From contig JANQJN010000192.1 of NCBI GenBank assembly GCA_028281625.1, positions 1-36,456 of the forward strand: a stretch of 36,456 nt of DNA, given 5' to 3'. How positions within the stretch are numbered: the first letter of the stretch is position 1; each line of letters begins with the position of its first letter. The notes beneath the pieces were generated by a model. The model saw only the letters and a program-made list of their open reading frames with translations. It was not told the origin of the DNA and did no database searches. The position numbers and the translations under genes were made by a program. Source of the DNA: Emcibacteraceae bacterium. GTDB lineage: Bacteria > Pseudomonadota > Alphaproteobacteria > Sphingomonadales > Emcibacteraceae. Of the stretch, positions 1-36,456 are shown piece by piece.

Positions 1-569
1 AACAACCCATTCAGAAAATTATCGACAATTACAAGCCGGGCATTACCGAACTGTTCCTCATGGACACGGTGGCCAAGGCCTCTGCGGATGACAGCTTCCT
101 GAACAAGAAGAATATGTACACCGAGCAAAATGTCGATGAAGCCTTAGCGAACCATATCGCAAGCCTTGATATTAAGACGGCGGCCTGTGATCTGGTGCAG
201 GTGGCCAAGGAACTAAATCTTGATGTGACACAGGTTGCGGCAGCATACTTTATGTTTGGTGAAGAGCTTGGTTTTGACTGGCTGCGCAATCAGGCGGAAA
301 TGGTGGAAACTTCGGACCACTGGGACCGTCTGGCGGTAAACAGTATATTAGGCGACCTTCAGGACCAGCAAAAGATTCTGACCCGTACGGCGCTCAATGG
401 CTGTAAGGATAAAGACTGCGTGACAAGTGCCGAGAAATGGATCACCGACAATCAGTCATCAACCGAGCGGGTCAAACATCTTCTGGATGATTTCCAGCAT
501 GCGGGCGTGCTTAACGTGACTAAAATGGGCTTTGCCGCACGACAAATTAGAAATGTTGTCGTCGACTAA
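1..569 (+). CDS. NAD-specific glutamate dehydrogenase, C-terminal fragment
   Basis: The reading frame is open from the left edge (first full codon at base 3) to a TAA at 567-569, so only about the last 189 residues are present. The visible part contains a segment of the type FGEELGFDWL, followed by HWDRLAVNSILGDL and a stretch rich in charged residues. This resembles the C-terminal end of the very large (about 1,600-residue) bacterial NAD-glutamate dehydrogenases (Bac_GDH family), which convert glutamate to 2-oxoglutarate and ammonia. The catalytic dehydrogenase domain lies outside the window, so the function is inferred from the tail alone. The gene ends 24 bp before a strong hairpin-plus-T-run and is convergent with purH. 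Confidence 0.8.
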   Translation, partial: QPIQKIIDNYKPGITELFLMDTVAKASADDSFLNKKNMYTEQNVDEALANHIASLDIKTAACDLVQVAKELNLDVTQVAAAYFMFGEELGFDWLRNQAEMVETSDHWDRLAVNSILGDLQDQQKILTRTALNGCKDKDCVTSAEKWITDNQSSTERVKHLLDDFQHAGVLNVTKMGFAARQIRNVVVD

Positions 570-592
570 TTAGATTAAATATTGAAGCTTCG

Positions 593-627
593 CGGCGCGT
601 CTAAGAATAAAGGCGCGCCGTTTTTTT
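593..627. terminator. Terminator between the glutamate dehydrogenase and purH genes
   Basis: A perfect 7-bp GC-only stem (CGGCGCG at 593-599 with CGCGCCG at 614-620) closes a 14-nt loop and is followed by seven T residues at 621-627. It is a textbook intrinsic terminator for the plus-strand gene. The stem lies immediately beyond the purH stop, so it may also slow minus-strand transcription, although no T-run follows it in that direction. Confidence 0.85.
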
Positions 628-628
628 A

Positions 629-2230
629 TTAATGACGGAAGTGACGCATGCCCGTGAGCACCATGGAAAGTCCTGCTTCGTCTGCCGCAGCAATAATTTC
701 ATCATCGCGAATGGATCCCCCTGGCTGAATAACCGCGGTGACCCCTGCTTCAGCCGCACTAAGCAGTCCATCGGCAAACGGGAAGAAGGCGTCCGACGCC
801 ACCACAGACCCTTCTGTCATAGGAACCGGTAAGCTTGCCGCTTCACTGGCATCAATGGCTTTGCGTGCTGCTGTTCGTGAACTATCAACACGGCTCATTT
901 GGCCAGCGCCAATACCAACAGTTGCTCCGTCCTTCACATAAATAATTGCGTTTGATTTCACATGCTTACAAACAGTGAAGGCAAAAAGCATATCTTCGAG
1001 TTCCTGTTCTGATGGCTTACGTTTTGTGACCACTTTCAAGTCGTCTAATGTGACTTTGCCGTTATCACGCCCCTGCACCAGGTACCCGCCTGCAACAGTG
1101 CGAATTGTTTGGCCTACACTTCGTGGGTCAGCTATGCCGCCAGTAAGAAGTAAGCGCAAATTTTTCTTAGCGGACATAATCTCGCGTGCTTGTTCATCGG
1201 CGTCAGTCGCAATCACCACTTCGGTGAATATTTTTGAAATTTCTTCAGCGGTTTCGCCGTCGAGTGGACCGTTCAGAGCAATAATTCCACCGAACGCACT
1301 TGTCTGATCGCAAATCAGAGCTTTGTTGTAAGCGTCGATATAACTATCGCCGCGTGCCACACCACAAGGGTTGGCGTGCTTGATGATCGCCACCGCTGGC
1401 CCTTCCGCAGGATCAAATTCACTGACCAGCTCAAAAGCAGCATCAGTGTCATTTAAGTTATTGTAACTAAGCTCCTTTCCCTGAAGTTGTCTTGCGGTTG
1501 CGATGCCTTTTCTCGGTTCCGCACTGCGGGTTACGTAAAAGGCTGCATCCTGATGGGGGTTTTCACCGTAACGAAGGCTTTGCTGCTTGGTTGCTGTGAT
1601 ATTGAGGCGATCAGGATACGTCTGTCCAAGCTCTGACGCAAACCACGCGGATATTGCCGCATCATATGCGCCCGTTCGGGCAAACGCCTTAGCTGCCAGT
1701 TTCTTGCGAAGTTCCGGTGATGTCGCGCCGTTATTGTCACGGATAGAGTTCATCACATCCTGATAATCACCTGCTTCCACAACCACGGTGACAAAGGCGT
1801 GGTTCTTGGAAGCGCTTCTGATCATCGCCGGACCGCCAATATCAATATTCTCTATGCAGGTGGTGAAGTCCGCGCCCTTTTCCACAGTTTCTTCAAACGG
1901 ATAAAGATTTACCACCAATAAATCAATGGCGCCAATATTGTGCTCTTCCATGGATCCCACATGATCGTCATTGTCGCGTAGCGCCAAAAGACCGCCGTGA
2001 ATTTTCGGATGAAGCGTTTTCACGCGGCCATCCATCATTTCCGGAAAACCGGTGTGTGAGGCAACTTCCTTCACAGGAATACCAGCGTCTGCGAGCGTTT
2101 TTGCTGATCCACCAGTTGAAAGAATTTCAATGCCCTGCTCATTTAGAAATTGTCCAAATTCAACAAGCCCCGTTTTATCGGAAACAGAAAGCAAAGCCCT
2201 TTTTATCGGCATAAGCGATTTATCGTTCAT
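629..2230 (-). CDS. purH: Bifunctional AICAR formyltransferase/IMP cyclohydrolase
   Basis: PurH catalyses the last two steps of IMP synthesis: formyl transfer from 10-formyl-THF to AICAR, then ring closure. The 533-residue length is typical. The N-terminal MGS-like cyclohydrolase domain (about residues 1-150) carries the [10 protein letters not shown] and [17 protein letters not shown] motifs. The C-terminal formyltransferase domain carries [10 protein letters not shown], the KHANPCG active-site motif and SAFGG. The ATG at 2230 follows an AAAGAGAAA-type ribosome site. Upstream lies the heparinase-like gene with an 86-bp gap, so purH may have its own promoter. A purH gene next to a heparinase II/III gene and rsmB is a neighbourhood I associate with alphaproteobacteria. 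Confidence 0.97.
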
Positions 2231-2316
2231 AGAATTTCTCTTTAAATGTATAAGTAAATGTGTCCATGGGCGTGTTAGTATATTTTAGTGTTCTGCGCAA
2301 GAAAGTTGTGCCCGTT

Positions 2317-4029
2317 TTACCCTTTTTTGACCGACCAATAAATATTGGTCGTTTGACCGGCCGTTCTGCCCATCAAAACGATTTGTTTACAGGGTGATAT
2401 TTTGCCGGCTTCACCAAAATAAATGCTTTCTTCAATGCTTAGCGTGCCACCCCGCTGACGGAACTGCCACGTCTCCCCACTCGTAAGCCCCAGATAAACG
2501 AGATTGCCGTCGTTACTAACAGTCACCGAAATATTAGGGTGCAAATGAAACCGCACATCAAAAGGTAGTCGGTCTGCTTCTTTGACTTTTTGCTGTACTT
2601 CAAGAATATCCTCGCCGCGGATATCCTCGCCGGTATCATTCATATAAATAAGTCGTTTGTGCACCACACCATAGCGAAGCATATAACCATCATGCTCGGA
2701 TTCAACAAGTGTATGACCGTCCTGCTCAAAGCGCTGGCTAACAATTCTGGTAACGCCAGCGCCAATCAAACCTCCTGGCTCAAGTTGACTGCTGTTACGC
2801 CCGTCTACTACAAGGGTAGAATGTGCCGCTGATCCTCTGCTGTGGGTCGCCAGTTCCTCACTAAATTTTTTGGGAACATAAGACGCATTACCACAATTCA
2901 CAATGAGACGCTCGTCACCAATGCTCATTTCAAACGAATGGGTGCCAGCATGGCAATCCCCGCTTAATTCATGCTCGGCTGGTGGGCCCACGTCTGTGAT
3001 GATCAGGCTTTTGCCTTTTTCAATGCGCGCGAAACCACTTTGTTCAAGTGGGATGGCTTCAACATCCTTTAAACTTAATTCGGAAATGGCGCTTTTTACA
3101 TCTTCATAGTTAAATAAGATAGCACCGTTAAAGAGTGACAGCTTTCCGTCACCATGTGCCATTTGATTTAAATTTGACGCCATACGCGTAAGCGCGTGTG
3201 CGAGCTCTTCCGGAACCCTCTTATGCATTTCAGCAAACGACCTTTGCAGAATCAGCAGTTTTTTAAAGAGATGCAGCAGTTCTTGCGGGTTTCTGCTTCT
3301 GATACCACCGTCCACCAAAATTTCCTTGCCGATAATATATCCAAGCCGTGACGTACCTTCGCGGATCCATTCTTCACCACTCGGCACATAAAGACCTGCA
3401 AGGATTAACCCGGTGATTGCCTTGAGGGCGCCGGGTCCATCCGGAAATTCGGAGGTCAGCTTCATCAAATGACGTGCGCTTCGCGCGATAATATCCAATA
3501 CTTTGCCGCGATATATTACGTCCAGTGAATCGAGTACAAGTGGCGTATGGACCAGCCAATTGGTAACGCGGTCGCCAACGATATCCGGACGCCAGGAAAT
3601 TTCGCCCCAGGTTGTATTTTGCTCAATCCAACCGCTTACCAGTTCCTGAGTTCTTTTTTTGGCCGCCGCCTGGTCCACTGCCTGGTTTAGGTCCGCAAGC
3701 CAATTGAAAGAATGTAAATATTCCAGCCAATGATCATTGATGTCTTCCGCGCGCCACACACTGTCATCCGCCCAAAGATCATCCTTATCAACCGGGTTTT
3801 CCAACGGGTGACCACCACCGATAACTTTTCCGCAAACAATTTGCGTCCCTGCCCGCACAGAGCCACGCCACAAGTCCGGTGGCGTGTCCAAAAGCTTAAG
3901 CGGGTTTTCGCCGCGCAGGCTTAGCTCATGATAAAAATTGCTGTGCTTGGCCCTGCCCATTGCTTTTGCAAGCGGGTTCAATCTTTTTTTGTTGGAAGAT
4001 GTAACCGGAATCCGGCGAAGCTGGGCCAT
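2317..4029 (-). CDS. Heparinase II/III family protein
   Basis: The 570-residue product has an N-terminal alpha-helical region (about 1-300) and a C-terminal beta-rich region containing FEMSIGDERLIVNCGNASY and a SAAHSTLVVDGRNSSQL segment, both typical of heparinase II/III-like proteins. These are polysaccharide lyases of uronic-acid-containing glycans, but many chromosomal alphaproteobacterial members have no known substrate. I see no clear signal peptide. I chose the ATG at 4029 because GGAG lies about 10 nt upstream. The longer frame to 4077 adds 16 residues and lacks a ribosome site. The gene sits between rpe and purH, with no carbohydrate-uptake genes nearby, so a role in the cell's own envelope polysaccharide is more likely than scavenging. 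That is inference. Confidence 0.85.
   Translation of the reverse strand: MAQLRRIPVTSSNKKRLNPLAKAMGRAKHSNFYHELSLRGENPLKLLDTPPDLWRGSVRAGTQIVCGKVIGGGHPLENPVDKDDLWADDSVWRAEDINDHWLEYLHSFNWLADLNQAVDQAAAKKRTQELVSGWIEQNTTWGEISWRPDIVGDRVTNWLVHTPLVLDSLDVIYRGKVLDIIARSARHLMKLTSEFPDGPGALKAITGLILAGLYVPSGEEWIREGTSRLGYIIGKEILVDGGIRSRNPQELLHLFKKLLILQRSFAEMHKRVPEELAHALTRMASNLNQMAHGDGKLSLFNGAILFNYEDVKSAISELSLKDVEAIPLEQSGFARIEKGKSLIITDVGPPAEHELSGDCHAGTHSFEMSIGDERLIVNCGNASYVPKKFSEELATHSRGSAAHSTLVVDGRNSSQLEPGGLIGAGVTRIVSQRFEQDGHTLVESEHDGYMLRYGVVHKRLIYMNDTGEDIRGEDILEVQQKVKEADRLPFDVRFHLHPNISVTVSNDGNLVYLGLTSGETWQFRQRGGTLSIEESIYFGEAGKISPCKQIVLMGRTAGQTTNIYWSVKKG
2332..2351. repeat. Inverted repeat in the last codons of the heparinase-like gene
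   Basis: A perfect 8-bp inverted repeat, CGACCAAT at 2332-2339 and ATTGGTCG at 2344-2351, has a 4-bp AT centre. It lies inside the 3' end of the coding sequence. The half-site closely matches the 17-bp palindrome at 15460-15476. It could be a chance coding palindrome, a weak hairpin or a regulator site. Confidence 0.4.
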
Positions 4030-4124
4030 TAAAAACTTTTCTCCACTATGATCAGCAAACTGCCAAAAGCATAGCATAGTTCATCGCAAAAAATATAATA
4101 GTAAATGCTTATACTATAAAACTT

Positions 4125-4787
4125 TTATCTACCGGCAAGGGCAGCAATATTCTCAGCATATTTCTCCGGACCACCCACAAAAGTAGCCGTCCCAGCCACA
4201 AGCACATCCGCACCCGCGTCAATGACTGATTTCGCTGTGTCCCGATTAATGCCGCCATCAACCTGTAAATCGATCAAGCGCCCTTCTTTTTCAATCAACT
4301 TTCGGACGTCCCGAATTTTATCAAGGGACGCTGGGATAAATTTCTGACCGCCAAATCCTGGATTTACGCTCATAATCAAAACCAGATCCACCAGGTCCAT
4401 CACATGTTCAATGGCGTTTACAGGCGTTCCGGGATTAAGAGAAATACCGGCTTTTTTGCCAAGTGATTTTATATATTGCAGCGTCCGGTGATAATGGGGT
4501 GTGGCTTCCGCATGAACCGTAATGATATCCGCGCCTGCGTTTGCAAAAGCTTCCACATAAGGATCAACCGGTGAAATCATCAAATGAACATCAAATACTT
4601 TGTCGCTATGAGATCTGATTGCCTTAACCACATCAGGGCCAATGGTGATGTTGGGTACATAATGTCCATCCATCACATCCACATGAATATAGTCGGCTCC
4701 GGCCTCTGTTATGGCCGCCACCTCTTCACCGAGGCGTGCGAAGTCCGCCGATAAAATGGAAGGCGCTATTTTAATATTTGCTGTCAT
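4125..4787 (-). CDS. rpe: Ribulose-phosphate 3-epimerase
   Basis: Rpe interconverts ribulose-5-phosphate and xylulose-5-phosphate in the pentose phosphate pathway. The 220-residue TIM-barrel protein shows the family motifs in order: [15 protein letters not shown] at the N-terminus, [17 protein letters not shown] with the metal-binding His and catalytic Asp, [23 protein letters not shown] and DGGIN near the C-terminus. The length is normal. The ATG at 4787 directly abuts the rsmB stop (TAA at 4788-4790), so the two are almost certainly co-transcribed and probably translationally coupled. Confidence 0.97.
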
Positions 4788-6092
4788 TTAGTGACCTTTG
4801 TCTTTTACCAGGCGTGATATAAAAAATCCGTCCATCCCGCCATCATAATGGTGAGGCAATGTCTGTACGTCGCCTGTTTCTAAAATCGTTTGTTCAAGTC
4901 CGGGGAGTTCACCCCTCCCTATCTCTTTTCGTTTTAAAGTGCTGTGGCGCTGCAGTAAAGCTTTAATCTGATCGGGCCCTTCTTCGACCTCCATGGAGCA
5001 AACACAGTAGACAAGTGTCCCGCCCGACTCCAACAATTCAACGGATTGGTCAAGCATTCTGGATTGCAAAGCCGCAAGTTCTTCAAGCTGTTTCTCCCGA
5101 TTGCTCGATAAAATTTCCGGATGTCGCCTGATGGTGCCTGTTGAGCTACAGGGCGCATCCAGCAAAATGTATTTCCATTTTCTGCCTGGTTTAAATTTCA
5201 GAGTGTCGGCCGTTTCGATCTTCGCGCTCAAAGAAAGTCGTGCCAAATTTTCCCGAAGTCGTTCCAGTCGACGCTTGGAAACATCCACGGCGGTTACTGT
5301 CGCTCCACATGCGGCCGACTGCAGGGTTTTGCCGCCCGGCGCTGCACACAGATCCAGCACCTCATCGCCTTCGCTTACGCCTAATAGTCCTGCCGGAAGT
5401 TGTGCCGCAAGATCCTGGACCCACCAGACGCCATCGGAAAAACCCGGCAAATCTTTGATATTGCCCGCTTTTTCAAGTCGTAGACCCCCATTTGGTAAAA
5501 TTTTACCCCCGAGTTTCCCGGCCCAACTTTTAAGATCAGCATCCGGCCTAAAAGAAAGATCAAGGGGTGCTTCCGTCAGACTATGATCGATGATCGCTTT
5601 AACGGTGGCCTCGCCGTACCTCATATCCCAGCGCTTTAAGAGTTCTTTGGGAATGTTAAGCCGCGAGTTCGCATATTTTTTTTTGAGCGCATCCCGCTCG
5701 CGATCTACAGCACGCAAAACGGCGTTGACCATATTTTTTAAATAGTGAAGCTTTTTGCTCACGCGCCGCTGCACCAGATTGACGGACGTATTAATCGCGG
5801 CATGGGCCGGCACATCCATGAAAAGCAGCTGACAAACGCCCAGCCGAAGTACGTGGCGTATTGCCATCTGAGTATTACCAAGTTTCGTTTTGGTTAAATG
5901 ATCTATAATGCGATCAAGTTGTCCCAGACGTCTTAGGCAGGTAGCGACAAGGTGGCGAATAAAGCGACGGTCCGCCGTTGAAACATCCCGTGCAATATTT
6001 TCAATTGCACTTTCAAGAGTAGCCCCTTCGTCCACTATTTGTCTTAATATCAAAAAGGACAAGTGCCTGCTGTCATTTTTCTGGTTCATCAT
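4788..6092 (-). CDS. rsmB: 16S rRNA (cytosine-967-C5)-methyltransferase family protein
   Basis: This 434-residue protein has an N-terminal NusB-like RNA-binding domain (about 1-140, with RRFIRHLVATCLRRLGQLD and the AINTSVNLVQ helix). A Rossmann methyltransferase domain follows, with the SAM motif DLCAAPGGKTLQ, the LDAPCSSTGTIRRHPEI motif and YCVCSMEVEEG, which supplies the second conserved cysteine of the Nol1/Nop2/Sun family. It methylates C5 of a cytosine in 16S rRNA. Fusion of the NusB-like domain supports RsmB rather than RsmF. ATG codons at 6092 and 6089 are both possible; the upstream AGGG fits either. It heads an rsmB-rpe unit and is divergent from the SdhAF4-like gene. Confidence 0.92.
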   Translation of the reverse strand: MMNQKNDSRHLSFLILRQIVDEGATLESAIENIARDVSTADRRFIRHLVATCLRRLGQLDRIIDHLTKTKLGNTQMAIRHVLRLGVCQLLFMDVPAHAAINTSVNLVQRRVSKKLHYLKNMVNAVLRAVDRERDALKKKYANSRLNIPKELLKRWDMRYGEATVKAIIDHSLTEAPLDLSFRPDADLKSWAGKLGGKILPNGGLRLEKAGNIKDLPGFSDGVWWVQDLAAQLPAGLLGVSEGDEVLDLCAAPGGKTLQSAACGATVTAVDVSKRRLERLRENLARLSLSAKIETADTLKFKPGRKWKYILLDAPCSSTGTIRRHPEILSSNREKQLEELAALQSRMLDQSVELLESGGTLVYCVCSMEVEEGPDQIKALLQRHSTLKRKEIGRGELPGLEQTILETGDVQTLPHHYDGGMDGFFISRLVKDKGH

Positions 6093-6209
6093 TCCAACCC
6101 TGTTGCCCTTAGGCCAGTATCATAGTGCACCTCTTTTGCCAAGCTGTTCATTTGCTTTCACGCGGCGTTGTTGTATGTTTAACTTGTTTTTACGTGGAGA
6201 ATTATAATC
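6093..6209. promoter_or_regulatory. Divergent intergenic region, rsmB / SdhAF4-like gene
   Basis: This 117-bp gap must hold the promoters of two oppositely transcribed units. A TATAAT hexamer occurs at 6203-6208, but it lies directly before the GTG start and is unlikely to be that gene's own -10 element. A GGAG ribosome site is at 6196-6199. I could not assign a convincing -35/-10 pair on either strand. Confidence 0.4.
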
Positions 6210-6368
6210 GTGAGTGACGAGAAAAAGAGCAAACAAGAGGCAAATGCCAGCGATGAGCCACTTAAGGATAAAGGAGATACGCCACCAAAGGAGATTGGCG
6301 GCCGAGATGGACCTGATCCGGTGCGGTATGGCGATTGGGAGAATAAGGGCATTGCTTCCGATTTTTAA
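6210..6368 (+). CDS. Succinate dehydrogenase assembly factor 4-like protein (DUF1674)
   Basis: This short frame encodes 52 residues from a GTG start to TAA at 6366-6368. The N-terminal half is charged and low in complexity. The C-terminal part reads GRDGPDPVRYGDWENKG and ends in SDF. This matches the strongly conserved tail of the DUF1674/SdhAF4 (Sdh8) family, whose mitochondrial members bind the flavinated SDHA subunit during complex II assembly. GGAG at 6196-6199 lies 10 nt upstream of the GTG, supporting that start. It is followed 12 bp later by the membrane hydroxylase gene, so they probably share an mRNA. No sdh genes are in the window. The family call rests on the C-terminal motif; the role in this organism is inferred. 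Confidence 0.85.
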   Translation: MSDEKKSKQEANASDEPLKDKGDTPPKEIGGRDGPDPVRYGDWENKGIASDF

Positions 6369-6380
6369 GGGTGGTGTTTT

Positions 6381-7202
6381 ATGAATTTTCTTATTGAAAA
6401 TGAACAAACTATACGCCTGAGTGCATTTCTGGGCCTACTGGTTGTTTTTGCCTGTGCCGAATTTATTGCGCCACTGGCAAAGCGCCAGGTCTCCAGGCCC
6501 TATCAGTGGTTTACCAATATTTCAATCGTCATCATAGATACCCTGGCGATGAGAATAGTTGTGCCGATGCTCGCCGTGGGTGTCGCTTTATATGCCGAAG
6601 AACAAAATATCGGTCTGTTCAACATGATCAATGCCGATGTTTGGGTCTCCTTTACTCTATCGCTTCTACTTCTTGATGTGCTGATTTATGGTCAGCATGT
6701 AATGATGCATAAAGTGCCGATATTGTGGCGCCTTCACCGTATGCATCATTCAGAGCTGGGGCTTGATGTCACTTCGGCATTACGGTTCCACCCGTTTGAA
6801 ATAATTATATCCATGTTAATTAAAATGGGTTTTGTTTTGCTCATCGGCGTACCGGTAGCGGCCGTGATTGTGTTTGAAACACTGCTCAATGGCCTTGCGC
6901 TTTTTAACCACAGTAATTTAAAACTTCCGCGCCCCCTTGAAAGAGCGCTGCGAACCGTCATCATAACGCCGGAGGTTCATTGGATTCACCACTCAGAAAT
7001 CAATAAGGAAACCAACAGCAACTTCGGCTTTAACCTGTGCATTTGGGATAAACTATTTGGCACATATGTGGATAAGCCAACTTTGGATTACCCTGAAATG
7101 CGTCAGGGGCTGCAGGAATTTGGTTTTAAAAAACCTTTAAGTATCATAGAATTAATCATCTCACCCTTTAAAAACTATCCGGTAGAGAAAGATGGACAAT
7201 AA
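6381..7202 (+). CDS. Sterol desaturase/fatty acid hydroxylase family membrane protein
   Basis: The 273-residue protein has hydrophobic segments at about residues 12-30, 45-72, 88-105 and 140-165. It carries the full histidine-box set of the di-iron hydroxylase superfamily: H106-x3-H110, H119-x2-H122-H123, H137, H177 and H200-x2-H203-H204. Such enzymes hydroxylate or desaturate fatty acyl, sterol or carotenoid substrates at the inner membrane. The PEVHWIHHSEINKETNSNFG region is typical of the bacterial subgroup with undefined substrates. The next gene, a patatin-like lipase, starts 3 bp after the stop, which suggests coupled translation and a joint role in lipid modification. The substrate cannot be read from the sequence. 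Confidence 0.92.
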   Translation: MNFLIENEQTIRLSAFLGLLVVFACAEFIAPLAKRQVSRPYQWFTNISIVIIDTLAMRIVVPMLAVGVALYAEEQNIGLFNMINADVWVSFTLSLLLLDVLIYGQHVMMHKVPILWRLHRMHHSELGLDVTSALRFHPFEIIISMLIKMGFVLLIGVPVAAVIVFETLLNGLALFNHSNLKLPRPLERALRTVIITPEVHWIHHSEINKETNSNFGFNLCIWDKLFGTYVDKPTLDYPEMRQGLQEFGFKKPLSIIELIISPFKNYPVEKDGQ

Positions 7203-7205
7203 GAA

Positions 7206-9707
7206 ATGCGGGAAAAAGAGCTTAGATTAGCGTTGGTGTGTTTTGGTGGGGTCTCGTTGGCGATCTATATCCATGGGGTCAGTAAGGAAATACTAAAACT
7301 CGCCCGCGCGTCCAAAGCCATTCATGTCAGTGCCGATCCGGACCACCCGTCCCGCGAAACGTATATGTATCCCAATGAAAATGTCACCGATATCCCCGAC
7401 ACAGAACTGGTTTACTTTGATATTTTGAAAAATTTTCTGCCGGAGCTCGATATCCGCGTGATAATCGATACCATCGCCGGTGCTTCGGCGGGAGGAATGA
7501 ACAGCGTTTTTCTGGGGCGGGCAATTGCTCATGATCTTAATTTTGATCATTTGCGCCACCACTGGCTTATTGAAGCGGATGTGACAAACCTAAAAGGTGA
7601 AAAAAAGCAAGCCAGCAAGTTGGAGAAACTCCTGACAAAACCGCTGGTCAATATTTTAAGCGGAAAGTTTTTGGGTAAAGGCGACCTGAGTTCCAATGTC
7701 CGTGAAAAACTCCCCGCGCTTCTTAACATCTGGGATTTAAAGCCCCCGTTTGATGGCAAACATCTTTTGAAACTGGTTTACAATGGCCTCAAGGCCATGG
7801 GCAAAGTGAATTATCATTCCTTGCTGCCACGCGGTCATAAACTTGAGCTTTTTGTCACGCTTACGGATTTTTACGGCTACAAAAGATCGATTTTGCTCAA
7901 CGACCCGCCACAGATATCAGAATTAGAGCATCGCCATAATTTAAAGTTCAGCTATTTTAAGAAAACGTCGATTGATAAATATTCTGTAATTCGAAGCGAC
8001 TTTGATGATAATGACCTTGCTTCGCTTAGCTTTGCAGCACGGGCAACCTCTTGTTTTCCTGGCGCTTTTCCGCCAGCACAACTTCGTGAAGTGGATCATT
8101 TTTTTAAGGAACGCGGCTCTTCCTGGGAAAACAAAGACGACTTTCTAAAGAATAATTTCAAAGAATACACCCAGGCAGGTGTCAATCCGGAACTTACCAG
8201 TTTTCTGGATGGCAGCATCCTGAATAACAAGCCCTTTGATAAGGCCATTGCCGCAATTCATGACCGTCCCGCGTTTCGGGAAGTTAACCGCAGGATTGTT
8301 TATATTGATCCCAATCCGGAAAAAATGCGCGGTAAAGCGACAGGCGCGCCCCCTGCCATGCTGAATACCCTTCGCGGGGCGCTTTCCGATATTCCTATGA
8401 ACGAACCCATGCATGATGACCTTCAGGAAATCCATAAGCACAATCAAAAAGTGATAACCATCAAGGCCGTGGTCGATTCTGTAAAACCAAGTGTGCAAAA
8501 GCTGGTTTACGACGTATCGCCAAAGAAATTCCGCAAAACCACCACCGCAGCTCAACTTGCGGAGTGGCGTAACCTGGCAAGTGCCCGTGCGGTTACCGAA
8601 GCCGGGTATAGTTACGAGGCCTATGCGCGCCTTAAAATTCGCAGCACCGTTGCAGATCTTACCCGAACCATTGCCGATATCTGCGATCTTCCCCCCAGTG
8701 GTAAAGAAAGACGACGCATTTTTTCCATGTTTCAATGCTGGGTTCTTAAAGATTCTGTTGGTGAGAGCCTACTTTATGGTGATGTTTCAAATACAAGCAA
8801 GTCCGGCCTTTTTGAATGGACCAGCAGCTTTATTAAAACAACTACAAGTCTGAGCACGCTGCCTTATTGGGTCAACTTCATCATTAATTTTGACATCAAC
8901 TATCAGAAACGCCGCATTCAATTTCTTATTCAGGAGCTAAACAGTCAGTACGGTATGTATCCTGACAATGTCCATGAGCTGGACGAGTGCAAGATGTCGC
9001 TTTATAAAATTCTTGAAGATGTGAAGACATCCAGCACATTTGACAGTCTTTCAGAAGAGCAAATTACCATGCTCAAAGATACGGTGGCGCGCATAATTGA
9101 TTTTCCCTTCACCGACGACATGACGTGCCAGCGCAATCTGAAACATCTTGAGAAATATCAGCACGACATCGCAAATATTCTGGAAACACTGCTGCCGGTG
9201 ATTGGGCTTGATCGAATTCGCGATGAGACAGACGTTCTTATCGCAGAACAGCTCAACAACAGCTGGACAGAAGACTTCAAACAAAATCTGATTACCAGCT
9301 ATCTTGGGTTTGCGTTTTGGGATGTGATAACCTTTTCCATTATGGGTTCCAAATCCATTGGGGAGTTTGATGAAATGCTCGTAAACCGTATCAGCCCAAA
9401 TGATGATCTTTGCCTAAAATCCGATCCACTTGAAATGCCACTAAAAGGAACCGCCATGCGCAGCTTTGGTGCTTTCTTTAGCCGCGGGGACCGCGAAAAT
9501 GATTATCTGTGGGGCCGGCTTAACGGTGCAGAGCGATTAATTGACCTTCTATATCGTCAGGCCATGGATGAAGGGATCACCGAACGTATGCCACTTATGG
9601 AACTTAAAAAACGTGCCTTTACCGCTATCCTCGATGCGGAGGCAAAACATTTAAAAGAAATTCCAGAACTTTTTGGTAAACTGCGCCGACGGATTAACGC
9701 CCTATGA
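7206..9707 (+). CDS. Patatin-like phospholipase family protein (patatin-related, DUF3376-like)
   Basis: This 833-residue protein begins with a patatin-like domain. The glycine-rich oxyanion segment is FGGVSLA (13-19), the nucleophile elbow is G92-A-S94-A-G96, and the catalytic aspartate is in the D335-G336 motif (FLDGSILNNKPF), giving a complete Ser-Asp dyad. Insertions lie between the motifs. The remaining 400-plus residues are largely helical and resemble the long C-terminal region of the 'patatin-related protein' family with a DUF3376 domain. Likely activity is acyl hydrolysis of membrane phospholipids. No signal peptide is evident, so it is probably cytoplasmic or membrane-associated. It ends 3 bp from the convergent sufT gene. 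I saw no cyclic-nucleotide synthase nearby, so a CBASS effector role is not supported. Confidence 0.87.
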   Translation: MREKELRLALVCFGGVSLAIYIHGVSKEILKLARASKAIHVSADPDHPSRETYMYPNENVTDIPDTELVYFDILKNFLPELDIRVIIDTIAGASAGGMNSVFLGRAIAHDLNFDHLRHHWLIEADVTNLKGEKKQASKLEKLLTKPLVNILSGKFLGKGDLSSNVREKLPALLNIWDLKPPFDGKHLLKLVYNGLKAMGKVNYHSLLPRGHKLELFVTLTDFYGYKRSILLNDPPQISELEHRHNLKFSYFKKTSIDKYSVIRSDFDDNDLASLSFAARATSCFPGAFPPAQLREVDHFFKERGSSWENKDDFLKNNFKEYTQAGVNPELTSFLDGSILNNKPFDKAIAAIHDRPAFREVNRRIVYIDPNPEKMRGKATGAPPAMLNTLRGALSDIPMNEPMHDDLQEIHKHNQKVITIKAVVDSVKPSVQKLVYDVSPKKFRKTTTAAQLAEWRNLASARAVTEAGYSYEAYARLKIRSTVADLTRTIADICDLPPSGKERRRIFSMFQCWVLKDSVGESLLYGDVSNTSKSGLFEWTSSFIKTTTSLSTLPYWVNFIINFDINYQKRRIQFLIQELNSQYGMYPDNVHELDECKMSLYKILEDVKTSSTFDSLSEEQITMLKDTVARIIDFPFTDDMTCQRNLKHLEKYQHDIANILETLLPVIGLDRIRDETDVLIAEQLNNSWTEDFKQNLITSYLGFAFWDVITFSIMGSKSIGEFDEMLVNRISPNDDLCLKSDPLEMPLKGTAMRSFGAFFSRGDRENDYLWGRLNGAERLIDLLYRQAMDEGITERMPLMELKKRAFTAILDAEAKHLKEIPELFGKLRRRINAL

Positions 9708-9710
9708 GCT

Positions 9711-10124
9711 TTACATAAAGCCCATTTCAAGACGGGCGGCCTCTGACATCATTGACATATCCCAGGGCGGTTCCCAAACCAGCGCCACTTGAACATCGCC
9801 GACGCCATGCACTTCACGGACCCGGTATTCAACCTCCCCGGGCATGGATTCCGCTACAGGACAGTGGGGGGATGTCAGGGTCATGGTGACAACAACATCT
9901 GCGTGATCGCTGACATCAATATCGTAAATCAAACCAAGCTCATAAATATTGACCGGTATTTCCGGGTCATAAATTTCACGAATAGCATCGGCGATCAGGT
10001 GCTGTAGGTTTTGCTTTTCTTCAGCACCAATGGGAGCTCCGCCAGATTTTGAAGTTGTCCCGGACGATTTCGGTTTTTCTTCATCCGCTGGTTTTTGATT
10101 TAAAAAGCCGTCTAGAAAGCTCAT
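9711..10124 (-). CDS. sufT: SUF system Fe-S assembly protein SufT (DUF59/MIP18 family)
   Basis: The 137-residue protein has a low-complexity N-terminal stretch (about 1-33) and then a MIP18/DUF59 domain. The motifs are IYDPEIPVNIYELGLIY and TMTSPHCP-like TSPHCPVAE with the conserved cysteine. SufT-type proteins help mature or deliver Fe-S clusters to target proteins. It is the last gene of the suf operon, 15 bp after sufS. No SufA or SufE gene follows; the convergent patatin gene begins the next unit. The ATG at 10124 is the only sensible start. Confidence 0.9.
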   Translation of the reverse strand: MSFLDGFLNQKPADEEKPKSSGTTSKSGGAPIGAEEKQNLQHLIADAIREIYDPEIPVNIYELGLIYDIDVSDHADVVVTMTLTSPHCPVAESMPGEVEYRVREVHGVGDVQVALVWEPPWDMSMMSEAARLEMGFM

Positions 10125-10139
10125 GTTATCACCTGTGGT

Positions 10140-11375
10140 TTACGCAAAAATTCTATTTACTTTATGTAGCCCGTCGATCAGCCGATCTACATCCTGTCTA
10201 TTATTATAAAGCCCTAGCGACGCCCGCGCCGTCGCCGGAATATCCATAAAATCCATCACTGGTTGAGCACAGTGGTGCCCTGTTCTGATGGCGATACCGT
10301 CCTGGTCCAGGATGGTGCCGATGTCATGGGGGTGCGCCGCCTTCATGGTAAAAGACAGAATTCCCGCAAGGTCATCAGCCCGGCCGCGCAGTTCAACACC
10401 CTCCACCTCCTGTATGCGTTCAAGTGCATAGTCAAGAAGCTCTGCTTCATGGTCATGAATATTTTCAAATCCAAGAGCATTAACATAATCAATGGCCGCA
10501 GCAAGGCCGATGCCGCCAACGATGTGGGGAGTTCCTGCTTCAAATTTATGGGGAAGCTCATTAAAAACTGTTTCTTCGAAAGTGACCGACCGGATCATAT
10601 CGCCGCCACCCTGATAAGGCGGCATGTCGTCCAACAGTTCCTGTTTCCCGTAAAGAACTCCAACCCCCGTGGGGCCATACATTTTGTGACCAGAGAAAAC
10701 ATAAAAGTCCGCGTCCAGATCCACCACATCCACCGGCATATGCGGCAGAGCCTGGCATCCATCCACAAGAACTTTAGCGCCAACGTTATGCGCGAGCCTT
10801 ATGATTTCCTTGATCGGTGTGATCGTACCCAACGCATTTGATATATGAGCGATAGCTACCAGTTTGGTTTTTTCGCTTAATCGCTTTTCAAACTCATCAA
10901 GCAAGAAGTTGCCTTTTTCATCGATCGGAGTGACGGTGAGCACAAGACCTTTTTCTTCCCTAAGAATCTGCCACGGTACGATATTGGAGTGATGTTCCAT
11001 TTGGCTCAGAACAATTTCATCTCCATCTTTTAGATTTTTACGACCCCAGCTTTGTGCCACCAGATTAATGGCTTCTGTGGCGCCCCGGACAAAAATAATT
11101 TCCTTGGACGACTTCGCGCCGATGTGATCCCGCACCGTGTTTCGGGATTCTTCATATTTCGCTGTCAGCGTTTGCGAAAGGAAATATCCCCCGCGGTGAA
11201 TATTGGCATATTCATTGGAATAACAGGCGCTGACCGCGTCGATTACGCATTTAGGTTTCTGGGCGCTCGCCGCACTATCGAGAAAAGTAAGCGGCTTGCC
11301 GTAAATTTCCTGCTCAAATATTGGAAATTCGCGTCTGATTTCATCGACATTGTAATTGTGGTGATGAACTGTCAT
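10140..11375 (-). CDS. sufS: Cysteine desulfurase SufS
   Basis: SufS is a PLP enzyme that removes sulfur from cysteine, giving alanine and a persulfide for Fe-S cluster building. The sequence shows LTFLDSAASAQKP at the N-terminus, the ATEAIN region, MEHHSNIVPWQ, the PLP-lysine motif SGHKMYGPTGVG, and RTGHHCAQPV with the active-site cysteine. The 411-residue length is typical of group II desulfurases. I chose the ATG at 11375; the in-frame GTG at 11381 would add only two residues and overlap the sufD stop. The AGGGCGA in the end of sufD can act as ribosome site. Its position directly after sufD fixes it as SufS. Confidence 0.96.
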   Translation of the reverse strand: MTVHHHNYNVDEIRREFPIFEQEIYGKPLTFLDSAASAQKPKCVIDAVSACYSNEYANIHRGGYFLSQTLTAKYEESRNTVRDHIGAKSSKEIIFVRGATEAINLVAQSWGRKNLKDGDEIVLSQMEHHSNIVPWQILREEKGLVLTVTPIDEKGNFLLDEFEKRLSEKTKLVAIAHISNALGTITPIKEIIRLAHNVGAKVLVDGCQALPHMPVDVVDLDADFYVFSGHKMYGPTGVGVLYGKQELLDDMPPYQGGGDMIRSVTFEETVFNELPHKFEAGTPHIVGGIGLAAAIDYVNALGFENIHDHEAELLDYALERIQEVEGVELRGRADDLAGILSFTMKAAHPHDIGTILDQDGIAIRTGHHCAQPVMDFMDIPATARASLGLYNNRQDVDRLIDGLHKVNRIFA

Positions 11376-11377
11376 GA

Positions 11378-12694
11378 TCACTCGCCCTGCTCAAGCCATG
11401 AATGGGCAAGCGTCAGATATTTGTCCTTCACTGCTTCAATATCAATTTCGTCGAAAACTTCAGACACAAAAGCTTCCACCAATAAGGCTTTTGCTGCCTT
11501 ATTATCCAGCCCGCGAGAATTCAGGTAGAAAAGTGCGTCCTGATCAAGCTCGCCAACGGTAGCACCGTGGGCACATTTCACATCATCGGCATAAATCAGA
11601 AGTTCTGGTTTACTGTTGGCTTCAGCGCTTCGATCAAGGATCAAATTTTTATTGGATTGTTCCGCATTGGTCAGCTGGGCGTCTTTTGCGACATAAACCC
11701 GACCCTGAAAAGCGGACTTTCCACCTTTATCCAAAACGCCGCGATAAATCTGATCACTTTCGCATTCCGGCACCATATGTTTCATATGCGTAAAGACGTC
11801 GTGGGACACACCATCCCGACCAAGAAATGCACCGCGCAACTCAACATTGCCATTTTCACCAATTAAAGTTGGCTTTATTTCTGTGCGGCTCATTTTCCCT
11901 CCAATATTTAAGGAAAAATGCTTGAAATCTGCGTCTTCCGCCACCTCAACAAGAGTTTCGGCCATATGAATCGTTTCACTGTTTTCAGTTTGATATTGAT
12001 AAACTTCCAGCGCGGCGCTTCTGGCAAGCGTAACATACGTATTATTTTGTCGCCAGTTTGACCCACCGCCTGTTGAGATGAAGCTTTCGATGATTTGAGC
12101 ACGTCCCCCTTCTTCAACATCAATATAATTCAATGTTCTTAATGACTTGCTCGCAACAGATGTTGATGCGATGTGGACAATTTGGATTGGCTCAGCCAAC
12201 TTTACATCTTCAGACACACGCAGGACATAGCCACCTGTCATCATGGCGAGATTGAGGTTCGAAAGACTGCCGCTGTTTTGAGCGTGGAGCAACAATTTCT
12301 GTGTCTGATCCGCGTTGGATTTTGCAAATTCGGTAAGGCTTAAAAGCTCTACGCCCTCTTGCTCCACAATATTTGTGTGTGTTTCGCTTAGATAACCATC
12401 AACAAAAACAACTTTTGGTCCATTTAGGCCGCCAAGTAGTGCTGCGGCCACAACATCTGCTGCAATATCGCCCGAAGCTTCAGTATTTTTAAACACGTCG
12501 CTTTTAAGAAGACCAAGATTTGTATATTTCCATTCTTCAACACGCGGTCCGGGAATACCTGTTTCAAGGAAATTTGTCATTCCCTCATCGCGCGAGCTTT
12601 GCAGCCAGTCAATGTCTGCGCCGGGCAGGTTCGCCTTTACTGCCTCGAAGTGAGACGCAATATGATCGCCGCTGAAATGATTTTTTTCGCTCAT
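11378..12694 (-). CDS. sufD: Fe-S cluster assembly protein SufD
   Basis: SufD is the paralogue of SufB in the SufBC2D scaffold complex. The 438-residue product has a divergent helical N-terminus (about 1-130) and the SufB/D beta-helix core. The core includes VEEGGRAQIIESFIS, a HVFTHMKHM-like VFTHMKHMVPECESDQIYRG region, KSAFQGRVYVAKDAQ and the CAHGATVGELDQDALFYLNSRGL signature near the C-terminus. The gene lies 9 bp after sufC and ends 2 bp before the sufS start, consistent with one operon. The ATG at 12694 follows sufC closely. Confidence 0.95.
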   Translation of the reverse strand: MSEKNHFSGDHIASHFEAVKANLPGADIDWLQSSRDEGMTNFLETGIPGPRVEEWKYTNLGLLKSDVFKNTEASGDIAADVVAAALLGGLNGPKVVFVDGYLSETHTNIVEQEGVELLSLTEFAKSNADQTQKLLLHAQNSGSLSNLNLAMMTGGYVLRVSEDVKLAEPIQIVHIASTSVASKSLRTLNYIDVEEGGRAQIIESFISTGGGSNWRQNNTYVTLARSAALEVYQYQTENSETIHMAETLVEVAEDADFKHFSLNIGGKMSRTEIKPTLIGENGNVELRGAFLGRDGVSHDVFTHMKHMVPECESDQIYRGVLDKGGKSAFQGRVYVAKDAQLTNAEQSNKNLILDRSAEANSKPELLIYADDVKCAHGATVGELDQDALFYLNSRGLDNKAAKALLVEAFVSEVFDEIDIEAVKDKYLTLAHSWLEQGE

Positions 12695-12703
12695 GGCTTT
12701 GCC

Positions 12704-13459
12704 CTACGCTGCATTCTCGTCAATACCAAGGCCAGCATAGCCTTCTTTTTCAAGACGCTGCGCCAGCTCCTTATCGCCGGATTTCACAATCTTGCCGTCA
12801 GAAAGCACGTGGACATAATCCGGCACAACATAATCAAGAAGTCGTTGATAGTGGGTGATCACCAGGATCGCTTTATCATCACCGCGCATTCGGTTGATGC
12901 CGTCAGCGACAATCCGAAGCGCATCAATATCAAGGCCACTGTCCGTTTCATCAAGGACCGAGAAAATTGGATCAATCATAGCCATTTGGACCATTTCGTT
13001 TCGCTTCTTTTCGCCGCCGGAAAAGCCAACGTTGACCGCACGCTTGAGCATTTCTGGATCCATATCCAGCTCAGCGGCTTTGGCGCGGATCAGTTTTAAG
13101 AAGTCAACCGCTGCCATTTCATCTTCACCGCGATATTTACGGATCGAATTGATCGCGGTTTTCAGGAAGTTCATATTGGTGACACCAGGAATTTCTACCG
13201 GATACTGAAACCCGAGGAACGCCCCTTCGCCCGCGCGCTCGTTGGCTTCAAGTTCCAGAAAGTCCTTTCCTTTAAACGTCACGGACCCTTCGGTGATCTC
13301 ATAACCTTCTTTACCACAAATAGCATAGGCCAAGGTCGACTTACCCGCGCCGTTCGGCCCCATAATTGCGTGGACCTCGCCTGCATTGACGGTCAGGTTC
13401 AAGCCCCTCAGAATTTTCTTACCTTCTACTTCAACATGTAAATTTTTGATGTCTAACAT
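12704..13459 (-). CDS. sufC: Fe-S cluster assembly ATPase SufC
   Basis: SufC is the ABC-type ATPase that drives conformational change in the SufBCD scaffold. The 251-residue protein has Walker A GPNGAGKST (about residue 34), the SufC-specific AFLGFQYPVEIPGV Q-loop region, the FSGGEKKRNEM signature, Walker B ending in DETDSGLDIDAL and the switch histidine in VITHYQRLL. Length and motifs are typical. It lies between sufB (16-bp gap) and sufD (9-bp gap), on the same strand. Confidence 0.97.
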   Translation of the reverse strand: MLDIKNLHVEVEGKKILRGLNLTVNAGEVHAIMGPNGAGKSTLAYAICGKEGYEITEGSVTFKGKDFLELEANERAGEGAFLGFQYPVEIPGVTNMNFLKTAINSIRKYRGEDEMAAVDFLKLIRAKAAELDMDPEMLKRAVNVGFSGGEKKRNEMVQMAMIDPIFSVLDETDSGLDIDALRIVADGINRMRGDDKAILVITHYQRLLDYVVPDYVHVLSDGKIVKSGDKELAQRLEKEGYAGLGIDENAA

Positions 13460-13475
13460 TTCTCACCAGCGCCGG

Positions 13476-14930
13476 TTAACCGACACTTCCTTCTAAACTA
13501 ATGCCTAATAATTTTTGTGCCTCAACGGCAAATTCCATGGGAAGCTGCTGCATCACTTCCTTACAAAAGCCGTTGACGATTAGTGACACAGATTCTTCCA
13601 CATCCAGCCCGCGCTGCAGACAATAAAAGAGCTGCTCTTCGCTGATTTTGGATGTTGTTGCTTCATGCTCCACCTGTGCTGTCGGGTTTTTGGTTTCAAT
13701 ATAAGGAACCGTATGCGCTCCGCACTCATCCCCGATCAGCAGGCTGTCGCATTGGGTGAAGTTTCGTGTGTTTTCAGCATTTGGCAAAACCCGCACCAAG
13801 CCGCGGTAGACATTTTGTGCCTTGCCGGCAGAAATACCTTTGGAAATAATAGTACTTGATGTGTTTTTACCGATATGGATCATTTTGGTTCCGGTATCGG
13901 CCTGCTGATAATTATTGGTGATCGCCACCGAATAAAACTCACCAACCGATCCATCACCTTGTAAAATGCAACTTGGGTATTTCCACGTCACGGCGGATCC
14001 CGTTTCCACCTGTGTCCAGGACACTTTTGAATTTGTGCCACGGCACGCCGCCCGCTTGGTCACAAAATTATAAATTCCGCCATTGCCATCTTTATCGCCG
14101 GGGTACCAGTTTTGCACAGTCGAATATTTCACTTCGGCTTCTTCAAGAACAACAATTTCAACCACCGCTGCATGAAGTTGATTTTCGTCACGCATCGGTG
14201 CGGTGCATCCTTCAAGGTAGGATACATAACTTTCATCATCAGCGATGATCAGTGTTCTTTCGAACTGACCGGTGTTGGCTTCATTAATTCGGAAGTAAGT
14301 GCTCAGTTCCATAGGGCAGCGCACGCCTTTTGGAATATATACGAATGTTCCATCAGTAAAAACAGCGCTGTTCAGCGCGGCATAAAAATTATCCGCCGCC
14401 GGCACCACAGATCCCAGATATTTTCTCATGAGCTCCGGATAGTCACGTGCCGCTTCAGAGATTGAGCAAAAAATAACACCCTTTTCTTTCAAGGTCTCAC
14501 GGAACGTGGTCGCCACAGATACGCTGTCAAAAACAACATCAACAGCCACTCCAGCAAGTACTTCCTGTTCCTGAAGCGAAATGCCGAGCTTTTCATAAGT
14601 GCGTAGAAGTTCGGGATCAACTTCATCGAGGCTTTTAGGTCGGTCGTCCGCGGATTTTGGGGCGGCATAATAATAGATGTCCTGAAAATCAGGCTTCTCA
14701 TAATCCAGGAGTGCCCACTCCGGCTCTTCCATGGTCAGCCATTTTCGATATGCCTTAAGCCGCCAATCCAGAAGCCATTCCGGCTCTTCCTTTTTAGCGG
14801 AAATAAACCTGATGATATCTTCGTTGAGGCCCTTTGGGGCTTTTACCATATCAATATCGGTGACGAAGCCATATTTATAGTCGCTTCCCACCTCCTCAAC
14901 GGTTTGTCTGGTTTCCAATGTGCTAACCAT
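13476..14930 (-). CDS. sufB: Fe-S cluster assembly protein SufB
   Basis: SufB is the scaffold subunit on which the nascent Fe-S cluster is built. The roughly 484-residue product shows SufB-specific segments: the [10 protein letters not shown] region, [40 protein letters not shown], the [24 protein letters not shown] beta-helix part and [20 protein letters not shown] near the C-terminus. Two ATGs (14933 and 14930) abut the iscR stop. An AAGGG just inside the iscR end is better spaced from 14930, so I prefer that one. Zero spacing to iscR indicates co-transcription from the promoter upstream of the regulator. Confidence 0.97.
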
Positions 14931-14933
14931 CAT

Positions 14934-15392
14934 CTACCCTTCTTTTGCGCTTTGCTGTTTTTCTTCCTTGTGAGGAAAAAAGTCATATGGCTCTGGCACC
15001 ATTTCAGAAAGCGGTACATTGTTCAGCGCCTCATAAACGGCGTTATTGATTTTGTCCCATTTGCTTCTTGTGGAACAAACCGGTTCGTAATCACAACTGG
15101 TGTCTTCCTCGCCAAGGCAATTGGTAAGTTGAACGGGACCATCGACAGCTTCGATAATATCGGCGATGGAGATTTCGTCCTTGTCACCGCTCATAGAAAA
15201 ACCACCGCCAATACCACGGTGAGACGCTAGCAAATCTGCTTTTGCCAATTTGCCAAGAATTTTGCTCACCGTTGGAAGCGGCACTTTGGTGTCCGCATTA
15301 AGCGTCGCTGCTGTATGAAGCTCATCTGGACGTGCGGCGATCGTGCTCATAAGCACAACAGCATAATCGGCAAGATTTGAAAGTCTAATCAT
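14934..15392 (-). CDS. Rrf2-family SUF/Fe-S regulator (IscR-like)
   Basis: This 152-residue protein has the N-terminal winged-helix of the Rrf2 family (RLSNLADYAVVLMS; recognition region VPLPTVSKILGKLAKADLL; wing HRGIGGGF). Three cysteines follow at positions 92, 100 and 106 in an NCLGEEDTSCDYEPVC segment, consistent with binding an Fe-S cluster. Spacing is C-x7-C-x5-C, the pattern of alphaproteobacterial SUF regulators rather than the C-x5-C-x5-C of E. coli IscR. It heads the suf operon and probably represses it when Fe-S clusters are plentiful. I start at the ATG at 15392; the GTG one codon upstream is also in frame. The C-terminus is charged and low in complexity. Confidence 0.92.
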   Translation of the reverse strand: MIRLSNLADYAVVLMSTIAARPDELHTAATLNADTKVPLPTVSKILGKLAKADLLASHRGIGGGFSMSGDKDEISIADIIEAVDGPVQLTNCLGEEDTSCDYEPVCSTRSKWDKINNAVYEALNNVPLSEMVPEPYDFFPHKEEKQQSAKEG

Positions 15393-15418
15393 CACACATC
15401 CAAAAAAGGTTCAATTTG

Positions 15419-15476
15419 CCTATTACATGGTGTTGAATTAGGGGTTTGTCAATATAAATACGACCAAATTGGTCGT
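15419..15476 (-). promoter_or_regulatory. Candidate promoter and operators of the iscR-suf operon
   Basis: On the minus strand a perfect TTGACA -35 hexamer lies at 15452-15447, followed 19 bp later by TGTAAT, a fair -10 match. The spacer and -10 overlap an imperfect 24-bp dyad at 15419-15442 with outer arms CCTA/TAGG, a candidate site for the Rrf2 regulator. Just upstream of the -35, at 15460-15476, lies a perfect 17-bp palindrome (ACGACCAA, central A, TTGGTCGT). It may be a second operator or a weak stem at the end of parB transcription. A good U-tract is missing, so I favour an operator. Confidence 0.55.
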
Positions 15477-15509
15477 TTTTACTAAATAATTGAAAAATAA
15501 CGCTTCTAG

Positions 15510-16445
15510 TTAAGAATCGTTATTAAGTTTTGCGCAAATATCGTCCAGTTGTTCGAGCGATTTATAGTGAATTTTAAGAACACCCGATTCCCCATCCTGG
15601 GTATCCAGCTCAACTTTAAGACCAATGGCAACAGATAGCTCATTTTCAAAGGCCTCAAGATCAGCATCTTTGCTTGATGGTTTTGATGGCTTTGCGGTTT
15701 TTGCTGATTTGCCATTTTCTTTGTGGGACTTTGCCATCTGTTCTGTCTGGCGAACACTTAGTCCATCTTTCACCACAAGCTTGGCGAGGGCCGCTGGATC
15801 TTCTGCAGTAATCAGTGCCCGGGCATGACCCATACTGAGCGCTCCATCCTGCATCAGTTTTTGAACAGCTTCAGGTAAAGTAAGAAGTCTAAGCATATTG
15901 GCGATATGGCTTCGGCTTTTACCAACCGCTTTGCCGAGTGCATTCTGCGTATGGGAAAATTCATCCATCAGTCTTTTGTAACCAAGCGCTTCTTCGATCG
16001 GGTTTAGGTCATGACGCTGAATATTTTCGATGATGGCAATTTCAAGGGCTTCTTCATCGGATAATTCCTTGATCACCACAGGAACCTGGTGAAGCCCGGC
16101 AGCCTGAGCTGCACGCCAGCGGCGTTCACCGGCGACGATTTCGTAACTATCTTTACCCTTAGGCCTGACCAGAAGTGGCTGAATGATCCCCTTGGTTTTG
16201 ACGGAGTCCACCAGCTCCTTGGCTTTGGCCTCATCAAAATAGGTCCGCGGCTGATAGGCATTTGCAACCAGAAATTCGATTGGCATTTCCTTGCCGGTTG
16301 GCTTGCTTTCGGTTTTTGCTGCCGTGGGCACGTCGTCATACGCGGTCTCACGAGTGCTCATAAGGGAAGAAAGTCCGCGGCCTAACCCCATTTTAGGAGA
16401 CGCTGCCTTTTTCGTGGCTGGTTTTTTAGCTTTTTTTTGAGCCAT
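15510..16445 (-). CDS. parB: Chromosome partitioning protein ParB
   Basis: ParB binds parS and spreads on DNA as a CTP-dependent clamp. The 311-residue protein has the N-terminal GLGRGLSSLM motif, the ParB/Srx-like CTP-binding domain with QPRTYFDEAKAKELVDSV, GIIQPLLVRP, the VAGERRWRAAQAAG (GERR) motif and ENIQRHDLNPIEEA. A central helix-turn-helix region is GKAVGKSRSHIANMLRLLTLP. A lysine-rich linker and a C-terminal dimerisation segment follow. It lies 31 bp after parA on the same strand, and two candidate parS sites are within 4 kb upstream. Confidence 0.97.
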   Translation of the reverse strand: MAQKKAKKPATKKAASPKMGLGRGLSSLMSTRETAYDDVPTAAKTESKPTGKEMPIEFLVANAYQPRTYFDEAKAKELVDSVKTKGIIQPLLVRPKGKDSYEIVAGERRWRAAQAAGLHQVPVVIKELSDEEALEIAIIENIQRHDLNPIEEALGYKRLMDEFSHTQNALGKAVGKSRSHIANMLRLLTLPEAVQKLMQDGALSMGHARALITAEDPAALAKLVVKDGLSVRQTEQMAKSHKENGKSAKTAKPSKPSSKDADLEAFENELSVAIGLKVELDTQDGESGVLKIHYKSLEQLDDICAKLNNDS

Positions 16446-16476
16446 AATACTCTAAGTCCTTGATATTGCTATTCTT

Positions 16477-17292
16477 TTAGGCCGCCTGTGCTTTTTTTTG
16501 ACGCTTAAGAAGTTCCGCAGCAAGCTCTAAATAGGCCTGGCTGCCCGCGCAACGCAAATCATAAAGAAGAACGGGTCTGCCGTGGGATGGTGCCTCTGAT
16601 ACGCGAACGTTTCTGGGTATCACGGTCTTGAAAACCTTGTCACCCAAAAAGTTTCTTACATCCGCTGCCACCTGTTCAGATAGGTTGTTGCGGCTGTCAA
16701 ACATGGTGAGAATTATGCCGCCTATTTCCAGGCTCGGATTAAAGTTCGCCTTGACCGTTTCAATGGTTTGTAAAAGAAGGCTCAACCCCTCGAGAGCAAA
16801 AAATTCACACTGAAGAGGCACCAGGACAGAATGGGCCGCTGCCAACGTATTCAAAGTAAGCAAGTTCAGGGATGGCGGACAATCAATCAGGACATAATCA
16901 TAATTTTCCAGCACCGGATCCCTAAAAGCGCGTCGAAGTCTAAATGTCCTTTGCTCAGCATCCACAAGTTCGAGTTCCGCTCCGGTAAGATCAATGGTTG
17001 ATGGAACAAGATCAAGGCCAGGCACCATGGTGTCCACAATTGCCTCGGCTAAAGACACTTCGCCCATGATCACTTCATAGCTGCTATATTCCCGTTCGTT
17101 TCGCTCACGACCCAGACCAGTACTGGCATTTCCCTGCGGGTCCATGTCAATGATCAATATGTCTTTTTTCGTTGCCGCGAGCGCTGTTGCCAGATTTATT
17201 GCCGTAGTGGTTTTTCCCACACCCCCCTTTTGATTGGCAACTGCGATGATCTCCGGTTGGCGCCCGTTTGAGGATAAGCCTGTGGATAACAT
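16477..17292 (-). CDS. parA: Chromosome partitioning ATPase ParA
   Basis: ParA forms an ATP-dependent DNA-bound gradient that pulls ParB-parS complexes during segregation. The 271-residue product has the deviant Walker A motif KGGVGKTT at residues 22-29, IDMDPQGNASTGLG (Walker A') and VLIDCPPSLNLLT (Walker B), plus the MFDSRNNLS region. It is followed by parB and preceded by rsmG (41-bp gap). The ATG at 17292 is embedded between two perfect DnaA boxes, so the first codons (M-L-S-T) are themselves part of a DnaA box. A later start would remove residues close to the P-loop, so this ATG is preferred. Confidence 0.97.
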   Translation of the reverse strand: MLSTGLSSNGRQPEIIAVANQKGGVGKTTTAINLATALAATKKDILIIDMDPQGNASTGLGRERNEREYSSYEVIMGEVSLAEAIVDTMVPGLDLVPSTIDLTGAELELVDAEQRTFRLRRAFRDPVLENYDYVLIDCPPSLNLLTLNTLAAAHSVLVPLQCEFFALEGLSLLLQTIETVKANFNPSLEIGGIILTMFDSRNNLSEQVAADVRNFLGDKVFKTVIPRNVRVSEAPSHGRPVLLYDLRCAGSQAYLELAAELLKRQKKAQAA

Positions 17293-17301
17293 TGTGGATA
17301 A
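17281..17301 (-). promoter_or_regulatory. Two perfect DnaA boxes flanking the parA start codon
   Basis: TGTGGATAA occurs at 17281-17289 and again at 17293-17301. On the minus strand these are two TTATCCACA boxes in the same orientation, start-to-start distance 12 bp, with the parA ATG between them. DnaA bound here would block translation-start-proximal transcription or the promoter region of parA. Confidence 0.75.
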
Positions 17302-17333
17302 ACTCCGTCCCTATAAAATATTCTGATGAGCCC

Positions 17334-17951
17334 CTAACCCATTATATTACTTAAGGAAAGTATCATACCTGATTCTTCAGTTTTGCTAGCGTATTTTTTT
17401 ACTTCAAGGGCATATTTTTTTCGTGCCAGGGTAATTTCTTCTTCAAAACGGCCCCCTTTTAGGAATAAACACTTGGTTTTTTCACTTCGAAATTTAGCGG
17501 TGAGATCCAAAAGTTTTTCCAGATCGGCACAGGCCCGGGACGTGATCAGGTCAACGGGGAAAGGATCCATATTCTCAATTCGTTGATTATGAACCCTCGC
17601 CTTGATCCCCGTTTCACGTATAACCTGGTTCATGAAGGAGCACTTCTTACCAACCGCTTCCACGAGATGAACTTCTCCAACCCCAAGGATCGAAAGCACA
17701 AGTCCGGGAAACCCGGCCCCACTCCCCAGGTCCAGAACCGCAATGTCTTCCTTATCCGGTATATATTCAATTAGCTGCGCGCTATCGAAAAAATGACGAC
17801 GCCACATATCAGTAAGCGTACTGTTGCTCACCAGATTGATGGACTTCTGCCATTTCTTCAGAAGCTCCGAATAGACAATAAGTTTGTCCATTGTTTCACG
17901 TGGAACATTGAGCGCGTTTTGAAACTCTTCTTCTGTCATGGGAGCCATCAT
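17334..17951 (-). CDS. rsmG: 16S rRNA (guanine-527-N7)-methyltransferase
   Basis: RsmG (formerly GidB) methylates N7 of G527 in 16S rRNA. The 205-residue protein shows the family core: an N-terminal helical segment, WQKSINLVS, then WRRHFFDSAQL, the SAM-binding VLDLGSGAGFPGLVLSI motif, VHLVEAVGKKCSFMNQV and TSRACADLEKLL. Length is typical. The ATG at 17951 overlaps the mnmG stop by one base (TGATG), so the two genes are coupled; ATGs at 17948 and 17939 are alternatives. The gene contains one of the two parS-like sites near its 5' end. Confidence 0.95.
   Translation of the reverse strand: MMAPMTEEEFQNALNVPRETMDKLIVYSELLKKWQKSINLVSNSTLTDMWRRHFFDSAQLIEYIPDKEDIAVLDLGSGAGFPGLVLSILGVGEVHLVEAVGKKCSFMNQVIRETGIKARVHNQRIENMDPFPVDLITSRACADLEKLLDLTAKFRSEKTKCLFLKGGRFEEEITLARKKYALEVKKYASKTEESGMILSLSNIMG
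17892..17907. other. parS-like centromere site 1 (inside rsmG)
   Basis: The 16-bp sequence TGTTTCACGTGGAACA differs at one position from the near-universal parS consensus TGTTTCACGTGAAACA. It lies within the rsmG coding sequence, about 0.6 kb from parA. An identical copy is at 19928-19943. Confidence 0.85.
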
Positions 17952-19837
17952 CAGGCGCTGGCCTTTTTGTCTTTGCGTTTGACATAACTAAGAAGCGCCG
18001 TAAGCGCCGCCGGCGTCACACCGGAAATACGGGCCGCCGCCCCAAGGGTTGCTGGCTTCGCCTTATCCAGTTTCTCCCGGACTTCATTTGATAACCCGCC
18101 GATCTCCCGATAATTCAGATCCGGTGATAGAAGAAGGTTTTCGTCCTTTCTAAAGGCAAGAATATCCGCTTCCTGACGTTGCAAATAACCGCTATAGGTG
18201 GCATCGATTTCCAATTGCTCTATGATTTCCGCCGGTATTTCTCTTAGCTCCGGCCAGATCTCCGCGATCTGATCAAAGGGCACATTAGGGTAAGATAGCA
18301 ATGTTTTAGCGGATCGTCGCACCCCATCCTGATTGATCTTAAGTCCATATTTAGCCCCTTCATTGGGGCTAATATTGAGACTATCCATAAGTGAACCATA
18401 ATGTGCCAAGTTATTGATCTTGTCTTGAAAGGCTTTTTTGCGTTCTTTTTTTACCAAACCGATCTCTATACCTAAACCTGTGAGCCGTTGGTCCGCGTTG
18501 TCTGCTCTGAGCTTCAAGCGATACTCCGCCCGAGAGGTAAACATCCGGTAAGGTTCTTTGGTCCCCTTGGTGACCAAGTCATCAATCATTACACCGATAT
18601 AGGCATCGGCCCGATCAAGCAGGAATATATCCTGACCCGCCGCTGAGCGCGCCGCATTGATCCCTGCCATCAATCCCTGGGCCGCGGCCTCCTCATAACC
18701 GGTGGTACCGTTGATCTGTCCAGCGAGATATAATCCTGAGATCTTTTTGGTCTCAAGGGTTGCAAGAAGTTCCTGGGGGTTTACATAATCATATTCAATG
18801 GCGTAGCCTGGCTGCAATATTTCAACATTTTCAAGCCCTTTGATGGACTTAATATAGGCTTCCTGCACATCAAGGGGAAGTGATGTTGAGATGCCATTAG
18901 GATAGACAGTATCAGTGTCCAACCCTTCTGGTTCCAGGAATATCTGATGGGATGATTTATCAGCGAAACGCACCACTTTGTCCTCAATAGAAGGACAATA
19001 TCTCGGCCCCGTCCCTTCAATATGGCCGGAATACATGGCAGATAGATGTAGATTATCGTGGATAATTTTATGGGTCTTTTCGTTTGTGTGGGTAATATGA
19101 CAATCAATTTGCGGGACCGTTATCTCACTATTCATAAAGGAAAAAGGAGTCGGGGGCGTATCTCCTGGCTGTACGTCACACTGTGACCAATCAATGGTTT
19201 TACCATTCAGGCGCGCCGGTGTTCCTGTTTTAAGTCGGTCCAATGTAAAGCCAAACCGCTCCAGAGTTTTTGAAAGACCCAAAGACGGCGGCTCGTTATC
19301 ACTGTTGATGGATTTTCGGCCTGCTGGAATTCTTTCCTCACCAATATGGATCATACCCCGCAGAAACGTTCCTGTGGTCAGGATCACCTTGGAGCATTTA
19401 ATCTCTTTGCCCTCACTGGTAACAACGCCACCGATAAGATTTTCCTGGCCCTCATCAAAAATCAGATCCTCTACCGCCGCCGCTTTAATGGAGAGGTTTT
19501 CATAATTACGAAGGAGTTCCTGCATATGTTTTCGGTACAAACTGCGATCTGATTGGCAGCGCGGGCCCCTCACCGCCGGTCCCTTTCGCCGGTTTAACAT
19601 ACGAAATTGAATGCCCGACGCATCGGCAACACGGCCCATTACGCCATCTAGCGCGTCAATTTCCCGTACGAGGTGACCTTTCCCAAGACCTCCAATAGCA
19701 GGATTACAGGACATTTCACCAATGGTCTCCAGCTTATGGGTGATAAGCAAAGTATTTGCGCCAAGGCGTGCAGAGGCCGCCGCCGCCTCACATCCGGCGT
19801 GCCCACCACCAATAACAATGACATCAAATTGGTCCAT
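17951..19837 (-). CDS. mnmG: tRNA uridine-5-carboxymethylaminomethyl modification enzyme MnmG
   Basis: MnmG (GidA) is the FAD-dependent partner of MnmE that modifies wobble uridine 34 of certain tRNAs. The 628-residue length is typical. The N-terminus [16 protein letters not shown] is the FAD dinucleotide motif. Family motifs [60 protein letters not shown] and [11 protein letters not shown] follow, then a C-terminal helical domain with [21 protein letters not shown] chose the ATG at 19837; the frame runs 21 codons further to a TTG, which would place extra residues before the FAD motif without homology support. mnmE lies upstream with a parS-like site in between. Confidence 0.97.
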
Positions 19838-19927
19838 AAACCGTATCTTTACTGCCTCAAAAGTAAGCCGGACTTTAAGGATTTGATTAAAAGAAGTCAA
19901 AGCATGTTTGGAAAATCACATGAAATA

Positions 19928-19943
19928 TGTTTCACGTGGAACA
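19928..19943. other. parS-like centromere site 2 (mnmE-mnmG gap)
   Basis: TGTTTCACGTGGAACA, identical to the site at 17892-17907 and one mismatch from the parS consensus. It lies in the 115-bp gap between mnmE and mnmG, about 7.5 kb from the candidate origin. Confidence 0.88.
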
Positions 19944-19952
19944 TTCGGGAAC

Positions 19953-21287
19953 TTATTTCCCGATGCAAAACTCTCTAAATATCTTTTCGAGAATGTCTTC
20001 TACGTCAACGAGACCGGTAATTTTCCCGATATCCCGAGCGGCCATTCGAAGGTCCTCGCTGAGTAGTTCAAGCTCAAAATGCTCTGCAGATAAGTATCGA
20101 TCCAGGTGATCCAAGGCTGACGTCAGGTTCGCCCTGTGACGCGTTCTTGTCAATGATGGAGTGTCGGTAAGCTCCATGCGCTTTTCCACCTCCCCTTCAA
20201 ACGCAGCCATAAAATCGGAAAGACCCTCTTCTGTCACCATCGATACAGCCCAATGCCCGATAGCACCTTTAATACCATTCTCCTCTGACACACCCAAATC
20301 ACTTTTGTTCCATAAAATCATAGTGTTGCTATCCACGTGATCCAGCATTTTTGGGTCTATTTCTTCACTTGAGGACCCGTCAATCAGAAGGATTTTAAGA
20401 TCCGAATCTTGAGCTTTTTGCTCCGCCCGGCGTACCCCCTCGGCCTCAATGACATCATTACTCTCCCTAATCCCGGCGGTATCAATCACCGTTACAGGAA
20501 AGCCAGAAATATCGAGATGCACCTCAAGTACATCCCTGGTGGTGCCAGCAATGTCAGAAACAATCGCCACATCCCGTTTTGAAAGATAGTTCAGAAGAGT
20601 AGATTTTCCGGCATTGGGTGCGCCCAGAATTACCACCTGAAGTCCATGGCGAAGGCGCTCTCCTCTGCTTGCATCATTCAAATGAGTTGCGATCTCATCC
20701 CTTAGTTTTTCAACAATTGGCCGGATCCGTGAGGTCACATCATCGGGTATCTCTTCATCTGAAAAGTCAATATCAGCCTCCAAGTAGGCCATTGCGCTGA
20801 CGATTTCCTCGCGCCACTTTTCGTAAATCCTCGCCAATTCACCGTCCATTTGACGAAGCGCCTGTCTCTGTTGACCGCGTGTTTCGGCATTAATCAGGTC
20901 CGCAAGACCCTCTGCCGCGGTGAGATCCATCTTGCCATTATCAAAAGCACGGCGGGTAAATTCGCCAGCTTCGGCGGACCGAAGATCATCAATTTTAGAG
21001 AGCGCTTCAAGAAATCCCGCCACCACAGCATAGCCCCCATGGATGTGAAACTCAGCCACATCTTCACCAGTGAAACTACCAGGCGCCGGAAAGAAGATCA
21101 CCAGACCCTGGTCAATCCTCTCATTTGTAGCCGGATCATAAAACCAGCTTAAGCATGCAACACGAGGCGACGGTACATTGTCATTTTGGGTCATGACAGT
21201 GATCGCCTTTTTCGTCGATGGACCCGACACACGAATGACACTGACCCCTGCCCGGCCACGTCCACTTGATAAAGCAAAAATTGTCAT
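19953..21287 (-). CDS. mnmE: tRNA modification GTPase MnmE
   Basis: MnmE (TrmE) is a potassium-activated GTPase acting with MnmG in wobble-uridine modification. The 444-residue protein has the N-terminal tetrahydrofolate-binding domain (TIFALSSGRGRAGVSVIRVSG, HGGYAVV, AEAGEFTRRAFDNGKMDLTAAEGL). A helical domain carries an inserted G domain with GAPNAGKSTLLN, TTRDVLE, DTAGIRE and NKSD. The C-terminus ends in the characteristic CIGK motif with the catalytic-site cysteine. The ATG at 21287 gives the expected MTIFALSSG start. Its promoter must lie in the 287-bp gap upstream. Confidence 0.97.
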   Translation of the reverse strand: MTIFALSSGRGRAGVSVIRVSGPSTKKAITVMTQNDNVPSPRVACLSWFYDPATNERIDQGLVIFFPAPGSFTGEDVAEFHIHGGYAVVAGFLEALSKIDDLRSAEAGEFTRRAFDNGKMDLTAAEGLADLINAETRGQQRQALRQMDGELARIYEKWREEIVSAMAYLEADIDFSDEEIPDDVTSRIRPIVEKLRDEIATHLNDASRGERLRHGLQVVILGAPNAGKSTLLNYLSKRDVAIVSDIAGTTRDVLEVHLDISGFPVTVIDTAGIRESNDVIEAEGVRRAEQKAQDSDLKILLIDGSSSEEIDPKMLDHVDSNTMILWNKSDLGVSEENGIKGAIGHWAVSMVTEEGLSDFMAAFEGEVEKRMELTDTPSLTRTRHRANLTSALDHLDRYLSAEHFELELLSEDLRMAARDIGKITGLVDVEDILEKIFREFCIGK

Positions 21288-21389
21288 GAAAATTTTACAC
21301 CGACTTTTAAAAAATTAGTTTTGAATTTCTCACTATGCTATAACTTACTCGTGAGGATAAGACCACCAAAAAAACAGGACTCTAGAATC

Positions 21390-21441
21390 GCGCTCAGCGT
21401 CCACTGATAAGGGCGTCGGAATCTCCTGGCCGCTGTAGCGT
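21390..21441. ncRNA. Possible structured RNA element
   Basis: Bases 21390-21399 can pair with 21431-21441 in a stem of about ten pairs with one bulged T (arms GCGCTCAGCG and CGCTGTAGCGT). Three further pairs (21401-21403 with 21427-21429) extend it beyond one mismatch. The GC-rich stem is unlike its AT-rich surroundings. A seven-base A-run at 21368-21374 would be a T-run on the minus strand, so a leftward transcript could end there. I do not recognise a known RNA family and cannot assign the strand. Confidence 0.28.
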
Positions 21442-21506
21442 TCAAAAAATAAAAAAAATAATAAGTTGTCTATTAATAAGCCCTTGTTTATAAAAGGTTA
21501 TTCAAC

Positions 21507-21515
21507 TTATCCACA
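21507..21515 (+). promoter_or_regulatory. Perfect DnaA box upstream of the alkyltransferase gene
   Basis: TTATCCACA matches the DnaA consensus exactly. It is 60 bp before the alkyltransferase start and 220 bp before the mnmE start, and is one of only three perfect boxes I noted in the window. Confidence 0.6.
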
Positions 21516-21574
21516 GGTAAAAAGAAGAAACAATTTAACGCGCTATTTTTCTAACTATAGGTGTAAAAGTTGAC

Positions 21575-22042
21575 ATGACACAATTATCAGTTCACAGCCC
21601 GGTTGGCGATCTAACCATCAGTGAAGAGGACGGAAAAATCGTTTCCCTCGATTGGGGATGGTCACCAATGAGCGAAGAAAATGAACTTTTACTGAAGACA
21701 AAAAAGTTACTCGATCAATATTTTGATGGTGAAAACCCGGCTTTTGATCTGCCTCTTGATCCACATGGCACAGATTTTCAAAAAAAGGTCTGGAACATCA
21801 TGCTTGAAATTCCCTACGGCAAGTTTCTCACTTACGGTGACATTTCTGATCGACTAAATTCACATGCACGCGCCGTTGGTCTCGCTTGCGGACAAAACCC
21901 TATCCCGATTATTATCCCCTGTCACCGCGTTTTGGGAAAAGACGGCAAGCTCACCGGCTTTTCTGGCGGCGAGGGCGTAGAGACAAAGCAATTCCTCCTC
22001 GATCTCGAAGAAACCGATGATAATTTAAGATTACCGTTTTAA
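21575..22042 (+). CDS. ogt: Methylated-DNA--protein-cysteine S-methyltransferase
   Basis: This suicide enzyme removes alkyl groups from O6-alkylguanine or O4-alkylthymine in DNA by transfer to its own cysteine. The 155-residue protein has a degenerate N-terminal ribonuclease-like domain. The C-terminal DNA-binding and active-site domain carries the helix-turn-helix IPYGKFLTYGDIS, the arginine-finger region ARAVGLACGQNPIPI and the active-site motif PCHRV with C116. There is no AraC-type Ada domain, so it is the stand-alone Ogt type. Its stop is 3 bp from the convergent nhaC stop. Confidence 0.93.
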   Translation: MTQLSVHSPVGDLTISEEDGKIVSLDWGWSPMSEENELLLKTKKLLDQYFDGENPAFDLPLDPHGTDFQKKVWNIMLEIPYGKFLTYGDISDRLNSHARAVGLACGQNPIPIIIPCHRVLGKDGKLTGFSGGEGVETKQFLLDLEETDDNLRLPF

Positions 22043-22045
22043 AGC

Positions 22046-23509
22046 TTACTCAGCCAAAACTTCTTCTTCGATGATTGGCGAGATTTTTATATTCAAAATC
22101 CCATAAGCAACCGAGATGATCGGGCTGATCCAGTTAAAGAAGCAATATGGCAGATAGGCGAATGTCGCTATTCCGAGTACACCAGAGAAATAAGCACCAC
22201 ATGTATTCCATGGTACAAGCACTGATGTCACAGTTCCTGTATCCTCCAGAGCACGAGAAAGGTTTTTCGCCGCAAGGTTCCGGCGCTTAAATTCCAAACG
22301 GTACATACGGCCCGGAAGCACCACAGCAATATACTGATCCGCCGCCAGGATATTAACCCCTATACACGTCATGGCTGTAACGAAAATAAGTGATCCCGTC
22401 GTTTGCGCCATGTTGATCAAGCCAATTACCAGACGCTTCAGAAGGCCAAGCTTTTCCATGATCGAGCCAAAAGTAATCGCACACATCACAAGCCAGATGG
22501 TATTCATCATACCGGCCATGCCACCACCGGTGAGCAATTCGTCCATGGTGCTATCGCCAGTGTTTGCCGTAAAGCCAGCGAAGAGCGATTGCCAGATACC
22601 ATCAAGGATAATCACCAACTGCATCCGATCCGATGCACCAACGAAGGCTTCAATGGTGTCTCGCTGGAAAATGATGGCGAAAACCACACCAACCATGGCA
22701 CCAACAACAATCGCTGGAAAGGCTGGTTTCTTTTTGTAGGCCATATAGAGAACTGCAACCAGTGGCAAAAGCAGATAAAGACCAATATCAAAATTACTTT
22801 CAATAAGCTCTAATTGCGCGTGCAAGTCGACAACACCTGATTCTCTATCTTCGGTAAAGCCAAGTATCAAATAAAGAACAAGCGCGATACCAATCGACGG
22901 AAAAGTCGTCCACGTCATATGACGAATGTGGGTAAATAGATCCGTTCCCGCGACGGCTGGCGCCAGATTTGTTGTATCTGAAAGTGGTGACATTTTATCA
23001 CCAAAATAAGCACCGGATATAATTGCTCCCGCCGTAATCGCTGGGTTAAGCCCAAGGCTTGCAGCAATTGCCATCAGGCTGATACCGATGGTCGCTGCCA
23101 CTGTCCAGCTGCTGCCGATACTGATCGCCGTAATCGCACAAAGCACACAGGCTGTAAAATAAAAAATTGTTGGGTTAAGTATTTGAAGTCCATAGTAAAT
23201 CATCGATGGCACTGTCCCGGAAAGTATCCAGGCCCCCACCAGCATTCCCACAGCCATAAGGATCAAAATCGCTCCAAATGTATTGGCAATTCCCTGCGCA
23301 ACTGCCTTTTCTACATCTCGCCAAGTATAGCCATTTTTGATTCCCACCATCAGCGCAATACAGCCAGCCATAATTAGTGCGATTTGATTGGCACCACTCG
23401 AAGATCCGTCGCCATAGAGATAAACCGATAAACTTAACATGGAAACCAGTGCAATCACCGGTATGAGAGCGTCAAAAAAACTGGGTTCGCGCACTTCTGA
23501 ATTCGACAT
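22046..23509 (-). CDS. nhaC: NhaC-family Na+/H+ antiporter
   Basis: The 487-residue protein is very hydrophobic, with roughly eleven to twelve membrane segments. It carries family-like motifs GAILILMAVGMLVGAWILSGTVPSMIYY, AITAISIGSSWTVAATIG, GAYFGDKMSPLSDTTNLAPAVAGTDLF (the best-conserved NhaC segment) and DQYIAVVLPGRMY. NhaC proteins exchange internal sodium for protons, which fits a marine or salt-exposed organism. The exact substrate is not certain, since relatives include malate/lactate antiporters. The gene stands alone: the rho terminator lies just upstream and ogt is convergent downstream. Confidence 0.9.
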   Translation of the reverse strand: MSNSEVREPSFFDALIPVIALVSMLSLSVYLYGDGSSSGANQIALIMAGCIALMVGIKNGYTWRDVEKAVAQGIANTFGAILILMAVGMLVGAWILSGTVPSMIYYGLQILNPTIFYFTACVLCAITAISIGSSWTVAATIGISLMAIAASLGLNPAITAGAIISGAYFGDKMSPLSDTTNLAPAVAGTDLFTHIRHMTWTTFPSIGIALVLYLILGFTEDRESGVVDLHAQLELIESNFDIGLYLLLPLVAVLYMAYKKKPAFPAIVVGAMVGVVFAIIFQRDTIEAFVGASDRMQLVIILDGIWQSLFAGFTANTGDSTMDELLTGGGMAGMMNTIWLVMCAITFGSIMEKLGLLKRLVIGLINMAQTTGSLIFVTAMTCIGVNILAADQYIAVVLPGRMYRLEFKRRNLAAKNLSRALEDTGTVTSVLVPWNTCGAYFSGVLGIATFAYLPYCFFNWISPIISVAYGILNIKISPIIEEEVLAE

Positions 23510-23572
23510 ATTTGAAACTTTCCCTATTTCCTTTTTTTCATTTAAGCAGAGATGAATAAAAACACCAACAAT

Positions 23573-23599
23573 AAAAAAAGCCCGCGCATGGCGGGCTTT
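23573..23599 (-). terminator. Intrinsic terminator of rho
   Basis: A perfect 9-bp stem (23577-23585 with 23591-23599, core GCCCGC/GCGGGC) with a 5-nt loop is followed on the minus strand by a T-run (plus-strand A residues 23573-23579). It lies 16 bp after the rho stop and separates rho from nhaC. Confidence 0.88.
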
Positions 23600-23614
23600 A
23601 ATTGGACGAGGATA

Positions 23615-24871
23615 CTAATTATTCATTGAGCTATAAAATTCTTCGTTGTCCTTGGTATCTTTAAGCTTATTAAGTAGAAACTCAATTGCATCCACCGATC
23701 CCATTGGCATAAGAATACGGCGCAGCACATACATTTTTGCAAGCGTCCCTGCATCCAGCAGCAGTTCTTCCTTCCGGGTACCAGACTTGGTAATATCGAT
23801 GGCTGGGAAGATCCTCTTATCGCTGACTTTACGGTCCAGAACAATTTCAGAGTTGCCCGTACCTTTAAATTCTTCGAAGATCACCTCGTCCATTCGGCTA
23901 CCGGTATCAATCAGTGCCGTTGCAATAATGGTCAGCGATCCGCCTTCCTCAATATTACGGGCTGCACCGAAAAAGCGCTTTGGTCTTTGCAGCGCGTTGG
24001 CATCAACACCACCGGTAAGCACCTTACCGGAACTTGGGATCACTGTGTTATAAGCTCGCGCCAAACGTGTAATACTATCCAGCAATATCACAACGTCATA
24101 TTTATTTTCCACAAGACGTTTTGCCTTTTCGATTACCATCTCAGCAACCTGAACATGTCGGCTCGCCGGCTCATCAAAAGTGGAGCTGACCACTTCCCCT
24201 TCCACAGAACGACGCATGTCGGTCACCTCTTCCGGGCGTTCATCAATCAGCAGCACAATCAAAAATACATCCGGATGATTTTCTTTGATGGCATGGGCCA
24301 CATTCTGCATCAGTACTGTTTTACCTGTTCTTGGCGGTGCCACAATCACCCCGCGCTGACCAAATCCGATCGGAGCCACAAGATCAATCACCCTGGTTGA
24401 TTTATCTTTAAGTGTCGGATCAACACGATCAAGTTTAAACTTCCGGTCCGGGTGAAGCGGTGTGAGGCTATCAAAATGCACCTTATGACGACCGGCATCC
24501 GGATCCTTGTGATTAACCTGTGATACTTTTAGTAGCGCAAAATAACGTTCCCCATCCTTTGGTGCGCGGATTAATCCTTCAACGGTGTCTCCGGTGCGAA
24601 GGGCAAATCTCTTTATTTGACTAGGACTTACGTAAATATCATCTGGTCCCGGTAGATAGTTTGATTCCGGGGATCTTAAAAATCCAAACCCGTCTTGCAG
24701 CACTTCGACAACCCCACCACCTGATATTTCCTCATCACGTGCGGCGAAGGCCTTAAGGATCGCAAACATAATTTCCTGCTTGCGCATATTGCTTGCGTTC
24801 TCAACGTCATTTTCTTCAGCTAGTTCCAAAAGCTCGTGAGGGGCTTTCTTCTTAAGATCTAGTAAGTTCAT
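23615..24871 (-). CDS. rho: Transcription termination factor Rho
   Basis: Rho is the hexameric RNA helicase that ends transcription at untranslated RNA. The 418-residue length is standard. The N-terminal helical and OB-fold RNA-binding domains (about 1-125) include [33 protein letters not shown]-type residues. The ATPase core has [15 protein letters not shown] (P-loop), [13 protein letters not shown], the [15 protein letters not shown] Walker B region and [30 protein letters not shown] (Q- and R-loops). Its 149-bp leader (24872-25020) separates it from hemJ. Confidence 0.98.
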
Positions 24872-25020
24872 TGTATGTATCCAGATGGTTTCTAAGGGTA
24901 AGGGAAGGTCAAAAAGGTGAAAAATTCAAGAAATTGATTAAAAAATAAGGAAGAATACGCGCCCAGACGGGCGGTTCGATAGAAATAATAGCCTATTTTA
25001 TATATTTAGCAAAGATTATT
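24872..25020 (-). promoter_or_regulatory. rho leader / hemJ-rho intergenic region
   Basis: This 149-bp AT-rich stretch lies between hemJ and rho. It has a 5-bp GC stem with a 4-nt loop (24960-24964 with 24969-24973) not directly followed by a T-run, so it is a poor terminator. TTGAAT and TTGACC hexamers on the minus strand could be -35 elements, but I could not assign a -10. Confidence 0.35.
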
Positions 25021-25482
25021 TTACTGGAACGGTTTTAAGATCACCATAAAGACGATAATAATCATTAATATTGTCGGGATTTCATTGACAGCACGGAAAA
25101 ATTTCTCGCTGTGCAGATTTTCATCGCGCTCAAACGCTTTACGCCACCGGGAAAGATATCCATGAAAACCAGACATGATCAATACCGCAGCAAATTTTAC
25201 GTAAAACCATCCCCCCGCATTCCAACTGTCCTGCCCGAATGAAAGCGCCAAACCAAAAATCCAAGCTGCCGTCATGGCCGGGTTGATAATCACCCGAATC
25301 AATTTACGTTCCATCACTTTAAACATTTCGTAGGCTTCGGTACCTACTTCCAAACGGGTGTGGTACACAAAGAGCCGCGGCATATAAAACATACCCGCCA
25401 TCCAGCTGATCACCGCAATGATGTGAAGCGCCAGAAGCCAATAATAATAGTCCCGAAACAGCCCTATTAAACCCTCAAACAT
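25021..25482 (-). CDS. hemJ: Protoporphyrinogen IX oxidase HemJ
   Basis: HemJ oxidises protoporphyrinogen IX to protoporphyrin IX at the inner membrane in many proteobacteria lacking HemG and HemY. The 153-residue protein has about four membrane segments (near 14-33, 60-80, 90-110 and 130-150). It shows the family features LLALHIIAVISWMAGMFYMPRLFVYH with conserved histidines, and a WYVKF-like WFYVKFAAVLIMSGFHGYL segment. Its place directly after hemE and hemH (1-bp gap) supports the haem function. Confidence 0.92.
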   Translation of the reverse strand: MFEGLIGLFRDYYYWLLALHIIAVISWMAGMFYMPRLFVYHTRLEVGTEAYEMFKVMERKLIRVIINPAMTAAWIFGLALSFGQDSWNAGGWFYVKFAAVLIMSGFHGYLSRWRKAFERDENLHSEKFFRAVNEIPTILMIIIVFMVILKPFQ

Positions 25483-25483
25483 C

Positions 25484-26443
25484 TTACAACCTGTTCTCTC
25501 TTACCAGTTCTGCAAGGCCAGCTATAAACTTATCCCGGTCCTGCACTGTTGGAATTCGGATATAATCCTTAATCCCCGCCTCATCTGCAAGCTCTTTATA
25601 TTCAATATCAAGCTCCACCAGGGTTTCCGAATGCTCGGAAACAAAGGCCACCGGCACCATGATAATATTCTTGTCGTCCTTTGCAGCGCGTTCTATTTCA
25701 TCTTCAGTACTTGGCCCAATCCATTCAAGCGGACCCACGCGACTTTGATAACAAACCACATGGTCCATGGTTTCAAATCGCTTCATAAGTTCTGCACAGG
25801 TTTGCTCCACCTGATCCTGGTAAGGATCGCCCGCATCAATTGTTTTCTTCGGAAGTCCATGCGCAGAAAGCAGCAAACGATAGTCTTGCGGGTTTTCGAG
25901 TTTGTCCAACTTTTCGCGGATAAGATCCGCAACTGCATCAACAAAGAAATCGTGATCTGGATACTCTTTAATCACACTATAAGGCACTGATAAATCTTGA
26001 TTTTTTGCCCATTTGTTCCACTCAATAAGCCCTGTTGCCGTGGTGGTAACACTATATTGAGGATAAAGCGGCAGCAGAATAATTTCATCTGGCCCGTATG
26101 CTTTCACCTGCTCTACCACATCTTTCGCAAACGGTTTCCAGTAACGCATAAAGATGAAGCACTTATAGTCTTCATCCACCTCTTCGTTCAGCATCATCTC
26201 TAGCTTCGCGCGCTGTTTTTCCGTTTCCTCCAAAATAGGCGAACGACCGCCAATTTCCCGATAGATATCTTGGGCAATTGGTGTTCTTCGGCTTGAAATG
26301 ATCTTGGCGATCAACCAACGGAAAGGATTGGGTACCGTAATGATGGCCGGATCATAAAACAGATTAAACAAAAACGGCTTTACCGCGTCCAGATTATCCG
26401 GCCCACCCAGGTTATACATCACAACGGCAATTTTTTTGCTCAT
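25484..26443 (-). CDS. hemH: Ferrochelatase
   Basis: HemH inserts ferrous iron into protoporphyrin IX, the final haem step. The 319-residue protein begins with VVMYNLGGPDNLDAVKPFLFNLF and carries EIGGRSPILEETEKQ, FIFMRYWKPF, ILLPLYPQYSVTTT, the LLSAHGLPKKTIDAGDPYQDQ active-site histidine motif, CYQSRVGPLEWIGPST and VPVAFVSEHSETLVELD. All are ferrochelatase hallmarks. It lies 2 bp after hemE and 1 bp before hemJ. The gene order hemE-hemH-hemJ puts three late haem steps in one transcription unit. Confidence 0.97.
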   Translation of the reverse strand: MSKKIAVVMYNLGGPDNLDAVKPFLFNLFYDPAIITVPNPFRWLIAKIISSRRTPIAQDIYREIGGRSPILEETEKQRAKLEMMLNEEVDEDYKCFIFMRYWKPFAKDVVEQVKAYGPDEIILLPLYPQYSVTTTATGLIEWNKWAKNQDLSVPYSVIKEYPDHDFFVDAVADLIREKLDKLENPQDYRLLLSAHGLPKKTIDAGDPYQDQVEQTCAELMKRFETMDHVVCYQSRVGPLEWIGPSTEDEIERAAKDDKNIIMVPVAFVSEHSETLVELDIEYKELADEAGIKDYIRIPTVQDRDKFIAGLAELVRENRL

Positions 26444-26445
26444 GT

Positions 26446-27483
26446 CTATCTTCTGTAGTTCAGAATAATATCTGAGACCATCTTCACATTCTCCGGTGGA
26501 GTTTGCGGTATGATCCCATGCCCTAGATTAAATACGTGTGGGCCGTCTTTTAGATGATCTAAAATGTGATAAACTGCTTTTTCCAGTGGTTTGCCCCCAG
26601 CGACAAGAAGCAGCGGATCCAGATTTCCCTGCACCGGGCAAAGGGGCTGCACCACATTAGCCACCCAGGATGTGGAGGTAGAAGTATCAATACTTACCGC
26701 ATCCACACCGGTTTTTTTGACGAAATTCTTTACCTTCGCTCCAGCTCCTTTTGGAAAACCGATGATAGGAACGTCAGGATGCACGGCACGGATGTTTTCT
26801 ATGATTTGCTTCACCGGTTCAATACACCATTTGATAAATTCATCTGCCGGAAGCGTTCCGGACCAACTGTCAAAAATTTGCAATGCCTCTGCGCCGTGAT
26901 CCACTTGCCGGATCAGATACTCGGATGTGGAAATTACCAGCAAATCAATAATCTTTTGAAAGGTTTCGCGGTCCTGATAGGCCATTAGCCTGGTTTCTGC
27001 CTGATCCTTCGATCCTTTACCATTGACCATATAGGTGGCCACAGTCCATGGCGCACCGGCAAAGCCAATAAGCGAGACATTTTCAGGTAGCTGTTCTGAA
27101 AGGTTTGAAACGGTTTGATAAACAGGCGACAAATGATCATGAAGCCTTTCTATTGAAAGCGCTTCAAGCGTTTCCTTGTTATTCACCGGCGTTAGAACAG
27201 GCCCTTCTCCTGCCCTGAATGCCAAATCCTGTCCCAGCGCGTGCGGAATGACCAGAATATCGGAAAAGAGGATTGCCGCGTCCATATTAAAGCGCCTGAT
27301 GGGTTGTAAAGTCACTTCTGTGGCAAAGTCTGGATTATAACAAAGATCAAGAAAGGAACCGGCTTCCTTTCTAAGGGCCATATATTCAGGCAAGTATCTG
27401 CCTGCTTGCCTCATGAACCAAAAAGGTACACGGGAAGTTTGCTCACCCTTTAAAGTCTGGATAAAAAGTTTGTTCGTGCTCAT
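26446..27483 (-). CDS. hemE: Uroporphyrinogen decarboxylase
   Basis: HemE decarboxylates uroporphyrinogen III to coproporphyrinogen III. The 345-residue product shows PFWFMRQAGRYLPEY at the N-terminus, ILFSDILVIPHALGQDL, LIGFAGAPWTVATYM, FDSWSGTLPADEF, IIGFPKGAG and VQGNLDPLLL, then HVFNLGHGIIPQTPPENV. Length is normal. It heads the hemE-hemH-hemJ operon, with start ATG at 27483. Its upstream region is the candidate origin, so the hemE promoter must lie within or beside it, as in Caulobacter. Confidence 0.97.
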   Translation of the reverse strand: MSTNKLFIQTLKGEQTSRVPFWFMRQAGRYLPEYMALRKEAGSFLDLCYNPDFATEVTLQPIRRFNMDAAILFSDILVIPHALGQDLAFRAGEGPVLTPVNNKETLEALSIERLHDHLSPVYQTVSNLSEQLPENVSLIGFAGAPWTVATYMVNGKGSKDQAETRLMAYQDRETFQKIIDLLVISTSEYLIRQVDHGAEALQIFDSWSGTLPADEFIKWCIEPVKQIIENIRAVHPDVPIIGFPKGAGAKVKNFVKKTGVDAVSIDTSTSTSWVANVVQPLCPVQGNLDPLLLVAGGKPLEKAVYHILDHLKDGPHVFNLGHGIIPQTPPENVKMVSDIILNYRR

Positions 27484-27865
27484 ATGTTTATCGTCTTAAA
27501 AGTTATACACCGTTATTCTTACTAATATTATATTTATATATAAATATTGTTGTTGTTATTTGGTCCTGTGGAGACTGTGGATTAAATGATACCCACAGCC
27601 AATACAAGAATTATCAACAGTTAATTTCGTTTACGCAAAAATAGTATTTCCCGATCAAAATCACTCTATACATATAACTCTGTGGGCAAAATGAACAGAA
27701 CTATTATAAGATTTTATAAGTTGCCAAATTGGTCGGATAACTTAATCCACAGCAGGAAAACATCAGGATTAAAAAAGAAACAGGGGCATGATAAAATAAG
27801 CACTTGCAAATTATACCCACTTATCCCCATTATTCAGGCAATTCTATAAAGTTGGAAAGTAATCC
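27484..27865. other. Candidate chromosomal replication origin (oriC)
   Basis: This 382-bp AT-rich gap has no open frame. It lies between divergent hemE and the dikinase-regulator gene, the same place as the Caulobacter origin. Near-consensus DnaA boxes (consensus TTATCCACA): TTATACACC 27503-27511, reverse TAATCCACA 27576-27584, TTATCAACA 27611-27619, reverse TTGCCCACA 27681-27689, TAATCCACA 27743-27751, TTATACCCA 27811-27819 and TTATCCCCA 27821-27829. None is perfect. An almost pure A/T block lies at 27520-27549. Gene direction switches here. I did not find TTAA-N7-TTAA CtrA sites or GANTC sites inside the gap. The hemE promoter must also be here. Confidence 0.82.
27512..27562. other. Candidate DNA unwinding element
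   Basis: The stretch is almost entirely A and T, especially 27523-27547, and sits next to the first DnaA box on the hemE side of the candidate origin. This is the expected composition and placement of an unwinding element. Confidence 0.5.
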
Positions 27866-28687
27866 ATGACAAAAGTACATCTCCATCTTGTGTCCGATTC
27901 CACGGGGGACACGCTTGAACAGGTCGCCAAAGCTTCCATGGTTCAATTTCCCGGAATTGAGCCCATAAAACACTATTGGCCGATGATCCGTACCGCGCGC
28001 CATATGGAGCGGTTGATTGCAGAAATGGAAGAAAACCCTGGCATTGTCATGTTCACTTTGGTGGATCATGAAATTGAAAAAGTGCTTGTGGATGCCTGCA
28101 AAAAATATAACTGGCCCTATATTTCAGTGCTACACGGAATTATCCGCGAACTTGGTCGCCACCTTGGCGAAACGCCAACCGAGCGTCCTGGCCTTCAGCA
28201 TCAGATGGACGATGAATATTTTGAGCGGATCGATGCTATTCAATATACTCTCGCCCATGATGATGGGCAGATTGCAGAAAATCTTTATGATGCGGACATT
28301 ATTCTGGTTGGTGTTTCCAGAACATCAAAAACACCAACCTGTATTTATCTGGCGAACCGCGGATATAAGGCCGCCAATATACCGATAGTGCCGGGTTGCC
28401 CAATACCAGTGGAGCTAGAGCAGTGCAAAGATAAATTTGTCGTTGGTCTGGTGAATAGTGTAGACCGATTGGTGCAAATCAGAAGAAACCGCCTTTTAAT
28501 GCTTAAAGAAAGCAAAACCACCGATTATGTGGATGAGGAACTGGTCAAGGAAGAAGTGAAGGAAGCCCGCCGCCTGTTCAGCAAAATGGGCTGGCCCACA
28601 GTGGATGTGACCAGAAGATCCATCGAAGAAACATCGGTTGCAATCATCAATCTTAAAAATAAATATGATGAAGAACATCAACAGTAA
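27866..28687 (+). CDS. Pyruvate, phosphate dikinase (or PEP synthase) regulatory protein
   Basis: This 273-residue protein belongs to the kinase/pyrophosphorylase family (DUF299). Members inactivate pyruvate phosphate dikinase or PEP synthase by ADP-dependent threonine phosphorylation and reactivate it by phosphorolysis. Visible motifs are HLVSDSTGDTLEQVAKA at the N-terminus, FTLVDHEIEK, DAIQYTLAHDDGQ, the P-loop-like GVSRTSKTPTCIYLAN and a C-terminal TRRSIEETSVAIINL. Whether the target is dikinase or PEP synthase cannot be decided here; dikinase is the usual partner in alphaproteobacteria. It is the first rightward gene after the candidate origin, equivalent to the Caulobacter origin-flanking gene. 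Confidence 0.93.
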   Translation: MTKVHLHLVSDSTGDTLEQVAKASMVQFPGIEPIKHYWPMIRTARHMERLIAEMEENPGIVMFTLVDHEIEKVLVDACKKYNWPYISVLHGIIRELGRHLGETPTERPGLQHQMDDEYFERIDAIQYTLAHDDGQIAENLYDADIILVGVSRTSKTPTCIYLANRGYKAANIPIVPGCPIPVELEQCKDKFVVGLVNSVDRLVQIRRNRLLMLKESKTTDYVDEELVKEEVKEARRLFSKMGWPTVDVTRRSIEETSVAIINLKNKYDEEHQQ

Positions 28688-28696
28688 GGGCGCTGC

Positions 28697-29290
28697 ATGA
28701 TGCTCATTCTGGCTTCAAAAAGTGCATCCAGGCAAAAACTACTTCAATCAGCAGAGGTGGATTTTGAAGTGCGACCCTCTCAACTCGATGAAGCATCAAT
28801 CAAACTTGACATGCTTGGTAGAAGTTGTACGCATATGGAAATTGCAGAAACACTCGCAATTCAAAAAGCGATGTTGGTCGCCGAGTGTTTTCCAGCAGCT
28901 ACAATTATCGGCGCTGATCAGGTCCTAGAATGCGATGGCGAGTTGTTTGATAAAGCAAAGACAAAGGATGAAGCCGCAGAGCACCTGAGATTTTTTCGCG
29001 GCAAACCGCATTATCTAATAACCTCGCTGGCGATTATACAAAATCGAAAGGCCGTATGGACCCATACAAGTATCCCAAAACTGACCATGCGCGGATTTTC
29101 TGATGATTTTCTCTCAAATTATCTTGAAAATGCCGGAGCTGCCCTTACAAGTTCAGTCGGCGCTTACTTTCTGGAAGATATTGGTATAAAACTGTTCTCA
29201 AAGATTGAGGGCGATTATCATGCGATCCTTGGCTTGCCGATGGTCCCGCTTCTTGAAAAACTCAGAGAGTTAAACGTGATCGATGAATGA
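28697..29290 (+). CDS. maf: Maf-family nucleoside triphosphate pyrophosphatase
   Basis: Maf proteins hydrolyse non-canonical or modified nucleotides to monophosphates. The 197-residue protein has the N-terminal LILASKSASRQKLLQSAEV motif, GADQVLECDGELFDKAKTKDEA (substrate/metal region), a FRGKPHYLITSLAI strand and VGAYFLEDIGIKLFSKIEGDYHAILGLP near the C-terminus. Two adjacent ATGs (28697 and 28700) follow an AAGGG ribosome site. It overlaps aroE by 8 bp, indicating translational coupling. Confidence 0.93.
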   Translation: MMLILASKSASRQKLLQSAEVDFEVRPSQLDEASIKLDMLGRSCTHMEIAETLAIQKAMLVAECFPAATIIGADQVLECDGELFDKAKTKDEAAEHLRFFRGKPHYLITSLAIIQNRKAVWTHTSIPKLTMRGFSDDFLSNYLENAGAALTSSVGAYFLEDIGIKLFSKIEGDYHAILGLPMVPLLEKLRELNVIDE

Positions 29291-30125
29291 TAAGACCAAA
29301 AAATATGCCGGTGTGGCGGGAGATCCCATTTCTCACAGCCTGTCGCCAAAACTACATGGTTACTGGCTTCAGCAATATGGCATCGATGGCGAATATGCGC
29401 CTTATCATGTAACAGCAGAAGAGCTTCCCGAATTTATCGCTGGCTTAAAAGAAAACAATATCAGCGGCCTAAACTTAACAGTTCCCCATAAGGAACAGGC
29501 GTTCGACCTGGTGGAGCGAGTTGATCCCGTTGCGAAGAAAATTGGTGCCATTAATACGGTCTATTTTGATGAGGATGGTGGGCTGGTCGGAACCAATACG
29601 GATGGGTATGGGTTCTTAAAACATTTAAAGCAGTCCGCTAGTTGGTCATCAGAAAAAAAGTCGGCTGTTATCTTGGGTGCAGGTGGTGCGGCACGTGCGG
29701 TTCTTGTAAGTTTGCTCGAGGATGGGATTGGAAAAATTCGACTTACCAATCGTACTGCGTCTCGCGCGGAAGATCTGGCGTCTGAACTTTCTGATACAAG
29801 AGTAAAAGTCATACCGTGGGGAAGTCGTGATGCGGCGCTTGAGGGTGCGGACCTGCTTGTCAATGTGACAACCCTTGGCATGACAGGACAACGATCACTC
29901 GAACTATCGCTGGATAACTTGCCTACGAGAGCAGTGGTTTATGACATTGTCTATAACCCGCTTGAAACGGAATTGCTGAAAGAAGCCGCTGCGCGCGGCA
30001 ACAAAACTGTTGATGGGCTTGGAATGTTGCTGCATCAGGCTGTGCCGGGGTTTGAAAAATGGTTTGGCCGAAAACCCGAAGTGGATGACGGTCTTCGGGA
30101 TCATCTTTTTAGGGCGCTCTCATGA
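29283..30125 (+). CDS. aroE: Shikimate 5-dehydrogenase
   Basis: AroE reduces 3-dehydroshikimate to shikimate with NADPH in aromatic amino acid synthesis. The 280-residue protein shows the shikimate-binding GDPISHSLSPKLHGYWL and NLTVPHKEQAF (catalytic lysine), TNTDGYGFL, the nucleotide-binding ILGAGGAARAVL, LTNRTASRAEDLA and a C-terminal DGLGMLLHQAVPGFEKWFG. It overlaps maf at its start and coaE at its end (ATGA). Confidence 0.96.
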   Translation: MNDKTKKYAGVAGDPISHSLSPKLHGYWLQQYGIDGEYAPYHVTAEELPEFIAGLKENNISGLNLTVPHKEQAFDLVERVDPVAKKIGAINTVYFDEDGGLVGTNTDGYGFLKHLKQSASWSSEKKSAVILGAGGAARAVLVSLLEDGIGKIRLTNRTASRAEDLASELSDTRVKVIPWGSRDAALEGADLLVNVTTLGMTGQRSLELSLDNLPTRAVVYDIVYNPLETELLKEAAARGNKTVDGLGMLLHQAVPGFEKWFGRKPEVDDGLRDHLFRALS

Positions 30126-30712
30126 TTACCATTGGCCTTACAGGATCAATAGGAATGGGAAAAACGGAAACGGGTAAAATTTTTGCCGCCCTCGGTGTGC
30201 CTGTTTTTGACAGTGACGCTGCGGTCCATGAATTGATGGGATCAGGTGGGGAGGCTGTTGAGCGTGTGAAAGAAGAATTCCCTGATGTTGAAAAAGACGG
30301 CGCAATCGACCGAAAGTTGCTGGGAAAATGTGTTTTTGACAATGATGAAGCGCTTTTAAGGCTTGAAAATATTCTCCATCCTATGGTGATCCAAAAACGC
30401 CAAGAATTTATTGATAATCAGACCAGTGACGCTGTGTTGTTTGATATTCCGTTGCTGTTTGAAAAAGGTTATCAGGATCAGTTTGATCATATCATTGTTG
30501 TCTCTGCCCCCTATGATGTTCAAAAAGAAAGGGTGCTCGCGCGGCCCAACATGACCCCGGAAAGATTTCAGGAAATTCTCGAAAAACAAATGCCAGATGC
30601 TGAGAAACGCGAAAAAGCGGATTTTATCATTCAAACCGACAAGGGAATAGAATATGCTCGCACTCAGGCAGTGGAAATCTTAGGAAGAATTCGAAAGCAG
30701 CACGATGCGTGA
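30122..30712 (+). CDS. coaE: Dephospho-CoA kinase
   Basis: CoaE phosphorylates dephospho-CoA in the last step of CoA synthesis. The 196-residue protein has the P-loop GSIGMGKT at residues 8-15, VFDSDAAVHELM, LENILHPMV, VLFDIPLLFEKGYQDQFD and the lid-region RPNMTPERFQEIL. The start codon overlaps the aroE stop (ATGA) and its end overlaps the dnaQ start by 8 bp. Confidence 0.96.
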   Translation: MITIGLTGSIGMGKTETGKIFAALGVPVFDSDAAVHELMGSGGEAVERVKEEFPDVEKDGAIDRKLLGKCVFDNDEALLRLENILHPMVIQKRQEFIDNQTSDAVLFDIPLLFEKGYQDQFDHIIVVSAPYDVQKERVLARPNMTPERFQEILEKQMPDAEKREKADFIIQTDKGIEYARTQAVEILGRIRKQHDA

Positions 30713-31382
30713 AGTGGTATTTGATACAGAAACAACAGGGTTTGACCCCTTTAACGGCGACCGGATAGTTGAAATCGGTTGCGTCGTAGTGGATGACTAT
30801 ATTCCAACTGGTGAAGTTTATCATGTCTATATCAACCCCGAACGTGACATGCCCACGGCGGCGGAACAGGTACATGGCCTTACTGAAGAATTTCTAAAAG
30901 ACAAACCAACTTTTTCTGAGATTGTCGGTGATTTTCGTGATTTTTGCGGCGATATGAACCTCGTGGCCCACAATGCTGAATTTGATATGAAATTCATCAA
31001 CTGGGAAATGGAAAATCTCGGTTTCTCACCCTATCCCGTCAGCCGGGCCGTGGACACACTCGCCATCGCACGGCGCAAATTCGCAGGCGCCAACAATACG
31101 CTTGATGCGCTTTGTAAGCGGTTCTCCATCGATAATTCAAACCGGGTAAAACATGGTGCGCTCCTTGATGCGGAGCTGCTCGCCGAAGTCTATCTTGAGC
31201 TTATGGGCGGCCGACAAACCGGTCTTAGCCTAGGCGAAATAAAATCCGAAGAAAAACCCAAGAAGGCTGCAAGCCAACCAGAAACGCAGTTTCGCGAAGC
31301 CCGATCCCACGCACCCAGCGAAGAAGAGCTCGCCCGTCATAAAGAATTTATCAAAGGGATTGAAAATAGTCTCTGGACATAA
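30705..31382 (+). CDS. dnaQ: DNA polymerase III epsilon subunit (3'-5' proofreading exonuclease)
   Basis: DnaQ proofreads newly made DNA as part of the replisome. The 225-residue protein has the DEDDh exonuclease motifs: Exo I FDTETTGFDP with D7 and E9, Exo II HNAEFDMKFI, and Exo III with HGALLDAELLAEVY. A linker then leads to a C-terminal tail that would bind the alpha subunit. It closes the rightward maf-aroE-coaE-dnaQ run and is convergent with secB. Confidence 0.95.
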   Translation: MREVVFDTETTGFDPFNGDRIVEIGCVVVDDYIPTGEVYHVYINPERDMPTAAEQVHGLTEEFLKDKPTFSEIVGDFRDFCGDMNLVAHNAEFDMKFINWEMENLGFSPYPVSRAVDTLAIARRKFAGANNTLDALCKRFSIDNSNRVKHGALLDAELLAEVYLELMGGRQTGLSLGEIKSEEKPKKAASQPETQFREARSHAPSEEELARHKEFIKGIENSLWT

Positions 31383-31408
31383 AAAAGGCCCCTGTATCAG
31401 GAGCCTTT
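31381..31408 (-). terminator. Terminator between secB and dnaQ
   Basis: Arms 31384-31394 and 31398-31408 form a 10-bp stem with one C-A mismatch and a 3-nt loop. On the minus strand six T residues follow (plus-strand A residues 31381-31386), a good secB terminator. In the dnaQ direction only three T residues follow, so it is weaker there. Confidence 0.85.
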
Positions 31409-31429
31409 CAAGCGATCATTTGTAGTGGA

Positions 31430-31942
31430 TTAGTTGACCGTGATGTCATCTTCCTGCTTTGCGGCATTTTCCTGAGCGGCCATAAGCTGCTGTTGATAAA
31501 GGCTGGCGAAGTCAATTGGCTCCAGCATCAGCGGTGGGAAACCACCGTCGCGTGTCACGTCAGAAAGAATTCTGCGTGCAAACGGGAATGTTTGTCTTGG
31601 CGCTTCGATCATGAGGAAAGGCTGAAGTTGCTCTTCCGGAAGGTTTTTAATTCCGAAGAGACCGGAATAAAGAAGTTCTGCTACGAAGGCAGTTTCTTCG
31701 CCGGATACGGCCGTCGCTGTAATTTTTAGATCCACTTCATAAACATCATCACCCAATTGCTGCGCATTCAGATTAACATTGATATTCATGGATGGTTTTT
31801 CATTTGCCAGCTTCTGAATGGTTTGAGCTGGTGTTGGGTTTTCAAATGAAAGGTCCTTAATATATTGACCGAGAACACTGATTTGAATTTCATCAGCATT
31901 TGCTTCATTTGCCATTTCATTTTGATCTGTAGTATCTGACAT
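31430..31942 (-). CDS. secB: Protein-export chaperone SecB
   Basis: SecB keeps preproteins unfolded and delivers them to SecA. The roughly 170-residue protein shows ISVLGQYIKDLSFENP, the central beta-sheet region with YEVDLKITATA, ETAFVAELLYSGLFGIKNLPEE, the CPRYLFPFAR equivalent APRQTFPFARRILSDVTRDGGFPPLMLEPIDFASLY and an acidic tail. I prefer the ATG at 31942, which is 9 nt from AGGA at 31952-31955. The ATG at 31951 abuts that site directly and is less likely. Origin-proximal secB is common in alphaproteobacteria. Confidence 0.96.
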   Translation of the reverse strand: MSDTTDQNEMANEANADEIQISVLGQYIKDLSFENPTPAQTIQKLANEKPSMNINVNLNAQQLGDDVYEVDLKITATAVSGEETAFVAELLYSGLFGIKNLPEEQLQPFLMIEAPRQTFPFARRILSDVTRDGGFPPLMLEPIDFASLYQQQLMAAQENAAKQEDDITVN

Positions 31943-32044
31943 TTCGTCCATTCCTATTTATATTCGCAAAATTATCACGTCTGCTATCATGCTTTTCCTA
32001 GATGCACAAGTGATTACCTTTGATTCCCCCATGAAAATGTATTT

Positions 32045-32536
32045 TTAAGGGTTTCCCCGATCAGAATTTGGGTCTTTTTCGATCTCTTCTGGCTTTTCGG
32101 CTGGTTTTGTGTCGGCTTCTTCAAATTCACCGTCTATGATGATTCCCTCCGAATAACTGGATCTGGGTCTACTGGCGTGACTTTTTTTTGCCGCGTCAAC
32201 CATCATATTGCCGAGCATCGCGCGCACGGGCGCGATGGCAAGAAGGATGGCGATGCCATCCGTAATAAAGCCTGGAAGCAAGAAGAAGAAACCCGCGATA
32301 GCAAGGAAAAACCCATGAATAAGCTCTGAAACAGGGCTTTCACCGCGATCAACCGTATTTTTAAGGTTTCCAAGGACTTGTATCCCTTCTTGGCGAATGA
32401 TATAGAGGCCAAGAACAGCCGTTAATATGGTCAGTGCGATAGCAGTAAGACTACCAATTTCGCCTGCTACTTCGGCAAAAACGAGAAACTCAAGATAGAT
32501 TCCCGTAATCAGGATTGCTAAAAAAATTAACGGCAT
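32045..32536 (-). CDS. fxsA: FxsA-family inner membrane protein
   Basis: The 163-residue protein has membrane segments near 1-19, 28-48 and 73-102 and a charged cytoplasmic tail rich in Glu and Lys. The pattern (IYLEFLVFAEVAGEIG, LGLYIIRQEG, then GFFLAIAGFFFLLPGFITDGIAILLAIAPVR) is that of FxsA, named for suppression of F-plasmid exclusion of phage T7 in E. coli. The cellular role is unclear. It lies between secB and a divergent Tim44-domain gene, an arrangement I associate with alphaproteobacteria. Confidence 0.9.
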   Translation of the reverse strand: MPLIFLAILITGIYLEFLVFAEVAGEIGSLTAIALTILTAVLGLYIIRQEGIQVLGNLKNTVDRGESPVSELIHGFFLAIAGFFFLLPGFITDGIAILLAIAPVRAMLGNMMVDAAKKSHASRPRSSYSEGIIIDGEFEEADTKPAEKPEEIEKDPNSDRGNP

Positions 32537-32655
32537 AAAAAGTCCATAATATTGAAATATAATTACACAATATATACATGTTGCATTATCTAATATAGTA
32601 TTAAAAATCGGGACTCCAAGAGTCGCACAGTAAAAAGCATTATCAGGAAGTATTG
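32537..32655. promoter_or_regulatory. Divergent region, fxsA / Tim44-domain gene
   Basis: This 119-bp AT-rich gap carries divergent promoters that I could not resolve to a clear -35/-10 pair. AGGAAG at 32645-32650 is a strong ribosome site 5 nt before the ATG at 32656. Confidence 0.4.
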
Positions 32656-33363
32656 ATGAACGACAATTTTTTCATAATTGTAATGGCGCTTGTTGCATGT
32701 TTTATCATTTTGCAACTTCGTCGCACACTTGGCCGCAAGGACGGGTATGATGGCAAGGACGAGCAGCGTCCGGACAATCATTTGCGTGACAGTGGATCCG
32801 AGGCAAACAGTTTTGGTGATAATGTGATACCGCTTAAAGGCGGTGATGGTGAAAAAAGCGAATTTCAGGAAAGATTGGATGATGGCAAGGATATTGGTCT
32901 TTCTAAATCTTCGCCTCACTATGTGGCACTTGAAAAAATAAGAAATTTCGACAGAAACTTCACGCTGCCAGATTTTATCGATGGTGCGGAGTATGCCTAT
33001 GGTATGATCCTCAATGCCTATTGGGATGGCGATGTCAAAACACTCCGTAATTATTTGAGTCGTGATGTCCACAGCCAATTTGAAGTTGCTATTCAAGATA
33101 TGAAGGAAAATGGGCAGTTTTTCGAGAACAGAATTGAAGACGTCGAAAAAATAGAACTTGAAGACGCGAGCATTCATGGCTCCATGGCCGAGCTTACCTT
33201 AAGATACAGTGGCCATATGACAATTGTCGTAAAGGATCAAGAAGGAAATATAATCAGTGGGGATCCTGATAATCCCGTACCCGTTATTGATATCTGGACC
33301 TTCTGTCGTGATGTAAAAAGGGGCGACCCCAACTGGACACTTGTTTCCACCAGCAATGCATAG
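32656..33363 (+). CDS. Tim44/TimA-domain inner-membrane protein
   Basis: The 235-residue protein starts with one membrane anchor (about 4-19), then a charged linker (30-85), then a Tim44-like domain from about 95. The domain contains FIDGAEYAYGMILNAYWDGDVKTLRNYLS and a cone-shaped alpha/beta part ending in VIDIWTFCRDVKRGDPNWTLVST. Mitochondrial Tim44 tethers Hsp70 to the import channel; the bacterial homologues (for example Caulobacter TimA) are membrane-bound with an unclear role. I start at the ATG at 32656, with AGGAAG upstream; the in-frame TTG at 32653 is unlikely. mltA follows 28 bp later. Confidence 0.9.
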   Translation: MNDNFFIIVMALVACFIILQLRRTLGRKDGYDGKDEQRPDNHLRDSGSEANSFGDNVIPLKGGDGEKSEFQERLDDGKDIGLSKSSPHYVALEKIRNFDRNFTLPDFIDGAEYAYGMILNAYWDGDVKTLRNYLSRDVHSQFEVAIQDMKENGQFFENRIEDVEKIELEDASIHGSMAELTLRYSGHMTIVVKDQEGNIISGDPDNPVPVIDIWTFCRDVKRGDPNWTLVSTSNA

Positions 33364-33391
33364 TCAGGTGTAAATCGGGAAAAACGTAAAT

Positions 33392-34588
33392 ATGATACGC
33401 ATCACCGCCGCCGCATTCTTAGTAGGATTATTTTCGCTGGCGGTTTATTTGCTTCTTAAACCCGAACCTGAACCTGTACCGCTTCCATATCAGAGGACGA
33501 CATTTTCAAAGCTCAGTGGATGGGCGGACGATGATCATGCGGCCGCATTATCGGCATTTCAAATATCATGTGCTCGGATTCTGAATTATCCGGATGAGCG
33601 GGTGTTTAATGATTTTGGCACTGCCCTGAACTGGAAACCACTGTGCAGGGCAGCTCTTGAACTGGATCCTATCGCGGCACAGAAGTTTTTTGAAGAGCAG
33701 TTTACTCCTCTCGCTTTCCGTGATCAGGAACCCGGACTTTTTACCGGATATTACGCCCCGCTTTATAAGGGGTCGCGGGAAAAAACGGAACGTTTCACCG
33801 CCCCGCTTTACATGGTTCCTGCCGATCTTCAGGCACTTAATCTTGGAGATTTTGACCAGAGCCTTCGTGGCAGGTCGATTATAGGTGAAGTCAAAGGCGG
33901 AAAATTTGTACCTTATAAAGACCGAAAGACCATCGAGCAGGGTGCATTGGAAAACCAGGAGCTTGAACTGGTTTGGCTGGAGCGAACCGAAGAAACCTTT
34001 TTTCTGCAGATTCAAGGCTCTGGTTTTATTGAGCTAGAAAATGGGGACATAGCCCATTTTGGCTATGCTCAACGAAATGGCAGACCCTACCGGGCCATTG
34101 GTCAGTTTCTCATTCAAAGTGGTGATATAGCCCGCGAAGATATGTCACTTCAGGCGATACTTGAATGGATGGAAAATAACCCGGACCAGTCCGATGAACT
34201 GATGTGGAGAAATCCATCATACGTTTTTTTCCAGGAACGGGACGGCGACAAGCCGGTAGGAAGTCTTGGGGTTGGTCTAACCCCGGAACGCTCGCTCGCG
34301 GTGGACCGGGCTTTTATCCCGCTTGGGGCTCCGCTATGGCTTGAAACAGCAATTGAAACTGGATCTGCAACAGGTGAAATTAGCCGTCGGCCGCATCTTA
34401 ACCGACTTATGATTGCGCAGGATACTGGCGGTGCTATCAAAGGTCAGGTGCGCGGTGATGTCTATTGGGGCATTGGTGACCTTGCTGAGCTTAAAGCCGG
34501 ACCCATGAAAGACGTGGGAACTTATTATATTTTGGTGCCAAACAGTGTCGGCCAAGATATGTTTGCGCCGGCTGAGACCCCGTCATAA
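33392..34588 (+). CDS. mltA: Membrane-bound lytic murein transglycosylase A
   Basis: MltA cleaves the glycan strand of peptidoglycan and forms 1,6-anhydromuropeptides. The 398-residue protein has a hydrophobic N-terminal signal/anchor (about 4-22) without an obvious lipobox. The MltA domain contains FTGYYAPLYKGSREKTERFTAPLY, QIQGSGFIELENG and MWRNPSYVFFQE. The 3D (double-psi-barrel) domain carries AVDRAFIPLGAPLWLET and MIAQDTGGAIKGQVRGDVYWG with conserved aspartates. Its stop overlaps the smr start (TAATG). Confidence 0.95.
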   Translation: MIRITAAAFLVGLFSLAVYLLLKPEPEPVPLPYQRTTFSKLSGWADDDHAAALSAFQISCARILNYPDERVFNDFGTALNWKPLCRAALELDPIAAQKFFEEQFTPLAFRDQEPGLFTGYYAPLYKGSREKTERFTAPLYMVPADLQALNLGDFDQSLRGRSIIGEVKGGKFVPYKDRKTIEQGALENQELELVWLERTEETFFLQIQGSGFIELENGDIAHFGYAQRNGRPYRAIGQFLIQSGDIAREDMSLQAILEWMENNPDQSDELMWRNPSYVFFQERDGDKPVGSLGVGLTPERSLAVDRAFIPLGAPLWLETAIETGSATGEISRRPHLNRLMIAQDTGGAIKGQVRGDVYWGIGDLAELKAGPMKDVGTYYILVPNSVGQDMFAPAETPS

Positions 34589-35139
34589 TGGCTGATCGCA
34601 AATTAACAGACGCGGAAAAAAAGCTCTGGAGCCTCTATACCAAGGATATAAAACCAAGCCAGGCGGGCCTGGACTGGAAACTACAAGCGAAAGAAAGCAA
34701 CGGATTTAAAATAAAAACACCCAGCAAGACCAATTTTAAAACTACGCAAAAAGCAGCGCTTTCCAACCATGAGAGCCTTGAAAATAAAGACAGTAATTGG
34801 GGCAAAAAGCTAAGTCAGGGTAAAGCGAAAATTGATGGAAAGATTGACCTTCATGGTCTTACTTGTATAGAAGCCCACGAAAAACTCTATCGCTATCTTG
34901 AACGGGCGCGCTCAAGCGGAAAACGGGTGATTCTGGTGGTCACGGGTAAAGGCGGGCCAAAGGGGGACCTTCAGGATTTAAGTTATCATGATTTTGAACG
35001 CGGTCGTGGTGTGCTTCGGCGTGAGGTTCCCATGTGGCTCTCGGGAGGCATGCGCCATTTGATAGTTTCCTACCAACAAGCCCGACAGCGCGACGGCGGC
35101 GAAGGCGCCCTATATGTTGTATTAAAGAGAGCATCATGA
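34588..35139 (+). CDS. Smr/MutS2-type domain protein
   Basis: The 183-residue protein has a basic, low-complexity N-terminal half, then a C-terminal Smr domain (about 90-183). That domain contains KIDLHGLTCIEAHEKLYRYL (the DLHG motif), RVILVVTGKGGPKG (TGKG motif) and LRREVPMWLS. Smr domains are DNA/RNA endonucleases. Stand-alone proteobacterial Smr proteins include the SmrB family, which cleaves mRNA at collided ribosomes. The start overlaps the mltA stop and the end overlaps the downstream XRE gene (ATGA). The exact substrate here is not known. Confidence 0.9.
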   Translation: MADRKLTDAEKKLWSLYTKDIKPSQAGLDWKLQAKESNGFKIKTPSKTNFKTTQKAALSNHESLENKDSNWGKKLSQGKAKIDGKIDLHGLTCIEAHEKLYRYLERARSSGKRVILVVTGKGGPKGDLQDLSYHDFERGRGVLRREVPMWLSGGMRHLIVSYQQARQRDGGEGALYVVLKRAS

Positions 35140-35492
35140 CCCCTTTTGGCGAAAAAGTAAGAGAACTTAGAAAGGCGCGTGGCATCAGTCAAAAGCAAAT
35201 GGCGAAAAAACTGGCCATCAGTCCGGCATATCTTTCAGCGCTCGAGCATGGTCATCGTGGCCGGCCCTCCTGGGCGCTCATTCAACAGATCATAAGTTTT
35301 TTTAATATCATCTGGGACGAAGCGGAAGAACTCGAAAATTTGGCTCGCCTTTCTCATCCTCGTATGGTGGTGGATACATCGGGTCTAAGCGCTGAAGCCA
35401 CCGAGCTGGTTAATCTTCTAAACCGGGAAATCCGCACAATGGATGAAAAAACCATTAAGAAGATGCTCGATCTGGTTAAGAAGGAAGAATAG
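35136..35492 (+). CDS. XRE-family transcriptional regulator
   Basis: The 118-residue protein has a helix-turn-helix domain at residues 1-65 (FGEKVRELRKARGISQKQMAKKLAISPAYLSALEHG) and a C-terminal helical part with ELVNLLNREIRTMDEKTIKKMLDLVKKEE. I start at the ATG at 35136, which overlaps the smr stop as ATGA. A longer frame reaching back to 35034 would run inside smr in another frame and has no HTH support. The gene sits at the end of a mltA-smr run. It is not paired with a toxin-like gene. Its target is unknown. Confidence 0.88.
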   Translation: MTPFGEKVRELRKARGISQKQMAKKLAISPAYLSALEHGHRGRPSWALIQQIISFFNIIWDEAEELENLARLSHPRMVVDTSGLSAEATELVNLLNREIRTMDEKTIKKMLDLVKKEE

Positions 35493-36456
35493 CTAGTCAA
35501 TTTGAGGCGCTGGTGGGACGATCTTGATCTTGGTTAGCTGGTTTCGCTTTCTTTTCATCACTTCGAACTTGAACCCGTCAATAACGTATGATTGGCCTGG
35601 CAATGGAATAATTTCAGCATGATCGATCAAATATCCAGCGAGGGTGGTGGCTTCATCGTCGCTAAAGTTCCAGTTGAATTGCCGATTGAGATCCCTGATT
35701 GGCGTGGAGCCTTCAACAAGAATGTCGCCGGAAGTGAGTACACTGACTTCGCTTTCCAAGGTGTCGTGTTCATCGGTGATGTCGCCAACGATTTCTTCAA
35801 GGATATCTTCAAGCGTAATCACGCCCATAAGCGCTCCGTATTCGTCCACCACGATGGCAAAATGGGCTTTTTCTGCCAAAAACATTTTAAGCTGTTCGCG
35901 AAGGCTTGTGGTTTCGGGAACGAACCATGGTTTGATGGCAACTTCTTTCAAAGTGTCGTGAGTGATTTTGCCGTCGCCCTTTTTATATATGCGCAGAATA
36001 TCTTTGGCGTGAATGACGCCGACAATATTGTCTTGATCCTCGGTCCACATAGGTAGCCGCGTATAGGGGCTGGCGATGATTTGTTGCAGGATTTCTTCGA
36101 TACCATCCTCGAAATGGATGGTTTCAACATTTTTACGGTGGACCATCACATCTTCGAGGATGATCTCATCAAGATCAAGGATGCCGGCAAGCATATCTTT
36201 ATGCTCTTTAACGATACCGCCTTCGTGAGCCTGTAGATCAATGGCACCACGAATCTCATCATGGGGACTTAGAACTTTCTGGTTTTCTTCCGCTTTTACG
36301 CCTACCAGTCGCAAGGTTTGATTAGATATAGCCTGAATAAGCCTGACAACAGGTGACAGGACGATCACGAACAAATTTACGATCGGCGCCACGACCATGG
36401 AAACACGTTCGGGGTTGGAGATTGCATAGGTCTTTGGCATCACTTCAGCAAAAATA
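35493..36456 (-). CDS. CNNM/CBS-domain transporter-associated protein (CorC/HlyC family), 5' end beyond window
   Basis: About 321 residues are visible, open to the right edge (the frame continues through a F-A-E-V segment before MPKTYA). The N-terminal part is the end of a DUF21/CNNM membrane domain, with IFAEVMPKTYAI and hydrophobic helices. The two CBS domains follow: MVHRKNVETI, SPYTRLPMW, IVGVIHAKDIL, and FAIVVDEYGALMGVITLEDILEEIVGDI. A C-terminal CorC/transporter-associated domain carries LVEGSTPIRDLNRQF and TLAGYLIDHAEIIPLPGQSY. Such proteins are linked to magnesium or cobalt efflux. The GTG at 36443 is inside the reading frame and is not the real start. The stop directly abuts the XRE stop (bases 35490-35495, TAG and CTA). 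Confidence 0.9.
   Translation of the reverse strand, partial: IFAEVMPKTYAISNPERVSMVVAPIVNLFVIVLSPVVRLIQAISNQTLRLVGVKAEENQKVLSPHDEIRGAIDLQAHEGGIVKEHKDMLAGILDLDEIILEDVMVHRKNVETIHFEDGIEEILQQIIASPYTRLPMWTEDQDNIVGVIHAKDILRIYKKGDGKITHDTLKEVAIKPWFVPETTSLREQLKMFLAEKAHFAIVVDEYGALMGVITLEDILEEIVGDITDEHDTLESEVSVLTSGDILVEGSTPIRDLNRQFNWNFSDDEATTLAGYLIDHAEIIPLPGQSYVIDGFKFEVMKRKRNQLTKIKIVPPAPQID

Follow-up and report, generated by a model that had tools for sequence, protein, structure and literature searches.

A very probable chromosomal origin with weak DnaA boxes in the hemE-ppsR gap of an alphaproteobacterium, with a phase-locked triplet array beside its A/T block

The chromosomal origin of Caulobacter crescentus, Cori, occupies a position on the side of hemE. 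As described for this organism, the origin has no boxes stronger than its moderate G-boxes (TGATCCACA), besides which there are very weak W-boxes (TCCCCA), mutations that raise the affinity of origin boxes can lower replication, and some promoters possess stronger DnaA boxes than the origin does (PMC4468827, PMC4285127). The opening elements of two other model bacteria have been described in terms of short single-strand motifs. The basal unwinding system (BUS) of Bacillus subtilis consists of tandem boxes, a GC-rich tract and DnaA-trios, 5'-TAG-3' (PMC8287927, PMC10316083), and the published search for it requires a middle A in three or more triplets lying no farther than 16 bp from a box. Its authors suspected that deviant trios lacking the middle adenine occur (PMC8287927). 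Residue Asn187 of B. subtilis DnaA contacts the middle base of the trio, at which A or C work and G or T are impaired (PMC10721633). In Escherichia coli the upper unwinding strand is reported to be read as TT[G/A]T(T) (PMC10316083).

We analysed a 36,456-bp stretch of DNA from an Emcibacteraceae bacterium (hereafter the window), which is one entire contig of an assembly comprising 205 contigs. The original prediction had placed a candidate replication origin between divergent hemE and a dikinase regulator, in a gap without genes that contained an A/T block and a switch in gene direction, and had named a GC-skew minimum around 27.5 kb as the check. Our analysis confirmed these features. The gap (Table 1) measures 382 bp, has 31% GC, contains no gene, and separates hemE on the minus strand from ppsR on the plus strand; its A/T block spans 27524-27563 and is 88% A+T. 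The cumulative GC skew of the window reached its minimum at 28001, 136 bp inside ppsR, and both skew sign and gene direction change at the gap. Since the contigs of this assembly cannot be ordered, global skew was read in a closed genome of the same genus, G012 (3,369,470 bp), of which 540 kb out of 3.37 Mb were covered. In a contiguous 140 kb of that genome the cumulative minimum fell at 3288717, 141 bp outside its own hemE-ppsR gap (3288858-3289206), and across 20 sampled stretches of 20 kb the skew was positive in the first ten (to 1,536,000) and negative in the last ten (from 1,684,001). In the first ten stretches GGGNAGGG was counted 14 times on one strand and 0 times on the other, and in the last ten 0 and 8 times, respectively. 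The dnaA gene of G012 (C1:4-1431) is located approximately 80 kb away from the origin gap.

The sequence elements of a hemE-type origin were found: a gap beside hemE with a DnaA box cluster and an A/T block, together with a skew minimum, the latter through position 28001 of the window and the stand-in G012. Given these minima, the flanking genes and the fact that gap and boxes alike are conserved, positions 27484-27865 very probably represent the chromosomal origin of an alphaproteobacterium. Structured RNAs and tRNAs were dropped as candidate features, with no Rfam match at the gathering threshold and no tRNA in the window.

Table 1 Features of the putative origin, its flanks and the parA box pair (window coordinates)
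Feature	Position	Strand	Support
oriC, hemE-ppsR intergenic gap (very probable)	27484-27865		skew minimum, box cluster, conserved gap, gene-direction switch
hemE, uroporphyrinogen decarboxylase, left flank	26446-27483	-	PF01208
ppsR, kinase/pyrophosphorylase family, right flank	27866-28687	+	PF03618 (Kinase-PPPase)
DnaA box TTATACACC, 2 mismatches, outermost on hemE side	27503-27511	+	≤2 mismatches in 12/12 aligned genus members
A/T block with perfect 9+9 palindrome ATATTTATA/TATAAATAT, probable unwinding element	27530-27547		palindrome; genus and family alignments
Triplet array TTG TTG TTG TTA, middle base always T	27547-27558	+	phase-locked T-N-G triplets in relatives
Tract GGTCC between array and boxes	27562-27566		sequence; alignment
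DnaA box GTCTCCACA, 2 mismatches, adjoins and points at array	27567-27575	-	loosely kept
DnaA box TAATCCACA, 1 mismatch, tandem with 27567	27576-27584	-	≤2 mismatches in 10/13 genus members
DnaA box ATACCCACA, 2 mismatches	27589-27597	+	≤2 mismatches in 12/13 genus members, perfect in 2
DnaA box TTATCAACA, 1 mismatch	27611-27619	+	≤2 mismatches in 12/13 genus members
Near-box TTGCCCACA, 2 mismatches, not conserved	27681-27689	-	1/13 genus members (window itself)
DnaA box TAATCCACA, 1 mismatch	27743-27751	+	≤2 mismatches in 12/13 genus members, perfect in 3
Near-box TTATACCCA, 2 mismatches, not conserved	27811-27819	+	1/13 genus members (window itself)
DnaA box TTATCCCCA, 1 mismatch, holds Caulobacter W-box hexamer TCCCCA	27821-27829	+	≤2 mismatches in 13/13 genus members
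Perfect DnaA box pair around parA start codon (TTATCCACA-ATG-TTATCCACA)	17281-17301	-	approximately 10.2 kb from gap; contrast to origin, not part of it

Comparisons were made at several taxonomic depths. The family sample comprised 27 arrays, obtained from 29 loci after setting aside two cut by contig ends, with one locus rejoined where a circular record had split it at its start. For the order, 21 of 28 genomes were used (six with matches were left out and one had no match). At class level 143 genomes were searched, 99 gave a ppsR match, 40 of these were taken by hand (mostly one per family), and the 37 gaps with hemE next door were retained. Sixteen named relatives bear the labels Emcibacteraceae, Kordiimonadaceae, Emcibacter, Kordiimonas or just Alphaproteobacteria.

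DnaA boxes were scored as mismatches to TTATCCACA, with 1000 dinucleotide shuffles of the gap serving as the null. Within the gap, four boxes had a single mismatch, five had two and none was perfect. The shuffles averaged 0.17 boxes when up to one mismatch was allowed and 2.1 when up to two were, and the observed counts (4 and 9, respectively) were never reached. In the genus alignment of 13 gaps, six boxes were firmly kept in place and a seventh, at 27567, loosely (at most two mismatches in 6/13 members and at most three in 11/13), the rate at positions outside boxes being 0.2%. When 28 gaps of at least 300 bp were pooled (27 from the family and one from the order), we counted 13 perfect, 98 one-mismatch and 125 two-mismatch boxes, compared with 0.14, 3.9 and 47 in shuffles. 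The earlier description of at least seven near-boxes in the gap, none of them perfect, is therefore upheld by the nine sites within two mismatches and the absence of any match to TTATCCACA in 27484-27865.

The triplet array is the newer and more unusual part of the locus and goes beyond the original prediction. It lies between the A/T block and the tandem boxes 27567 and 27576, both of which point at it, and when extended by the following TTT (to 27561) it gives TTGTTGTTGTTATTT, with four overlapping TT[A/G]T copies. Four triplets could be followed in frame, read back from the box, in the 27 family gaps, L021 deviating most. T prevails at the first base and G at the third (in the fourth triplet, either A or G), with a variable middle base; on a family tree built from hemE and ppsR, the least number of changes over the four triplets was 7 at first, 24 at middle and 5 at third positions. 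Runs of at least three T-N-G triplets on the array strand, within the 40% of the gap nearest hemE, were present in 25/27 family, 10/21 order and 17/37 class gaps, leaving 11/21 order and 20/37 class gaps without such a run there. On the other strand of the same portion they were seen in 0 family, 1 order and 0 class gaps, at the ppsR end in none of the three samples, and on the opposite strand of the whole gap in 0 family, 1 order and 2 class gaps.

Position, skew, box cluster, A/T block, phase-locked array and the two conserved box deviations discussed below, all apparent at the level of sequence, are best explained as a whole by an oriC in which weak boxes are filled cooperatively and the tandem pair guides a DnaA filament onto the array, a reading to which we assign a probability of roughly 0.8. 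The order of events, affinities and strand choice that we infer would be as follows. Plentiful active DnaA would fill the weak boxes cooperatively; the tandem pair 27567/27576 would guide an ATP-DnaA filament onto the plus-strand array at 27547-27558; and the filament on the array would lead to opening of the A/T block at 27524-27563 and to loading of the helicase. Firing would then depend on a high level of active DnaA, and perfect boxes elsewhere, such as those at parA, would be bound at lower levels. Across this class the triplets seem to tolerate A, T or G in the middle, and most of the DnaA proteins concerned carry Tyr or Phe where B. subtilis has the residue that contacts this base.

How far the array resembles the BUS depends on the base in the middle of the triplet. 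The box part of the BUS, defined here as a box with at most two mismatches that points at the array, a tandem partner with at most four and a spacer of at most 16 bp, was found in boxes 27567 and 27576, the former being 8 bp from the nearest triplet (27556-27558). Three consecutive 3'-NAN-5' triplets within 16 bp of either box were absent, and the sole formal BUS match in the window gap lay at the unconserved box 27681. Formal matches occurred somewhere in the gap in 14/27 family members, and at the array beside the conserved boxes in 3/27 only (L014, out of phase, L020 and L023). Because the middle-A rule thus fails in the window and holds at the array in just these three relatives, the array can be called a trio only in a wider sense than the published one.

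The same sequence can be read in the manner of E. coli, with TTGTTGTTGTTATTT representing TT[G/A]T(T) motifs that are bent back to box-bound DnaA, and with no adjacently loaded trio array. The window fits this motif four times within 27547-27561, the highest number of TT[A/G]T copies among the 27 family members, and in E. coli, too, the motif is placed on the upper strand (PMC10316083). Many relatives, however, carry TAG or TGG instead of TTG at the same triplets and are left with 0 to 2 TT[A/G]T copies, so that what is kept is the triplet frame and not TTGT. For the IHF-induced bend between boxes only one candidate was found, an IHF-like site at 27612 with one mismatch to the consensus. We consider opening of the E. 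coli type somewhat unlikely, and prefer a filament guided onto the array by the tandem boxes.

Are the boxes of this origin kept weak, or do they just happen to be imperfect? The proposal that low-affinity boxes are a matter of design fared unevenly. A perfect box was lacking from 19/28 gaps overall and from 8/13 in the genus, and present in 9/28 pooled gaps, 13/20 order gaps and 13/37 class gaps; in the five genus members that have one, it falls at the places of 27589 (two members) or 27743 (three members). Since perfect copies are gained and lost at these two places, the lack of a perfect box is common but not fixed, and the possibility that it reflects chance, with no selection for weakness, draws on precisely these counts. 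Against it, two boxes each keep a non-consensus base in 27/28 family gaps. Position 2 of box 27576 is A in 27 of them, in a test that fitted 28/28 gaps and could detect this position as A or T only. Position 7 of box 27821 is other than A in 27, and C in 26 of these; correspondingly, TTATCCCC is found at this place in 26/28 gaps, 15 of which end in A (TCCCCA). Such conserved deviations are the trace that would be expected of selection for a weak site, making chance alone an unlikely explanation. The claim of design is supported only indirectly, by the deviations kept at these two boxes, and 5/13 genus members do possess one perfect box.

An altered box preference of DnaA, as a cause of the imperfect boxes, was rejected: TTATCCACA occurs 78 times genome-wide versus 19 for the reversed pattern. 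By eye, the box-reading helix of this genome's own DnaA looks canonical.

Across all T-N-G runs the middle base was A in 81, T in 67, G in 55 and C in 1 (n = 204, from related and hence not independent genomes), and, of the 27 family arrays, that of the window alone had no A in the middle of any of its four triplets. The DnaA residue that occupies the place of B. subtilis Asn187 is Tyr216 in this genome (aligned with PDB 8btg). Tyr was found here in 27/28 family sequences, with Asn in one, and in 2/2 order sequences. The 29 best-matching class sequences from 143 genomes had 26 Tyr and 3 Phe, a set that leans towards near relatives because it consists of the best matches to this genome's own DnaA. 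A separate phylum sample gave 9 Tyr, 1 Phe, 1 Val and 2 His in 13 alphaproteobacterial proteins, and Thr (7), Ala (5) or Gln (3) in 15 from other Pseudomonadota. The exceptions are one family DnaA (L141-L168) with Asn, and L256, L264 and L266 with Val or His. In view of them, an aromatic residue is common, but not universal, in Alphaproteobacteria.

The residue that reads the middle base in B. subtilis being usually aromatic here, we tentatively propose, at rather less than even odds, that DnaA of Alphaproteobacteria may open a T-N-G array that tolerates A, T or G in the middle, with TAG and TTGT as interchangeable states. As TAG, TTG and TGG replace one another in related gaps without a shift of frame, both published motifs may represent alternative forms of a single element. 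We hold this proposal at this lower level because Val, His and Asn also occur at the residue within the class. The surroundings of dnaA at 18 loci (three of them alphaproteobacterial) contained candidate arrays in three only, none convincing, so that the proposed dependence of the middle base on residue 187 sets one class against the published B. subtilis work. The gaps of two order members with other residues, G036 (Phe) and G042 (Val), had no run of three T-D-G triplets.

It is also conceivable that the array is not read by DnaA at all, being a G/T-rich, C-free strand kept for strand asymmetry, helicase loading or another protein, with the A/T block alone opening. The near absence of middle C (1/204) would be expected of such a strand as well. 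A three-base phase with conserved flanking T and G around a free middle base would not, and the array, which adjoins the box pair, is confined to a single strand and to the hemE end of the gap. This renders an unread array distinctly unlikely, and leaves loading of DnaA from the tandem boxes as our preferred account.

In the window outside the gap, perfect boxes were located at 7067 (in an ORF), at 17281 and 17293 (the parA start) and at 21507, which confirmed the perfect copies previously noticed at parA and before ogt and added the one at 7067. The box at 21507-21515 sits between trmE and ogt, and a perfect box upstream of trmE was found in 3/14 relatives examined. G012 had 62 perfect boxes in its genome versus 15 for the reversed pattern, and none in its gap or the flanking 32 kb. 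At parA, a perfect box was present between 75 bp before and 60 bp after the start in 19/27 family loci. Outside the genus this was the case in 14/15 loci, where the box uses the same codons, Leu-Ser-Thr, mostly after ATG TCC ACA; the codon choice involved would be expected at about 0.7% (0.124 × 0.214 × 0.280, from the codon use of these genes), a figure to be read with the loci being related and dependent. The further outside-genus member, L083, had no perfect box in the parA-start stretch shown. Within the genus, 7/12 loci (L093, L095, L096, L098, L100, L101 and L102) had no perfect parA-start box, and in L099 the perfect boxes lay 36 and 60 bp upstream of the aligned start. No perfect box was seen at the parA start in three loci from another family. 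From these sequences it is a fair guess that parAB may be under DnaA control.

That the gap is a mere bidirectional promoter region with DnaA-regulated promoters, replication starting elsewhere, would suit its divergent flanking genes and the fact that promoters, too, carry DnaA boxes (PMC4468827), but is very improbable in light of the skew minima of G012 (141 bp beyond its gap) and of the window (136 bp inside ppsR) and of box-rich hemE-ppsR gaps across the family and much of the order and class.

Control of this origin by CtrA was considered and rejected. As had been noted at first reading, TTAA-N7-TTAA is absent from 27484-27865; one-mismatch versions are absent as well, and over the 28 gaps full sites were no commoner than chance (1 versus 3.8 expected), with 29 one-mismatch sites versus approximately 50; these figures are halved from counts of 2, 7.6, 58 and 99.5, as the pattern is its own reverse complement and was counted on both strands. 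The genome nevertheless encodes a CtrA protein, 76% identical to C. crescentus CtrA. Since CtrA is present but has no site in this origin, rivalry with CtrA for shared sites does not account for the weakness of the boxes. GANTC methylation sites were discarded as a feature, with 0 in the window gap and a scattered occurrence among relatives.

Other short motifs were observed in the gap. In some genus members a TTAA-AAATGAA-TTAC-like motif adjoins the 27743 box. In the region 27743-27800, many genus members have box 27743 followed by a TTAAAAATGAATTA-GGG-like motif, which is degenerate in the window and does not amount to a full CtrA site. The spacer motif TATACATATA at 27668-27677 is common to 6/13 genus gaps (L001, L002 and L004-L007).

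Set against the known systems, the gap is like Cori in that its boxes are weak by sequence and stronger ones lie elsewhere. The Caulobacter G-box TGATCCACA is off consensus at position 2, as is TAATCCACA of the gap, although the base is A here and not G, and the W-box hexamer TCCCCA is contained in TTATCCCCA, so that both weak-box classes are present by sequence, one as the position-2 deviation and the other as the hexamer. Unlike Cori, the window gap has neither TTAA-N7-TTAA nor GANTC. The contrast between a weak origin and strong boxes elsewhere is not new, because it is already known for Caulobacter (PMC4468827), and the weak-box origin repeats an established design in a different family. 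The Caulobacter strategy thus seems to extend to a family in which CtrA is encoded although this origin carries no site for it.

With the B. subtilis BUS the locus shares two tandem boxes, a short GC tract, a three-base array and an A/T block, in the same order and orientation and with similar spacing. It departs from the BUS in its middle bases: T in all four triplets of the window, where the published search wants A in at least three, and T and G commonly among relatives, with C nearly absent. What is described for B. subtilis predicts that a middle T or G is bad and a middle C acceptable (PMC10721633), the reverse of the pattern that these gaps use. If the middle base is indeed free, the window, with no middle A, would be the extreme case of such an array. 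How DnaA manages to recognise single-strand motifs that differ from one bacterium to the next has been put forward in print as an open question (PMC10316083), and the array described here, which resembles the B. subtilis element in its layout and the E. coli element in its TT[G/A]T(T) motifs, bears directly on it.
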